This document shows, piece after piece, positions 1-55,192 of a stretch of DNA of 55,192 bases. Made by a program: the position numbers and the translations under genes. The stretch lies in the IMG/VR virus record IMGVR_UViG_3300009183_000115, positions 1 to 55,192 of that record. The stretch is one strand, 5' to 3'. This stretch comes from a virus. The notes under the pieces were generated by a model, which searched no databases, was not told the origin of the DNA, and saw nothing but the letters and a program-made list of their open reading frames with translations. The stretch's first letter is position 1, and the number at the start of each line of letters is the position of its first letter.

Positions 1-341
1 CCATATGTCTCAGAAATATTGATTAAATTGGTTAGATTAGGGGAGACTACAGTATTATTTAAGAGTGAAGATGTTGGCTGGCCTTCAAGAGTTAGGTAAT
101 TGTCCTTAATCTTTAGTTGGTATAATTCTTCAGCATATATAGAAACTGCTTCTTCAAAACAAGCGTAAATATTTAAATCGTTAAGTTCGACATCGAGTAC
201 CGGATATCCTAGCTTTCTGGCGCAGTAGTTTGCTACTTTAGGTCCGTCACTTTGATACTCTGTATCGTTGTCGTAGAATCCAAAAGGAGTGCTCCCTGAA
301 ATTGGCCCTGGACTACCGTCGTATATTGTTGGATTTGCCAT
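1..341 (-). CDS. virion structural protein, N-terminal part (runs off left edge)
   Basis: Translating leftwards from the ATG at 341 gives about 113 residues before the window ends. The N-terminus has the pattern TPFGFYDND, then VANYCARKLGYPVLDVEL, then an acidic FEEAVSIYAEELYQLK segment. I recall similar N-termini from structural proteins of T4-like marine phages, but I cannot give a T4 counterpart. It is separated from the upstream fibre-like gene by a terminator and a CTATTTAT element, so it probably begins a new late transcript. The C-terminus and full length are unknown. Confidence 0.75.
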   Translation of the reverse strand, partial: MANPTIYDGSPGPISGSTPFGFYDNDTEYQSDGPKVANYCARKLGYPVLDVELNDLNIYACFEEAVSIYAEELYQLKIKDNYLTLEGQPTSSLLNNTVVSPNLTNLINISETY

Positions 342-369
342 TAATTTTTAGAGGGTTGGTGTATTTTAA

Positions 370-377
370 ATAAATAG
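370..377 (-). promoter_or_regulatory. candidate late promoter element CTATTTAT
   Basis: On the minus strand the sequence reads AGCTATTTATTTAAAATAC, 28 nt before the ATG at 341 and just after a terminator. The extended form is nearly the same as those at 1247 and 47010. A promoter role is inferred from position and recurrence. Confidence 0.5.
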
Positions 378-390
378 CTTCTAAATGTAA

Positions 391-417
391 ATAAAAAAGC
401 CCCTTTTATAGGGGCCT
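391..417 (-). terminator. rho-independent terminator
   Basis: On the minus strand, AGGCCCCT pairs with AGGGGCTT across a short ATAAA loop, followed by a run of T. It lies after the stop of the gene at 441-944 and before the next promoter-like element. Confidence 0.8.
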
Positions 418-440
418 CTTATTTTATATCTTAGTGATTA

Positions 441-944
441 TTAAGCTAGAGCTACGCTAAGGTATCTTGTTCCGTTGTAAATATATAAAGCCGATCCGCT
501 ATAGTAAGCAGAACCTACTACAGGTATCGGTGCTTGTTGTGAAGGAAATACGAAATTACCCTGTCCTGCATTAAAAGACAATTTACCGCTTAAGGTAATT
601 GATCCTGTCATTACATTTGATCCAGATAATAATACAAAAGCTGTCGAATCTAAACCATCTAAGAAATTTGCATTACTTGCTGATACTGCAAGGCTTGAAG
701 TTACTGCATAAGACGCAGAAGTTGCATTAGAAGAAGTAGCAGCTAAGGTTCCAGATACAATCATAGACCCTGTTACTGTAAAGCTGCCGCTTATTGCTGT
801 TCCTAAAGTCGATACAAAAAGGCCGGTAGCATTACCTACACCATCGGTTATATTATTAAGATTTGCTGACGCAGTATTGTTAGTAGTTATCTTCAGTATA
901 GATTGATAAGTAGAAGATATGAGATTTCCAGTTAAACTTGACAT
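441..944 (-). CDS. small fibre-like virion protein
   Basis: This 167-residue protein is rich in Ser, Thr, Ala and Gly. Its middle (about 70-100) has repeated SASYAVTSS-type segments followed by FLDGLDSTAF, a pattern seen in trimeric tail-fibre shafts. The C-terminus (about 130-167) is a compact Gly/Tyr-rich piece that could be a tip. There is no signal peptide, membrane segment or catalytic motif. It lies 12 nt after the gene at 957-1232 and is followed by a strong terminator, so those two probably form a late two-gene unit. Fibre or head-decoration protein are both possible. Confidence 0.6.
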   Translation of the reverse strand: MSSLTGNLISSTYQSILKITTNNTASANLNNITDGVGNATGLFVSTLGTAISGSFTVTGSMIVSGTLAATSSNATSASYAVTSSLAVSASNANFLDGLDSTAFVLLSGSNVMTGSITLSGKLSFNAGQGNFVFPSQQAPIPVVGSAYYSGSALYIYNGTRYLSVALA

Positions 945-956
945 TTTTAAATTATT

Positions 957-1232
957 TTAAGAAACAGAATAATAAGATCCGGAATATAAAACAGCAATTC
1001 CGCTAGTTTGAGATACGGATGTAATATTTCCGTATACGCCGTTTCCGGCTGTAAAAGAAGCTGTAAAATTACTTCCGCTCACTCCACTTAAATTACTAAA
1101 TGAAATACCAGCTACTGTGTTTGTAATTGGAAGATACCAAAAAGCATCTGCTTTTGTATTTATTGCTCCGCTTACTATGGTTCCACCATTTAAACCAAAT
1201 TGATCTCTATCTGTCTGTACTAATTGTGGCAT
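957..1232 (-). CDS. small Gly/Ser-rich protein, probably virion-associated
   Basis: This 91-residue protein is not recognised. It is rich in Ser, Gly, Thr and Asn with alternating hydrophobic residues, which fits a beta-rich virion protein. It has no Cys, no charged clusters and no membrane segment. It is the first gene after the capsid-gene terminator, with a CTATTTAT element 14 nt before its ATG, so it should be expressed late on its own promoter together with the gene at 441-944. Decoration protein or fibre accessory are guesses from position. Confidence 0.55.
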   Translation of the reverse strand: MPQLVQTDRDQFGLNGGTIVSGAINTKADAFWYLPITNTVAGISFSNLSGVSGSNFTASFTAGNGVYGNITSVSQTSGIAVLYSGSYYSVS

Positions 1233-1246
1233 ATGAGTATTTTAAT

Positions 1247-1254
1247 ATAAATAG
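1247..1254 (-). promoter_or_regulatory. candidate late promoter element CTATTTAT
   Basis: The minus strand reads AGCTATTTATATTAAAATAC between the capsid-gene terminator and the ATG at 1232 (14 nt gap). Being directly downstream of a strong terminator supports a promoter role. Confidence 0.5.
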
Positions 1255-1262
1255 CTGTAAAT

Positions 1263-1286
1263 AAAAAAGCCGGCTTACGGGCCGGC
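1263..1286 (-). terminator. rho-independent terminator after the capsid gene
   Basis: On the minus strand, GCCGGC pairs with GCCGGC around CCGTAA, followed by TTTTTT. It lies 30 nt after the capsid-gene stop and closes the head operon. Confidence 0.85.
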
Positions 1287-1316
1287 TTCTTTTTATTCTG
1301 AAATTGTCAGTCTAGA

Positions 1317-3029
1317 CTAGCTAGCTTGAGCAACTTGTAAATCAGAAACGTACACTTTACCATAGTACTCAGGACGGATCATCTTCTTAGCGTAACGAGT
1401 CATGATACCTTTACGTGGAGTGAAGGTATTTGGATCGTAAACTAAAGGAGTCATAATCAATGGTACATAAGGAGCATAAACGGCACCACACTCTAAGAAT
1501 TGGTTACCACGGAAGCCCATTAAGATTGTGTTTTCAGTCATGTAAGGGTTTTTGTAAACCTTGTAACGACTGTTTAAAGCACCAACCTTTTGTACACCGA
1601 ATGCATACTTCATAGTATCTGCTGCACCATCAGTATCAGCTGCAAATCCAGGAATTGATTCCAAGATAGTAGCTACTGTTGGAGAACATACTAAGAAATT
1701 AGCACCACCACGTAAAGTTAATTGGTGGATTTTGTTAGATACCGCTTGTAATTTGATACCTAATGTTTGGAACCAACTCATTTGGTTGTAGTAAGCACCA
1801 GCTGTGTTAGAAACATAAGCTGTACCTGCTTGGTTGATTTGGTTACCGATTTGAGCTGACCAGTTAGCAACTGTTTGAGCGTTCTCAATTAACATATCTA
1901 AGATTTCTAAGTCAATCTCTAAAGAGATGTACTCAGATAACATTCCTGTTAATTCAGCCTCAGCATCTAAGCTATGGTAAGCATTCAAATCTTGTGCAAA
2001 TTCTGGAGTCCATTGTGCTTTCAACTTACGAGTCTTAGCAGAAATAGTCTCAGACTTCATTTGTACGTTGATCTCAGGGATAACGATTGAAGCAGAAGAA
2101 GCAGCGTTCGGGTTAGAGAATGGAGCAGGAGTGTCTGTTGGAGCATCTTCAAAATCACCACGTGTTTGGAAGTTAGTAGACTTGTTGTAGAATAAAGTTG
2201 TACCTAAACCGCCACCTACGCCAGAACCAGAAAGAGAAGTCTGTACTGTTGCTAAGCTAGAACCGCTTACAAAGAATACTAAGTTACCGCCACTGATTAC
2301 TGTGAAATCACTAATCTGTGTAGCAGGAGTAATAGAAGCATTTACGCTACCAGATAATTCAAAAGCACGAACACCGTTAGTGTCTAATACTAATGAGTTA
2401 GTAGGAACTGTAATAGCAATCATTTTGCTATCTACTATTGATTGAGAATAATCAGAGTTGAAATCAACTTGTTGGAAAGTTGCTACTGCTGCAGTTACTG
2501 AACCAGAAGCATAAGAAGCAGAAAATTGGTTAATTGAATAACCGAAACGGCCTTGACCATATAAACCACCAGAAGCTAAGTTACCGAAGCCACTGTTAGG
2601 AGTTTGGTTTAAAGTACCATATACTGATTGACCTTGTACGAAAGGTTTAGGTATATTGTTACCGTATTGGAAATCCAAGTAGAATACTAAACCTGCAGGT
2701 AAGTTCATTGGTTGAACTGAAACGAACTCTTTTGCAGCGATTTGACCGAAGATCTTACGAACTAACGGTAAAGCAACTCCAGCCCATTGTTCACCATTAC
2801 CTGGTGTGAAAGTAGCACCGTTTGTAACGTTACCACCTGTTGATGATTGTTCCATCACTAATTGCTTAGCTTGGTTTTCTAAGATAACAGCCATGTTGTT
2901 TCTATCGTAGTCTTTTAAACCCTCAAGTAAACCACTTTTAGCCCATTTCTTAGACAATTTTTGGCTAACACCTAGCTGATCGCTGTATGGGTTAGCGCTC
3001 TCTAATAGAGATTGTACTAAATTTGACAT
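1317..3029 (-). CDS. 23: major capsid protein, T4 gp23-like
   Basis: This 570-residue protein forms the hexameric capsid lattice. Residues 104-122 (VQPMNLPAGLVFYLDFQYG) closely match the VQPMNSPTG region of T4 gp23. The C-terminal part carries the conserved YKVYKNPY, GAVYAPYVPL and PRKGIMTRYAKK blocks. The first 60 residues look like the cleaved propeptide: VME60 fits the prohead-protease consensus (aliphatic-x-Glu) at almost the position used in T4 (E65), and ILE51 is an alternative site. The middle (about 160-320) is a Ser/Gly-rich insertion, making it somewhat longer than the 521-residue T4 protein. It is the last gene of the operon terminase-portal-protease-scaffold-capsid and is followed by a strong terminator. 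Identity is nearly certain. Confidence 0.97.
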   Translation of the reverse strand: MSNLVQSLLESANPYSDQLGVSQKLSKKWAKSGLLEGLKDYDRNNMAVILENQAKQLVMEQSSTGGNVTNGATFTPGNGEQWAGVALPLVRKIFGQIAAKEFVSVQPMNLPAGLVFYLDFQYGNNIPKPFVQGQSVYGTLNQTPNSGFGNLASGGLYGQGRFGYSINQFSASYASGSVTAAVATFQQVDFNSDYSQSIVDSKMIAITVPTNSLVLDTNGVRAFELSGSVNASITPATQISDFTVISGGNLVFFVSGSSLATVQTSLSGSGVGGGLGTTLFYNKSTNFQTRGDFEDAPTDTPAPFSNPNAASSASIVIPEINVQMKSETISAKTRKLKAQWTPEFAQDLNAYHSLDAEAELTGMLSEYISLEIDLEILDMLIENAQTVANWSAQIGNQINQAGTAYVSNTAGAYYNQMSWFQTLGIKLQAVSNKIHQLTLRGGANFLVCSPTVATILESIPGFAADTDGAADTMKYAFGVQKVGALNSRYKVYKNPYMTENTILMGFRGNQFLECGAVYAPYVPLIMTPLVYDPNTFTPRKGIMTRYAKKMIRPEYYGKVYVSDLQVAQAS

Positions 3030-3058
3030 TTTGTAAATGTGTTTTGTTTTAAAAATTA

Positions 3059-4342
3059 TTATTTAATTCCAGCAAGCGTCTGCCATCTTGTTACAAAGGC
3101 GTCAGCTTCTACAATTGGTCTAGCTGGAGCATTACCAATTGCTTTTGATGCAAAACCTACTGATTCTTTTAATGAAGACTTTTTAGTTTCTACACTAACT
3201 GATTCTAATAGAGTTTTGTACGTGTTTTCAACTTCTTTAACAGATGTTGCTCTGTCGAAAGCGTTGATAACTTTTGTTTTTTGTGACTCGTTAAGGTTTT
3301 TAGCTTTGAAAATTTTATTTACATAAAGCATCTTAGCATTGAAAAGATTCATTTCGTTTAACTCAGTCTTAAGAGCTTTAATAGTTCTTATAGCTTCGTT
3401 AAGGTCTTTCTTCATTTCTTCAACCTTGTAAACGTCAGCAGATTTAGGATCAACCTCACCACCAGGAATTGTTCCGGAAGCAGCACCTTCTTCTACTTTT
3501 TTGCTTTCTTCAGCTTCTAATTCAGCTAAAATCTCATCTAATGAAATCTCTGCTTCGTCATCTGCCATGTCAGTCATGTCGGTACCTAAATCAGCAGCTA
3601 AATCTGTATCAGCATCTAGAGCTCCCATTTCAGCAGCTTCGCCACCTTGTAATGTCATGAATACATCACGAATGATGTCTTTCAATTCACCTACAGTAAT
3701 GTCTACTACTTCTTGTTCGTCTGTACCCTCTTCTTCAGCTTCGTGATCATGTCCACCTTCGATACCTTTTGTTAAATCTTCGCCAGCTTTTTCAGCTTTG
3801 TCGTCAAATTTAGCATCTTTGTCATCTTCTTCAGTGTCATCATCTTCTTCAGCTTCGTGAATAGAGCTTTTTGCTTTTTCAGAATAGCTTCCGTTTGTAC
3901 TACCGTGAGTTGCTTTAGCTTTTTCGCTATAGCTTCCGTTAGTGTTACCTTTAGCAGTGTGTGCTTTCTCATCGTAGCCAGCAGTTGTTGTAGTGTGCTC
4001 ATCTAAGTCACTACCATCATCGCTACCATCTTCAGATAAAGCATCCAATTCAGCTAAGATTTCGTCTAATGTAGACTCATCCATATCTGATTCGTGCATT
4101 TTGTGGTGTTTTTCATCCCACTCAATGTCTTTTGCTACTTTACGTCCTGCTTTTTCAGCATTAACGTCTTTTTTGTGTGTAGATTCAGCTTCTTCCATGC
4201 TTTCAACAGTTTCTTGGAACATAGATTTAACCATTGGTTCAAAGTGTTCAGCAAGAGTAGTTCTAGCTGCTGCTAGGGACGTCTCACGCACTGCTTTAGC
4301 ATCTAAGATTGCCTGTCTAAACAGATCTTGATTACTTTCCAT
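3059..4342 (-). CDS. 22: prohead core scaffold protein, T4 gp22-like
   Basis: This 427-residue, very acidic and helical protein lies between the protease and capsid genes, as gp22 does in T4. The C-terminal third (about 310-400) has the coiled-coil core segment NEMNLFNAKMLYVNKIF, followed by a helix ending in ENTYKTLLESV, typical of gp22-type scaffolds. It is longer than T4 gp22 (269 residues) because of an acidic middle with two repeats: NGSYSEKAK occurs twice in tandem (about 130-160), and LDEILAEL occurs near 92 and again near 270. Such proteins are degraded by the prohead protease during maturation. It has its own CTATTTAT element and a roughly 90-nt hairpin-bearing leader. Confidence 0.88.
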   Translation of the reverse strand: MESNQDLFRQAILDAKAVRETSLAAARTTLAEHFEPMVKSMFQETVESMEEAESTHKKDVNAEKAGRKVAKDIEWDEKHHKMHESDMDESTLDEILAELDALSEDGSDDGSDLDEHTTTTAGYDEKAHTAKGNTNGSYSEKAKATHGSTNGSYSEKAKSSIHEAEEDDDTEEDDKDAKFDDKAEKAGEDLTKGIEGGHDHEAEEEGTDEQEVVDITVGELKDIIRDVFMTLQGGEAAEMGALDADTDLAADLGTDMTDMADDEAEISLDEILAELEAEESKKVEEGAASGTIPGGEVDPKSADVYKVEEMKKDLNEAIRTIKALKTELNEMNLFNAKMLYVNKIFKAKNLNESQKTKVINAFDRATSVKEVENTYKTLLESVSVETKKSSLKESVGFASKAIGNAPARPIVEADAFVTRWQTLAGIK

Positions 4343-4361
4343 TTGTAATGTTGTTTCGGGG

Positions 4362-4427
4362 ATTGCCTATTAGAGTAATGGCAATATAAGTGTAATTAAG
4401 GAATAAGATACCATATTAGAATGGTAT
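4362..4427 (-). promoter_or_regulatory. two hairpins in the scaffold-gene leader
   Basis: ATTGCC (4362-4367) can pair with GGCAAT (4380-4385), and ATACCAT (4408-4414) with ATGGTAT (4421-4427). Both lie between the promoter-like element at 4434 and the ATG at 4342. They could stabilise the mRNA or tune translation; the role is inferred. Confidence 0.45.
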
Positions 4428-4433
4428 ACTGTT

Positions 4434-4441
4434 ATAAATAG
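4434..4441 (-). promoter_or_regulatory. candidate late promoter element CTATTTAT with long leader
   Basis: GCTATTTATAAC on the minus strand follows directly on the hairpin after the protease gene and lies 91 nt before the scaffold ATG. This distance makes a translation-initiation role unlikely here and favours a promoter. Confidence 0.5.
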
Positions 4442-4442
4442 C

Positions 4443-4467
4443 AAGAGCCCCTTGAGAAGGAGCTCTT
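4443..4467 (-). terminator. hairpin terminator after the protease gene
   Basis: On the minus strand AAGAGCTCCTT pairs with AAGGGGCTCTT (one G-T pair) around CTC. It is followed by only a weak T-rich stretch that is also the CTATTTAT element, so termination may be partial. Confidence 0.6.
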
Positions 4468-4485
4468 TAGCGGAAGTATTTGTTA

Positions 4486-5115
4486 TCACTTAATGCAACA
4501 TACACCTGATTGTGTACAGATAATGTCTGAAATAAGTCTATTAATGTCGTTTTGCTTACTGCGAGGCTCTTGTGCGTTGTAAGATTCATTTAATCCGCCT
4601 ACTGGTTTAACATATGCACCGTAAGTACTTGGGGTTGAAACGAAATCCCAGCAAATTAATTCTAAATCTTCGCCAACTTGTACAAGACCTTCACCTATTG
4701 GTGTAACAGATCCCATTGCTCTTGACGAAACTCCTACATTAATACCTGCAAGAAATAATTCTTTTAAAATATTTCCTGAAGGTGTGTCTAATACTTCGAA
4801 TTCACCGTATAGGTCTTTACCCTCCCACCACATTCTTGTAATATTATGACAAACATTCTTAAGATTTATAATAGAAGTCTCAGGATGATCTAATTCACCT
4901 AAAGCTCTCTTCTCTGCTACTGGACCTTCTACATACAGTTCTACTTGTCTTTGTAATGTATCATAGTCGTAAATACGCTTATTAGCATTAGGTTTGTCAG
5001 CAGCCTGTACCTTGCCTGATACTAGGAATTTAGATCTTGGATTCATTTTAGCCTCGTGCAATTGCTGCGGAAGCGGCTTAAACGTTAGGTATTCTATTAG
5101 AACTTCTTTATTCAT
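4486..5115 (-). CDS. 21: prohead core protease, T4 gp21-like (peptidase S77)
   Basis: This 209-residue serine protease cleaves scaffold, capsid and internal proteins after aliphatic-x-Glu during head maturation. Visible family motifs are GELDHPE with the likely catalytic His77, and GVSSRAMGS with the likely catalytic Ser130 or Ser131. The first block (SGKVQAADKPNANKRIY) is also typical. The length matches T4 gp21 (212). The C-terminal tail ends in a Cys-containing CTQSGVCCIK stretch that I do not recognise. It starts 1 nt after the stop of the gene at 5117-6391 and is followed by a hairpin terminator. Its expected cleavage rule is relevant to the many Glu-containing N-termini elsewhere in this window. 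Confidence 0.93.
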   Translation of the reverse strand: MNKEVLIEYLTFKPLPQQLHEAKMNPRSKFLVSGKVQAADKPNANKRIYDYDTLQRQVELYVEGPVAEKRALGELDHPETSIINLKNVCHNITRMWWEGKDLYGEFEVLDTPSGNILKELFLAGINVGVSSRAMGSVTPIGEGLVQVGEDLELICWDFVSTPSTYGAYVKPVGGLNESYNAQEPRSKQNDINRLISDIICTQSGVCCIK

Positions 5116-5116
5116 A

Positions 5117-6391
5117 CTAAGCTGTTACTTTTAATTTGCTTTTTACAGCAGGGTCTTGTCCTTTAACGAATTCTTGAGCAGCAGCTGTGTTAGCTGCTAA
5201 TTTTACTACAGCACCATCTTCGTCTGTGACTTTAGCTACCTCTCTTACAGCTTTCATTAATTTCTCTTTTAAAGATTTTAATTTAGCATCTCTCTGTTCA
5301 CCTTCTGTACCTAATTTAGCTTCTAAATCAGCTATTATCTTTTTATACTTTTCTGGTATTTGATCTGCAGATACTTTCGCGAAAGCATTTTTTAAGAATT
5401 TTAATTCTGATTGATCAATTTCTCTATCAGCTTTTATGCTATGAGGAGAATCTTGAGTAGCTTCTTTAGTAGGCTTTTGTTGATCTTCAGGCATGTTACC
5501 TTTTGGACTAGCCATCTCATCAGCAGTACCTGTTTGAGCTACTTCTTCTTTAGCGTTAGGAACATCTTTCTTAGTTAGGATATTACCTTGAACGTGATGA
5601 ATTTGACCATCGTCAGCTTTAACTGTCGCTGTATCGCCATCCCATTCTGTAATTTCACCAACTAAGCTATTATCTTTTTTTTTAACTCTTGCACCTACAT
5701 TAAAATGTTCGTGCTCAGGGTTAATCTTAGTCATTTCGTCTAAGATGTGCTCTTTAAGAGCCTTTATTGTTTCTTTTCCAGGAGTTGCAAAAGCTTTAAC
5801 ACCGGCTACTTTTTTAGGAGTTTGAGTCATTACTGTAACACCTCTTGGATTTTTGGCTTTTCTCTTTTCTTTCTTCTCTAATGTATCTTCAGTATTTGCT
5901 TTCGCATCTTTCTTGATAACTTTCATCTCATTAGGCTTATCAATTAAGTCAGTTGTTTTAACTTCTTTCATTTTTAAGTCTTGATCCATTTCTTTTACTG
6001 CTTTAAAATTAGCAAGCTGTAATTGCTTGTAAGCATCAGGATCTTTTAAAATATTAGCAACTACTTTCTTTCTAGCTTTAATATAGGTCTCATCTGTAAT
6101 CTCCGGCATTTGAGCTAACTCATATTGAATGCCATGATATACTTGATAGTAGTTAAGTTGATCAATTCCTGGTTCAGGAGGAGTTTCAGCGTTTGGATTA
6201 TGTCCGTAAACCCCTTCAGGTTTAGCAGCTTCCGATAAAATACGCTTTCCTTTTAATATCTTAACAGAATCTTCATATGAAGAAACGTTAGATACATACT
6301 GAGGGAACTCCATGCGAACATTGCGCATAAAGTTTGATTTTGACATTCTACCTTCTAAAAGGTCTGTATACTGTGCTTGTATATTTTTCAT
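5117..6391 (-). CDS. conserved head-operon protein, probable core or internal head protein
   Basis: This 424-residue protein is Lys/Glu/Ala-rich and mostly helical. The N-terminus (1-55) has the block YTDLLEGRMSKSNFMRN and ends in KGKRILSEA; I recall similar N-termini in T4-like phages without known function. Around residues 225-270 is a small beta-type segment (VGARVKKKDNSLVGEITEW) resembling an SH3/KOW-like fold. The C-terminal half is highly charged coiled coil. It lies between the 314-residue protein and the protease, where T4 has its small core genes 67 and 68. Two aliphatic-x-Glu sites near the N-terminus (LLE13 and LSE) could be processed. Function unknown; core protein is inferred from position. 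Confidence 0.6.
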   Translation of the reverse strand: MKNIQAQYTDLLEGRMSKSNFMRNVRMEFPQYVSNVSSYEDSVKILKGKRILSEAAKPEGVYGHNPNAETPPEPGIDQLNYYQVYHGIQYELAQMPEITDETYIKARKKVVANILKDPDAYKQLQLANFKAVKEMDQDLKMKEVKTTDLIDKPNEMKVIKKDAKANTEDTLEKKEKRKAKNPRGVTVMTQTPKKVAGVKAFATPGKETIKALKEHILDEMTKINPEHEHFNVGARVKKKDNSLVGEITEWDGDTATVKADDGQIHHVQGNILTKKDVPNAKEEVAQTGTADEMASPKGNMPEDQQKPTKEATQDSPHSIKADREIDQSELKFLKNAFAKVSADQIPEKYKKIIADLEAKLGTEGEQRDAKLKSLKEKLMKAVREVAKVTDEDGAVVKLAANTAAAQEFVKGQDPAVKSKLKVTA

Positions 6392-6395
6392 ACTA

Positions 6396-6403
6396 ATAAA
6401 TAG
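6396..6403 (-). promoter_or_regulatory. candidate late promoter element CTATTTAT
   Basis: The element occupies the 13-nt gap between the stop at 6405 and the ATG at 6391, leaving a 4-nt spacer (AACTATTTATTAGTATG on the minus strand). Confidence 0.45.
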
Positions 6404-6404
6404 T

Positions 6405-6533
6405 TTATCTTCCTTGTCCGCGATATGCTTTTGGTCTTGGACTGTGTTTATTAAAACTCTTTTGTGCAGAACCTACTTTTCTTTTACCAAATGAAACTTT
6501 GTTATTGTTTCCAGCTGACTTAGTTTTTGCCAT
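6405..6533 (-). CDS. 42-residue basic protein
   Basis: The reading frame from ATG 6533 to TAA 6405 encodes a very basic protein with VSFGKRKVGSAQKSFNKH in the middle and YRGQGR at the end. I recall similar tiny basic proteins with this C-terminus in the head clusters of T4-like phages. It starts just after the gene ending at 6535 and is followed by a promoter-like element that fills the gap to the next gene. Nucleic-acid binding or packaging inside the head is plausible from its charge only. Confidence 0.7.
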   Translation of the reverse strand: MAKTKSAGNNNKVSFGKRKVGSAQKSFNKHSPRPKAYRGQGR

Positions 6534-6534
6534 T

Positions 6535-7479
6535 TTACTTAAGACCTTTTACCTTTGAATAAACTTCGACAACCTGTGAATTTATTTTTTCAAAAACCTT
6601 TTTAGTATTGTGTTTATATGCTAGAGTCTCTTCGCCCTCTGAAAGTTCTCCTTTCATTTGACTAGTGAATTCTAATAATTTTGTAATTTCTGCAAGTCTA
6701 TTATGAATCATCTTAGCAGCATGGTGCAATTGCTCTGGTTTAGATCTCATTGTAGCTTCTTTCTTAAATCTAGAATAAGCTCTTGACTCAGTTAATGGAT
6801 CTTCATCCCATAAATCCTCTACTTCGACTCCTTTAATATGTTTACCAGCTTCTGTAGCAGAAGGCGCTTTTGTAAATCCGACACTTGAATAAGCAGAAAG
6901 ATTTTTAGCTCCATGACTGTTTGTCTTTGCAGGAGATCCAGCAAGACGAGGTGCATCTTCGCCTAAGTTTCCAACTCTTGTAGCTGTATACTTATCTGAA
7001 GGAGCAAGAACAACTGTAGTTCCATCTGGTTTTTCAAATACTCTATCGTTTGGATGAACTAGTTTTACATTTTTAAGTTGGTATCTTTGTATACTTCCGT
7101 CTCCTCTTTCTGATCTAACATCTAGATCGAAATGCTGACCTACTGTACTTTCGTCTTCTCCTAATGTCTTTCTTACTTTTTTAGTGCCTGCAGCATATTG
7201 TTCGCCTGCACCGTTACTCCAACTAGCACCATTTGTAACACCGCCACCTGTAGTAGAACCGCCACCAGCAGGAGCTGCTGCTGCACCTCCGTCTTCGGTC
7301 AAACCTAAAGTTTGCTTCATTATCTCGATAGCTCTCTCAGGTTTAATTAATCCTTTTTCGATTAAAGCGAGAGTGAATTGAATAAGCTCCTCATCAGCAC
7401 CTAAGCTAGTCATAGAGTTTTTCAACCAATCTTGATCTACTTCTTCTCTTAAAAATTGTGTGGCAAACTGATTATTCAT
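6535..7479 (-). CDS. conserved head-operon protein of unknown function
   Basis: This 314-residue protein is not recognised. The N-terminus (1-60) is a helical segment, followed by a Gly/Ala-rich linker (about 65-100) and a compact middle with ERGDGSIQRYQLKNVKLVHPND (split here only by my reading). The C-terminus (about 235-314) is a two-helix segment rich in Glu and Lys. The linker motif VTNGASWSNGAGEQYAAG resembles the capsid protein's VTNGATFTPGNGEQWAG (residues 68-84), a possible shared segment. It overlaps the upstream gene by one base (stop/start). Virion or assembly role is inferred from its place between portal and protease. Confidence 0.55.
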   Translation of the reverse strand: MNNQFATQFLREEVDQDWLKNSMTSLGADEELIQFTLALIEKGLIKPERAIEIMKQTLGLTEDGGAAAAPAGGGSTTGGGVTNGASWSNGAGEQYAAGTKKVRKTLGEDESTVGQHFDLDVRSERGDGSIQRYQLKNVKLVHPNDRVFEKPDGTTVVLAPSDKYTATRVGNLGEDAPRLAGSPAKTNSHGAKNLSAYSSVGFTKAPSATEAGKHIKGVEVEDLWDEDPLTESRAYSRFKKEATMRSKPEQLHHAAKMIHNRLAEITKLLEFTSQMKGELSEGEETLAYKHNTKKVFEKINSQVVEVYSKVKGLK

Positions 7480-8330
7480 TAGTTGATAGCTTTAAGCTCG
7501 CTGATTAATTGATAGTATTGCATTAGACCAATAAGTACTTCGTCTTTAATAGCTTCGTTAGGACTCATAGGTTTAATGAAATTTAAAACTTCATTCAATT
7601 TAATTTGAAGAACTTTATCTTTTGTAGTAGCTTTTAAGCTTGTAATTTCAGTCTTAACCTCTAATAACTTAGTATTTAGGTAGGTTCTTAACTTAGTAGT
7701 ATCTGAAATATTGTTAATATATTCTTTTAGTAAATCTCTTTGCTCATTAGATAAACCTGCATATCTGTCGTTAAATTTCTCAACAAGAATCTTATAAGCA
7801 AGTATTCTAATCTCTTTATCCTCTTTCATAAACTCCTCTACCACCTTAGAAGCTACCTTTCTTTCAGTTAAAGATTCTTTAGTGATATGCTCAAGAAGAC
7901 TTAACTTATTGGTAATGATTTGTTTAGTATCATGTACTTCTGTAGAGATTTGATTCTCAATAAGTGTGTAGATTGACGCGTAGATTTTGTAAGTCTCGAT
8001 CTTTGCTTTAAAAAAGTTATCAAGATCATAAGACTTCTTAATTTCTTTGATTAAGTTGTACTTTTCTTTATCAAGTTTAACTCTATCAAGCTTTTTTGCT
8101 TGTTCTACAATGGTGGTTACTAAGATTTCAGCCTTGGTTTCACTAAGTTTTGGTGAGTTCAACACACTACTATAGAGGTTGTACTCTTTTCCTAACTCTG
8201 TGTCTGTAAAGTATTTCTTAAATACCTTTACGGCTTTAGGGTCTTTATTAGACATCAAGTCAGACGTTGCTTGTCTGACTAAAAGTTCGAATAAAACACC
8301 CGTATTTTTGTATTTGCTATGTTTGATCAT
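7479..8330 (-). CDS. conserved helical protein downstream of the portal gene
   Basis: This 283-residue protein is almost entirely helical and Lys/Glu/Leu-rich, starting IKHSKYKNTGVLFELLVRQ. I recall this N-terminal block from proteins near the portal gene in several T4-like phages, with no assigned function. There are no Cys clusters or membrane segments. It has a variant promoter-like element (ATATTTAT, 8348-8355) 17 nt before its ATG and overlaps the next gene by one base. A head-assembly role is inferred from conserved position only. Confidence 0.6.
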   Translation of the reverse strand: MIKHSKYKNTGVLFELLVRQATSDLMSNKDPKAVKVFKKYFTDTELGKEYNLYSSVLNSPKLSETKAEILVTTIVEQAKKLDRVKLDKEKYNLIKEIKKSYDLDNFFKAKIETYKIYASIYTLIENQISTEVHDTKQIITNKLSLLEHITKESLTERKVASKVVEEFMKEDKEIRILAYKILVEKFNDRYAGLSNEQRDLLKEYINNISDTTKLRTYLNTKLLEVKTEITSLKATTKDKVLQIKLNEVLNFIKPMSPNEAIKDEVLIGLMQYYQLISELKAIN

Positions 8331-8347
8331 TACTATTTAGCTTACTA

Positions 8348-8355
8348 ATAAATAT
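8348..8355 (-). promoter_or_regulatory. variant of the late promoter-like element (ATATTTAT)
   Basis: GATATTTATTAG lies in the gap after the portal gene, 17 nt before the ATG at 8330. It differs from the main element at the first base. Confidence 0.3.
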
Positions 8356-8362
8356 CAACGTA

Positions 8363-10324
8363 TTATATTAAATCTGAATCTGGTTTAATGCGGTCTTCAT
8401 TAAGGAGTTGGCTTGGTTCGTCATACAGATTTACTCTTTTTTTCTTGAAAGCCTCTAGAGCACTTTTATTCTGCTGATAAGCAGCTGTTGTTCTAGTATA
8501 GTCTTCTTTAAGAGATAATGCGCTTCCTCCATGAAATTTATGTCTCAAACTGTTTCCAGCCTCGCCTGATTGTGGTTTTGACTTTAGGTCGTATGTACCC
8601 ATTCTATCTCTTCCTAATGGATCGTCTGCTGTATTAATCAACGATACCTTATTCTCCGGTCTTCCTGGAAGCTTGGTAGGTTCTGAAGGATTTTTCTCAT
8701 TATATCCTTGAGGAATGTTTTCACTTGAAAGAGGGGCTGTACCGTATCCACCATACATTGAAGCAATTTGATGTGGCGTACCATAGGCTTGACCTGATTC
8801 TGCTGGGTCATTTCCTTCTTCTTCTATTTGCTTCATTCTAAACATTCTCTTCTTATCCTCTACAACCAAGTCTCTATATTCGTCAAACTCCTCTTCTGAG
8901 AATTGAAACAATTTATCGTAAATCCAGTCAGTTGGTAAGAAGCTAGTCTCCATCATCTGTGCAGCTAGGTCCATTTTCTCTTTCATTAAAGCTACTCTCT
9001 CTTGCTCGTAAATAATAGAAGGAGTGGTTAATGTTAAGTCAAAGTTAGTTAACGACTCGTCATCATACCCGTGTGCATATAGGTGAACTAATGCAATTTT
9101 AGTCAATTCGCTGATAACTATACGTTGAATTCTTTCAATAGTACGTGCAAAGCGAATATCTTCTGCTGCTAGTGTAGCTTTACCTGTTAAATCCTTTTCG
9201 TATCCTAAGAAAGCCTTAGGGATTTTCAATGCAGCAAATAACTTGTTAAGAAGGTAGTTAATATCCTCAATACCGTTGTATTCCAAAGGCGGAGCGTTCT
9301 CTATTCTAGTTGATTGATCATTACCACGAACAGGGATGAAAAAATCTTCAAGCATGTTCTGTACGTTGTAATTCAAATTATATTGACCTGTCTTACCGTC
9401 AATAAGAGGAGTTTTTTTCATCTTATTGATCATTCTTTGCATATAATTCTCAACTTCTGCAGGAGGTATAGCACCTACGTTTACATAGAAGATTCTTCTT
9501 TGAGGTGCACGAGTTAATCTGTGAACCATCATCGCATCTTCCATCAACACATATTGCTTATATAATTTACGACCTGGTTCTAAGTAAGAACGGCCATAAG
9601 GTAGGTAATTAATGTCACCTATTAATCTAAGGTGAGCCATCTCGTAATTATAGAACGTAATACCCATATCTGTGTTCTGATATGAAGTAGAGTAACCGGC
9701 AGTAGCACCTAGTGCAGCTGTTGGATCATACTTAAAAATTACTTCTGATGGATTATTTGGGTTAGTACCTTCAAGTCTTACGATGTTGTAGGCTGAGAAT
9801 GGTATTACATTATAAACACCAAACTTTTCGGCTACTTCAAGCTTAAGAAAGAAATCGCCATACTTACACATATTTCTAATCCAAAACCAGAGGTTAAATT
9901 CAATGTTAAGTATGTCATAAAAGAGGCTGTAAAGTATCTTTTGAATGTTTTCATCTGCTGATCTAATTTGTATAACATCTCCTTGAGTATTTTTAAGTGT
10001 ACATTCGTCAGCAATAATATCTAATGCAGAGGCAATAATCGGATCTGTATCCATTGCTTCGTAATCTGCATAGATTTGAACACGAGCTGATTGATAATTC
10101 TGTGCTAAATTTAAATTAACACCATAAGAGGTAGAAGTCGTATAAATACGATTAAAACGATCGACAAGTGCGTTGGTTTGTAAAACACCGTCTACTTGAA
10201 TGTTGTCTACGTCTACTGTTCTTAACTCTCCACCGTCATTTCTAATGATAACATCAGTGGAAAACAACCTTTTAAGGGTTGAAAACAGATTTCTCTGCGG
10301 TTGTTGTTTTTGTTCTTCTGCCAT
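8363..10324 (-). CDS. 20: portal vertex protein, T4 gp20-like
   Basis: This 653-residue protein forms the dodecameric portal through which DNA is packaged. Family blocks are visible: the ADYEAMDTDPIIASALDIIADE helix at about 87-108, the LRLIGDINYLPYGRSYLEPGR segment (split by wording only) near 230-255, and the RAPQRRIFYVNVGAIPP and PKAFLGYEKDLTGKATL blocks. It is longer than T4 gp20 (524) mainly through a disordered C-terminal tail (about 510-653). It follows the terminase gene by 18 nt, and a variant promoter-like element lies in that gap. Identity is very likely. Confidence 0.93.
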   Translation of the reverse strand: MAEEQKQQPQRNLFSTLKRLFSTDVIIRNDGGELRTVDVDNIQVDGVLQTNALVDRFNRIYTTSTSYGVNLNLAQNYQSARVQIYADYEAMDTDPIIASALDIIADECTLKNTQGDVIQIRSADENIQKILYSLFYDILNIEFNLWFWIRNMCKYGDFFLKLEVAEKFGVYNVIPFSAYNIVRLEGTNPNNPSEVIFKYDPTAALGATAGYSTSYQNTDMGITFYNYEMAHLRLIGDINYLPYGRSYLEPGRKLYKQYVLMEDAMMVHRLTRAPQRRIFYVNVGAIPPAEVENYMQRMINKMKKTPLIDGKTGQYNLNYNVQNMLEDFFIPVRGNDQSTRIENAPPLEYNGIEDINYLLNKLFAALKIPKAFLGYEKDLTGKATLAAEDIRFARTIERIQRIVISELTKIALVHLYAHGYDDESLTNFDLTLTTPSIIYEQERVALMKEKMDLAAQMMETSFLPTDWIYDKLFQFSEEEFDEYRDLVVEDKKRMFRMKQIEEEGNDPAESGQAYGTPHQIASMYGGYGTAPLSSENIPQGYNEKNPSEPTKLPGRPENKVSLINTADDPLGRDRMGTYDLKSKPQSGEAGNSLRHKFHGGSALSLKEDYTRTTAAYQQNKSALEAFKKKRVNLYDEPSQLLNEDRIKPDSDLI

Positions 10325-10329
10325 ATCTA

Positions 10330-10337
10330 ATAAATAT
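10330..10337 (-). promoter_or_regulatory. variant of the late promoter-like element (ATATTTAT)
   Basis: AAGATATTTATTAGATATG on the minus strand places the element 5 nt before the portal ATG, within the 18-nt gap after the terminase stop. Confidence 0.35.
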
Positions 10338-10342
10338 CTTTG

Positions 10343-11947
10343 TTATAAAAGCCAAGTAAGATCATCCTGTCCATTAACCACTGGCATTTGCCATGGATTT
10401 TGTTGATTACTGTAATTTCCTCCGTTATATACTTCAAATCCTCCATCTCCTCCTGTTTTAGAGTAATTGTTAAGACTTGCATAAGTTAAATCCATAGCTG
10501 TTTGTCTAAATCGAATAGCTGTATCACGTAAGAATAATCCTATAAAGTAAGACATTACTAAATCGTCATTATACCCTTGCATTGCTTGTGCTCTTGCATC
10601 TCCATCCACTCTACCCTTCCATATAAATACTCTTAATTCATCTAATAGTCTCTGAGATCTAATTACTACACTTTTTTCGTGTATAAAAGATTTTGATTTA
10701 TCAATTACAAGAGGTCTAGTTTTTGAAGTTGTACCAAAACCCGGTACCATCCCATCCCCTCTATCGAATTTAGAAACGTATAAATCAATTTGAGTACCTA
10801 CTACATCTGACTTAGGTGAGTAGTATAAATTTGAATATCCTATCTCTACAATTGTCATCACTACATCCCATCCTATATTAGCATTCTCTACAACAAGTAG
10901 AGCATTGTTCCACTCTACAGCGCGTGCTACTAATTTGCGGGCAAATTCTTTAGTTGAAATTTGATCCTTATATTCAGCAACTTGAACCATAGTATCTACT
11001 TCCATGACATGATAAACGGAATAATCCGCACCATCACCTCTCGCCACGTCGGCCATTATCATATAAGTTTTCATAGGATCTGGATAATCCCATAGCCAAT
11101 ATGCTTGGTTCATGTCTGATCTTTCTTTTGGCTCTCTAACGGTATTTAATTGATACCAATTTAAAATTTCGGGTTCAATTACTGTATTACCTGAAGTACT
11201 GAAGTCACAATCGCACTCCTGTGCTGCTGCTCTTATACCTAAGTCTTTAGTTTGTTGATCACGCCACTCTTGATTTCTCTCAGGGTGAACGGTCCATGGT
11301 AGACTTATAGGAAGGAAGTTATTTTCTTCGTTTTGTGCTTTAACAAACTGTTTATGAAACCAGTTACCAACACCATTAGGTGTGGATAAAGCAATACAAC
11401 GACCTCCAGTTGCTAAGGTTTGTTGTGCAGCAGTAAAGATGTCTTCAATTCTATCAATGAACGCAGCCTCATCTATTACTAGTAATGATACCGCCTCTGA
11501 ACGTGCAGAGTCTGTAGCTGCCGATACGGCTTTAATTTGAGAACCGTTTTTAAGTCTTAAAGAAAGTCTATTATGTTCTAATACCGGTAGCTGCATCCAT
11601 GAAGGTAAGTTGTCGTAAGCAAATCTTACTTTGGTAACCATATTTTTGGCTGTAGCTTGAGTAGTTGCAAGTACAAGAATGTTTTTATCTTGTTCAAATA
11701 GCATCATCCATAAGGCAAAGGCAGAAGTTAAGGTAGAAATACCTAACTGTCTTGACTTGTTGATAATCGAATAGTCATGCCTTTGAAATAAATGTAGGAC
11801 TTTTTCCTGGAAAGGATATAGGTTGAAGGTCATTCTACCCTTGGTAGGGTGTTGAATGGTGTAGTACTTCTTCATGAAGTATGCAGGGTCCTGTTTACAT
11901 TTAATAAGCTCTTGCTTTATAGCATCGCTTATATTTACTTTGGACAT
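10343..11947 (-). CDS. 17: terminase large subunit, T4 gp17-like
   Basis: This 534-residue packaging motor has an N-terminal ATPase and a C-terminal nuclease. NKSRQLGISTL (64-73) is the Walker A-type loop, LLVIDEAAF (155-163) the Walker B with catalytic Glu160, and ALSTPNGVGNWF (186-197) the coupling segment. The RNase H-like nuclease starts at MADVARGDGADYS with metal-binding Asp300. Its length is close to T4 gp17 (610), slightly shorter at the N-terminus. It lies directly before the portal gene as in many T4-like phages without genes 18 and 19 between. A TATAAATA sequence in the T4 late-promoter orientation lies 7 nt before its ATG. Confidence 0.96.
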   Translation of the reverse strand: MSKVNISDAIKQELIKCKQDPAYFMKKYYTIQHPTKGRMTFNLYPFQEKVLHLFQRHDYSIINKSRQLGISTLTSAFALWMMLFEQDKNILVLATTQATAKNMVTKVRFAYDNLPSWMQLPVLEHNRLSLRLKNGSQIKAVSAATDSARSEAVSLLVIDEAAFIDRIEDIFTAAQQTLATGGRCIALSTPNGVGNWFHKQFVKAQNEENNFLPISLPWTVHPERNQEWRDQQTKDLGIRAAAQECDCDFSTSGNTVIEPEILNWYQLNTVREPKERSDMNQAYWLWDYPDPMKTYMIMADVARGDGADYSVYHVMEVDTMVQVAEYKDQISTKEFARKLVARAVEWNNALLVVENANIGWDVVMTIVEIGYSNLYYSPKSDVVGTQIDLYVSKFDRGDGMVPGFGTTSKTRPLVIDKSKSFIHEKSVVIRSQRLLDELRVFIWKGRVDGDARAQAMQGYNDDLVMSYFIGLFLRDTAIRFRQTAMDLTYASLNNYSKTGGDGGFEVYNGGNYSNQQNPWQMPVVNGQDDLTWLL

Positions 11948-11954
11948 TGTTTTT

Positions 11955-11962
11955 TATTTATA
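11955..11962 (-). promoter_or_regulatory. T4-consensus late promoter TATAAATA
   Basis: Reads TTATAAATAAAAAACAATG on the minus strand, exactly the T4 late -10 consensus in the sense direction, 7 nt before the terminase ATG. It is the clearest canonical-orientation copy that I found in the window. Confidence 0.45.
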
Positions 11963-11967
11963 ACCAA

Positions 11968-12408
11968 CTAGATCGCCTCTTCTTCGCTATCGGTGTCTAA
12001 TGTGACATTCATAGCTTGATCTAAGTCGGCTCTTAGTTTCTTAATTTGCATTGGTATGTTACCAATTGCTTGTTTGTATTGATCTAAACCAATTACATCT
12101 CCTTTTAACTGCATCAACAATTTATCTTTTTGTGCTTCTAAGTCTTGTAATTGAGCTTGCTTTTTATGTATACCTGTTAAAGAAGCATCACCTTGTTTAA
12201 CGTCTTTTGCAGTTGGCTCTACGTCGAAATCTCCGTTGTCTGTACTTGCAGTAGTCCAATCCTATTGATCTTCTTCTTCACTTCCATCGTCAAACATTTC
12301 CTCATCATCGCCTACTGGCATAGTCAAGTTAGTATTGTCATCTTCTTCCATTGCAGACATTCTAGTTAAACTGTTTTCAACTAAGAATTTTTTAATATTG
12401 AATTCCAT
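11968..12408 (-). CDS. acidic coiled-coil protein interrupted by an in-frame TAG
   Basis: Reading from ATG 12408, 48 codons end in TAG at 12262-12264. The same frame then continues for 97 codons to TAG at 11968. The first part starts MEFNIKKFLVEN and is acidic. The second part is charged and helical (HKKQAQLQDLEAQKDKLL, then IPMQIKKLRADLDQAM) and has no ATG near its beginning. The two halves have the same acidic helical character, so this looks like one gene split by a point change, an amber suppression site or a sequence error. It occupies the place before gp17 where T4 has the small terminase gene 16, but I see no proof of that identity. Confidence 0.6.
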
Positions 12409-12423
12409 ATTAGTAATTTACTA

Positions 12424-12431
12424 ATAAATAG
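12424..12431 (-). promoter_or_regulatory. candidate late promoter element CTATTTAT
   Basis: The element lies 1 nt after the stop at 12433 and 15 nt before the ATG at 12408 (AAACTATTTATTAGTAAAT on the minus strand). It could start the head operon. Confidence 0.45.
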
Positions 12432-12432
12432 T

Positions 12433-12687
12433 TTAGTATTGAGGATCAAAGTACATCGCATCGGCAACAGGAATAGCTTTTTGCTGATTTATTAAGCTTT
12501 TCCACTCATTTTTAGAATATTTAATGCCAAATAAGTAATATTCCGGAGCTAATTTCTCTTCTTCTGCGTAAATTACTGCTGGGCCTATTGTAGAATGCAT
12601 TTTATTAGGCTTTCCTGTAACTTCAAGGTAACTTAACGTCTTTCCGCAGACAGTTTTCATTGTTTTTATTGTAGTATGTGTTCTCAT
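12433..12687 (-). CDS. 84-residue protein of unknown function
   Basis: Not recognised. The middle contains GPAVIYAEEEKLAPEYYLFG, an alternation of GPA and YY-FG that recalls short beta-hairpin (MORN-like) units, but only one unit is visible. An internal ATG at 12660 (MKTVCGK) is an alternative start. It follows a strong terminator at 12731-12759, so it must have its own promoter, which I cannot identify; the leader is AT-rich. The next gene begins 24 nt downstream. Confidence 0.5.
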   Translation of the reverse strand: MRTHTTIKTMKTVCGKTLSYLEVTGKPNKMHSTIGPAVIYAEEEKLAPEYYLFGIKYSKNEWKSLINQQKAIPVADAMYFDPQY

Positions 12688-12730
12688 AGTGTTATTTACT
12701 TGAAATATAAGTTAAATAATTCGAATTTCC

Positions 12731-12759
12731 AAAAAAAACCCGGCTTTTTTAGGGCCGGG
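12731..12759 (-). terminator. strong rho-independent terminator
   Basis: On the minus strand CCCGGC pairs with GCCGGG across CCTAAAAAA, followed by eight T. It lies 40 nt after the stop of the gene at 12800-13273 and ends the accessory operon. Confidence 0.9.
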
Positions 12760-12799
12760 TTTAGGAGCTATAATACTGAGACTATAGCGGGGCATATTT

Positions 12800-13273
12800 T
12801 TATGATTCTGTTTCTTCTGCTGTTTCTTCTGCTGAAGTTGTTTCTCCGGGTGCTTCTTCTGGCTCTTCACCTGCTACCTTTTCGCTACCTTCTGCACCTT
12901 TGGTTTCAATTGGATTACCTACTGCAAGCAATCTAGCAATTGCATTTGTAGCTCTTTCTCTCTCACCTATCGTTTGTAAGTAAAATTTCTTACCTGCAAT
13001 AGAAGCTTCATAAGCTTTACCTAAGAAGGTAAGTGTGAAGAATTGGCCGTTATGTAAAATAATTTTAAAAGTAGTTGGTTTTGGAGCAATAATGTATATA
13101 CCTGTAACATAGTCTTTAAACGCTGGAGTCATTAGCATCTCCAAGGTCTTTTGTAAGGTTGGGTACTTAGTTAGCAAGAAGTTAATTGGGTCTTCATCGA
13201 AAGATTGTACGTTAGGCTCCATTGCTTCTACTTCTCTAAGTACTAATTTTTTTATAATGTCTTTGTTTGTCAT
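12800..13273 (-). CDS. conserved phage protein with acidic tail
   Basis: This 157-residue protein has a compact domain at about 25-120 with the blocks INFLLTKYPTLQKTLEML and IYIIAPKPTTFKIILHNGQ, which I recall from many T4-like phages without known function. The last 35 residues are a disordered Glu/Thr/Ala tail. No catalytic motif is evident. It starts 1 nt after the endolysin stop and ends at the strong terminator, so it is the last gene of the run beginning near 18.8 kb. A virion-associated role is possible. Confidence 0.65.
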   Translation of the reverse strand: MTNKDIIKKLVLREVEAMEPNVQSFDEDPINFLLTKYPTLQKTLEMLMTPAFKDYVTGIYIIAPKPTTFKIILHNGQFFTLTFLGKAYEASIAGKKFYLQTIGERERATNAIARLLAVGNPIETKGAEGSEKVAGEEPEEAPGETTSAEETAEETES

Positions 13274-13274
13274 A

Positions 13275-13871
13275 TTATGCTAATAGTGTATGGAATTCTT
13301 TAAAGTGCTTAATACGATCTTCTAAACCAATTGTACCGCCGTTAACTCTTTTAGTTACTTTAGTTACAACTGCATCAGTAGCTCCTTCATCAGCAATTTT
13401 ATGTAAGCCATTCTTGTGAAAAAACCATGCAGCAGATGCTAAAGGATACTTTGTAGCAACTAAGTCTGGATTAGCTACGCAATCTTCGTTAATAGCAGTA
13501 CTGAATGCTTTATAATTATCGTGTCCTGTTAATTGAATAAATCCTCTTCCGTGAAACTTCCAACCATCTCCTGTTGTTTTATCGCCATTTCCCATTCTGC
13601 TTGCATATACAATGTTAGCAATTTTTTCAGGCTTTCTTTCATACAAAGCAGCTGTTTCAGCGTTAAAGTATTTAGGAAATATACCTAATAATCCTTTTGC
13701 TCCGTAATTTAAATTCTCTTGAACCAATTTAAAACCGCCTGATTCATGTCCACATTGTGCGAGAAAATGAGCTAAACGAATCGGTGTATTAATTTCAAAT
13801 TTATCTTGAATACCAGGAATTTGTGCAATTACTGTGTCGGGGATATGTCCTTTTAATTTGTCTAGGTTCAT
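13275..13871 (-). CDS. endolysin, glycoside hydrolase 19 (chitinase-like lysozyme)
   Basis: This 198-residue enzyme probably cleaves peptidoglycan glycan strands for host lysis. GHESGGF (41-47) carries the catalytic Glu43, and KFHGRGFIQLTGHDNY with the conserved GRG-QLTG pattern forms the substrate cleft. The size fits a single catalytic domain with no cell-wall-binding module, as in phages of Gram-negative hosts. There is no signal peptide, so a holin is needed; I do not identify one next to it. It lies 3 nt after the gene at 13875-14333. A virion-associated hydrolase is an alternative. Confidence 0.9.
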   Translation of the reverse strand: MNLDKLKGHIPDTVIAQIPGIQDKFEINTPIRLAHFLAQCGHESGGFKLVQENLNYGAKGLLGIFPKYFNAETAALYERKPEKIANIVYASRMGNGDKTTGDGWKFHGRGFIQLTGHDNYKAFSTAINEDCVANPDLVATKYPLASAAWFFHKNGLHKIADEGATDAVVTKVTKRVNGGTIGLEDRIKHFKEFHTLLA

Positions 13872-13874
13872 GAT

Positions 13875-14333
13875 TTATCTTTTAACGTTTTTCCACATTG
13901 CAGCAGCTGCAATTTTCTGTCCTTTTTCACCGCCGCCTGCTGCTTGAGCTATTTTCTCAAAACCTTTTCCTTTATGTCCAATATCTTTACCTGCTTTTGC
14001 TTTTTTAACTACAGCAGATTTTTTTGCCGTACTTAAACCAGCAGAAGGTTTAGATTCTTCCATACTATAGCCAGGTCCTGGTTGAGGCATTTCTGCAGTC
14101 TGTCCTGCCATATATTCAGCTACTGAATGTAAATAATCGGATGCCAAGGTAATGTAGGAAGACACCCAACCAGGTAAGTTGTCGTTATCACCTATCATGT
14201 TTTGAATCTTAGATGCGTTTGAAATAGCATCTTTAAGTTCACTATGAGCCATTGAGGCTTCATGATCATGTCCATGATTCCAATCACGTCCGCAATTTTC
14301 ACATTCCGGTAATAAATTTTTTAATTTAATCAT
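13875..14333 (-). CDS. small protein with targeting-like N-terminus and basic tail
   Basis: This 152-residue protein begins MIKLKNLLPE, the recurring N-terminus of this phage. Residues 13-30 contain CENCGRDWNHGHDHE, a possible metal site. The middle LPGWVSSYITLASDYLHSV is a helix that I recall from many T4-like phages. The C-terminus is Lys/Gly/Ala-rich and ends AAAAMWKNVKR. The basic tail fits packaging with DNA. Its ATG overlaps the previous stop (ATGA), so it is translationally coupled. Cleavage after PE10 by the prohead protease is a hypothesis. Confidence 0.7.
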   Translation of the reverse strand: MIKLKNLLPECENCGRDWNHGHDHEASMAHSELKDAISNASKIQNMIGDNDNLPGWVSSYITLASDYLHSVAEYMAGQTAEMPQPGPGYSMEESKPSAGLSTAKKSAVVKKAKAGKDIGHKGKGFEKIAQAAGGGEKGQKIAAAAMWKNVKR

Positions 14334-14686
14334 TTTAATGCGTTTGTTATCTTGTCGTTTAATTTCTTTTCTACATCTCCTGGAAGAACGGTAATCTCAT
14401 CTGGGAAGTCATTTAAGTTAAACTTTATAAACTTATTATTTTCAACTTTGCCTACTATAGCAGTGTTAAAATGGCCGCCTGTTAGTTTAAATACTACTTC
14501 GAAAAAAGTACCGTCATAACCTGGATACTGATAGGCATAAATTCCTGCATCATTTACTATAAGCTTTAAAGCTCCTAACTCATTTTTAGGAATTTGAGCA
14601 AAGTATAACGTATCAGTTATTTTTTTAAATCTATAATTATCTTTAACTGCTTTATTAAATACCTCTATGTCTTTAGTACTAATCAT
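14330..14686 (-). CDS. 118-residue protein of unknown function
   Basis: Not recognised. It is a mixed alpha/beta protein with aromatic-rich YAYQYPGYDGTFFEVVF in the middle and a charged C-terminal helix. It has no Cys and no membrane segment. Its ATG and stop overlap the neighbouring genes on both sides, which indicates it is a genuine member of the coupled run from 18.8 to 12.8 kb. Confidence 0.6.
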   Translation of the reverse strand: MISTKDIEVFNKAVKDNYRFKKITDTLYFAQIPKNELGALKLIVNDAGIYAYQYPGYDGTFFEVVFKLTGGHFNTAIVGKVENNKFIKFNLNDFPDEITVLPGDVEKKLNDKITNALK

Positions 14687-14874
14687 TAACAGTGGTAATT
14701 TAAATATCTTTGTAATGCTTTCGCATAATGTGTACCTTTATTTTTTAATTTACTCTTTGCAGATCTTACTCGACTGCATGAAAGTTTACCTAATCTATTT
14801 TTTAAGATACCAGGTTTAACTGGATCGTCAATTCCTTTTTTGATCTCTGTTACTATGTCAATTAAGCTTATCAT
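14686..14874 (-). CDS. small basic protein with targeting-like N-terminus
   Basis: From ATG 14874 this is 62 residues. That start is preferred over an upstream TTG because it forms an ATGA overlap with the previous stop (14871) and gives MISLIDIVTEIKKG, matching the recurring N-terminus. The rest is strongly basic (RLGKLSCSRVRSAKSKLK) and ends HYAKALQRYLNYHC, a segment I recall from T4-like phages. It probably binds DNA. With the Glu at position 10 it looks like a small internal head protein; this is inference. Confidence 0.7.
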   Translation of the reverse strand: MISLIDIVTEIKKGIDDPVKPGILKNRLGKLSCSRVRSAKSKLKNKGTHYAKALQRYLNYHC

Positions 14875-15263
14875 TTTGTCTTGCCCCAAGTTTTACCTTT
14901 TCCTTTTCTACTACATTGTGAAGGTGTTGGACGGCAGGAAGGATACTTTGCTCTCGTTTCACCTTCTTGTCTACCGCAAGGCTTACATTTTTTCTTACCG
15001 TCAACTTCACGACACGTATTACAATCTACCCATCCCTTTGCACTTCCTGTGCCTCCTTTTCTAGAAAACCATTTATGTAATGATTCCTTCTCTTCTACTA
15101 AATCCTCTTCTTTTAACCCTTTCCAAATCTCTCCTCTTCTACATCTTACAATTGCACCAGAGCGGTATGCAGAAGGTTTATCGTACTTACGACGTGCAAT
15201 TCTAAGACAACGATCGTCTTTTCCTTCTATTATTTCAAATAATATATCTATTAATTTTACCAT
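14871..15263 (-). CDS. Cys-rich basic protein (DUF5872-like) with targeting-like N-terminus
   Basis: This 130-residue protein has three parts: the recurring N-terminus MVKLIDILFEIIEG; a short DDRCLRIARRKY-PSAYRSGAIVRCRRG module; and a C-terminal module KSLH-type KWFSRKGG with GWVDCNTCREVDGKKKCKPCG and CRPTPSQCS. The last resembles the DUF5872 family common in T4-like phages (family name from memory). Paired CxxC motifs suggest zinc binding and the Arg/Lys content suggests nucleic-acid binding. It overlaps the genes on both sides. Packaging in the virion is inferred. Confidence 0.75.
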   Translation of the reverse strand: MVKLIDILFEIIEGKDDRCLRIARRKYDKPSAYRSGAIVRCRRGEIWKGLKEEDLVEEKESLHKWFSRKGGTGSAKGWVDCNTCREVDGKKKCKPCGRQEGETRAKYPSCRPTPSQCSRKGKGKTWGKTK

Positions 15264-15862
15264 GCTCTACAACTCCAATATCTTGCCTTATCTCTCGGAC
15301 CAGGATTACTACAGTTATGTCTAGCTCTAAAACTCTTCCTGCGTGCAGGAATTGATTTCTTTATTCTCATGTTAGGATCACCAAAGTTAACCTTTACAAC
15401 GTTTCCTTTAGCATTTTTAACATACACTGATCTTTTCTTTGGTCCGCCTGGAGTTAAAAATGGCTTGCCTAGAGATACTTTACGTCCGTGATATTCAGCT
15501 TCGTTTAGCTTATCGTAATTTTCCGTTATATACTCCGCTAAACACATTGGACAGTATTCATTTATTTCGTCTACTTCGTCTAATTTATTTCCCGCGGCTA
15601 CTGCTTTTTTATAAGCTTCTGAGCCTTTACGTGCTCCTTTTTCACCACGAGCTCTTTTAGCATTAATGTTTGCCCAAAGACCTTCTTCTACATCGGCACG
15701 TACTTGGTGAAACTCGTCGGCGCCATCGTAAGCCATAGTATGCATTTCGTTAGTTCTTCTGCTACAATGACTTTTACCTGTTAAAAAGGGTTTAGGACAT
15801 GATGTTCCTTTTACGTGAACATGTCCACATTTACCGCAGCATGTACCTTTTGCTTCAACCAT
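15257..15862 (-). CDS. Cys-rich multi-module phage protein
   Basis: This 201-residue protein contains a small Cys/His zinc-like head (about 8-35, CCGKCGHVHVKGTSC), a GLWANINAKRARGEKGARKG module (about 62-82), a CPMC pair near 103, and a C-terminal domain with YHGRKVSLGKPFLTPGGPKK, FGDPNMRIKK and RARHNCSNPGPRDKARYW. The C-terminal blocks are widely conserved in phages, with unknown function. The highly basic composition suggests nucleic-acid contact. It overlaps the previous stop (TAATG) and the next gene by 7 nt. Confidence 0.75.
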   Translation of the reverse strand: MVEAKGTCCGKCGHVHVKGTSCPKPFLTGKSHCSRRTNEMHTMAYDGADEFHQVRADVEEGLWANINAKRARGEKGARKGSEAYKKAVAAGNKLDEVDEINEYCPMCLAEYITENYDKLNEAEYHGRKVSLGKPFLTPGGPKKRSVYVKNAKGNVVKVNFGDPNMRIKKSIPARRKSFRARHNCSNPGPRDKARYWSCRAW

Positions 15863-16233
15863 TACTTTAAGTTTATAAGTTTGTACTTAGTAGTTTGAAT
15901 TAATTTAACAACAGTATCTATCTCATTTTGAATGTAAGAGTCTTGTGGAATCTTAGTTCTAATAGTTTCTACGTACATTGCTAAAGCTTCGAAATAGTTT
16001 ATAAATTGTCCGTCTTCTTTAAAGGTAGCAGGTGAGGTATAGCCTCTTTGAATACCGTACTTACCTTGAAAACTCTCTACTAATCCATCGGCTAAATCAA
16101 CGATCTCATCGTAATAAGTTCCTAATGCTCTATGCGCTGCATCTGAACCAACTCCTTGAACTTGCCAGTGAAAAATGTGAGCTTGTGTTCTAGAAGCTAA
16201 TAGAGTTGATATTAATTGTATAAATTCGTTCAT
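15862..16233 (-). CDS. Dps/ferritin-like four-helix protein
   Basis: This 123-residue all-helical protein has LISTLLASRTQAHIFHWQVQ followed by YYDEIVDLADGLVESFQG. The His/Trp and Asp/Glu spacing recalls the Dps (DNA protection during starvation) family, and it corresponds to a small Dps-like family found in many T4-like phages. Dps proteins bind iron and DNA as dodecamers; whether the ferroxidase site is complete cannot be judged. It shares overlapping stop/start codons with both neighbours. Confidence 0.7.
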   Translation of the reverse strand: MNEFIQLISTLLASRTQAHIFHWQVQGVGSDAAHRALGTYYDEIVDLADGLVESFQGKYGIQRGYTSPATFKEDGQFINYFEALAMYVETIRTKIPQDSYIQNEIDTVVKLIQTTKYKLINLK

Positions 16234-16805
16234 TATTCTTCTTGTTTAGGTAATTCTTTTTTAGCAGCTTTTACAGCTTTATGTTTATCACGTAAACCTT
16301 TAATTACATTCATTTTTCTTTGAGCTAATTCATGATGCATATCAGCTTCTTCTGGTTTTTCAGAAGCTTCATTCATATGACCGTTAACTGCTTTTTGAAG
16401 TTTGTTAATATTTTTAACAATCTCGTCTAATACTCTATCTTTTTTCTTTTCTACTCCGCGTAAATGCTTATGAAGATCAGCGTGAGCTGCTTCTGCTACT
16501 AAATTAGCTTCGTTTTTATCTGCATATAGACCGTGTACACTGTTAGGATCGAATTGTCCTGTACCGAAAACATGCGTTTCGTGTACTAAATCTTCAATAG
16601 AAGACTGAGGTCCTGGTTTTAATACCACAAATACTTTACCTATTTTATCTTCACATCCCGGGTGATCCCATGATTGCATTTGAGGTTCTTGCTCTAAACT
16701 AGTAATATCCATTTGCGGGGCTTGGTTCATTACTGGAGCTTCTTGTGGCATCATATTCTCTTTAATGCTCTTTTTAGTCCCGACTTTCTTCTGAATTTGT
16801 GACAT
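16233..16805 (-). CDS. unknown protein with Lys-rich coiled-coil tail
   Basis: This 190-residue protein has a disordered Met/Gln/Pro-rich N-terminus (1-45), a small domain with IGKVFVVLKPGPQSS and FDPNSVHGLYADKNEANLVA (about 55-110), and a charged helical tail. I do not know its function. It overlaps the upstream gene by 32 nt and the downstream gene by one base, so it is embedded in the translationally coupled run. Confidence 0.55.
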   Translation of the reverse strand: MSQIQKKVGTKKSIKENMMPQEAPVMNQAPQMDITSLEQEPQMQSWDHPGCEDKIGKVFVVLKPGPQSSIEDLVHETHVFGTGQFDPNSVHGLYADKNEANLVAEAAHADLHKHLRGVEKKKDRVLDEIVKNINKLQKAVNGHMNEASEKPEEADMHHELAQRKMNVIKGLRDKHKAVKAAKKELPKQEE

Positions 16806-17394
16806 TTTTTTCTGTGTTTTCTCCTTTATAAATATCGCGTTTCTTTAGTTCAGCAATCTCCTCCTTTACCTGCTTATAGATGTCTTTCTTATCACCTCCG
16901 CTCCATTTCTCTACCTCACCTGCTTCTGAAACGAAGCTATCTTTTTCTGTAACCCATTGCTCTAGAGCTCGTTCTAAATCATCGAGTTCAGCATTTTTAT
17001 TAAGATTCATAATATTTGCACAATATTCATCCCACTTACCTTCGCGCTTTATCTCTGATTCCATTTTAATAACACAGTCAAAACACTTCTGATGAATAGC
17101 CCACATCTTCTTATTATATTCATCTACTTTCATTAATTTACCGCAATTCGGACAAGAAAAAGGTAGAATTACTAGTTTTTTAATTTCATCGAGCTTGGTA
17201 ACGGTTTGTTTGATGCCATTTTTAATGGTCCACTTTCTACCATTATCTTCCCAAATATCGCCTTCTTTATATGTTTGTGTATTCTTATCCCAACCCGCTT
17301 GGATTTGGGTTCTATCGCCAGTTTGGCCGGTAAGTATATTTCTCATCCGTTGTACATCACGAGGTACAAACTCTTTTTTTAACTCTCCACTCAT
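16774..17394 (-). CDS. zinc-ribbon phage protein
   Basis: This 206-residue protein begins with a conserved block (VPRDVQRMRNILTGQTGD, then EGDIWEDNGRKWTIKNGIKQ) followed by a probable zinc site, CPNCGKLMK with a later HQKCFDC. The C-terminal half is charged helix (EKWSGGDKKDIYKQVKEEI). I recall close relatives in T4-like phages annotated only as hypothetical. The zinc site could serve protein or nucleic-acid binding. It overlaps the next gene by 32 nt and starts 10 nt after the peptidase gene. Confidence 0.7.
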   Translation of the reverse strand: MSGELKKEFVPRDVQRMRNILTGQTGDRTQIQAGWDKNTQTYKEGDIWEDNGRKWTIKNGIKQTVTKLDEIKKLVILPFSCPNCGKLMKVDEYNKKMWAIHQKCFDCVIKMESEIKREGKWDEYCANIMNLNKNAELDDLERALEQWVTEKDSFVSEAGEVEKWSGGDKKDIYKQVKEEIAELKKRDIYKGENTEKNVTNSEESRD

Positions 17395-17403
17395 AACAAT
17401 TTT

Positions 17404-18183
17404 TTATTTTTTTATAACTCTAAAAGCATCTCCCGTAGACATTAAACTGTAGTTTGAGGGAAGGTTTTTATTTAAATATGCTGCGTAAATATTACCTCGT
17501 CTTTTATCATCTGGTCCTCCAGTCTTTATTGGTCGAAAATAGATAGCGTTGGGTTTAGCTCTTTCGATAAAGTCTTTTGCAATTTCTACAACAGTAGACA
17601 TTACCTTTAACATCGCACCTTCGTTAGTGTCTAATTCAGGATGATTTACAGTATTAAAAGCTAGTTCATACATACCGTCTTCTAGATTAGCTACACCTAC
17701 TGCGTACTTATGTTTGTCTGTACTAAACAGATAAAAATAATTACCATCGCCATCTACTTCATCAAAATGCCAAGGAAAAGCTTTAGTACCTTCCCCTATT
17801 TCGTTTAAAGATTCCATTTGAGTTAAATCGTAAATAGCTACATTTCTTTTACCGTAATCTCTCATTAATATACCCGCCATAGCGTTAGCATCATTCTCTA
17901 TCTCTGTACCAGTATTACCTGCTTCATCGTAGATCATATCTAATTCATTCTGTCTGTGATGACATAATTCATGAGCAAGACTGCGGCAAATATCTGCTAA
18001 ATTTCTACCAGAAGAGAATACCTTTACGGTATTAGTTTGAGGATTATATTCGCCATAAGATCTGTTATGTTCAACAAAAGACCTATCTTTAATCAAAGAA
18101 ATTTTAGGTAGAGATTGAATATTTAATTCTCCTTTACAAAAAGCAATAAAGTCTTTTAATGTACTAAGCTTGTTTTGGTTCAT
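17404..18183 (-). CDS. putative zinc metallopeptidase (HExxH) with C-terminal phage domain
   Basis: This 259-residue protein has LAHELCHHRQ at 69-78: the HExxH site His71, Glu72, His75, with Glu94 or Glu96 as possible third ligand (TEIENDANAMAG). This suggests a peptidase domain over about 1-125. The C-terminal part (about 140-259) is a separate domain with KYAVGVANLEDGMYELAF and DDKRRGNIYAAYLNKNLP, found in other phage proteins next to varied enzymes. No signal peptide. Being in a row of probable virion cargo, it might be injected or act in maturation; both are speculation. It overlaps the upstream gene by 20 nt. Confidence 0.75.
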   Translation of the reverse strand: MNQNKLSTLKDFIAFCKGELNIQSLPKISLIKDRSFVEHNRSYGEYNPQTNTVKVFSSGRNLADICRSLAHELCHHRQNELDMIYDEAGNTGTEIENDANAMAGILMRDYGKRNVAIYDLTQMESLNEIGEGTKAFPWHFDEVDGDGNYFYLFSTDKHKYAVGVANLEDGMYELAFNTVNHPELDTNEGAMLKVMSTVVEIAKDFIERAKPNAIYFRPIKTGGPDDKRRGNIYAAYLNKNLPSNYSLMSTGDAFRVIKK

Positions 18184-18763
18184 CTCCTTTTACTTTAGTT
18201 GCTAACATTTTAAATACCTTAGGTGCTACACCTTTATTATAAGCAGCTTCAGGAACAGCTTCTTTAAAAGCTTCAAAATCTCCACTTGCTAAAATATTTC
18301 TAACAGCTGGCGCTGAAATATTACCTGATTTTTCGTGTACTGGAATTGTTTTAACTCTATCGCCAAAGTCTTGTTGTAAGGCTTTACCGTACTGTATGTC
18401 GTCTATTTCGTCATCTCCTGTAGCAATATAAACTGGATCTACAGTTGGATTTGCTTTTAAGTAATTAATAATAGTTACAATAGGTGATTCATCTGTAGAA
18501 ATTCTAACAGAAATTTTAGGATTAGGTTCGGCTTTTAAATACATATTCCAAATTGTAAGAGAATCTTCAGGTGTAATACCGTCAATTGTCTTCTTACTTA
18601 TGATAATATATACCATCTTTATATAATCTCTACCAGCTAATTCTGTTGCAGCTTCGTAGTGACCCTTATGTGGCGGTTTAAATTTACCTGGGTAGAAGCA
18701 AGGACCTGCTTCATTTATAATAGCTTCGGCAATTCTCTTACCAATTGATATAGGGTTAATCAT
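18164..18763 (-). CDS. cytidylyltransferase-like nucleotidyltransferase
   Basis: This 199-residue HIGH-superfamily enzyme shows FYPGKFKPPHKGHYEA with the HxGH site (32-35) and ISAPAVR (149-155), the counterpart of the ISxTxxR motif. TGDDEIDD lies between. Such enzymes transfer AMP or CMP onto phosphorylated substrates, and NMN adenylyltransferases of NAD synthesis are close relatives; the substrate here is unknown. The first 20 residues (MINPISIGKRIAEAIINEAG) precede the fold and resemble a targeting peptide with an aliphatic-x-Glu site. It has a CTATTTAT element 6 nt before its ATG and heads the run of coupled genes down to 12.8 kb. Confidence 0.85.
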   Translation of the reverse strand: MINPISIGKRIAEAIINEAGPCFYPGKFKPPHKGHYEAATELAGRDYIKMVYIIISKKTIDGITPEDSLTIWNMYLKAEPNPKISVRISTDESPIVTIINYLKANPTVDPVYIATGDDEIDDIQYGKALQQDFGDRVKTIPVHEKSGNISAPAVRNILASGDFEAFKEAVPEAAYNKGVAPKVFKMLATKVKGDEPKQA

Positions 18764-18769
18764 ACAGTT

Positions 18770-18777
18770 ATAAATAG
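18770..18777 (-). promoter_or_regulatory. candidate late promoter element CTATTTAT
   Basis: Directly abuts the TAG stop at 18778 and lies 6 nt before the ATG at 18763 (TAGCTATTTATAACTGTATG). The whole gap is the element plus the spacer. Confidence 0.5.
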
Positions 18778-19416
18778 CTAACCGAGAAGTAACTTGGGTC
18801 TAGCTGCTTCAATTTCTACTATAAGTTCAGTCATATATACAATAGCTAACTTAATTCTATCTAATATAGCCTTAGCCTCTTCTTCATCTAATTCGAGTCT
18901 AAAGATAAACATTCTATACTCTGCCTGAACGCGTGGATCGAAACTAATAAAATCACACCACTTTGCATCGGCACAAATCATATTTGAAACACATTGATAG
19001 TAGTAACCTGGTGCTACCTCTTTAAACTTAGCTGCAGTATTAATCATACCGTGTTTAAAGTGATTAGCAGATTTATAAGGACATTTTATTTCTATAATAC
19101 CGTCAGGTAATACTAAACCATCTGGCGATCCGCCGTAATGATCTCCTGCAGGAATAAAAGAAGCTTTTTCAACTTTCAATCCTGTCATATTTTCATAATA
19201 TTCTACAGCAACAGGTTCTTGATCCATACCCCAATTTAAGGCAGCACCTACAGCAGGTTCTGTAAACCCTCCGTAAAATTCACAAACCTTTTCTAGTAAA
19301 TAAGTCTTAGCGGTGTCGGTAAGATCTTTCTTACCCATAATTTTATGTACCTCTGAACTTGTTATCTTACCCTTTCTCATCTCAAACCATTCTTGCGACC
19401 TTTGCTCCACTATCAT
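18778..19416 (-). CDS. YqaJ-like PD-(D/E)xK exonuclease
   Basis: This 212-residue protein matches the YqaJ/lambda-exonuclease type of viral recombinase. RSQEWFEMRKGKITSSEV is the family N-terminus, GGSPDGLV gives Asp99, IIEIKCP gives Glu109 and Lys111, and YYYQCVSNM is the conserved helix after the active site. It digests double-stranded DNA ends for recombination or repair; I see no neighbouring single-strand annealing protein. Its stop abuts a promoter-like element and its start overlaps the primase stop (ATGA), so the two are coupled. Confidence 0.88.
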   Translation of the reverse strand: MIVEQRSQEWFEMRKGKITSSEVHKIMGKKDLTDTAKTYLLEKVCEFYGGFTEPAVGAALNWGMDQEPVAVEYYENMTGLKVEKASFIPAGDHYGGSPDGLVLPDGIIEIKCPYKSANHFKHGMINTAAKFKEVAPGYYYQCVSNMICADAKWCDFISFDPRVQAEYRMFIFRLELDEEEAKAILDRIKLAIVYMTELIVEIEAARPKLLLG

Positions 19417-20336
19417 AAATTCATTTTCTTTAAAAGCAGTTCACTAAATGTGAGTTGCTTTGCATGATGTAAATATTTTGTCATTTCTTTAAAACCTATT
19501 TCTGATGGATCTTTACCTTCTAGTTCTATTAAATAAACGTCCTTACCGAGATTAATCAATTGTTGTGCATATTTGATCGAAGACTTAAAAGCGTCGTTGT
19601 CTAAGGCTAGGTAAACAGTCTTAACATCACTCTGTACAAGCTTTAGCATTAAAGCCTCAGGTATAGTCTTACCAAATAAGGGTACTGCATTCCTTTTTAA
19701 AGCAATCGCATCGAAAATACCTTCACATAATACAACGGGTACCTTCCAATTAATAAAGTACTCAAGACCTATTAAGTGATTTTTATTACAACTCGGTGCA
19801 TTATACTTTCTTCCTGGATCTTTTTCGAATGAACGTGAAATAAAGTAGTTTATTCTACCTCTTTCATCGTAAGACGGTATTATAATTGAATTTCTATACT
19901 TACCTCCCTCACAATAGCCGATATTATACTTTATGATATCGTCTGAAGTAATTCCTCTCTGTGTTAGGTAAGCCATTGCCTGTCTACCTCCTAAATTTGG
20001 TATACTTTTACCAAATGTCTTAAACTCTTTCGGTAATTCTACTACTTCGTACTTCTTATCCTCCAACTCACCCTTACCGCTTGGAAAATAACCTCTCATT
20101 TCAGCAACTTGTGCCGATGTAGCTTGTACTTTCTTTAAGAGAGACGTTAAATTTCTACCCTTTGTAGCAGGTTCACAAGTCCAGCAGTGATAAAATCCAG
20201 TCTTTGGATCTATTTCAAGCTTTGGCTTATGATGCTTGCAGAAAGGACAGTGAAAGGCATGATTTCCTTTAGTAGAAGGCTTAGATTTACCTAAAACGCT
20301 ATGTAAAAGTCCTAAAACTAGACGTGATTGCTCCAT
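19413..20336 (-). CDS. 61: DNA primase, T4 gp61-like
   Basis: This 307-residue protein makes RNA primers for lagging-strand synthesis. The N-terminal zinc site is C30-x2-C33 with HCWTC (C51, C54). The TOPRIM core has VVLCEGIFDAIAL with Glu205 and ALDNDAF with Asp246 and Asp248. It is slightly shorter than T4 gp61 (342). No helicase domain is fused, so it should work with a separate gp41-type helicase outside this window. A replication gene within the late region, coupled to an exonuclease gene, is notable. A DnaG-type assignment is possible, but size and position favour the T4 type. Confidence 0.88.
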   Translation of the reverse strand: MEQSRLVLGLLHSVLGKSKPSTKGNHAFHCPFCKHHKPKLEIDPKTGFYHCWTCEPATKGRNLTSLLKKVQATSAQVAEMRGYFPSGKGELEDKKYEVVELPKEFKTFGKSIPNLGGRQAMAYLTQRGITSDDIIKYNIGYCEGGKYRNSIIIPSYDERGRINYFISRSFEKDPGRKYNAPSCNKNHLIGLEYFINWKVPVVLCEGIFDAIALKRNAVPLFGKTIPEALMLKLVQSDVKTVYLALDNDAFKSSIKYAQQLINLGKDVYLIELEGKDPSEIGFKEMTKYLHHAKQLTFSELLLKKMNL

Positions 20337-20369
20337 TAATGTACACTCTTTAACGTATAATATAAGAAA

Positions 20370-20837
20370 TTATTCTGAATCTACCAAATCTTTCCTGAAG
20401 AACTTAGCAAGTATATTGTCGTTGTAAGATTTATCGGTTAAAAGCACTTCATTTATACATTGATAGTGTAATTCCCAATAGGTTAATTGCTTTTTATTAA
20501 AGCAGAATTTGAGTATTTCTTTACGAAACATAGAGGTACCTTCTTCTTTAATTTCCTGTAAGATTCCCTTATTAGACCCCCAGTAATCCATCCAATTTGA
20601 CTCGGATGTGACCAGCTTTTTAGTAGGTTTTCTACCTGGGCCGCTTAATTCGGAAAGTTCTTTTTTAGTTAGCTTCTTTTTAACGTTTGAATAGAGAGAT
20701 TTTCTACCAATATAAAATTTTCCAGTTTGTATATTTGTGATTTTATACACAAATCCAATGCAGTTTTTAGGAAATTTATCAACAGAATCGTACTCTACGA
20801 CGCTTCCATCTTCGTATATAAACCATTTTTGTGACAT
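20370..20837 (-). CDS. GIY-YIG family endonuclease
   Basis: This 155-residue protein has the GIY-YIG pattern at 28-47 (GFVYKITNIQTGKFYIGRKS), followed by a charged insertion and a helical NWMDYWGSNKGILQEI segment typical of phage members. It resembles small T4-like homing or Seg-type endonucleases lacking a clear separate DNA-binding domain. It stands between the primase and the fibre/sugar region; a free-standing homing endonuclease could have aided exchange of that region. The stop-to-start gap to the primase gene is 33 nt. Confidence 0.82.
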   Translation of the reverse strand: MSQKWFIYEDGSVVEYDSVDKFPKNCIGFVYKITNIQTGKFYIGRKSLYSNVKKKLTKKELSELSGPGRKPTKKLVTSESNWMDYWGSNKGILQEIKEEGTSMFRKEILKFCFNKKQLTYWELHYQCINEVLLTDKSYNDNILAKFFRKDLVDSE

Positions 20838-20854
20838 AAACTATTAATTTTATA

Positions 20855-21238
20855 CTAGCTATCCCATCTGATTATGAAGGTGATATCTGTATTTGAAGGG
20901 ATTGGATAGGGAGTTGCAAGTTTGCCTACTACAAGTAATTGACCGGCTTCATTGTAAAGTCCTACTGTAGTTGCATAAGGGTGAAAGGAGGAGCCGGTAA
21001 TGTTATCGGCTAGAGTTCCATCTACGATGATACCTACAGAAGCTGTTCCGTTTTGTGGTGCATAGAAAGGAATTGCGGCAGCTCCTGAAATACTAGAGAT
21101 ATACTTAAATGCTGTAGGATTTTGTGAATAATTGAAGTCATTTTCAAGCACTCTACACTTTGCCTCATTTACGTAGATAGTGGTTTCGGCTGTAAGACCT
21201 AAGTTATATGGTACTGATGCTGTTGTTGGTAATCCCAT
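20855..21238 (-). CDS. small virion protein sharing the VGLYN domain
   Basis: This 127-residue protein matches the C-terminal part of the 371-residue protein at 32356-33471: FNYSQNPT against YNYSTNPT, then TTVGLYNEAGQLLVVGKL against TTVGLYNNNSELLAVAKL, with a related end. I recall this domain in structural proteins of T4-like phages. Residues 1-30 are extended and polar. It is separated from its relative by the sugar-modification genes and the Thr-Pro fibre, so the pair brackets that island. A variant ATATTTAT (21243-21250) lies 4 nt before its ATG but overlaps the end of the mutase gene. Confidence 0.7.
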   Translation of the reverse strand: MGLPTTASVPYNLGLTAETTIYVNEAKCRVLENDFNYSQNPTAFKYISSISGAAAIPFYAPQNGTASVGIIVDGTLADNITGSSFHPYATTVGLYNEAGQLLVVGKLATPYPIPSNTDITFIIRWDS

Positions 21239-21240
21239 GC

Positions 21241-22350
21241 TTATAAATATTTAGAAACGTTGTTTTCCATTTCTTTCTTAACAGCTTCAAGAGCAGAGGC
21301 AATTACCTGGTGCATGTCGTAATACTTGTATTCTGCTAGCCTGCCACCAAATAAGATATTAGATTTTTGATCTGCCAAACTCCTATATTTTTCATACTTT
21401 GTAGTGTTTTCAGCATCGTTAACTGGGTACATAGGTTCTGTTTCTTCTGCTTTATATTCAGTTGGATATTCCCAAGTTAAGTGTGTGACATCCGATTTTG
21501 AGTATTCAAAATGCTTATGCTCAATAACTCTAGTAAAAGTTGTTTCTGAATCAGTATAATTCATTACTGCTGTTCCTTGATAATTTTTATCAACCAATCT
21601 ATGATGTTCAAATCTAGTTGTTTTATATTCTAATTCTCCATATTTGTAATTAAAAAACTTGTCTATAGGACCAGTGTAAATAACTTTTTTATGTTTAGGT
21701 AGCTTATCTTTAAAATAATCAACATCTAATCTTACTTCTACACTATCCAATAGTTTCTCAAATATTTGGGTATACCCGCCAATTGGTATACCCTGGTACT
21801 TATCATTAAAATAATTGTTATCATAGTCAAAACGTACAGGAAGACGTTTAATAATTTCTTTAGGTAATTCGTTGCAAGGTTTTTTCCATTGCTTTTCTGT
21901 ATATCCTTTAATTAACTTTTCGTAAACATCTACACCTACTAACTTAATTGCTTGCTCTTCCAAATTGGTAGGTTCGCTTATTTGACTACTTTGCTCTTTT
22001 ATAATTCTTTCAACTTGATCAGGATGTGTAACATTCCATAATTTAGAAAAAGTCCACATGTTGAATGGTAAAGAGTAAATTTCATCTTTGTAATTAGCTA
22101 CAGGTCTATAGGTAAAATTATTAAATGTCACGTATTGATTTATCCATTTCCAAACTTCTTCGTTAGAGGTATGAAAAATATGAGGTCCATACACGTGAAT
22201 ATTTATGTCATCTTTATTTTCAGTATAGCAATTGCCGCCAATATGCTCTCGTTTATCTACTACAAGACATTTATAACCAGCATTAGTTAATTCTCGAGCA
22301 CATATTGATCCATAAAATCCTGCTCCTACTATTAAATAATCATATTTCAT
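21241..22350 (-). CDS. glf: UDP-galactopyranose mutase
   Basis: This 369-residue flavoenzyme interconverts UDP-galactopyranose and UDP-galactofuranose. The FAD-binding GAGFYGS is at 9-15, EHIGGNCYTE and HVYGPHIFHTSNEEVW follow, and FGGRLAEYKYYDMHQVI near the C-terminus is the conserved end of the family. The length matches bacterial Glf. It provides galactofuranose donors to glycosyltransferases, suggesting that the island builds a Galf-containing glycan. It overlaps the methyltransferase gene by 11 nt. Confidence 0.95.
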   Translation of the reverse strand: MKYDYLIVGAGFYGSICARELTNAGYKCLVVDKREHIGGNCYTENKDDINIHVYGPHIFHTSNEEVWKWINQYVTFNNFTYRPVANYKDEIYSLPFNMWTFSKLWNVTHPDQVERIIKEQSSQISEPTNLEEQAIKLVGVDVYEKLIKGYTEKQWKKPCNELPKEIIKRLPVRFDYDNNYFNDKYQGIPIGGYTQIFEKLLDSVEVRLDVDYFKDKLPKHKKVIYTGPIDKFFNYKYGELEYKTTRFEHHRLVDKNYQGTAVMNYTDSETTFTRVIEHKHFEYSKSDVTHLTWEYPTEYKAEETEPMYPVNDAENTTKYEKYRSLADQKSNILFGGRLAEYKYYDMHQVIASALEAVKKEMENNVSKYL

Positions 22351-22918
22351 TTAATACCTTTTTTATGGTTTCAAAAACGCTTTCAGATTGAGTAATAATA
22401 CCTAAGCCTGCTGAATCTGGTTTAATTATTTTGAAGCCTTCTAACTCAGAGAAAAACTTTCCTACAGAATGTGGAAAAGATTCTACATCGTGAAATAGTA
22501 TAATAGAGTCCTCTGTACAAAACTTAGACCATTTTTTATAATCGTTGCTAACAGCTTCATAGGTATGAAGTCCATCAATATGTAATACATCGATTTGCTT
22601 ACTCCAAACTTTGACTATTTCATTAAAATCTCCTTTAATTAAGTTTACATTTGCTAGGCCAGTTTCTTCAAGCAATTCTGTAACTAAATGAAAAGTATCC
22701 CGAAATCCGGTATGCTCATCTCCTTGAAACCAATCAATGCCATATACTGTACCTATTTGAGGATAGGCAAGACAGAAAGTTGAAAACCCATAATCAACTC
22801 CTAAATCAACTATAGTATTTGGTTTGAAAGTATTGACTAATTTTATAGCAAGCTCTCCATGGCCTGACCACGCTGTTGGATACTTTAGTAAGTTATTTAT
22901 AAAATCTCTCTTATTCAT
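22340..22918 (-). CDS. class I SAM-dependent methyltransferase
   Basis: This 192-residue protein has the SAM-binding motif IVDLGVDYGFSTF (about 36-48), then VYGIDWFQGDEHTGF and LHIDGLHTYEAVSNDY with ILFHDVESF. The pattern matches the Methyltransf_24/CmcI-like type, which often methylates sugars or natural products. In this operon it probably methylates a glycan or nucleotide sugar. It overlaps the mutase gene by 11 nt. Confidence 0.82.
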   Translation of the reverse strand: MNKRDFINNLLKYPTAWSGHGELAIKLVNTFKPNTIVDLGVDYGFSTFCLAYPQIGTVYGIDWFQGDEHTGFRDTFHLVTELLEETGLANVNLIKGDFNEIVKVWSKQIDVLHIDGLHTYEAVSNDYKKWSKFCTEDSIILFHDVESFPHSVGKFFSELEGFKIIKPDSAGLGIITQSESVFETIKKVLNEI

Positions 22919-22931
22919 TGTTCTTTATTTA

Positions 22932-23774
22932 TCATGCTAGATGAATTACTCCGTTATCGTATACAGTATTTATTTTTATCCAACTCTCACACCAGACGTC
23001 TGTCATATCGTCAGTAATATCGGGTCCTACCCAGGTACTGGGAGCTATTACAGTTTTATTATTGGATCTAGAAAGCCAAGCTCCCCACCAAGAGTGAGTT
23101 GAATTGGAAATAACAAAGTGATCACATAAAGAAAGTAACCAGATTCCTTCGTGGTCCCAAAACATAGCTGGATTGTTATAAACTACTTTAGGGCCTTTTA
23201 TGTGGTTTTTACACCATTCCATATCATCACTTGTTACTAATAGATAATCGTAAGAAGGTAATTGATTAATTGCTTCTTTTATATAGTCAACTCCAATAAC
23301 AGGGTGTCTTGTAGGTTGAGTTAAATAATCTCCTCTACGGACATTTATAGCAGCTACTATACTATCGTTTAAGAATGGATAAGCTTTAAGTGCTTTGTCA
23401 ACAAATTCCATAGGAGGTGAAAATAAGGTTCGCACACCTTCGGTAAACTTACCAAAATACTTCTCTGATTGGTAATAACCAAGAAAAACTGTTGGTTTAT
23501 CGTCTTCTGGTTTTAAGTCTACGTATTGAAAAGGAGCAGATATGTGAGCGGCTTTATCTGACTGAGGAGTAAAATGTATGTCGAAATCTATCTTTCTAAA
23601 TAAATTATCTCTAAAAGGAAATGGACTAGATTCTCCTAAAGGAGCTACGAATTGTCTATTGTACTCTAAAGATTTAGCGTAGGCATGAGCTAGCTGAAAC
23701 ATCATGTTACCGGTCCTGCCGACAAGCCTACAGGTTATATAGTTATTCTCAAGTGTAGTAGCTATTTTTTTCAT
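22932..23774 (-). CDS. GT11-type fucosyltransferase
   Basis: This 280-residue protein has the GT11 pattern: RLVGRTGNMMFQLAHAYA at the N-terminus, VFLGYYQSEKYF in the middle, NVRRGDYL as the donor-binding motif, and CDHFVISNSTHSWWGAWL followed by VIAPSTWVGP at the C-terminus. GT11 enzymes usually transfer fucose in alpha-1,2 linkage to galactose using GDP-fucose. The complete set of motifs suggests an active enzyme; the acceptor is unknown. It shares one base with the next upstream gene. Confidence 0.88.
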   Translation of the reverse strand: MKKIATTLENNYITCRLVGRTGNMMFQLAHAYAKSLEYNRQFVAPLGESSPFPFRDNLFRKIDFDIHFTPQSDKAAHISAPFQYVDLKPEDDKPTVFLGYYQSEKYFGKFTEGVRTLFSPPMEFVDKALKAYPFLNDSIVAAINVRRGDYLTQPTRHPVIGVDYIKEAINQLPSYDYLLVTSDDMEWCKNHIKGPKVVYNNPAMFWDHEGIWLLSLCDHFVISNSTHSWWGAWLSRSNNKTVIAPSTWVGPDITDDMTDVWCESWIKINTVYDNGVIHLA

Positions 23775-24460
23775 TATTTAATGTATATGCTCGGGTACGC
23801 AATTATGTTTTGAAGATCTGTATTATATTGAAATAATTCATAACGGTTATGAGGTACTACTCCAGGAAGTGCTTCTACACAATGTCTAGTCCACGGGGAA
23901 TAGACTGTAAAACTTTCAGCAGGGATTTTTTTTATTAAAGTAGCTTTCATCCACCAAAACGTTCCTGAGTAATGTCCGCCCATAGACTCTCTCCATTCGC
24001 AGCCGCACGATTCGTACTCGCCGTTTAATTTTTCTATACAATCTTTCCATTGAAAAATTACAAAGTATTCCATGTAGTTTTTCCACATTTTACAAGGTAA
24101 GCGTCTGCTATCGTCTTCTAGGTAGGAAACTCCTTTCGTGTGTAGGTACATTATAGATGTAGAATTGCTCTCTTCTTCGCTTAAATTATCACAATACTCT
24201 TTCATATAGACCGCTGTATTACCTTCAAAATGATTATCGTTAGGTTTAATGTACAGTATATTTATTTTATTTTCAATATCATAATCAGCTATTAACTTTT
24301 TAAAATCTGATATGTCATTTTCTTCCTGATATACAACACCCATATTAAGAGCTGTACAATTATGAAATAATCCTGACATTTGTAAAGCATATAATTGCTC
24401 TATTAGAACTTGCTTCCAATGGTTACATAAATAAACGTGGTGGTATATTTGAATATTCAT
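23774..24460 (-). CDS. putative glycosyltransferase-like protein
   Basis: This 228-residue protein carries the blocks IMYLHTKGVSYLEDD, MWKNYMEYFVIFQWKDCIEKL and GGHYSGTFWWMKATLI, which I recall from proteins annotated loosely as glycosyltransferase-like in phages and giant viruses. An alpha/beta start is plausible. A DxD motif is not clear, so activity is uncertain. Its place between GT11 and GT25 genes supports a role in glycan assembly. Confidence 0.6.
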   Translation of the reverse strand: MNIQIYHHVYLCNHWKQVLIEQLYALQMSGLFHNCTALNMGVVYQEENDISDFKKLIADYDIENKINILYIKPNDNHFEGNTAVYMKEYCDNLSEEESNSTSIMYLHTKGVSYLEDDSRRLPCKMWKNYMEYFVIFQWKDCIEKLNGEYESCGCEWRESMGGHYSGTFWWMKATLIKKIPAESFTVYSPWTRHCVEALPGVVPHNRYELFQYNTDLQNIIAYPSIYIK

Positions 24461-24469
24461 ATAATAAAA

Positions 24470-25132
24470 TTAATATTGTTTAATATATTTAGAACTATAG
24501 TAGGTACTTACAAAATGCAACGGACCAGGGCTACTACCCCAAGCATCTAAGTCACTTACTCCTGCTATTTGAGGACATGCTAGAGGGTAAGTCATATATT
24601 TTTGAATACTACTTCTGCATGCTAGCCATTGGTCAATAGCACTATCCTGATAAGGTACATAAGGTAATGTTTTTTCTATACCCCTAATATGATATCCCAT
24701 AGCATGTGTGGTTAGTACGCCGCTATCTAGTTTACAAAGATTCTCATCTACTAAAGAAATTTCACTGCTTGTTGGATGTCCTCCAAAATAAATAATATCC
24801 CAATCTGAAATTTTCTGTAACTGGTCTAATGAGCGTTCTACAAGTTCTAAACCCGGTGTTTCGCCGTCATCGTAAAACATCATATCATCTTCAAAAAGCA
24901 CTATACGTTCGTACCCCGCTTCTTTGGCTCTTTTTAAAATCGAGTGGTGTACATCTCCGTAGTAGCCGTGTTTAAGCATACCGATATCGGCTGGCGCTTC
25001 AATTCCAGGAACTCTTTCGAAAAAGCCTTCTAAACCTACTCTACGCATTTCAGCTTCAAAATGCTCTCTACGATCTGTTCTTCGATCTAAATTTATATAA
25101 TATCCTTTTTGAAAAAAATCCCTTATTTTCAT
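24470..25132 (-). CDS. GT25-type glycosyltransferase (LPS galactosyltransferase family)
   Basis: This 220-residue protein shows GYYINLDRRTDRREHF (10-25) and ERIVLFEDDMMF, the start and the acidic motif of family GT25, and a later YQDSAIDQWLA segment. GT25 members usually add galactose or glucose to lipooligosaccharide, and eukaryotic relatives galactosylate collagen hydroxylysine. The substrate here is unknown. It lies 10-11 nt from its neighbours in the island. Confidence 0.85.
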   Translation of the reverse strand: MKIRDFFQKGYYINLDRRTDRREHFEAEMRRVGLEGFFERVPGIEAPADIGMLKHGYYGDVHHSILKRAKEAGYERIVLFEDDMMFYDDGETPGLELVERSLDQLQKISDWDIIYFGGHPTSSEISLVDENLCKLDSGVLTTHAMGYHIRGIEKTLPYVPYQDSAIDQWLACRSSIQKYMTYPLACPQIAGVSDLDAWGSSPGPLHFVSTYYSSKYIKQY

Positions 25133-25143
25133 TTAAAAGCTTT

Positions 25144-27078
25144 TTATAATGGTAAAAATAACCAGTCAGAAATACCTACCTGTTCTACTGAATAATTTAA
25201 ATCAAGTAGTATTTTAAACTGTTTTTTAGTATGTTCTATATCTGTTTGTCCGAAATGGTTAGACCAGGACTCTAGAGTAATTACCGGTCTAAATTTTTTA
25301 ATTGTTTCGAGAGCACCTTCTATTACTTTAGGCTCGTATCCTTCAACATCTAGTTTAATAAAATCTAATTCATTTAAATTTAGCGAATCTATTGTTACTG
25401 TTTTAACAGGGTATCTTTCTTGTTCTGTAGTCTGTACATCGCCAGATCCAGGTATACCCATCGGATTATTATCTAATCCAGATCCGCCTAAATTAAATAA
25501 AGGCATCCATGCAAAATAACTTTCTCCTTCTCTATCTGAAAGAGCTACATTGAACACCTCTGTGTTTGAACAATCGTTTCTTTGTAAGTTTTTTCTTAAT
25601 AAACTATTAGATTCTTTAAGAGGCTCAAAACAGTATAGTTTCTTTGATAGCATAGATAATTTTACACTGTGTGTTCCTACGTGACATCCTCCTTCTAGTA
25701 CTACAGAATTTTTTGTTATATACTTTTCAAAGATTTGATGTAAATGAGGTTCCCACACCTTCCCGGCTTTTATTTCATATCCAATATGGTCATGTCTAAA
25801 CACGTAAAAAAACGCTGATTGATTTTTATCGTAATCCTTTACTTCGTAATCTCTGGGTTCTATATCATACTTTTGAAGAAGTAAGTCATTTGTATTTTTA
25901 GATTCTAATAAACTATCAATAAAATCAACCCACATTTTTCCTACTTTTTCAATATTAAAAGTTTCTAAAATGTAATCCTGTGCTTTAGTCCTATATTCTT
26001 CTTTTAATTGAGGATTAGCTTCTAAATAATTTATTTTTGCAACAATGTTATCCGTGCAAGTAAACTTACCTTCTAAGTCTTTAGATAAGGGTTCTGTTTG
26101 CATTTGAGCAAAGTCAGCTCCTTCAGGGGGATCTAACCAAACGCAATAATCGTTGAAATTTTCAGGTAATGCACCTAAGGGGTAGGTTACTACAATAACA
26201 CCTAAAGCTAATGCTTCTGCTACTACACAAGAAAAGGTATCTTTATGAACATCTTGATATGGAGTATAAAGAGGGTAAATGAAGTATTCGCTTTCTGCTA
26301 AATGTTTAAATAGAGTTCTTTTATCAACTCCGTTATGGTTGCGGAAAAATTCATCACTATGGTCATGTATTACCATTAAATAATCAAAAGCATGAAGTTC
26401 TTTGTTAGGTATGTCTAACTCTCTAACAGCTTGTGCTGCTACATTACCGCCTCTTGGCCATGAAGCATGAAAAATAAACTTACCTTTTTGCTTAGTTATA
26501 TTTTTAGCTTTTGTTTCTTTTACAATTTCGTCAAATACTGGATTCGGTATTAGAGCTTTTTTAGAGCTTGAATGCTGGGATTGTATATAAAGAAACGTGC
26601 TTGCATTTTTTTCTTCTTCCCATTTAGATATATGTACAAGCCCTAAAGCTAAATTATACTTTTTAGCATACTCTACAAAAATAAATGTACCGTACACCCA
26701 TTGCATATGAGACCAGTATATTAAAGCTTTAGTTACAGTAATAGGAAGCTCGTCGTATGCTTCAAACCATAACATACTAATTAAAATATCAAATTCTTTA
26801 TTAGGTATTCCTTCAAAGTCTTTATTGGTATATTTAACACCGTAAAATTCTTCTCCCGGTCTATACTCTATGCCCTTTTCTTTATACTGTAAATTTAGTG
26901 CTTCATCTATTTTATCGGCAGCATATACTACTTCATGTCCTTGTTTTGCTAAATATTCAGCTACTAATACAGTACTTGTATCAGTTCCTGATCCACCCCC
27001 GTTACCGTACCTTAAATTAAAGCCATTTAAGTAATTACTTCTTCTACTATTTCCTATTACTACAAATGCTATCCTCAT
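25144..27078 (-). CDS. bifunctional GT4-type glycosyltransferase fused to FkbM methyltransferase
   Basis: From ATG 27078 (MRIAFVVIG) this is 644 residues. That start lies 1 nt after the upstream stop and begins the first beta strand; a longer frame begins only at a TTG. Residues 1-400 are a GT-B glycosyltransferase with GNGGGSGTDTSTVLVAEYL, KFIFHASWPRGG and the donor-binding SCVVAEALALGVIVVTYPLG. Residues 415-644 are an FkbM methyltransferase: VVLEGGCHVGTHSVKL, YCFEPLKESN, FIKLDVEGYEPKVIEGAL. The fusion probably adds and O-methylates one sugar, which could cap the glycan. Confidence 0.88.
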   Translation of the reverse strand: MRIAFVVIGNSRRSNYLNGFNLRYGNGGGSGTDTSTVLVAEYLAKQGHEVVYAADKIDEALNLQYKEKGIEYRPGEEFYGVKYTNKDFEGIPNKEFDILISMLWFEAYDELPITVTKALIYWSHMQWVYGTFIFVEYAKKYNLALGLVHISKWEEEKNASTFLYIQSQHSSSKKALIPNPVFDEIVKETKAKNITKQKGKFIFHASWPRGGNVAAQAVRELDIPNKELHAFDYLMVIHDHSDEFFRNHNGVDKRTLFKHLAESEYFIYPLYTPYQDVHKDTFSCVVAEALALGVIVVTYPLGALPENFNDYCVWLDPPEGADFAQMQTEPLSKDLEGKFTCTDNIVAKINYLEANPQLKEEYRTKAQDYILETFNIEKVGKMWVDFIDSLLESKNTNDLLLQKYDIEPRDYEVKDYDKNQSAFFYVFRHDHIGYEIKAGKVWEPHLHQIFEKYITKNSVVLEGGCHVGTHSVKLSMLSKKLYCFEPLKESNSLLRKNLQRNDCSNTEVFNVALSDREGESYFAWMPLFNLGGSGLDNNPMGIPGSGDVQTTEQERYPVKTVTIDSLNLNELDFIKLDVEGYEPKVIEGALETIKKFRPVITLESWSNHFGQTDIEHTKKQFKILLDLNYSVEQVGISDWLFLPL

Positions 27079-27079
27079 A

Positions 27080-28372
27080 TTATATACTTTTTTCGTAGCG
27101 TTCGCTCCATTGCTTTTTTTCGTCAAATAAATACATAACTAATTTTTGAGGTATATCTAAGGATTTACCAGTTACTACGTAGGAATTAGATATTAAATTA
27201 ACATAGTCTGGTTCTGCTTCTATTGTAAAATCTTTTCTAAAAACCTCTACATCTGTCTTTGTTAATAAGCCTAGTGTTAAGAATTTAGGATTTTTAAACT
27301 TATGTTTTTTGAAAAAGTTTAAATCCCATTCACAAGTGACGTTAAACGTTTTAGTTATAAACTGATCTTCCCAAGGTAAAGGATTAGGCGGTTCTCTTAC
27401 TATTAAAGTATGTTCTTGTATTTTGCAATTTTTAAAATCAAATCCTCCAAACTCTTCATACTCATGAAGTGTTCTAACTTTACCTAAGCCATAAATACCT
27501 AAGTCAATACCATTATCCTCTTGTCCAAATATTTGGCGTGTTTTACTTCGAGCAAATGCATCTCTTTCTCCACTTGTTTTATCAGTTTCGCTTTTGGTTC
27601 CATGATCTTCCCAATGTTTAGGCCTCCCCTCTCTAGTGTACTCATGCCAAATATATTGACGGTATGGACTAAAAAAGTCATATCCTGAAGTCCAGGCTCT
27701 AACACTCATAGTAGTTTCTTCGCAATAGCCTCCAAAGTAAATGTCCGGGTCATAAGGAATTTCTTTTACAAACTTACTTACTGTAAAGTAAAAATGTCCG
27801 CTTATAGTACGAGCTTTTATAACTTCAGTTCTTTCTTTATAATCTTGAATATACCATGGCATACTCATAAGTAATTTATCAGAACTAAATTCATATTGAG
27901 ACATTAAACACGGAACAGGATTTAAACTTGAATCACGACGACATCCACATCCTGGATCTGTTTCTACACTGAATGGAGTTAAGTAAGTAGTTAAAATTGG
28001 CTTCTTAGAAAGAGTACTAGCTTGTTCGTAGTCTTCTATCATCATAGTATCCCATCCTTCTAAAAATCTATGATGGGAATCTAATTGAAGAGTGTATTTT
28101 TCATCATCTAAAAGAAGATTTGTTTGGTTTCTAGCCCAGCCCAAGCCCTGACTTTCTGAATAATGAAATTTACTTACTCTAAATTGAGGATTACCATCGT
28201 AGTGGTTGGGATTTTCTGTGTCATCATACTGCCAACAGATGCCAAATACTAATCTTTCTGGGTGATCTGCTTTTTCTAAGGCGTATTGAATTGTAGGAAC
28301 TAATTGTGGATCTCTATAACTAGCTAATTGTACAAAAATTTTATCAGTATCTCGTACTTTTATTTTTTTCAT
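27080..28372 (-). CDS. GlcNAc-transferase of the GT60/Skp1-GnT type
   Basis: This 430-residue protein begins with IFVQLASYRDPQLVPTI and contains GLGWARNQ and YTLQLDSHHRF (D98-S-H100, the metal-binding motif), followed by a cysteine-containing loop and an extended domain. This is the pattern of the GlcNAc-transferase family that includes the Dictyostelium enzyme adding GlcNAc to hydroxyproline of Skp1. It is the first gene after the Thr-Pro-rich fibre gene. A protein-modifying role is therefore attractive but inferred; other members may act on different acceptors. Confidence 0.82.
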   Translation of the reverse strand: MKKIKVRDTDKIFVQLASYRDPQLVPTIQYALEKADHPERLVFGICWQYDDTENPNHYDGNPQFRVSKFHYSESQGLGWARNQTNLLLDDEKYTLQLDSHHRFLEGWDTMMIEDYEQASTLSKKPILTTYLTPFSVETDPGCGCRRDSSLNPVPCLMSQYEFSSDKLLMSMPWYIQDYKERTEVIKARTISGHFYFTVSKFVKEIPYDPDIYFGGYCEETTMSVRAWTSGYDFFSPYRQYIWHEYTREGRPKHWEDHGTKSETDKTSGERDAFARSKTRQIFGQEDNGIDLGIYGLGKVRTLHEYEEFGGFDFKNCKIQEHTLIVREPPNPLPWEDQFITKTFNVTCEWDLNFFKKHKFKNPKFLTLGLLTKTDVEVFRKDFTIEAEPDYVNLISNSYVVTGKSLDIPQKLVMYLFDEKKQWSERYEKSI

Positions 28373-28422
28373 AACAGTTTTTATTTTTAATATAAGTAAG
28401 TTATTTTAATTCTCAAAATTTA

Positions 28423-31400
28423 TTATTCTGGGCATAGACAATCTGCACAGACAAAGTTAAACATTTGTGTTCCTGAAGGTGATAAGGTTGTTCCATCGTT
28501 AAATACGCATTGATTAAATACTTCATTCGATTGACCATCACAAGTTTGAACTCCTACTACATACCAGTTATTAAAGGCGCAATCGTGAAATTGAGTATAG
28601 GTTACCGGTGGTGCAGTTGGTGTCGGTGTAGCAGTTGGTTCAGGTGTAGCAGTTGGTTCAGGTGTAGCTGTTGGTTCGGGTGTTGGAGTTAAGGATGGAT
28701 TTGGTGTAGCTGTTGGTAGTGGAGTAGCAGTTGGTTCAGGTGTTGGAGTAGGAGTAGGATAACTACAGTTAATACTGGTCGCTTGGCTTGCAGCCGATCC
28801 GTTTGAATCCTTTACTCTTACTGTAAATGTATCAGAGCCGCCTGTTGTATTTCTTAAACCTGTAGAAGCATTGTAAGGTGCAACTTGATATGTGATTGTG
28901 AATGGTGAATTAACGGCTGTATAAGTACTATATACTCCGGCATATCCTGCCTGTATTTCAAATCCAGTATTAGTACCGCCACTAAATGTAGCAGTTACTT
29001 TTCCTAAATAAGTTCCGGTATTATCACAACCTACTGATAAAGCTAAAGTTACCGGCGGTACAGGTGTTGCAGTTGGTAATGGAGTAGCAGTTGGTAATGG
29101 AGTAGGTGTTGCAGTTGGTAGAGGTGTAGCTGTTGGTACAGGTGTAGCTGTTGGTAATGGAGTAGGAGTAGGTGTTGGTATAGTAGAACAATCTACTACA
29201 GTTAAGGTTTGACCTGCAGCTCCAATTTCTACTGCCCAAGTAGTCGGACTCCTAAATACTTTGTGATATAAAGATCCACCATCATAAGTTGTACTTAATG
29301 CTAAGTCTGTATACCATATTGTTGTGCCTACAATAGGAACAGTAGTTCCGTTAGCTGTATATTTGTTGGTAGCAGCAGGAGGAGTTGAACTACCATTTGT
29401 ACAAGCTAAGGCAGCTGATGCATATCTACCTAAACCGCTTCCACCAGTTGTAGTATCAATTAAGAATACTGCAGGTGGAAGAGGTGTAGCAGTTGGTGCA
29501 GGTGTTGATGTTGGTACAGGTGTATATGTAGGACCCGGTGTAGCTGTTGGTGCAGGCGTAGCTGTTGCAGTTGGTGCAGGTGTAGCAGTTGGTAATGGAG
29601 TAGGTGTTGGTATAGTAGAGCAATCTGTAATAGATAAAATAGTACCAAATGTACCGATTTCAATACCCCATCTTGAACTATTTTTAGAAACTTTATAAAT
29701 TAATCCACCGCCATTAAATGCTGTAGTACATGTTACATCTGTATAGAATATATCATTTACTTCAGGTAATATATCATCGTTTAAATACATTGTAACACCT
29801 GGTGTGTAGTTTGAATCTGCACAAGCTAATGCTTTACTTGCATAAGTTGCTCCTGTGTATCTTAAGTATCCAATACCTGGAGGGGTTGGGCTCGGTGTTG
29901 GAGTTGGAGTAGATGCAAAGCAAATAGACTCTGCATAAAGAGAACCGGCAATAGCAACCCAAACTTTAGGACCGTTTGAATAATATCCGTTAGAAGAAGT
30001 TACTGATAAAGGTGTGTTTAATACGCTATAAATCTGTGATCCATTTTGTAAGCTTTGAGATTGTATATAACCATATGCAGTAGTATAATTAGCTATAATA
30101 TATCTACTACAAGCTTCGTTGGCGCTAGCACTACTGAAGCCTAAATTCATTGAGTATATTGGAACAATTGTTTCTACGCTTCCTGTAATAGAACCTGTAT
30201 AAGAACCTGTTAAATAGGTTCCTTTAGTTAATACTGTATTTCTATCAGTAGTAAATTGGCTTGATGCAGGATTATAAGAACCTGTTAAGGTTAAACTCAT
30301 TGTAGGATAACCAATAGGCCATGTACTTTGAGAAGCAAAAGCATTAAATATTAAATAGTCTCCTTCTAAAGCAGTTAAAGATCCACTCATTGAACTTGAA
30401 ATCATTAAGCTAGAAGAAGTAGCAGACCCTGAAGGACTATTAATAACAATAGACATACTAGCTGGAGCCCCAATGATAGTGTCTAATGATAATGAGTATT
30501 TAACTGGTACTGGTTTAGGAGTTGCTGTAGGTGTTGGAGTAGGTGTTGGAGTAGGTGTTAATGTAGGTGTTGGAGTAGGTGTTAGTGTAGGTGTAGGTGT
30601 TGGAGTAGGAGTTACTGTAGGAGTAGGTGTTGGGGTGGGCGGCGTATATGTAGTTATTACACTTCCTGATAAAGATCCGGTAAAAGATCCTGTTAAATAA
30701 GTTCCTAAACTTAATAAACTACCGCTATCTGTTGTGGTAAATATGCTAGATGTATTTGAAGATCCAGTAATACTTAAGGTCATGGTAGAGATACCGGTCA
30801 GTGGCCATGAGCTTCCACTATTATATCCGCTAAAGATTACATAGTCTCCAGGTATAGCGCTGACTGATCCGCTTATAGAACTAGAGAAGAAATAGCTGCT
30901 AGTAGTAGCTGATCCTGAAGGTTTTTGTATTACAATAGACATGCTAGCGGGAACATTAGCAGCTAAATCAAGTTTATAGTACACTGGTACAGGTACAGGA
31001 GTAGCTGTTGGTAATGGAGTAGGTGTAGCTGTTGGTAGAGGTGTAGCTGTTGGTAGAGGTGTAGCTGTTGGTGCAGGTGTAGCTGTTGGTAATGGAGTAG
31101 GTGTAGCTGTTGGTACAGGTGTAGCTGTTGGTGCAGGTGTAGCAGTTGGTACAGGTGTAGCTGTTGGTGCAGGTGTAGGTGTAGGAACACCTGGTGCTAC
31201 TGTAGAAGCTCCTGTATTACATATAGGATCTAAACTGGAAGCGTAAATTGTATTTACTGTGAGAGGAGTAACTATAGTAAATCCGCCAAGTAGCTGATCT
31301 CTCGTAACAGATCCAACCAAATTTCCATTTTCATCTGTCGGTTGTATTCTAGCACTTGGGGTCGATAATGTACTATATAGTAAACTAAATGCACTATTAC

Positions 31401-32343
31401 TTACCCCTACTGTACTTGCTCTAACTAATAAAGTTTCAGTAGTTGAAGTACTACTAACTAACGATACCGTTAAACCGCTAACAACACAATCCGTAATTTG
31501 AACTGTAATTGGTTCTTTATCTGAAGATGCACAGTATGTTGAGCTTACAGTATAGTAGTCTTTATAGGTACCTACTACATTTGTCAGTACGTCTGATTCG
31601 CTAAGTGTAATAGTGCCATTTGAGGCAATGCTAGAGCTTGGAAATTGGAAGTCTCTATACGGGTAAAGTACAACAGAAGCTGTATTTACTGGAGCACAAT
31701 CTGGTTGTGCATCTGTAATAGGGTTAAAGGACTTAACAGATTGTGTTATATCAAAGATGTAAGATTTGGGGAAGGTAAAGGGTCCACCATCCATAGCACA
31801 ATAGTAATCCGGGTTAGTAATAATCACAAATCCTTGAGGGTAGATAATATTACCTACGTGTGCGTTTGTTGCAGTATCATAGACGTTTCCGTTTCCGTCA
31901 TCTGCTATAGAGTAAGAGCTACCAGTTAAGAAAAAACTCTTTCTAGAAGTCTTTTCTCCATAGCTACTCTTAGGTATATTGATAATTTTTATCTTAGAAT
32001 TGGATGCTGTAGGAAAAGAGCGAATATCGGCTGATGCTGATAGCGTAGTATTACCTTCAAATGTTCCGGAAGCTGCTGTAGATTGTAAGAAGTTATCAGC
32101 AGAAGAGCCTGATATTTGATAGGAGCTAGTTAAGAAGTTAGAATAGAACAAATGCCTAATAGACCAGTAACGCAAGGTTCTTTGCGGTATTGATCCTGTT
32201 ACTGTAACGGGGCCATTTAACCCACTTTGTGCGTAAATGCCCGAATTACATATAGTAGTGTTACTATAAGAAGCGGAGTATTTAAGTTTAATGGGAGTAG
32301 CGGTAACATCAGAAATTAAAAGGCTATTTGACGCTCTACTCAT
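28423..32343 (-). CDS. large fibre-like protein with Thr-Pro-rich linkers
   Basis: This 1306-residue protein consists of globular segments joined by six low-complexity Thr-Pro linkers (PTATP, PTPTP and similar). An N-terminal region (about 1-385) is followed by linker 1; a beta-rich domain A with [16 protein letters not shown]; linker 2; its copy A' with [16 protein letters not shown]; a further domain; linker 3; domain C (ending in [18 protein letters not shown]); linker 4; its copy C' ([18 protein letters not shown]); linker 5; a domain with several Cys; linker 6; and a Cys-rich C-terminus. It is probably a long, flexible host-binding fibre. The linkers resemble mucin stalks and lie beside the glycosyltransferase island, so O-glycosylation is possible. 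Confidence 0.75.
28606..28760. repeat. Thr-Pro linker 6 (coding tandem repeat)
   Basis: Imperfect short tandem units on the plus strand such as GGTGTAGCAGTTGGTTCAG, encoding PTATPEP-type repeats in the fibre gene. Confidence 0.8.
29051..29181. repeat. Thr-Pro linker 5 (coding tandem repeat)
   Basis: Imperfect units of GTAGCAGTTGGTAATGG type encoding PTATPLP repeats between domain C' and the next domain of the fibre. Confidence 0.8.
29473..29615. repeat. Thr-Pro linker 4 (coding tandem repeat)
   Basis: Units of GGTGTAGCTGTTGGTGCAG type encode PTATPAP repeats between fibre domains C and C'. Confidence 0.8.
29875..29911. repeat. Thr-Pro linker 3 (short)
   Basis: A short stretch encoding [10 protein letters not shown] before fibre domain C. 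Confidence 0.65.
30505..30645. repeat. Thr-Pro linker 2 (coding tandem repeat)
   Basis: Repeated GGTGTTGGAGTAG units encode nearly pure Thr-Pro dipeptides between fibre domains A and A'. Confidence 0.8.
30985..31187. repeat. Thr-Pro linker 1 (longest coding tandem repeat)
   Basis: Repeated GGTGTAGCTGTTGGT units encode [14 protein letters not shown] repeats after the N-terminal region of the fibre. These near-identical units could misassemble or recombine. Confidence 0.8.
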
Positions 32344-32355
32344 TTTATTTTATTA

Positions 32356-33471
32356 TTACCAATCTAACTTAACTCTAATTAATGCTTCTTTTGTAAAGTC
32401 TTTAACTAAGGCTTGTGATAATTTAGCTACTGCTAAAAGCTCACTATTGTTATTATATAATCCAACTGTTGTTACAAAGGTTTGTGGGCTATAAATCATT
32501 GTTTGATAAAGAACAGCTCCTGTTGAACCAGAAACGAAAGTTGGGTTTGTTGAATAATTGTATTCTGCATTGTTTACTCTTACAAAAACGTAATCAGAAG
32601 AAACTGTTTCCTGTGAGTTTAATTGAAAAGCAGATCCTGTTAATACTGTAGATGAAGCAGGATATGTTGCACTCTGAGAAATAGCTTGATATAGTATTGT
32701 ATTATTGGCAGAAGTATAAGAAGCAGAAGCTGCAGGCGTTATAGCGCCATAGTTCTGGCGATCTACGGTTATACTAACTCCTCCGTTAAGTATAGGTAAG
32801 GCAAGTGCACTAGGATTTAAAATTATTGTCCCGATATCAGGTAAAAATAATCCATAAGATCCAGATGCTGTATAACCTGGTGCAATACCGTTAAGAGCAG
32901 TTCCGCTAATTGCTTTACCATATGAACCGGAAACTAAGTTAAATACTCTACCGCAATCCAAGTAATTAACTGTCGTTACGTCGTTACTATCATCGCAAAT
33001 AGTGATTAAGCCTGCTGATCCTGAAATACTTAAATTAAATGTACCTGGCATTAAGCTTTGCTTATATCTATTTCTATCAACATTAATAGCCCAAATATCT
33101 AGAGCATTTGTAGCTTGACCGCCAAAGTTAAATCCTTGAGAACCGGAAATTGTGGGACCATATACTAGGGTAGCATATTGATTATAAGTAGTTAGTGAAG
33201 GAGATACACCTGGCACTAGTGCGTTTAACCATTGAGAGCCAGATCCTTTTGAATTACCGTAAGCAACTGCGAATTGAACTACAGATCCGTTTGCTCCTAC
33301 TGCAGATTGGTACACATTTAAGTAATAAGCGCCTGCACTTATTGTAGAGGTAGCTATTGCTGAAGCTGTATAGAAGGTAGTTAGTGTTGGTACGTTAGAA
33401 CTCCAGGCTGGAGCTGTAATCGAATCAGAACTTACTACAAAATCTGATGGATTTAGTTGTGTAAATGACAT
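32356..33471 (-). CDS. virion structural protein with C-terminal VGLYN domain
   Basis: This 371-residue Ser/Gly/Thr-rich beta-type protein probably belongs to the tail or fibre. The C-terminal part (about 270-371) has YNYSTNPT and TTVGLYNNNSELLAVAKL, found again in the small protein at 20855-21238. The middle includes NALDIWAINVDRNRYKQS and a cysteine pair (ICDD, LDCGR). No catalytic motif. It starts 4 nt after the gene at 33476-34141 and precedes the Thr-Pro fibre by 12 nt, so the three may form a fibre module. Confidence 0.7.
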   Translation of the reverse strand: MSFTQLNPSDFVVSSDSITAPAWSSNVPTLTTFYTASAIATSTISAGAYYLNVYQSAVGANGSVVQFAVAYGNSKGSGSQWLNALVPGVSPSLTTYNQYATLVYGPTISGSQGFNFGGQATNALDIWAINVDRNRYKQSLMPGTFNLSISGSAGLITICDDSNDVTTVNYLDCGRVFNLVSGSYGKAISGTALNGIAPGYTASGSYGLFLPDIGTIILNPSALALPILNGGVSITVDRQNYGAITPAASASYTSANNTILYQAISQSATYPASSTVLTGSAFQLNSQETVSSDYVFVRVNNAEYNYSTNPTFVSGSTGAVLYQTMIYSPQTFVTTVGLYNNNSELLAVAKLSQALVKDFTKEALIRVKLDW

Positions 33472-33475
33472 ATTC

Positions 33476-34141
33476 TTATTGTGTTACTTTAGTTATTTGT
33501 ACTGGGATGAATAATCTTGCACCTGAATCACGTCCTACGATTGTTAAGGTAGTATATAAAGTACTGTTGCTACCAAATAACGTGTTTACAGTTGTACCTG
33601 TCATGTTAATTGTAGTACCAATAACAGTTTTTGATACATTTGTACCTACTGTAGTAGTGCCTGTTGCGTTTAAAGCAGTTGCATTAGGTGTATTAATACC
33701 AACACCGTTAAATGCAGACATTGTTCTCACATCACCTATTGTTGCAACGTATCCAGATTGTTCGAAAGTAGAAGTTGCACCTAAATAATTCAATGTTTGA
33801 GGTGTAAGAGAAAGTGATGAACCTTGCTTTAGTACGATTGTTGAATACCCAACAGAGATTACTGGAAGTTTAGCTGTTCCTCTTGGTAGAGTAATTAACT
33901 TATACTTCATAATTTCATTAGATTCAGGAAAAGCTTGAATAATTGGCATATTTTCAATTGCCGATCCATAAAACGCTGATCCTGAAGGGTGATTCGGGTT
34001 GTATAGAGTGTAGTCTACCTCGTCATCTGATAAGGAAAACTGCGTGATTTGAAATGAACCGTCGTTCTGCGCTAATAACTGTCTACCTGTATTGGTTAGA
34101 ATAGCGTCTACAACAACCGATGTGTTACTTAAATATCCCAT
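33476..34141 (-). CDS. conserved virion structural protein
   Basis: This 221-residue protein begins YLSNTSVVVDAILTNTGRQ and continues QFSLSDDEVDYTLYNPNHPS and IENMPIIQAFPESNEIMKYK, blocks I recall from tail or structural proteins of T4-like phages. The C-terminal half is Thr/Asn-rich beta sequence. It lies directly before the VGLYN protein and after a palindromic promoter-like element (34156-34169). The exact place in the virion is unknown. Confidence 0.7.
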   Translation of the reverse strand: MGYLSNTSVVVDAILTNTGRQLLAQNDGSFQITQFSLSDDEVDYTLYNPNHPSGSAFYGSAIENMPIIQAFPESNEIMKYKLITLPRGTAKLPVISVGYSTIVLKQGSSLSLTPQTLNYLGATSTFEQSGYVATIGDVRTMSAFNGVGINTPNATALNATGTTTVGTNVSKTVIGTTINMTGTTVNTLFGSNSTLYTTLTIVGRDSGARLFIPVQITKVTQ

Positions 34142-34155
34142 GTTTTATTGTTTTT

Positions 34156-34169
34156 CTATTTATAAATAG
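34156..34169 (-). promoter_or_regulatory. palindromic late promoter-like element CTATTTATAAATAG
   Basis: This perfect 14-bp palindrome contains both the CTATTTAT element and a T4-type TATAAATA, 14-20 nt before the ATG at 34141. It lies in a 57-nt gap between two virion genes, which otherwise shows no gene. Confidence 0.5.
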
Positions 34170-34198
34170 TTTGAAAATTAAAAGTTTTTTAGTTTATC

Positions 34199-37100
34199 CT
34201 ATGGCGTGCTTATACCGCTGTTTGCTTGATTTGATAATAATTGTGATTGTACTGCGGCTTGTAGCGTATTAATATTGGTCAGTACCTCGGGATTAATAGT
34301 ATCTGGAATTATAAACCCGTAAGATGTTTGGCCTGAAGGTTTAATATATGTTATTATTACGTTCTGCTCATCTTCAAATCTCCTAAGAAGAAGAAATTTC
34401 TTAACTAAGCTAGTATTTGATTCCCAGCTTGGTAGAATAGTAGGAACTGTTTGTAATACTAAGTTACTTCCGCTAAAGCTAGAGCTGTAAATGTCTAAAT
34501 TTTGCACCAATCCGTTTACATCTTCTAGTATGAGTTTATCGTAGGGTTGAGGTAGGAATGATGTGTTAATATCTCCGTAAAATTTATATAAACTACTTGA
34601 ATAGGTTGATCCCCCTGATACAAAATAGGGTACTTGCTGGTAGCTATAGAAGTTACTTATATCAGTACTCATAGTAACAAATCCGTAAGCACCAATATTA
34701 TTAAAATCAACGAGATAGGGAGCAGAAGCATTAGCATAACTACCTTCGGCTACAGACTCGGCTACTGTTAGAGAGCCTGGCGAAACTGAGGCTGTAAAAT
34801 TTGCGCTTGATGCGGTAACTATCTGACGTAGTTGGAAAGTTACTTTATCGTTTGCAGAAAAGCTGTCATTGACGCTTGAATTTAAATTTAAAGTAGTAGT
34901 TAAGTTACTGACAGGTGAAACTGCAACTGCAGATGTTGGAATCTCGTCTAATACAGTGGCATTAATATTTCCTACTAAATTAAGAGAGGCTGTTAAGTCT
35001 ACGCTTCTAGCGCTTACAAATACATCGTTTGCCGGTACATTTCCAGGTTGACTTGTATAATTATAGGCGCCAACAGTAACATACGTACTATTATCGGTAC
35101 CGATAGTTACGGGGCTGCCGCCATTTGTAGTTAGAGTAAACGGACCATAGTAAGTATAAGGACCTGCAACTAGAGATGAACTCCCATCCCAGGTAGTATT
35201 GTTAAGATTTGGAGAAATTCTATCAATCAGACCGTTAATATACCCTCCGGCTACTATAAGGGATTTAAATTGACTTGTGATAGTACTTCCTGGTATAACG
35301 GTTCCGTTTTTAGCTACACTGTAACTATAAGTTACTTCTTGAGCTGTCGTAGGAAACTCAACATTTATACTAAGGGCTGTAGTAAAAGTTCTAACGCCTG
35401 CGTAGGGTACGGAGAATGTAGGGAATGAACTTATATTAGGGTTTCCGGTTACATAGTAGTTGGATGTATTTGTTACTACATCATCAAAAATATTGTAAAT
35501 GTAGCCGCTAGACGTGCCTATTCCTGTACTTACAATAGGAGTTGCAAGATAGCGAGGACTTCCAGACCCGCTTATAAAGAAATTAGCTTGGTTTTCTACT
35601 AAAAGAGATATACCTGTTTGAGTTCCATTGTATGCAAAGTAAAGTTTACTGTCGCTAGCTGTATCAAAGTATAATTCTGGAGTATAATTGTATCCGCTAT
35701 TGTAGATAGTTTTAACGCCGTCTGTTGCTACTTGATTACTATATTTTTTATTGTCGAATTGCTTGACTGTTAGTGAGGTACCTTCTACAAATATGTTTTG
35801 AACATCAACCCAATGCTTGTTATTTTGGTTTAATTCAAATAAACCCCCTGAAACATCAGCTAAATAAGCTAGAGTAGCATTTACAGCACCAGGTATGAAT
35901 GAGCTTGATTGAATTTGTGTGAAAAGTCCTAATTTATCGCTATAATAATTGATTACAGGGTCATTAGCATAAGAAATATCACCAGGAGTCCAGGTGTTAT
36001 ATGCATATCCCTGTAAGTATGAACCACTGTAACGAATACTTACTGTTGAGGGTAGGTTATAGTTGTAGTCTTGTATCTGTGCGTACTGAGAATAGGGCTG
36101 TGTACTTTGAGAGACTGCGCCTATTATTTGAGTTCTAGCCATAGACTGTGTAACTAACCCGAAATTAACGGGCACTATCTGATTGTTATTATAGTCTAGA
36201 TCAAAAAACTTTTGAGATATCACAGATCCCGTAATATTATTAAGTGTCGGACTTAAGGAATAGGTTAAAAACATAATATTACTACCTCCATGCTGTGAAG
36301 GAGCTACGGAAGAAGTCCATGGGTAAATATAAGATGAAACTTCGTCTTGCGTAAACGTGTTAACATCGGTGTTAATAGTGCTGCCACTGAATTCTCCTGT
36401 GTATTTTTGAATATTAGTAGAAGAACTCATGTAAATAGTTCCAGGTGAATTCCCTAGGTATATTGAATTTGATTGATATTGTACCGGTATTGCTTCTACG
36501 TAGTAAGTATTTCCTTGAACTGCACCTCCATCAGATCCGGTTATATAAACCATCTTAATGTTCGCAGATCCAGAAAGTACCGTATAGGAAGGTTCGTGTC
36601 TCGGATACTTATTTCTTTCGAGTATGTGAGATTGAATTACAATACCAGTAGAAACTGAAGCTCTAGCTGGTACCCAATCTCTCAACATCTTGAATAGGGA
36701 GTTATTGTAGTACTTTATAACTCTAATAAAATCCCAAACATTATACTTACTTGTATATTCGGCATTAAAATAGGTGTTAGCTAAGTTAACAAGTGGAATA
36801 TAAGAACTTGAATACTGTAAATCGGGTGCACCAATAAGCTGCATGATATTAAAGTAGCCGGGTTCGGTAGAAGAAGTTACATATCCTGAGGAAGTAATAC
36901 TAGCGTTGATAGAATCTGCTGGTGAGAATCCAATCTCTAAATCATTAGAGCTCTTATCTATATTATTCTGATAGTACTGAGTAGTTGTAAAGGGAGAAAG
37001 TAAGCTACTAGAAATATTTAATACACTTCCGGTTATGATTTTAGTATCACTTATTTGCTGAATACCTGCAACCTCGTAAATGTCATAACCTCCGTATTCA

Positions 37101-38932
37101 TGAACAATTAAAATATTACTAGGGATACCGAAAGTAGTAATTAAAGCCTTAACACCTCTTTCTGTACCTCTTGTTTTTAATAAGTAAGGAAGATTATGGT
37201 ATAGACGCTTATAAATTTCATTTGTTACTTGTGATGCAGGTAAGGTCGCAAAGCTTGAAGATGGATTTGATCCGGTCACAAAAGAGATTACATACCTATT
37301 AATCTTCTCTTCGCCGAAAGGAGGTAAAGATAAAGAAGCACTTAAATACTTGCTTCCAGATAGGGGATATAAGCTACTGCTAGCTACATTAACGGTAGCA
37401 TATTGACTTGAAGTAACCGGTAAGGCTGACCCTGTTTGATTTAAACCAAATAGAGAGTAATAAATATTATCAGTAATACTCGTATTAGTGTACAACTGTA
37501 TACCAAAGCTTCTTAGCGCATCTGCAACTTGACTCATTGAAATACCTACAAAAGGATTATTTTCAGCAGAATAGTGATTGGTTACATCTTTTAGGTAAAT
37601 CCAAATATTGTCAAAATGCTGTCCTATCATGTTTAAGAAAAGTAGATAAGGATCATTAGACGGGTCTTCTGTTATATAAGAAGGTGTTGCATGTAATAAT
37701 AAGTCTTTGTTTTGATCATCATAATAAGAAGCTGACCAATACATACTCATAGTAGTAGCTGTAGGAACGGTACTAACATTACCTAGCCAGTTTGTAACTT
37801 GAGAAGATGTTACGGAATATAAATTATAGGGCTGAGTGCTTGTTTGTTTAGGCCATGCAGTTGATTCAGAGGTAAAATATAAATAATATTCGTATCCGTC
37901 AAAATTAGTAATGGTAGTATTGATCTGATTTTGTAATAAAACCTTAGCGGTAGTGGTATTAGTTGCTGCTAAACCTGCTGATGATGATTCTATTAACTGT
38001 ACTTTGTAAACAAAGTTATAGAGTCTTTCAGTTGCAGAGGAGAAGTGTATAAAGTTTTCAAAGCTACCATAATCTACGTTAATTTGAATTCCTTTTTCGT
38101 CCATCATAGACTTCAACTGTTGATAAGATGAAGTTACAGAAGTAAGTATTAGGGATTCATAAGAGTAATAGGGGGTAGTTTGACCTACCTTATTTTTTGC
38201 GTTTACTTTAAAATTAGGTCCTTTTGCAGGAACGGTATCGGTTATTGTTTCTGGAGTAACATTTATAGATACGTTAAATTCGGCAGGTTCTGCTACTTGA
38301 GTAACTACCCAAAAAATTGATTTAATATCAAACTGTGTAGGTAAGGGTTCGTATAGTTTAAATATAACGTACCCACTACCCTCTTCTTCCACATATACAG
38401 CGTTAACTCCTATAATTTGAATATCTGCACCAAAGTTTAGATAAAAAGTAGGGTAGTAAGGGTTAGCAGATAATGCAGCGTTAAACTCATTAAACGCATT
38501 AGAGAGTTGAGTGTTAGATAGATCCTGTCTAGCGACTTTAATTTCAGTTCTAGTAGTAGAAATTTCTTTAATCCAGAAATTTTGTGTTGGATCAGGTGCA
38601 GAGATTAATTGCTTTGCAAAAAAGTTATACTTAACATTAACCACACCTCTATTATATCCCGCTGTTTTAGCATCCGTTTCCGGATCCAAGTATAATTGCG
38701 TTGTTGTTCCTGTAATAGGGTCTACGATACTATTATCAAGTTGATATTGAGTTGCATAGTAGTTACTGCTTAAAACTGACCCGCCTAAATCCTTTATGAA
38801 ATACTCAATATAATCATTTGGAGCGCCATAATTTCCTGCAACTAGTACAGTGTTTATCAGCGATACATCTGAGGGGGCGTATGTTTGATATTGATCATTA
38901 GATCCTATGTACTTTACATCTACTACTTCCAT
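34199..38932 (-). CDS. very large baseplate/tail-fibre region virion protein
   Basis: At 1577 residues this is the largest protein in the window. It is Ser/Thr/Tyr/Asn-rich with many short TGS and SSSY turns, typical of beta-rich virion proteins. Conserved-looking blocks are LYEPLPTQFDIKSIFWVVTQ (about 190-210), LKTRGTERGVKALITTFGIP and ILIVHEYGGYDIYEVAG (about 610-650), and KYYNNSLFKMLRDWVPARAS (about 740). There is no membrane segment or Cys cluster. It lies directly downstream of the wedge genes with overlapping stop/start codons, so a peripheral baseplate or proximal fibre protein (roughly the place of T4 gp7-gp10) is likely by position. The exact counterpart is unknown. Confidence 0.7.
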   Translation of the reverse strand: MEVVDVKYIGSNDQYQTYAPSDVSLINTVLVAGNYGAPNDYIEYFIKDLGGSVLSSNYYATQYQLDNSIVDPITGTTTQLYLDPETDAKTAGYNRGVVNVKYNFFAKQLISAPDPTQNFWIKEISTTRTEIKVARQDLSNTQLSNAFNEFNAALSANPYYPTFYLNFGADIQIIGVNAVYVEEEGSGYVIFKLYEPLPTQFDIKSIFWVVTQVAEPAEFNVSINVTPETITDTVPAKGPNFKVNAKNKVGQTTPYYSYESLILTSVTSSYQQLKSMMDEKGIQINVDYGSFENFIHFSSATERLYNFVYKVQLIESSSAGLAATNTTTAKVLLQNQINTTITNFDGYEYYLYFTSESTAWPKQTSTQPYNLYSVTSSQVTNWLGNVSTVPTATTMSMYWSASYYDDQNKDLLLHATPSYITEDPSNDPYLLFLNMIGQHFDNIWIYLKDVTNHYSAENNPFVGISMSQVADALRSFGIQLYTNTSITDNIYYSLFGLNQTGSALPVTSSQYATVNVASSSLYPLSGSKYLSASLSLPPFGEEKINRYVISFVTGSNPSSSFATLPASQVTNEIYKRLYHNLPYLLKTRGTERGVKALITTFGIPSNILIVHEYGGYDIYEVAGIQQISDTKIITGSVLNISSSLLSPFTTTQYYQNNIDKSSNDLEIGFSPADSINASITSSGYVTSSTEPGYFNIMQLIGAPDLQYSSSYIPLVNLANTYFNAEYTSKYNVWDFIRVIKYYNNSLFKMLRDWVPARASVSTGIVIQSHILERNKYPRHEPSYTVLSGSANIKMVYITGSDGGAVQGNTYYVEAIPVQYQSNSIYLGNSPGTIYMSSSTNIQKYTGEFSGSTINTDVNTFTQDEVSSYIYPWTSSVAPSQHGGSNIMFLTYSLSPTLNNITGSVISQKFFDLDYNNNQIVPVNFGLVTQSMARTQIIGAVSQSTQPYSQYAQIQDYNYNLPSTVSIRYSGSYLQGYAYNTWTPGDISYANDPVINYYSDKLGLFTQIQSSSFIPGAVNATLAYLADVSGGLFELNQNNKHWVDVQNIFVEGTSLTVKQFDNKKYSNQVATDGVKTIYNSGYNYTPELYFDTASDSKLYFAYNGTQTGISLLVENQANFFISGSGSPRYLATPIVSTGIGTSSGYIYNIFDDVVTNTSNYYVTGNPNISSFPTFSVPYAGVRTFTTALSINVEFPTTAQEVTYSYSVAKNGTVIPGSTITSQFKSLIVAGGYINGLIDRISPNLNNTTWDGSSSLVAGPYTYYGPFTLTTNGGSPVTIGTDNSTYVTVGAYNYTSQPGNVPANDVFVSARSVDLTASLNLVGNINATVLDEIPTSAVAVSPVSNLTTTLNLNSSVNDSFSANDKVTFQLRQIVTASSANFTASVSPGSLTVAESVAEGSYANASAPYLVDFNNIGAYGFVTMSTDISNFYSYQQVPYFVSGGSTYSSSLYKFYGDINTSFLPQPYDKLILEDVNGLVQNLDIYSSSFSGSNLVLQTVPTILPSWESNTSLVKKFLLLRRFEDEQNVIITYIKPSGQTSYGFIIPDTINPEVLTNINTLQAAVQSQLLSNQANSGISTP

Positions 38933-39279
38933 TATACTATATTAGTTAAATTCAAATAATTTGTATTTGCCTCTAACAATTGCTGTCTTAAAGAGTTTAT
39001 CTCTTCAATATAAGCCTTTTCATTGTCAGATAAAACTCCACCACCTAAATATTCTCCACTTCTCTTTACAAGATACTCGTGTGAATTCATTTCACCGGTA
39101 GCAGGTATTTGAAAAAATAAATCATTATAGGTATCAAAAAACGCTTCAACTGTTACTTGCTGTGATATTCCTACAGAGGCAGTAACTGGGGTATATAATT
39201 CATTAAAAGAGGTATCGATTACTCTTGTATAAGTATTACGTCCATAAGCTTCTTTTACTAATTGAACCTGTTGTGACAT
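38932..39279 (-). CDS. small baseplate-region protein
   Basis: This 115-residue protein is not recognised. It begins MSQQVQLVKEAYGRNTYTRV, has a central VTVEAFFDTYNDLFFQIP segment, and ends in a charged helix (YIEEINSLRQQLLEANTNY) suited to oligomer contacts. It overlaps both neighbours by a single base (TAATG), so it is translationally coupled to the two large structural genes and probably forms part of the same assembly. Confidence 0.65.
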   Translation of the reverse strand: MSQQVQLVKEAYGRNTYTRVIDTSFNELYTPVTASVGISQQVTVEAFFDTYNDLFFQIPATGEMNSHEYLVKRSGEYLGGGVLSDNEKAYIEEINSLRQQLLEANTNYLNLTNIV

Positions 39280-40625
39280 TATCCTACAATTTTAAAAATT
39301 AAATTCTGACCACTGTATATAACTTCTTCTGCTGGTAATAAGGCTAGATCTTCAGCTGCGTATAAGGATAGTGCGTTATAGATGGATTGTTCGTTATCAT
39401 ATAGTGAAAGAGGTCCAAACGTTGTAGAAAAGATACTCGTCTTAACTAGGAGACGGTAAAATCTATTAATCTCTAATCCGGTAGTATATAAAGTAAAGTA
39501 GTTTCCTACACTATCGCAGCTAATTTTTGTATATTGTTCGTCAAAATCAACTACCATTTCCCCTGTTTTAACGTCTTGCAATCCCCAATAAGTCTTTTCA
39601 GATAAAATTAAATTAGTTAAGTACACTGAAGATGTAGTAAATTGTCTTGGAGGGTAAGTATATCTAGTAGCTAATCTAAACTTGTAAATTTCGTCTTGTG
39701 TAAATTGACCTGGGTTGTTAGCCGCTACTACAGTAACTTGATTTGTTAAAACATAATTAGTAGTTTGTGGATAATAGTAAGAATCGTCCCATTTAAAGCT
39801 AATAGCGGGAGGGTATATTGTATGGGTATCTACAGAAAAGAACTTTAGGTCTATAAATGCATTAGGATCTTCTTCAATTACTTGAGGATGTTTTACAATT
39901 ACACCGTAGTTAGGAATTGAACTTGAGAACCAATTAGACATAATGTCAGTTATGTCTGCATTCATATCTTTGTTTGACATATAGTCAAAGCTCTGTGTTG
40001 CTTCGATATAGTCGTACCAGGAACCGCCTCCTGTTACATAATAGGAAGATGTAGAAGTAGTATTGTAGTTCCAAATTAAGCTCGCACTCTCCCATTTAGG
40101 TAAATCTATATTGCCCCAAAAGAAAGAATCTTCTATCCATGGCGCGGAACTTCCAGAAGGGCCTGTATACAGCCAAGAAACTCCATTTACAGATTGAGGT
40201 ACTTGTGCAAATCTACCGGTACCCATTGACCATGATTGAGAGATAGGAAATACGTCAAGCGAATATGTTGTACTTAAGTTTTGCGCTGTAGCTAAGCTTA
40301 ACTGTAAGCTTGCTTCGTAGGAACCGCTAATTGATTGCGAAGCGAAAGACTTTAATCTATTAATATCTTGATCTGAAAACTGCAATACAGCTCTTCTAAT
40401 ATCACTTGAAGGAAAAAAAGCATCTGAAATATCGGAATTGCCGTTAGCAGCTAAATCATAAGTGTAGTAGGGATTTTCTGTTATAGAATTTCTATACAAG
40501 AATCTCGTACCGTCTTGAGAATTTTTAACAGATACTTCTAATATAGGATCTATCCCGGTATTTTTTACCGGGTATCTAGAGTAAATTGTTGCATCTGCTG
40601 ATGCGAATATTTTATATACTGCCAT
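39279..40625 (-). CDS. baseplate or fibre protein with DNRLRE-like N-terminus
   Basis: This 448-residue protein begins IFASADATIYSRYPVKNTGI and PILEVSV, the pattern of DNRLRE-type beta domains that bind surfaces or sugars. The rest is aromatic-rich beta sequence (SWSMGTGRFAQVP, WIEDSFFWGNIDLPKW). It lies between gp6 and the very large protein, 4 nt after the gp6 stop. A wedge or short-fibre attachment role is inferred from position. Confidence 0.65.
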   Translation of the reverse strand: MAVYKIFASADATIYSRYPVKNTGIDPILEVSVKNSQDGTRFLYRNSITENPYYTYDLAANGNSDISDAFFPSSDIRRAVLQFSDQDINRLKSFASQSISGSYEASLQLSLATAQNLSTTYSLDVFPISQSWSMGTGRFAQVPQSVNGVSWLYTGPSGSSAPWIEDSFFWGNIDLPKWESASLIWNYNTTSTSSYYVTGGGSWYDYIEATQSFDYMSNKDMNADITDIMSNWFSSSIPNYGVIVKHPQVIEEDPNAFIDLKFFSVDTHTIYPPAISFKWDDSYYYPQTTNYVLTNQVTVVAANNPGQFTQDEIYKFRLATRYTYPPRQFTTSSVYLTNLILSEKTYWGLQDVKTGEMVVDFDEQYTKISCDSVGNYFTLYTTGLEINRFYRLLVKTSIFSTTFGPLSLYDNEQSIYNALSLYAAEDLALLPAEEVIYSGQNLIFKIVG

Positions 40626-40629
40626 TTTA

Positions 40630-42489
40630 TTACATTGTTACTACGCGTCCTTGAATATCTGTATCTGGGTATTTAACTTCAAAGATACTTGGATCTAGTG
40701 AAGGATAAATTGTACCATTCAGAGTTGCTGCCGATATGTCGTAACTATATTGAGAATAACCTGATGATGTGCCTGCTATATTATTTAATGTTATCTTCTG
40801 TACCGTCTGTACACCTGCTACTTGATCAAGAAGAGTATATACTTCAGAAAGGATAATTGGTTGGTTTACCTGCCAATTTTCTCTACTAAAGAATACTTTT
40901 AAGAGAGTTATACATGAATTTAATACTTCTCTAGATGTGTAATTGGGTCTTAATACGACATCGAAATTTACTTGAATATTAATTATATAAGCCGGCTTTA
41001 AGAGGATAGTATCTGTCATCATTCTATAATCCTCTAAGTAGGTTTGTATGTTCTTTAGTAAGGCAGTTTTAGGGACGGTAAAAGTACCATCTGTATTATA
41101 GCTTAATAAGTAAATGGAAGTAGCAAGAGGATCTCTCTCTCCAGGTTCTCCCCTTAAGTATTCTGCAAATATAGCGCTATCTTTAGTTACATAAGCTTTT
41201 GCTACTTGACCGAATTTAGGTGGCATACCTAATACTGTTCCTAAATAATCTTGTTGTGTAACTGCTCTCATTTGAGAAGGAAACTTAGCGAGGGTATTTA
41301 ATCTAATAGCATCAGGACTATCTCCATCTCCGCCTCCCACAGCTTGTACTGCATTATTAGTTGCTAGAGTGCTTTGTATTTGAGCTGCTGTAACTGGATT
41401 TGTTGGGTTACTGAAAGAGGGAGTTACTTGAGTAATTTGAGTTAGTTCGTTTGTATTTACATTTGCGCTAGCTCCACCACCTGTAAGATAGGTAATTGTT
41501 AGGGTTGTATTAGAAGGAGCAACGCCGTATGAACTATTAGCTACAAAGTTTGTAGGATCGTAGGCGGTGTTTAATAGGTTGATACCGTTAACTGTTCCAA
41601 TACCTACGTTAAATGGATTTGGAATAGATCCGGAAGCGGATTGTATACCTGCACCAAACTCTAATTCTAAAGTTGAATTTGTTGTAAATCTAGAAACAAA
41701 CCTATAAGGTACCGGGATTCTTTCTAAAACGTAAGGAACTTCGTTAGCTTCTTGATATAGTTGAGGGTAATTTAAGGCTGTATTTGTAACAGGGCTTAGG
41801 ATGAAATCTTGAGCTAGATAGGGTACTTCGTACCATCTATTACCGTTACTATCATAAGCGCTTAAAATTTCTATTATATTACTATCTTGAATAGTCCTTA
41901 TTGGAAACCTTTCAGCAGCACCAAAGTTTAGTGTCGTTGTTACTACTTGGCCTGATAAGGCTTGAGTTGATTTCTTTAATAAATACGTATTTGGATTACC
42001 CCCTAATGTAGTATATACAGATGTCTCTGTTGGATCTATAGAAGAAGATAAATTAAAGTTTATAGTATTAGGGCAGTAGAAGAAATTAGAATTGTTTATA
42101 TTTGACTTAACTTGCATACCTTCAGCTATAGTCATAGCATAATTAAAATCAGGAGCGTAGCTAGAGCCTGAAGCAGGCACTTGTTGATAAACATCTAAAG
42201 TTGTAATTGCTGCAGAGGTTACTTTAGGTCTATACCCGAGCATATAAGCTAATGCAAAAAGATTATTGGTTTGTTTTGCATACTCTAAAAAGTTTTCTTG
42301 TACTTGATTGTCAAGATAGAAAGATAATACGTCCCCTACATAGGCTGCCATCTCAATGAACATAGTTCCAGGAGAGGAAGTAGAAAAGTCATTATACGAA
42401 CTAGGGTAGTATGTTTTAGCATACTCGATTAACGCTTCTCTAAAGGTATTAAAGTCTTTATTTAAATATTTTATGTCTTTATTAGCCAT
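40630..42489 (-). CDS. 6: baseplate wedge protein, T4 gp6-like (baseplate J family)
   Basis: This 619-residue protein forms the ring of the baseplate. Family blocks are LNKDFNTFREALIEYAKTY and SSPGTMFIEMAAYVGDVLSF with YLDNQVQENFLEYAKQ at the N-terminus, and RLNTLAKFPSQMRAVTQQDY in the middle, typical of gpJ/gp6 proteins. Its length is close to T4 gp6 (660). It overlaps the gp25-like gene by 8 nt, and the pair 25-6 is conserved in contractile phages. Confidence 0.92.
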   Translation of the reverse strand: MANKDIKYLNKDFNTFREALIEYAKTYYPSSYNDFSTSSPGTMFIEMAAYVGDVLSFYLDNQVQENFLEYAKQTNNLFALAYMLGYRPKVTSAAITTLDVYQQVPASGSSYAPDFNYAMTIAEGMQVKSNINNSNFFYCPNTINFNLSSSIDPTETSVYTTLGGNPNTYLLKKSTQALSGQVVTTTLNFGAAERFPIRTIQDSNIIEILSAYDSNGNRWYEVPYLAQDFILSPVTNTALNYPQLYQEANEVPYVLERIPVPYRFVSRFTTNSTLELEFGAGIQSASGSIPNPFNVGIGTVNGINLLNTAYDPTNFVANSSYGVAPSNTTLTITYLTGGGASANVNTNELTQITQVTPSFSNPTNPVTAAQIQSTLATNNAVQAVGGGDGDSPDAIRLNTLAKFPSQMRAVTQQDYLGTVLGMPPKFGQVAKAYVTKDSAIFAEYLRGEPGERDPLATSIYLLSYNTDGTFTVPKTALLKNIQTYLEDYRMMTDTILLKPAYIINIQVNFDVVLRPNYTSREVLNSCITLLKVFFSRENWQVNQPIILSEVYTLLDQVAGVQTVQKITLNNIAGTSSGYSQYSYDISAATLNGTIYPSLDPSIFEVKYPDTDIQGRVVTM

Positions 42490-42892
42490 TTAGATTGATT
42501 ATTACATTATCAGATTCACTACTGTTATTTATTTTATACGAAAACTCAATTGTCATTAAATTCTCATCAGGGTTTCCGGATACAGATAGAGTTACTATCG
42601 TAATATTTGGAAAGTAACGCTCTAGTCCTGCTCTTATCTGAACCTCTAAAGTATCGAAAGTGTCTACACTTATTTGTTCGAATAATAAAGATCTTATATT
42701 TGCACCAAAATTTGGATTATATAATCTCTCACGGTTATTTGTTAGGAGGTAATTAATTATATTATACTTTAATTGCTCCCTTGTTGTATATACTGTCTGG
42801 AAAACAGCAGGCGTATTAAACGGCAAAGCGACTCCAATACCTGTAGAAGGTCTTAAATCGAGTACGTTTATTTGTTTTAAATTATACGCCAT
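42482..42892 (-). CDS. 25: baseplate wedge protein, T4 gp25-like
   Basis: This 136-residue protein is a lysozyme-like-fold wedge component without catalytic role. VYTTREQLKYNIINYLLTN followed by ERLYNPNFGANIRSLLFEQ is the classic gp25 pattern, and the length matches T4 gp25 (132). It overlaps the gp6-like gene and follows a helical protein by 5 nt. Together with gp6 it starts baseplate wedge assembly. Confidence 0.93.
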   Translation of the reverse strand: MAYNLKQINVLDLRPSTGIGVALPFNTPAVFQTVYTTREQLKYNIINYLLTNNRERLYNPNFGANIRSLLFEQISVDTFDTLEVQIRAGLERYFPNITIVTLSVSGNPDENLMTIEFSYKINNSSESDNVIINLNG

Positions 42893-42897
42893 TTATA

Positions 42898-43329
42898 CTA
42901 TTCGTTTATGCCCATTTTTTCCATCATATGAGAAAAGTTAGGAACTGCATTAATTTGAATTGCTTCTAAATTTGAACTTCCTCTTGAATTTGCAAACATA
43001 TCACCTACTGACTCTACAATAGGAACATCTCTCTCTACTCCCTCTCCGTTTAAATCTCCAAATTCATCCATAGTCATAGATCGAGCAGTCTCTGCAAGAA
43101 GGCTATTTAATGGATTCCCTGGGGATAATATAGGGGCGATAGGCTTGGGTACAGATCTGTTCATAGTAGCAGGAACAGTTGATTTTGATATAGGTCTTGT
43201 AGATTCTGTAATAGTTTGGTGGCCTTTGTTAGCCATAATTGCTTCTTTCAGAATACCGGCAAGTTCCTCTTGGAACACAGCCTTTACTTCTTCGCGAATT
43301 AATTTTCTAAGTGCATCTAAATTTGCCAT
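42898..43329 (-). CDS. helical protein upstream of gp25
   Basis: This 143-residue protein begins with an amphipathic helix (LDALRKLIREEVKAVFQEEL) followed by a disordered Ser/Pro-rich middle and a short conserved end near GSSNLEAIQINAVPNFSHMM. Similar small proteins with this N-terminal helix occur beside the baseplate genes of T4-like phages. No catalytic feature. A variant ATATTTAT lies 5 nt before its ATG. Confidence 0.6.
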   Translation of the reverse strand: MANLDALRKLIREEVKAVFQEELAGILKEAIMANKGHQTITESTRPISKSTVPATMNRSVPKPIAPILSPGNPLNSLLAETARSMTMDEFGDLNGEGVERDVPIVESVGDMFANSRGSSNLEAIQINAVPNFSHMMEKMGINE

Positions 43330-43334
43330 ATGTT

Positions 43335-43342
43335 ATAAATAT
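43335..43342 (-). promoter_or_regulatory. variant of the late promoter-like element (ATATTTAT)
   Basis: AAATATTTATAACATATG on the minus strand places the element 5 nt before the ATG at 43329, in a 31-nt gap. Confidence 0.35.
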
Positions 43343-43360
43343 TTTGTTTACTTGTTTTTA

Positions 43361-45238
43361 TTAGGATTTAGGATTTAAGGTTTGTGTAGAAGTTGTCACT
43401 TCGTTAGATATTTGAGTTTTTACTTGCTTGGTAGAATCTTCAACAGCTGCTTTAGTTCTCTGTCTTAGAGCTTTTCCACCTTTTAAGTTATTAATAAATG
43501 CGTTTAAGCCTAACCCTTGAGTTTCATCTAGATTATCAGCCGAGTCTAATTGAGTAGGTGTAATATTTAAATCATTACTTAATACGTCATTGCTATCCAA
43601 GTAGTTAAGGGAATCACTAATAATAGATAAATTTATACTATCTGCACTACCTAGATTAGGTTGAACTAATTTAAGTGCTAATAATTGCTGCTGTACTTCT
43701 GCTATGATTACGGCGGTATTTGTTGCAAAGGTAAGGTCGGATTGAGCTACAATAAACCCGCTTTGATCTAAAGCAACGCCTCTTCTACGTTTGTTTTGAA
43801 TTGATTTATCAGTAACTTCTTCATCTACTACTCTAATATCGTACTTACCGAACATTGCAGTATTTGGATTTGTTTTTGAATCGTACTGAATTACATAAGT
43901 GGCAAGTTGATCTCTTAGATTTACTAAATCAGATCTTGTTTGATTGAGTTGGTAGATTACATCAGAATCTTTAACTGCTTCACATCCCTCTAAGGTTCTA
44001 AGTAAAGTATCTAATCTAAATAGTAACTCATTTGCATTTACTAAAACGTACCTTATGAAAGATAATAGTACGGATAGTAGTGCATTTATAGATTTTAATA
44101 ATTTAGAAACGCCATCTGTCTCGTCTTTAGCAGCATCTTTTTTATCTTGTATTTTAGATTGCTGGCCGGAAGTACTGTATATTAAAGGTATAGGTAATAT
44201 ATCAAAGAAGTATATTATAAACTTAAATACTTTATAAAATAATAAAGCTAGTTTAATTAAAAACTGACCTGTAGCTAGCATACCTTGAATTTGTCTTCCT
44301 ATCTTAATAAAGGATTGGAGAGAGGAGTTAATATCTTTTAGGGTAGGTATGATTCTGGTAGGATCAACAAACTTATTTAATTGCTGTATTTGAGCTCTTA
44401 TATCGGTATTTAGGAAATTACCAGTTAAAGCTAAGGCGCTTTTAAAATCAAGATTTTGAATAGTAACACATACCGTACGTATAATTGTTATTTTTCTTAT
44501 AAGCTTTTGTACTTCTATATTCGGAATCTGCCTGTAATCACTATACTTATTTATTGTTCCTATAAAGTCGTCTATTATATTTAAATTACCGCCAAGTCCT
44601 GGAACTGTTGTTAGTAGTGTAGCGTCCTCAGTAGTAAATAAGGAGCTAGTGCTTTGGCTATTAAAAGTGAAGGTATCTCTAATAGATTGCATTAAGAAGT
44701 ACATATTATATTTCTGTACTTCAGAACCTCCTTCTGTTGGTGCGTTAGATTGCGATACTGCTTGCTGTACAGGAACTGCATTTGGACCAGTCCCTAAATA
44801 AGAGCCTATAAAAATATTAGGGTAGGCAGTAAACTTATCTATATAAGTCTGTACTAATTCTGCTTTATCTTGTAAGGCGTATAATGCAGATTGGGCAGCT
44901 GTAGGTTGTTGTGCTCTCTGTGATTTAGGCTTCTTTCTTACGCTAATAGTATCTGTAACGTAAGTCATTACGGTACATAAGTCTACACTATTTAAAGCAT
45001 CCATTGCATTAAATAAGCCTGAGTTTATTAAAGTAGCTTTAGGGGGTGTGGGAGGAGTGGATGTGTTAGGGGTATATTGTAAAGATCCAGATACAGTATC
45101 ATACTTAACGGTTCCGCCGGCAGGAGTATTAGCGCTACCCCATAATACTTTATTGATACCGATTTGCATCTTACCAACAAGATTTGCTGTAGTACCGACT
45201 ACTGTACCTACTGATTCTGCTATTTTACTTGTTCCCAT
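43361..45238 (-). CDS. large baseplate-region protein with hydrophobic segments
   Basis: This 625-residue protein is not assigned. It contains LNSVDLCTVMTYVTD near 82-96 (a block I recall from T4-like structural proteins), long charged helices, and two hydrophobic stretches: LIKLALLFYKVFKFIIYFF (about 330-350) and ALLSVLLSFIRYVLV (about 385-400). These could be membrane-inserting or buried helices, as in tape-measure or hub proteins. It lies between a spike-like pair and gp25, and its start overlaps the stop of the gene at 45238-45666. Tail tape or hub chaperone are possibilities. Confidence 0.6.
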   Translation of the reverse strand: MGTSKIAESVGTVVGTTANLVGKMQIGINKVLWGSANTPAGGTVKYDTVSGSLQYTPNTSTPPTPPKATLINSGLFNAMDALNSVDLCTVMTYVTDTISVRKKPKSQRAQQPTAAQSALYALQDKAELVQTYIDKFTAYPNIFIGSYLGTGPNAVPVQQAVSQSNAPTEGGSEVQKYNMYFLMQSIRDTFTFNSQSTSSLFTTEDATLLTTVPGLGGNLNIIDDFIGTINKYSDYRQIPNIEVQKLIRKITIIRTVCVTIQNLDFKSALALTGNFLNTDIRAQIQQLNKFVDPTRIIPTLKDINSSLQSFIKIGRQIQGMLATGQFLIKLALLFYKVFKFIIYFFDILPIPLIYSTSGQQSKIQDKKDAAKDETDGVSKLLKSINALLSVLLSFIRYVLVNANELLFRLDTLLRTLEGCEAVKDSDVIYQLNQTRSDLVNLRDQLATYVIQYDSKTNPNTAMFGKYDIRVVDEEVTDKSIQNKRRRGVALDQSGFIVAQSDLTFATNTAVIIAEVQQQLLALKLVQPNLGSADSINLSIISDSLNYLDSNDVLSNDLNITPTQLDSADNLDETQGLGLNAFINNLKGGKALRQRTKAAVEDSTKQVKTQISNEVTTSTQTLNPKS

Positions 45239-45666
45239 TACTTAGTGTATGTATTTTTAGATAAGCATATACTATTTAAATTTCTGTTTACTGTCTTTGC
45301 TGTATCACTTAAAACGCCTGAGGTTGTTTTTATAGCAACAATAGCAGGATCTGTAGATCCTACTGCTAGTTTGTTTATTGCATCACTCATACTTTGAAGA
45401 GCTATTAATAAATCACCTAACTGCTTTACAGTTGTACTACCTAATAAAACCGGCTCTCCCTTTGATTGTGCTTGGTATCCTAATTCAATTTTAGGTGAAG
45501 CTATAATAGTCCTTTCATTAGCATCTACAGTAAATGTAGCTGGAGATGAAATGGATACGCCTTTTTTACCAAATAGGAATATAAAATCATCGTAAGAGTG
45601 ATGTGTAACTCTTCCTGAAGTTATAATTACTTGATTACCTAAATATGGAAATTGAGGAGTATACAT
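45238..45666 (-). CDS. probable baseplate spike/hub-associated protein
   Basis: This 142-residue protein has GRVTHHSYDDFIFLFGKKG and SPKIELGYQAQSKGEPVLLG. The repetitive short-turn beta pattern with final LG-A-GEPVLLG recalls the end of spike beta-helices in contractile systems, and a C-terminal helix follows. It lies next to the probable spike protein at 45669-46622 with a 2-nt gap. I cannot tell whether it is a spike subunit, a cap or an adaptor. Confidence 0.6.
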   Translation of the reverse strand: MYTPQFPYLGNQVIITSGRVTHHSYDDFIFLFGKKGVSISSPATFTVDANERTIIASPKIELGYQAQSKGEPVLLGSTTVKQLGDLLIALQSMSDAINKLAVGSTDPAIVAIKTTSGVLSDTAKTVNRNLNSICLSKNTYTK

Positions 45667-45668
45667 TT

Positions 45669-46622
45669 TTACTTATTACTATTACTTATTTTTTGATCTT
45701 GTTCAGCTGGTGATATAGTATCTATACTTGTTAATTGCTGTTGAATTGGTATAGAAACTGTATTAGTTCTTTCTAAGGTAATTCCTAAACTAGCTAAACT
45801 AAAGTTATTACTAATGTCATCAATTATAATTTTCTGACCGTTAGTTAAATAGATAGAAGAAGGATCTCTATTTATATTCTCTATAATAGGAAACCATGCT
45901 ATGTCATTATCTTGTCTACCTTGTCCATTTCTTAAAATAGTAATTGGATTACCGGGATTTTGATTATCAGTAGACCAGTAGTTAGCTGTCTTTTTAACAC
46001 TTGTAGATCCAAATCTAATTGAATTACCCCATCTACCCTCTACTGTTACATCCCCTACAAACTGCTCTAAAGTTTTTATATTACCTTTCTCTACAAAATC
46101 AGGACCTAAGGGATACTCTGATGAACCTGTTGCTGATAAATTATTAGGTTGACCAGCAATAACGCTCTGTTGATACGATCTTACAGCTGCATTAACATAA
46201 TTACTATAATCTCCTAAATCAGGTAAGGCGTTTTGTTGACTCGAATTCCATAAATTAAAAGGAGGTAGGTAGAAATAATCTGCACTATCTCTACTTTCAT
46301 TCATCGCTATACTCGGTCCTTGTAATATTAAAACAAATTCACCTTCTAAAGGATATTGCTTTAAAGAAGAATATACAGGCTTGGCGGGAGGATTACCAGC
46401 GCTCTGTGCAGAACTATTTTGTGCTGTGTTTATTAATTCATACGTAATAGTACCTAAATCTGTTGGATTACGGTAGTACGCGTCTTTTATATCTGTATTT
46501 TGTAAGTAAGGGCCTCTAACAATATGAGTTACTCTAGCTAAGAGGTAGATAGAAATACCTGGGTCTGTAGCATGGGTGGCTGCATCAGCCATCTGATTAA
46601 CAAAGGATGGATTTAATCCCAT
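45669..46622 (-). CDS. probable baseplate hub/spike protein
   Basis: This 317-residue protein has YPLEGEFVLILQGPS, YFYLPPFNLWN and QFVGDVTVEGRWGNSIRFG, a set of beta-rich blocks that recall OB-fold and spike segments of contractile-tail hub proteins (T4 gp5 region). No lysozyme domain is visible, unlike T4 gp5. The C-terminal 40 residues are polar and disordered. It starts 2 nt after the gene at 46625-46996 and precedes the companion spike-like gene. Confidence 0.6.
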   Translation of the reverse strand: MGLNPSFVNQMADAATHATDPGISIYLLARVTHIVRGPYLQNTDIKDAYYRNPTDLGTITYELINTAQNSSAQSAGNPPAKPVYSSLKQYPLEGEFVLILQGPSIAMNESRDSADYFYLPPFNLWNSSQQNALPDLGDYSNYVNAAVRSYQQSVIAGQPNNLSATGSSEYPLGPDFVEKGNIKTLEQFVGDVTVEGRWGNSIRFGSTSVKKTANYWSTDNQNPGNPITILRNGQGRQDNDIAWFPIIENINRDPSSIYLTNGQKIIIDDISNNFSLASLGITLERTNTVSIPIQQQLTSIDTISPAEQDQKISNSNK

Positions 46623-46624
46623 GA

Positions 46625-46996
46625 TTACTTAATGTTTGGTAATTGCTTTATTTCTACTTCTGGGAGAGGTTCTACGGTAGATTTCTGAATATCACTAAAC
46701 AATAATTCAAGATCTTTATCACTAAAAGCACTATCGGCGCCATCAGATGCTTGCCCGCCCTTCTGTAATATAGAGGCTAGCTTTACGAGAGCATCGTCAT
46801 TTTTAACTTCTATCTCTAGATACTCCTTAATTAAGGGAACTACTATAACAGCATTTCCAACCTCTTCACCAACCATCTCAATTAATTGACCGGTTAGGGC
46901 TTTAAGTTGAGTTTGCTTGGTTTTATGGTTCTTTATAATATCCTGTACTAGGTCAGAGTACTTTTTTCCGTCGTATAATTCAAAATCAAGATTCAT
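46625..46996 (-). CDS. small helical baseplate-region protein
   Basis: This 123-residue protein begins MNLDFELYDGKKYSDLVQDI and is mostly charged helix, with a hydrophobic AVIVVPLIKEYLEIEV segment in the middle and an acidic end. I do not recognise it. It is the first gene of the baseplate cluster, with a CTATTTAT element 13 nt before its ATG, so it may head the baseplate transcript. Confidence 0.6.
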   Translation of the reverse strand: MNLDFELYDGKKYSDLVQDIIKNHKTKQTQLKALTGQLIEMVGEEVGNAVIVVPLIKEYLEIEVKNDDALVKLASILQKGGQASDGADSAFSDKDLELLFSDIQKSTVEPLPEVEIKQLPNIK

Positions 46997-47009
46997 GGTA
47001 CTATTTTAA

Positions 47010-47017
47010 ATAAATAG
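47010..47017 (-). promoter_or_regulatory. candidate late promoter element CTATTTAT heading the baseplate cluster
   Basis: The minus strand reads TAGCTATTTATTTAAAATAG. The element abuts the TAG stop of the gp55-like gene at 47018 and lies 13 nt before the ATG at 46996. Its extended form is nearly the same as at 370 and 1247. Confidence 0.55.
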
Positions 47018-47791
47018 CTAATGAGAGAAAATGTCGACTTCCGTTCCCTCTTCTAGATATTCGTTGAGCATATCTTTATAAATCTCCTTTAATACCTTTA
47101 TTACCTTGGTAATGATAGGGGTAGGTGCATCTGTAATTTCTTTTATGTATATAAAGAGCGCTTTCTTATTAAAAATATCTATACTCTCTCTACGTTTAAA
47201 AAGCTCTAATATAGCGTCTCCTACTCTAGCTTCTTGCGGTTTTGGAAAAAGCTCTAAAAGGTCGTCATCTACTTTCTTAATGAAAATATCAATAAAATTA
47301 GCTTCTTGAAAATAATCGGGCTGAGTTAGTAAGAGTTCGTTTGTAATAGTTTTGTCTGTATCAACTTCATTTACTGGTGCTTTTCCTTTTAATCTCTTAT
47401 AGTTATTATTGTTATAAACAATTAGGTATCTCTTTGCAATAGTGCCGAAATATGAATAGGCTTTACCTTTATCTTGATTATATAGGTGTAACTTTTCTAA
47501 CAAGAAAGCAATTACTTCGTGCTTCAACTCATTAATATTATCTACTTCTGTATAGTAAAATTTAAAAGTATGAATAATATTCTCTGCTAATTTGTAAAAA
47601 GCATAATAGATCCTTTCATTAAAGATCTTATTTCTTTTAGCTATACTAGTTTCTAATCTATATTCTAGGATAGCTGCTTGAGTATCTAGAGTAAAGTAGT
47701 CTATCGACTTCTTAGGTCTTCTTTTTCTAACCTTGCCATCCTTTGTAAGTGTAACTTCCGCTTCTTCAACTTTGAAAATATCTTCAACCAT
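47018..47791 (-). CDS. 55: late-transcription sigma factor, T4 gp55-like
   Basis: This 257-residue protein resembles T4 gp55, the sigma factor that directs host RNA polymerase to late promoters. The core at about 65-135 has LAENIIHTFKFYYTEVDNIN, then HEVIAFLLEKLHLYNQDKGK and AYSYFGTIAKRYLIVYNNNN, matching region 2-type helices that bind the polymerase and the -10 element. It is longer than T4 gp55 (185), with a basic N-terminus (KVRKRRPKK) and a longer C-terminal part. It lies just upstream of the baseplate cluster. Its presence implies T4-style late promoters in this genome. Confidence 0.88.
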   Translation of the reverse strand: MVEDIFKVEEAEVTLTKDGKVRKRRPKKSIDYFTLDTQAAILEYRLETSIAKRNKIFNERIYYAFYKLAENIIHTFKFYYTEVDNINELKHEVIAFLLEKLHLYNQDKGKAYSYFGTIAKRYLIVYNNNNYKRLKGKAPVNEVDTDKTITNELLLTQPDYFQEANFIDIFIKKVDDDLLELFPKPQEARVGDAILELFKRRESIDIFNKKALFIYIKEITDAPTPIITKVIKVLKEIYKDMLNEYLEEGTEVDIFSH

Positions 47792-48063
47792 TATCGCTTA
47801 TTAAATTGATTTAGCCCTTCCTGGACTGCTTTTAAATTCTGAAAGACTGTTTGTAATTCTTTATCACTCTCCATCCAGATTTTATCATCTAGATTTTTAA
47901 GTGCTTTATCTGATTCACCTATTAACTGCTGTAAGCCTCCTATAAAGTTAGCTTGTGCAAGAACGGTAGTTTCTAATTTTTTATTCTTAGTAAATAAGTT
48001 GTATATAATCCAACCTACTACAGTAGCTATCCAAATGAATAGCATGATTGATCCTAATAACAT
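47791..48063 (-). CDS. small membrane protein with coiled-coil tail
   Basis: This 90-residue protein has one N-terminal hydrophobic helix (LGSIMLFIWIATVVGWIIYNLF, split by wording) followed by Lys-rich residues and a coiled coil to the end. The topology suggests anchoring in the host inner membrane with the coil in the cytoplasm. It shares one base with the sigma gene and starts 1 nt after the HD-hydrolase gene. Function unknown; a holin or spanin is not supported by the sequence. Confidence 0.65.
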   Translation of the reverse strand: MLLGSIMLFIWIATVVGWIIYNLFTKNKKLETTVLAQANFIGGLQQLIGESDKALKNLDDKIWMESDKELQTVFQNLKAVQEGLNQFNKR

Positions 48064-48064
48064 A

Positions 48065-48835
48065 TTATAATCCTTTTAGTGCGTTTAATAATCCGGGGTT
48101 ATTTTTTCCAATGCTAGATAACTTCGCAGCATCTGCTTTTTGTTTAAATTGTCCTGGTGTAGATGCTTTTATCTCTTTTGGTTTAGTAGTTCCTACTGTA
48201 CCTAACCACTCCTTCTCCCATTCTACTCTAGCAGCTAAAATATCTGCTTGGTGTAAGATAAGAGGTAAAGAAGACCTTAATTTTGATTCATTTTGACTAG
48301 AAAGTAAATAAGCTTTATTTCCATCGTCATATAAACCGTCATGAGTCTTAACTGAAACCCATTCATTAAAGGTAAGTTCTATACCCGCTGATTGCAATAT
48401 AAATAGGGAGCTATCTTGAATAGGTATGAAAGGTAATTCAACGTTAGGCTTGTAATTAGCACCTTGATTCTTAATATGCCACTCTGAATCATTAGGTATA
48501 TAAGCAGGTTTACCATCTCGTCCTAGTTTACCTAAGTCGTGATTAATCGCTGAAAATACTAATTCTTCTTCGGTGAAATTAATAGTACCCCCCATTTCTT
48601 CCCATAAAGCAGTAACTTTTAGAGCACACTCTACTACTCTGTTAACGTGATCTACGTAACCGCCTGGAAATGAATTGTGATAAGATGCTCTTGAAGAGGC
48701 TGGAGATAATGCAAGGTTTTCTTCTTGCTCTTGATATAAAGCTAATAACTTAGTAGCCCTAGGTTCGGAAATATACTTTTCAATATTTGCGTAGAACGCC
48801 TCAAGATTACTTGCTATTTGTTCTGGAGTTAACAT
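48065..48835 (-). CDS. HD-domain phosphohydrolase
   Basis: From ATG 48835 this is 256 residues; a longer frame starts at a GTG and adds ten unlikely residues. The HD pattern is SYHNSFPGGYVDHVNRVVEC (His and H of VDH), INHDLGKLG (His-Asp) and a later LPLILHQADILAARVEW. Such enzymes hydrolyse phosphate esters of nucleotides or signalling molecules; the substrate here is unknown. It lies upstream of the membrane protein and gp55 genes, in an accessory block. Confidence 0.82.
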   Translation of the reverse strand: MLTPEQIASNLEAFYANIEKYISEPRATKLLALYQEQEENLALSPASSRASYHNSFPGGYVDHVNRVVECALKVTALWEEMGGTINFTEEELVFSAINHDLGKLGRDGKPAYIPNDSEWHIKNQGANYKPNVELPFIPIQDSSLFILQSAGIELTFNEWVSVKTHDGLYDDGNKAYLLSSQNESKLRSSLPLILHQADILAARVEWEKEWLGTVGTTKPKEIKASTPGQFKQKADAAKLSSIGKNNPGLLNALKGL

Positions 48836-48890
48836 ATAAAATGGTTTTAACTGTAATATAAGCACTTAATTCCAGTATAGCAACTTTATT

Positions 48891-49070
48891 TTAATCTCCC
48901 TGTTCTGTATTTACTAGAGTTGTAATTTCAGCAATTCTTTCCTTAATGGCATTAAACCAATTTTCGAATTGTTCTCTAGATAGATTTGGTTGAGATAAGA
49001 GAGAGTTAATATTACCGATAGAGTTATCTAATTTCTCTAACTTAGTTAAAACCAATGATTTGTAACGCAT
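48891..49070 (-). CDS. 59-residue coiled-coil protein
   Basis: The frame from ATG 49070 to TAA 48891 encodes a short charged helical protein (VLTKLEKLDNSIGNINSLL, then EQFENWFNAIKERIAEITTL). It fits tightly between the glutaredoxin-like gene (6 nt gap) and the HD gene. Codon use and spacing match neighbours. Function unknown; the heptad-like Leu/Ile spacing suggests an oligomer. Confidence 0.65.
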   Translation of the reverse strand: MRYKSLVLTKLEKLDNSIGNINSLLSQPNLSREQFENWFNAIKERIAEITTLVNTEQGD

Positions 49071-49076
49071 ATTTAT

Positions 49077-49397
49077 TTATTTAATATATTTCTTAGTAAG
49101 TGCTACCATAGAAGCTATAGTAGGGCATCCTACCTTAGTAGCATAAGCAATAGGAGATTCTTTAACTTCAGCAATAGTCTCTACTCTATAGAGGTAAGCA
49201 GAGCCTCCTAATCTTTCGATTATAATTATCGGGTAATTTTCTGTCTTTAAAAGAGCTTCCATCCTATCTGCTAAATCGCTATTCTCTTTAAGATCAACGT
49301 CTAATAACTTAAAAGGAATTTTTTCCTCTTTTAGACCCTCTTGGAGCGCTTCACAATGACTACACCCACCTAGTCCCAAAACAATTACTTTTTCCAT
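49077..49397 (-). CDS. glutaredoxin/thioredoxin-like protein
   Basis: This 106-residue protein has a CSHC redox motif (Cys12, Cys15) right after the first beta strand, and YPIIIIE with the expected cis-Pro region, consistent with the thioredoxin fold. It probably reduces disulfides, for example of a phage ribonucleotide reductase. The C-terminal 30 residues carry a further Cys (VGCPTIASMVAL). It starts a short group with the 59-residue gene. Confidence 0.78.
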   Translation of the reverse strand: MEKVIVLGLGGCSHCEALQEGLKEEKIPFKLLDVDLKENSDLADRMEALLKTENYPIIIIERLGGSAYLYRVETIAEVKESPIAYATKVGCPTIASMVALTKKYIK

Positions 49398-49502
49398 ATC
49401 CTTTATTTTTTTTATCCAACATCTATATCTCTCTTTTTCATCTCTTACTTTATTAGTATTTAAAGAAGTTATGAACTTTTTTTCATACTCCCAACTTTAT
49501 TT

Positions 49503-50264
49503 TTAAATTGATCCTTTAAAAGTATCTGTAGTCAAATACTTGACGTTATTTGCAGCGCCTGGAAAGTCTTTTGGACTGTAGACTTGAAGGTACTTATCGA
49601 TAAAAGCATCCATAGCTTTTTGTTTATCATTTGGAGCTAAGGTATTATATAAAGCTTTTAAATTTTCTTTATCAGTCTGTCCTCTTTGCCAAATTCTATG
49701 ATCATCAGAAAAGTGATGAAACCAATCATGAGCGTGTAAAATATCTAAATACTTACTTAATTCAGTTTCAATAGGAGCAACTTTATCTGCAGAAGGAATA
49801 TTACCGTATGCTGCCTCATCTTCAATACCTTCAGCAGCAACACCCATACTAACATTATTTACCATATCTTCATTCTCATCATCTTGCTGTTGCATTTTAG
49901 CATCAGCAGCAGCTTGAGGAGCACCTAACGCAGTAGGATTTAATTCTTTTAAATTTTCACGTCCTAGTGCATCTAGTGTAGCAGTTACTAATTCCATAGC
50001 CCAATCTTCATCCATTGCCAAACCTCTAACCATATTTAAGCTAACACCCGCACCTTGTAGCATCTCGCCAGCATATTTAAAAATATTATCTTGGTATTTC
50101 TTAACATCTCCATCTTTAATCTCTCCTGCTAATTCAGGATGTGCTTTAGCGATCTCCTTACCTAGAGTCCAAGCATCTTCAAATTGATGTTCCTTAATTA
50201 CAGTTTTTGAATACATTCCCGACTTGCTTTCAACAAGCCACTGCTTCATATTAAATTCTTTCAT
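49503..50264 (-). CDS. probable virion cargo protein with HDWFHHFSDD motif
   Basis: This 253-residue protein has an N-terminus MKEFNMKQWLVESKSG with a VE12 site fitting the prohead-protease pattern; ATG 50249 is an alternative start. The middle (about 125-175) is Asp/Glu/Ala-rich and disordered. Around 190 is LHAHDWFHHFSDDHRIWQRG, a block I recall from short phage proteins of unknown function. The stop is followed by a 105-nt gene-free stretch. Function unknown. Confidence 0.6.
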   Translation of the reverse strand: MKEFNMKQWLVESKSGMYSKTVIKEHQFEDAWTLGKEIAKAHPELAGEIKDGDVKKYQDNIFKYAGEMLQGAGVSLNMVRGLAMDEDWAMELVTATLDALGRENLKELNPTALGAPQAAADAKMQQQDDENEDMVNNVSMGVAAEGIEDEAAYGNIPSADKVAPIETELSKYLDILHAHDWFHHFSDDHRIWQRGQTDKENLKALYNTLAPNDKQKAMDAFIDKYLQVYSPKDFPGAANNVKYLTTDTFKGSI

Positions 50265-50265
50265 A

Positions 50266-50514
50266 TTATAATAGTATATAAGTTCTTAAAAACTCTTCGA
50301 TATCAGATTGTGCATATCCAGCTTGTCTTAATCTAGAACACATTTTACCCAAATCATGTAGAGTTTGAAACTCTCTTCCAATTAAAGCTTGATGTATTTT
50401 GTTTAATTGACCGTTATCCTCAAAAATACCGCTAGGATCATCGAAAGTCTTCCCTACTTGGTATTGAGTATTTTCAGGATGGTTAATTTGTATTAATTCA
50501 GATAGTTTAATCAT
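50266..50514 (-). CDS. 82-residue protein with targeting-like N-terminus
   Basis: It begins MIKLSELIQINHPENTQYQV, one of the set of related N-termini, followed by a helical region (QTLHDLGKMCSRLRQAGYAQ) and an end LRTYILL. I do not recognise it. A CTATTTAT element abuts the upstream stop and lies 4 nt before its ATG. Confidence 0.6.
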   Translation of the reverse strand: MIKLSELIQINHPENTQYQVGKTFDDPSGIFEDNGQLNKIHQALIGREFQTLHDLGKMCSRLRQAGYAQSDIEEFLRTYILL

Positions 50515-50518
50515 ATTA

Positions 50519-50526
50519 ATAAATAG
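50519..50526 (-). promoter_or_regulatory. candidate late promoter element CTATTTAT
   Basis: Directly abuts the TAA stop at 50527 and lies 4 nt before the ATG at 50514 (TAACTATTTATTAATATG). Confidence 0.5.
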
Positions 50527-51543
50527 TTAAGACTTACTAACGTAATTTTTAGGGTAAATACCAATTCGAGTATCAGGAATAGATAGTGTAGTACCAGGTA
50601 CTTTTTGATTTCTACCAGCTCTATAGGTCGCAACTAAAGTAGGAGCTTCATTACCTTCTGGTATTTCATTACCCGAAAAAACGTGGCCTTTACCTTCAGG
50701 TACAGTCAATTTAAATGTATTATCACCAAGGGATTTTAACTCCATAGGTCCGACACAGTAAAACTGTACACCCTCAGAACCCTCCTCAGGACTCCCGTAT
50801 ATAGCCAATCTCTTTAACTCTTCACTCTCAATAGGTTTACTATAAGGGCCTCTTAAGCGTTTTTCTGGAGAACTCTCTACGAGATCGTAAACTTCTTTAG
50901 CGAAATTCTGAACTTCTTCAAACCCTCTAATAGGATCCCTACCTACACCAGACATTTGCTGATGTATAGGACTTTTATGTTGAATATAAGCAACAGCATT
51001 ACCTGCTTCATTTACAAATTTAAAATCAGCTTTTTGTTTTCCCCCTACCGGTTGAATTCTTACAATATTATCACCAGCACCTATTATTGAAATACCGCCA
51101 CTCTCTGGCTTAAATTCATCAATTTGCTTCTGTATATTAGATACTTCAGTAGCCTCTCCCTCAGTTCCGCGCTGATGTCCCCTACCCTTACCTCCAAGTT
51201 CCGGAGTTTTAGTAACAGCAGTAATACTATGCTTAACTCCCTTCTCGTCATAAAGAAAAAGCTTATCTTTAGCTCTTAAGGTAGGTAAAATATCTTTCAA
51301 CTCTTCTGACTGAGTAGCAGGATCGTAAGAAGTAACCTGACCGTCTCTAGTAATTTCTACCTTAGAAACTACACTAGGCTCTTCCCCCTTTAGGGGTATA
51401 GGAGTCTTAGTCTTAAGATAATCTACAAACTTATTCGTTCTATCTTTATGAGATGTTCCTCTAAAAGAACCTATACCTAAAGAGGTATAGCCTTCTTCTT
51501 GAAGAATATGACGGATTATATGTTCTATTATCAAACGATACAT
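50527..51543 (-). CDS. putative virion PD-(D/E)xK-like nuclease
   Basis: This 338-residue protein starts with a helical peptide MYRLIIEHIIRHILQEEGYT that could be a targeting sequence. Residues 115-135 (LGGKGRGHQRGTEGEATEV) and 171-190 (KADFKFVNE with YIQHK) give an E…D173…QHK190 arrangement that recalls PD-(D/E)xK folds, in which Lys or Gln-x-Lys follows a beta strand. The GFEEVQNFA helix follows. The C-terminus is beta-rich (GIYPKNYVSKS end). I recall similar proteins in T4-like phages annotated as structural. Nuclease identity is not proven. A DNA-targeting injected enzyme is one possibility. Confidence 0.5.
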   Translation of the reverse strand: MYRLIIEHIIRHILQEEGYTSLGIGSFRGTSHKDRTNKFVDYLKTKTPIPLKGEEPSVVSKVEITRDGQVTSYDPATQSEELKDILPTLRAKDKLFLYDEKGVKHSITAVTKTPELGGKGRGHQRGTEGEATEVSNIQKQIDEFKPESGGISIIGAGDNIVRIQPVGGKQKADFKFVNEAGNAVAYIQHKSPIHQQMSGVGRDPIRGFEEVQNFAKEVYDLVESSPEKRLRGPYSKPIESEELKRLAIYGSPEEGSEGVQFYCVGPMELKSLGDNTFKLTVPEGKGHVFSGNEIPEGNEAPTLVATYRAGRNQKVPGTTLSIPDTRIGIYPKNYVSKS

Positions 51544-51562
51544 TTTTTATGTTTATAAATTA

Positions 51563-52561
51563 TTACCCCTTTAAGTCGCCGCTTTTTAAATTATAAAGGA
51601 CGTAACCGTGAAAATTATTATGACTCTTATTAAGGTTAGCATTTAGGATAGAAACTCTCTCTCTATACATTTTATTTACTTTCTCTAGCTCTGCAAATTT
51701 ATCTTGAAGAAATTTAGAAGATTTAAACTTAGGATTACTTTTAATTTGATCTAATTGTGTAAGAGCTTCTTCTTCACTTCCTAAAGGCTTTTCATTACTC
51801 TCTTTAACTTTTTCTTTTATAGCTTCAATACCTCCAAATAACTTATAAAAATCATCTCCAGTATGCATATTATCATCTATAATAAGCATTATCTTACCTT
51901 CAGTTAAACACTTTACAATTACATTATAAACAGGAGGAAATTTTTCTCCCTCACCGCTTGGATGTAATCCTACATTATATTTTGAATAGAGTTGTTTAGT
52001 CAGAGCAGATTGTAGCTCGTTTGATTTACGAATCTTATAAGGAGGTGCCTTTTCTGCAGTCTTATAAAGAAAGTTTATGATAGTACGCTTAATAGAATCA
52101 GCATGTCGATTAAACTTATCCCAATCTACAGCGTTATCGATTATATTATACTCCATTTTTTCAATGTGTACAACTTCTGGATTATCGTAAAGCTCTTTAA
52201 TAGTATTTAAAAGAACTTGATTCAGACCTCCCTTAGATTCTAAATAACCAATATAATCTACTTTAGGAATACGCGTTAGGAGGGTTCTAGAAAGAAGAGC
52301 TTTTAATTCTTCCGGTTTTATCTTATCGGAATTATACTTAAGTGCATCTTCAGAGGCCTTTATATTAGATGCTTCAGGATCAGACTCTAAGCTATAGAAT
52401 ACTTCATATCCGTTTTTTTTAATTCTACCGTCGTATGTATTAAGCTGTTCGCCATCTAGGTGTGTAAAAGCTATATCGATTTTACTAGCCTTGCCAGTAT
52501 CATCGAAAGTAACTCTAGCTCCCTCTTGAACCTCCCTTAATAAGTCTATTAGCTTAATCAT
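51563..52561 (-). CDS. phosphoribosyltransferase-like protein with targeting-like N-terminus
   Basis: From ATG 52561 (MIKLIDLLREVQEG) this is 332 residues; ATG 52567 adds two residues and would touch the promoter-like element. Residues 224-241 (IMLIIDDNMHTGDDFYKL) match the PRPP-binding loop of type I phosphoribosyltransferases (hydrophobic strand, Asp-Asp, then T-G). Upstream VDYIGYLESKGGLNQVL could be the core strand and loop. The C-terminal 80 residues are coiled coil. The sugar-phosphate substrate is unknown. The N-terminus suggests it is packaged in the head. Confidence 0.6.
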   Translation of the reverse strand: MIKLIDLLREVQEGARVTFDDTGKASKIDIAFTHLDGEQLNTYDGRIKKNGYEVFYSLESDPEASNIKASEDALKYNSDKIKPEELKALLSRTLLTRIPKVDYIGYLESKGGLNQVLLNTIKELYDNPEVVHIEKMEYNIIDNAVDWDKFNRHADSIKRTIINFLYKTAEKAPPYKIRKSNELQSALTKQLYSKYNVGLHPSGEGEKFPPVYNVIVKCLTEGKIMLIIDDNMHTGDDFYKLFGGIEAIKEKVKESNEKPLGSEEEALTQLDQIKSNPKFKSSKFLQDKFAELEKVNKMYRERVSILNANLNKSHNNFHGYVLYNLKSGDLKG

Positions 52562-52567
52562 ACACAT

Positions 52568-52575
52568 ATAAATAG
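52568..52575 (-). promoter_or_regulatory. candidate late promoter element CTATTTAT
   Basis: The element follows directly on the terminator hairpin at 52579-52597 and lies 6 nt before the preferred ATG at 52561 (TTTCTATTTATATGTGTATG). Confidence 0.45.
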
Positions 52576-52597
52576 AAACACCCTCGTAAAGAGGGTG
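52576..52597 (-). terminator. hairpin terminator
   Basis: On the minus strand CACCCTC pairs with GAGGGTG around TTTAC, followed by TTTCTATTTAT, so the T-rich tail merges with the promoter-like element. It lies 26 nt after the stop of the gene at 52623. Confidence 0.75.
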
Positions 52598-52622
52598 CTA
52601 ATATATAATAGGATTTTATTTT

Positions 52623-53330
52623 TTACTTATCAACCGTCATATTATCTAAGGCAGATTGTGGTTTATAATCAATTGCACCGCTCCTAGACATCATAGAGGT
52701 TCCCTCCATTCCGTACCAAGGCTGATTCATTAACTCTTCTTCCGACTCCTTATTATTACGGCTATGTAAGCGAACCATCATCGCCGCTTCTGCACTTTCC
52801 GGATCCTTTTGCTCTAGTTCTGTAAAGTTATTATAGACCTTAACTACTTTCCAAGAAGCAGAAAAAGAGGATACCTCTGTTCCTACGGTATACTTAGGTT
52901 GCTCAATTTCATCTTCCCCCTCATAATCATCTTCACCGCGAGCTGCTGCTGAATCCCAACCTGCAGGATCGTCAGGATGATAATCTTCCTTTACTTCCCC
53001 TCCTTTAATACTAGCCAATAACTCAGGACGAATATCTACAGGATCGCCCCAAATTACATCGAAATCTTCTCCATTCCAATCATTTACAATAGAAACCCAG
53101 CCTGTATTCTTATCGAAGATAACAAACAATCTATTATCTCCGTCGTTATAAATTTCAATACCGTTTACTTCCGGGTTTAATTTAGACTGCCATTTAGCAC
53201 CTGCTTCATTTATATTACCCATTGTAGCAGTATCGCCAGATTGACTTTCGTAATCGGCATCTTCTCTTGCTATTCCTTCGTAGCCTTCTTTTAAAATACC
53301 GGCTAATTGTTGTAATCTTTTTGTGTTCAT
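52623..53330 (-). CDS. acidic protein, probable head cargo
   Basis: This 235-residue protein begins MNTKRLQQLAGILKEGYEG. The LQQLAGI-type start ending in a Glu (K-E15) is one I recall from several proteins of T4-like phages. The middle (about 50-110) is a compact domain with GIEIYNDGDNRLFVIFDKNT, then an acidic linker and a small beta part (KYTVGTEVSSFSASWKVV). No catalytic motif. It ends at a terminator, and a CTATTTAT element lies 19 nt before its ATG. Confidence 0.6.
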   Translation of the reverse strand: MNTKRLQQLAGILKEGYEGIAREDADYESQSGDTATMGNINEAGAKWQSKLNPEVNGIEIYNDGDNRLFVIFDKNTGWVSIVNDWNGEDFDVIWGDPVDIRPELLASIKGGEVKEDYHPDDPAGWDSAAARGEDDYEGEDEIEQPKYTVGTEVSSFSASWKVVKVYNNFTELEQKDPESAEAAMMVRLHSRNNKESEEELMNQPWYGMEGTSMMSRSGAIDYKPQSALDNMTVDK

Positions 53331-53349
53331 TTTTTAAAAATTTATATTA

Positions 53350-53357
53350 ATAAATAG
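53350..53357 (-). promoter_or_regulatory. candidate late promoter element CTATTTAT
   Basis: Abuts the TAA stop at 53358 and lies 19 nt before the ATG at 53330 (TTAACTATTTATTAATATAA). Confidence 0.5.
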
Positions 53358-53816
53358 TTAATATTTTATATTAACCTCAATTCCTTTTTCTTTACATAGC
53401 TCAAGTACCTTATCATAATGTTTACGGTTAAAATTATCTCTAGGCTCGGATAAGAAATCAATACGTTCAACATAATCTAGAATAGGAATACAAAACCATT
53501 CTCTTTTTACAATCTGCTCTTCTGCCTCACTTCCCCCATACCCAGTATCAGAGAAGGGTCTAATTTTATACCTTTGACTTAGCCTATTACCGTCTAAAAC
53601 AAAGCGCAATTCATCACCTCCTTCGTGGGAGAGAAAATTACCGTGTAGTTTTGAGTCCCTTGAAAGAGAAATAGCATACATCCCGTCATTATAAGCCTCT
53701 CTACTACTACAGAGCTTGTTTGTCTTTATAATATCGGAAGCATTAAAATAACGAGTATGGTGGTATAAAGTACCAACTTGCTTTCTTTCTTGTATTAAAT
53801 CTACTAGCTTAATCAT
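53358..53816 (-). CDS. ADP-ribosyltransferase-like protein with targeting-like N-terminus
   Basis: This 152-residue protein begins MIKLVDLIQE, then GTLYHHT (15-21), AISLSRD (48-54) and EAEEQIVKRE (97-106). The order His/Tyr strand, S-x-S-like strand, acidic E-x-E motif recalls the fold of ADP-ribosyltransferases. The short length fits a catalytic domain only. T4 packages the ADP-ribosyltransferase Alt in its head and injects it to modify host RNA polymerase, which makes this a possible Alt-like protein. A clear Arg of the R-S-E type is not certain. A CTATTTAT element lies 4 nt before its ATG. Confidence 0.55.
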   Translation of the reverse strand: MIKLVDLIQERKQVGTLYHHTRYFNASDIIKTNKLCSSREAYNDGMYAISLSRDSKLHGNFLSHEGGDELRFVLDGNRLSQRYKIRPFSDTGYGGSEAEEQIVKREWFCIPILDYVERIDFLSEPRDNFNRKHYDKVLELCKEKGIEVNIKY

Positions 53817-53820
53817 GTAA

Positions 53821-53828
53821 ATAAATAG
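53821..53828 (-). promoter_or_regulatory. candidate late promoter element CTATTTAT
   Basis: Abuts the TAG-type stop at 53829 and lies 4 nt before the ATG at 53816 (AGCTATTTATTTACATG). Confidence 0.5.
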
Positions 53829-54107
53829 CTATTTGAGACGGTTACGGACTTGGCGGAGGAGGAGCATGATAATGGGTTTGATGTCGCGACCATTCCTACT
53901 ATATATATTGTTTACTACTCTTTTCTGTCCTCTAGCGAGGTCTAATGCTTGATTATACATAACAGGTGATATAGAACCAGTATAAGATAGCTTTTCTAAT
54001 TCCATAGCAATTACATCTATGATCGATAGTTCTCTATTAGGATTATAAGGATCGGATACTATCATATTACCAGCTTCCCGTATCTTTAATTTCTTCATTC
54101 TATACAT
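53829..54107 (-). CDS. small basic helical protein
   Basis: This 92-residue protein begins MYRMKKLKIREAGNM; the IRE motif followed by A could be a cleavage site. The middle has LSIIDVIAMELEKLSYTG, and the end is basic (YSRNGRDIKPIIMLLLRQVRNRLK, split by wording). ATG 54098 is an alternative start; I keep 54107 because the promoter-like element then lies 4 nt away, as at other genes. Function unknown. Confidence 0.55.
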   Translation of the reverse strand: MYRMKKLKIREAGNMIVSDPYNPNRELSIIDVIAMELEKLSYTGSISPVMYNQALDLARGQKRVVNNIYSRNGRDIKPIIMLLLRQVRNRLK

Positions 54108-54111
54108 ACCA

Positions 54112-54119
54112 ATAAATAG
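54112..54119 (-). promoter_or_regulatory. candidate late promoter element CTATTTAT
   Basis: Lies 2 nt after the stop at 54122 and 4 nt before the ATG at 54107 (CCTATTTATTGGTATG). Confidence 0.45.
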
Positions 54120-54121
54120 GA

Positions 54122-54448
54122 TTAAACATTAGAATCCCCAACGTCTCCCCAGTCCTTTACCGAATCAATGTCCTTATTCATGTTCCATTCTTTATACATG
54201 AATTCCAAGGGGGATAGGAGAGAGGTACTAATACTGGATTCATCTCCATAATAAGTAACTTCCTGCCATGGCGTCCCAGTAGAGGTGGCCTTAATTAAAT
54301 AGGACAGGGACTTAGCGTCTTCTGGATAGATACTTATAGAGGGAGTGAGGGTAAAGGCAATTGCCTTTGTGCAAACTTTGTCATCATATATACTCAACTC
54401 GATATAATTTTCCGTCTCGGCCGTTGAAATGCGTTTTAATGGTTCCAT
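54122..54448 (-). CDS. protein of unknown function (108 residues)
   Basis: The start at 54448 (MEPLKRIST) is preferred over the upstream ATG 54523 because the longer frame would overlap the whole small membrane-protein gene. The protein has an ENYIELSIYDDKVCTKAIAF segment suggestive of a beta fold and a polar end. It follows the small gene by 11 nt. Not recognised. Confidence 0.55.
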   Translation of the reverse strand: MEPLKRISTAETENYIELSIYDDKVCTKAIAFTLTPSISIYPEDAKSLSYLIKATSTGTPWQEVTYYGDESSISTSLLSPLEFMYKEWNMNKDIDSVKDWGDVGDSNV

Positions 54449-54459
54449 ATGAGAAGTTC

Positions 54460-54582
54460 TTATTTGAAAAAGTATTCTACTAATATGTTTCCTAATAACG
54501 ATACCCCTAATGCAATTAAGCATATACCTATGAACAAATGACTCTTGTCATCTTGATCTGGTCTTCTTCCTTGATTATCCAT
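54460..54582 (-). CDS. 40-residue single-span membrane protein
   Basis: ATG 54582 to TAA 54460 encodes a polar, charged N-terminus (MDNQGRRPDQDDKSH) followed by one hydrophobic helix (LFIGICLIALGVSLLGNILV) and a short EYFFK end. Its start overlaps the upstream stop by 8 nt, suggesting translational coupling. It could be a small membrane effector, such as an immunity or lysis-timing protein. No family is recognised. The overlapping frame at 54122-54523 is the alternative reading. Confidence 0.6.
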   Translation of the reverse strand: MDNQGRRPDQDDKSHLFIGICLIALGVSLLGNILVEYFFK

Positions 54583-54787
54583 GTAATAATTGTTTTGATG
54601 TGTCTGAATTATCTTCATTAATGTCTTTCTTTTCGCGTACCATTACTTGAGTGTAACGTACACAATTTAATACCTGTTGAACAGATAGATTACCACTAGG
54701 TGTCCATCCTTGATTAACTCTCTCGTTGATTAAATCTTCGAGAGTATCAACATTACCGGCCTCTATTAATTTATACTCTTTAATCAT
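54575..54787 (-). CDS. small DUF1737-like protein
   Basis: From ATG 54787 this is 70 residues: MIKEYKLIEAGNVDTLEDLI, then NERVNQGWTPSGNLSV and a VRYTQVMVR strand. The pattern Tyr-Lys-Leu/Val, xLExxVNExxxxGWxPxGxxxV, then YxQxMV fits the DUF1737 family of short bacterial and phage proteins. The more upstream ATG (54856) would add 23 residues without family similarity. Its stop overlaps the small membrane protein gene. Function unknown. Confidence 0.7.
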   Translation of the reverse strand: MIKEYKLIEAGNVDTLEDLINERVNQGWTPSGNLSVQQVLNCVRYTQVMVREKKDINEDNSDTSKQLLHG

Positions 54788-54896
54788 ATATATGTTTACT
54801 TTGTTTAAAATTTCTCCCGAGCGTGACTCATCACTCACCGCTACGCTATATCGCATATACCGTGATAACAGCTGTAATTAGGGTGGTGTTAGACTG

Positions 54897-54936
54897 CCCT
54901 CAAGTGACCGCAGGTGAGGTCAGGTGACCTCAAGTG
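54897..54936. repeat. four tandem imperfect 10-bp repeats
   Basis: Plus-strand units CCCTCAAGTG, ACCGCAGGTG, AGGTCAGGTG and ACCTCAAGTG lie head to tail in the gene-free stretch between 54787 and 54990. The 10-bp period is one helical turn, so a protein could bind each unit on the same face. The stretch is GC-rich compared with its surroundings. Role unknown: operator, origin iteron or other protein-binding array. Confidence 0.7.
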
Positions 54937-54937
54937 G

Positions 54938-54960
54938 GGGTGATTTTTTTTCGGTCACCC
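54938..54960. other. hairpin with T-rich loop
   Basis: GGGTGA (54938-54943) pairs with TCACCC (54955-54960) around a loop of eight T and CGG. It directly borders the 10-bp repeats. The T run is in the loop, so it is not a standard terminator on either strand, but it could act as one weakly for the gene ending at 54990. Confidence 0.5.
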
Positions 54961-54989
54961 TGCCTGTAGGCCGTCTCTAGTCTTTTCTC

Positions 54990-55190
54990 TTAAGGTTGGA
55001 ATGTTATTACAGGCTCTATCTTAAATGCCCTCTTAACAAGTGCCTTACCTGATCCTCCTGAGTTATTATCTAACATCTCACCATCCTTACTTACTAGAGC
55101 ATGTCTACTAGTTAATATTAAATAGGTACCTTGACTATGTTCTTTGATGAAGGTTGACACTCTATTCTTTCTATTAACATCTCTACCATG
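54990..55190 (-). CDS. C-terminal part of a small phage protein (runs off right edge)
   Basis: An open frame enters at the right edge and ends at TAA 54990-54992, giving about 66 residues: VSTFIKEHSQGTYLILTSRH, then ALVSKDGEMLDNN and VKRAFKIEPVITFQP. The pattern FIKEHxxGTYLxxTxxHAxxxKDGxxxD is one I recall from short phage proteins of unknown function. It is followed by about 200 nt with a hairpin and 10-bp repeats before the next gene. Confidence 0.65.
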   Translation of the reverse strand, partial: HGRDVNRKNRVSTFIKEHSQGTYLILTSRHALVSKDGEMLDNNSGGSGKALVKRAFKIEPVITFQP

Positions 55191-55192
55191 AA

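What the first reader, a model, noticed from the sequence alone, without database searches (positions are those of the whole stretch)
53358..53816. Possible Alt-like injected ADP-ribosyltransferase
A 152-residue protein combines the cargo-type leader MIKLVDLIQE with motifs in the order LYHHT, SLSRD, EAEEQ that recall an ADP-ribosyltransferase core. T4 Alt is an ADP-ribosyltransferase that travels in the head and modifies host RNA polymerase. The present protein is far shorter and unlike Alt in sequence, so it could be an independent solution.
Basis: partly seen in the sequence, partly recalled or inferred. Interest (0 to 1): 0.65.

Follow-up and report, generated by a model that had tools for sequence, protein, structure and literature searches.

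The report
Phage head-packaged DarT-like ADP-ribosyltransferase
A T4-like phage (its capsid resembles that of phages of Bacteroidetes) carries a small, unannotated enzyme that is predicted to be packed inside the virus head, injected with the DNA, and to attach ADP-ribose from NAD to something in the host; its fold matches the bacterial DNA-modifying toxin DarT rather than the known T4 enzyme Alt.

Summary
In detail: a 152-aa ORF on the minus strand (53358-53816) has the leader MIKLVDLIQE and the motifs LYHHT, SLSRD and EAEEQ in that order. Pfam, PHROGs, NCBIfam and PDB sequence searches with this protein alone give nothing usable. It belongs to a divergent, unannotated phage family in which H19, S50, R53, E97 and E99 are nearly invariant. 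AlphaFold2 models of this protein (pLDDT 89.9) and of a relative (87.5) match ADP-ribosyltransferases (ARTs) in the PDB, best DarT and Tpt1/KptA; the family profile matches the sequence of DarT1 (E 2.7e-4). T4 Alt shows no sequence relationship. The leader fits the capsid-targeting grammar of T4 IPIII (hydrophobic at 4 and 7, L/I at 8, E at 10), is shared by three other window proteins, and the window encodes a gp21-type head protease. Head packaging of phage ARTs is an established idea (PMC9503650); new here are this compact DarT-like family, its capsid-targeting-type leaders, tandem arrays and an ART-Nudix fusion. Activity, target and packaging remain inferred.

The parts
53358..53816 (-). 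152-aa DarT/Tpt1-like ADP-ribosyltransferase with N-terminal capsid-targeting-type leader
53787..53816 (-). Codons 1-10, MIKLVDLIQE: leader with the T4 IPIII capsid-targeting grammar; predicted head-protease cut after E10
   Evidence: low confidence and a separate short helix in the model
53754..53768 (-). LYHHT (codons 17-21), ART motif I; H19 44/44
   Evidence: first strand 16-21
53655..53669 (-). SLSRD (codons 50-54), ART motif II; S50 43/44, R53 42/44
   Evidence: second strand 47-52
53514..53528 (-). EAEEQ (codons 97-101), ART motif III ExE; E99 44/44, E97 40/44
   Evidence: strand 95-104
53820..53828 (-). CTATTTATT just upstream of the start codon, shared by other genes of the block; possible late promoter
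51563..52567 (-). Neighbouring unknown protein whose second Met starts the leader MIKLIDLLRE
13875..14333 (-). Unknown protein with leader MIKLKNLLPE
14871..15263 (-). Protein with leader MVKLIDILFE; weak DUF5872 match
4486..5115 (-). T4 gp21-type head maturation protease, the expected leader-cutting enzyme
   Evidence: PHROG 207 E 6.8e-48; 35% identity to T4 gp21
1317..3029 (-). T4 gp23-type major capsid protein

Best explanation
The gene encodes a compact NAD-dependent mono-ADP-ribosyltransferase of the DarT/Tpt1-like fold that is carried in the virion head. The first ten residues target the newly made protein into the prohead core, the phage's gp21-type protease cuts after Glu10, and the mature enzyme of about 142 residues is ejected with the DNA and modifies a host macromolecule at the start of infection. 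H19/T21 and R53 would position NAD and E99 (with E97) would be the catalytic glutamate. Shown: ORF, family, conserved residues, predicted fold, leader grammar, protease gene. Inferred: NAD binding, catalysis, packaging, cleavage, injection, target. The target is not determined; the nearest solved relatives modify nucleic acids, but the loop before the ExE motif is very short here.
For: Model of P0001 with a 44-sequence alignment: pLDDT 89.9, pTM 0.84. PDB fold search: Tpt1 E 2e-4, DarT2-NAD 1.3e-3, Mtb DarT 8e-3, all prob >=0.99, then KptA, then noise. Second member (170 aa, leader MKTYQEFLTE): DarT2, DarT1, Tpt1 and other ARTs fill most of the top 30. Family profile vs PDB sequences: DarT1 E 2.7e-4, the other three hits being KptA and DarT2. 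Single members give weak Pfam hits to PARP, PTS_2-RNA, Tox-ART-HYD1 and ART-PolyVal. T4 work shows that 10 residues of IPIII suffice for packaging, that targeting depends on residues 4 and 7 and processing on 8 and 10, and that gp21 cuts after L/I-x-E (PMC9026906); MIKLVDLIQE fits. Strict grammar: 4/61 window N-termini vs 0/272 internal Met; 12/39 family members vs 7/587 other ORFs, two of those seven being T4's own head proteins and one the window's neighbour gene. One relative starts MKTYQEFLTE against T4 IPIII MKTYQEFIAE. gp21, gp23, gp20 and gp17 homologues are in the window.
Against: No assay and no virion proteomics. TM-scores to solved ARTs are modest (0.48-0.52 by query length). The upstream Arg that is essential in DarT1/DarT2 (R52/R51, PMC11543638) has no conserved counterpart in the family. 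Many family members (for example the Dickeya copies) have no such leader, so packaging by this route cannot be general for the family. Leader counts within the family are not independent because members are related. The gene is about 49 kb from the protease gene, in a co-directional late-type block but not beside the head genes.
Confidence: 0.62

Rival explanations
1. It is an active ADP-ribosyltransferase but not virion cargo: it is made in the infected cell, for host control or exclusion of other phages, and the leader is incidental.
For: Many relatives lack the leader; T4 ModA and ModB are non-packaged phage ARTs; about half of phage ARTs in the published survey are outside head-packaging contexts (PMC9503650).
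Against: Exact match to the IPIII targeting grammar, leader shared by otherwise unrelated window proteins, gp21-type protease present.
Confidence: 0.22
2. It is a KptA/Tpt1-type RNA 2'-phosphotransferase used in RNA repair.
For: Tpt1 is the top PDB fold hit and KptA is among the profile hits; KptA occurs in phages (PMC9503650).
Against: The family has an invariant catalytic-type glutamate (E99, ExE), which the H-H-h clade of RNA-repair ARTs does not use (PMC9503650 names clades by these residues; placing KptA in that clade is from general knowledge); no room for the N-terminal domain of Tpt1 in 152 aa; leader and tandem arrays suit effectors better.
Confidence: 0.06
3. It is a degenerate ART fold without catalysis, for example a binding protein or a structural head protein.
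For: ART folds can lose activity; a weak Atu_ph07 relative has lost motif residues.
Against: H19, S50, R53, E97 and E99 are kept in 91-100% of 44 divergent sequences, which is hard to explain without catalysis.
Confidence: 0.07

Closest known systems
T4 Alt (virion-packaged RNA polymerase ADP-ribosyltransferase)
   Same: Same proposed life style: ART in a T4-type head, N-terminal leader removed by a gp21-type protease (Alt begins MELITELFDE).
   Different: 682 aa vs 152 aa; no sequence relationship (hhalign probability 0.1%); His instead of Arg in motif I; different ART clade.
DarT1/DarT2 (DNA-base ADP-ribosylating toxins of DarTG)
   Same: Best profile match (DarT1) and among best fold matches; H-x-T motif, serine in the second strand, catalytic Glu.
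   Different: Catalytic Arg upstream of the second strand not conserved; the segment between the conserved Pro and ExE is only 9 residues in this protein (8-32 in the family), so a DarT-like DNA-binding loop is unlikely; no DarG/NADAR antitoxin recognised next to it; phage gene with leader.
Tpt1/KptA RNA 2'-phosphotransferase
   Same: ART fold, H-x-T motif.
   Different: ExE glutamate present; no N-terminal domain.
T4 internal proteins IPI/IPII/IPIII
   Same: Ten-residue capsid-targeting leader with L/I-x-E cut site (IPII, IPIII).
   Different: IPs are not ARTs.
Phage ART families of Iyer et al. 2022 (PMC9503650), incl. ORF28, N4-like, p0068-like
   Same: Phage and viral ARTs, often head-associated; the viral fold search also hits a baculovirus ORF32 and IIV6 422L, which may be ORF28-type.

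Membership tests
ADP-ribosyltransferase superfamily | Split six-strand ART core | tested here: met
   Two independent models, PDB top hits nearly all ARTs
ADP-ribosyltransferase superfamily | Three conserved active-site motifs in order | tested here: met
   H19, S50/R53, E97xE99 at strand positions expected for motifs I-III
ADP-ribosyltransferase superfamily | Transfers ADP-ribose from NAD | not testable with these tools
   Needs purified protein
T4 Alt/VIP2 family (R-S-E) | Arg in motif I and sequence similarity to Alt | tested here: not met
   His at motif I in 44/44; hhalign probability 0.1% to Alt
DarT1/DarT2 | Fold and profile similarity | tested here: met
DarT1/DarT2 | Essential Arg (R52/R51) before the second strand | tested here: not met
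   No conserved Arg there in A5
DarT1/DarT2 | Cognate antitoxin gene (DarG macrodomain or NADAR) | tested here: inconclusive
   Neighbours tested have no such family match; macro/NADAR not searched across the window or the rest of the phage genome
KptA/Tpt1 | H-H-h active site without catalytic Glu | tested here: not met
   E99 44/44
T4-type capsid-targeted internal protein | N-terminal 10-mer with targeting residues 4 and 7, cut site L/I-x-E at 8-10 | tested here: met
   MIKLVDLIQE: L4, L7, I8, E10
T4-type capsid-targeted internal protein | gp21-type protease in the same phage | tested here: met
   4486-5115
T4-type capsid-targeted internal protein | Present and cleaved in virions | not testable with these tools
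   Needs virion proteomics

The most novel reading that the evidence does not exclude
This is a separate, previously unnamed DarT-like clade of phage ARTs that are delivered in the virion and ADP-ribosylate host (or rival phage) nucleic acid, so that phages inject the same kind of chemistry that bacteria use against them in DarTG.
Probability: 0.25. Interest if true: 0.78.

Novelty: new variant of a known kind. Interest (0 to 1): 0.52.

Why it matters
T4 Alt is the textbook case of a head-packaged ADP-ribosyltransferase. Here a structurally different, very small ART family appears with the same kind of packaging tag in other T4-type phages, sometimes in tandem arrays of two to five copies and once fused to a Nudix domain. 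It gives a directly testable set of candidate injected effectors, and the leader grammar gives a way to list further head cargo from sequence alone. The variable loop before the catalytic ExE suggests that copies may have different targets.

Tried and rejected
The weak Pfam hit LigD_N (E 0.047) was dropped as chance because the fold search does not support it. Virion proteomics of Atu_ph07 was considered: its only relative is weak (E 0.0038), is CDS 354 by counting protein accessions, lies outside the three main virion-gene clusters, and the supplementary table could not be opened. A genome-wide leader count in Microcystis phage Mel-JY01 gave only 3 ORFs of 90 aa or more (one an ART copy), so leader sharing there is not impressive. 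N4 gp53 and T4 ModA/ModB gave no convincing profile match. No plasmid match for a close relative.

Full report
What is there. The finding's coordinates hold an ORF on the minus strand, 53816 down to 53358, 152 aa. The plausible genes of the window all lie on the minus strand (61 were used), and they include T4-type terminase, portal, gp21 head protease and gp23 capsid protein. The capsid protein is nearest to Flavobacterium phage immuto (54%) and Microcystis phage Mel-JY01 (50%), so the window is part of a T4-like phage, probably of a Bacteroidota host (inference). The record is 55 kb and may be a fragment.

Family. Searches with this protein alone in Pfam, PHROGs and PDB sequences give nothing usable. 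tblastn against named phages gives weak but consistent relatives in large phages. Aligning eight sequences leaves M1, H19, S50, R53, E97 and E99 as the only invariant positions. A DNA pattern for LYHxT....NA..I[IL] in IMG/VR returned 100 stretches; hmmsearch with the first profile showed several dozen members. In 44 chosen sequences S50 is 43/44, R53 42/44, E97 40/44 and E99 44/44. The pattern itself selected for H19, T21, N25, A26 and I29 in most of these, and an earlier scan selected ExE in a few, so those counts are partly biased; S50 and R53 are unbiased. No family in Pfam, PHROGs, NCBIfam or PADLOC covers the group.

Fold. AlphaFold2 with the 44-sequence alignment gave pLDDT 89.9 and pTM 0.84; residues 1-10 have low confidence (65) and form a separate short helix before the domain starts at about residue 16. 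Against the PDB the first eight hits are Tpt1/KptA and DarT, the top three at probability 0.99 or more, and everything below is noise. A second member, with the T4-like leader MKTYQEFLTE, gave pLDDT 87.5, and most of its top 30 PDB hits are ARTs: DarT2, DarT1, Tpt1, PARP4, RhsP2. The sequence profile independently finds DarT1 at E 2.7e-4, with KptA and DarT2 as the only others. H19 lies in the first strand, S50 in the second, and E97/E99 in strand 95-104, which is the ART arrangement. The signature is His-Ser-Glu with ExE. It is not the Arg-Ser-Glu of Alt, and hhalign with Alt gives nothing. Two differences from DarT matter: the Arg that DarT1 and DarT2 need (R52/R51; PMC11543638) has no conserved counterpart, and the segment before ExE that corresponds to the substrate loop is only 9 residues here, 8 to 32 in the family. 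So the chemistry is probably transfer of ADP-ribose, but the substrate cannot be read from the resemblance to DarT.

Leader. Work on T4 showed that ten residues of IPIII are enough for packaging, that residues 4 and 7 matter for targeting and 8 and 10 for processing, and that gp21 cuts after L/I-x-E (PMC9026906). MIKLVDLIQE has L4, L7, I8 and E10. With that grammar taken from T4, 4 of 61 window N-termini match and 0 of 272 internal Met positions do; the other three matching proteins (13875-14333, 14871-15263, 51563-52567) share the leader and show no family relation to the ART. Among family members whose domain is N-terminal, 12 of 39 match against 7 of 587 other ORFs in the fetched loci. The family members are related, so the 12 are not independent; but the leaders differ in sequence (MHNFKQYLEE, MKSFSEFLTE, MIRLIDLLRE, MKTYQEFLTE), and the last is 8 of 10 identical to T4 IPIII. 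A looser grammar was also tried and is far less specific. The predicted mature protein is about 142 residues, small enough for passage through a portal (inference, by analogy with IPI in PMC9026906).

Context in relatives. Copies occur in tandem: five in Alishewanella phage Slickus01, three in Mel-JY01, two in Dickeya JA13, two or three in several IMG/VR contigs. One relative fuses leader, ART and a NUDIX domain that passes Pfam's cut-off (L028). In others the domain sits inside ORFs of 1,100-1,900 aa, one of which also carries ART-PolyVal and GNAT domains (L021; the match of the family domain there is weaker). This resembles the polyvalent and head-packaged effectors of earlier surveys (PMC5512222, found, and PMC9503650).

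Known or new. PMC9503650 reports that about 30% of myoviruses encode ARTs and that about 44% of phage ARTs lie in contexts suggestive of head packaging. A head-packaged phage ART is therefore a known kind. What seems new is this compact DarT-like group without a family entry, and the tie to a T4-type capsid-targeting leader.

Verdict. ART fold: about 0.95. Catalytically active: about 0.8. Virion cargo: about 0.7. Identity of the target: open.

Noticed in passing
window 51563-52567, 13875-14333, 14871-15263 (all -): Three more proteins with the same M[IV]KLxxLLxE-type leader and no recognised function: further head-cargo candidates. 50266-50514 (MIKLSELIQI) is similar but lacks the Glu.
   Followed up: partly
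window, minus strand, e.g. 53828, 53357, 54119, 52575, 50526, 1254: CTATTTAT occurs 14 times on the coding strand against 2 on the other (about 3 expected); TATTTAT often starts 11-13 nt before start codons. Possibly a late promoter of this phage type.
   Followed up: partly
L028:3434-4375 (-): Relative with leader MTLVEKILQE, ART domain and a C-terminal NUDIX domain (41.5 bits, cut-off 21.1): an ART-Nudix fusion.
   Followed up: partly
L004, L003, L070, L081, L026/L073, L111, L051: Family members in tandem arrays of two to five diverged copies, and double-domain proteins, suggesting diversifying effectors.
   Followed up: partly
window 18164-18763 (-): Protein with GKFKPPHKGH near its N-terminus, resembling nucleotidyltransferases of the NMNAT/cytidylyltransferase type, and with a possible leader; a link to NAD metabolism is conceivable.
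   Followed up: no
G008:C1:249737-250075: Family match with two in-frame TAG codons in a 415-kb phage record: pseudogene or TAG recoding.
   Followed up: no
window 20370-20837 (-): SegE-type GIY-YIG endonuclease (Pfam E 3e-25).
   Followed up: no
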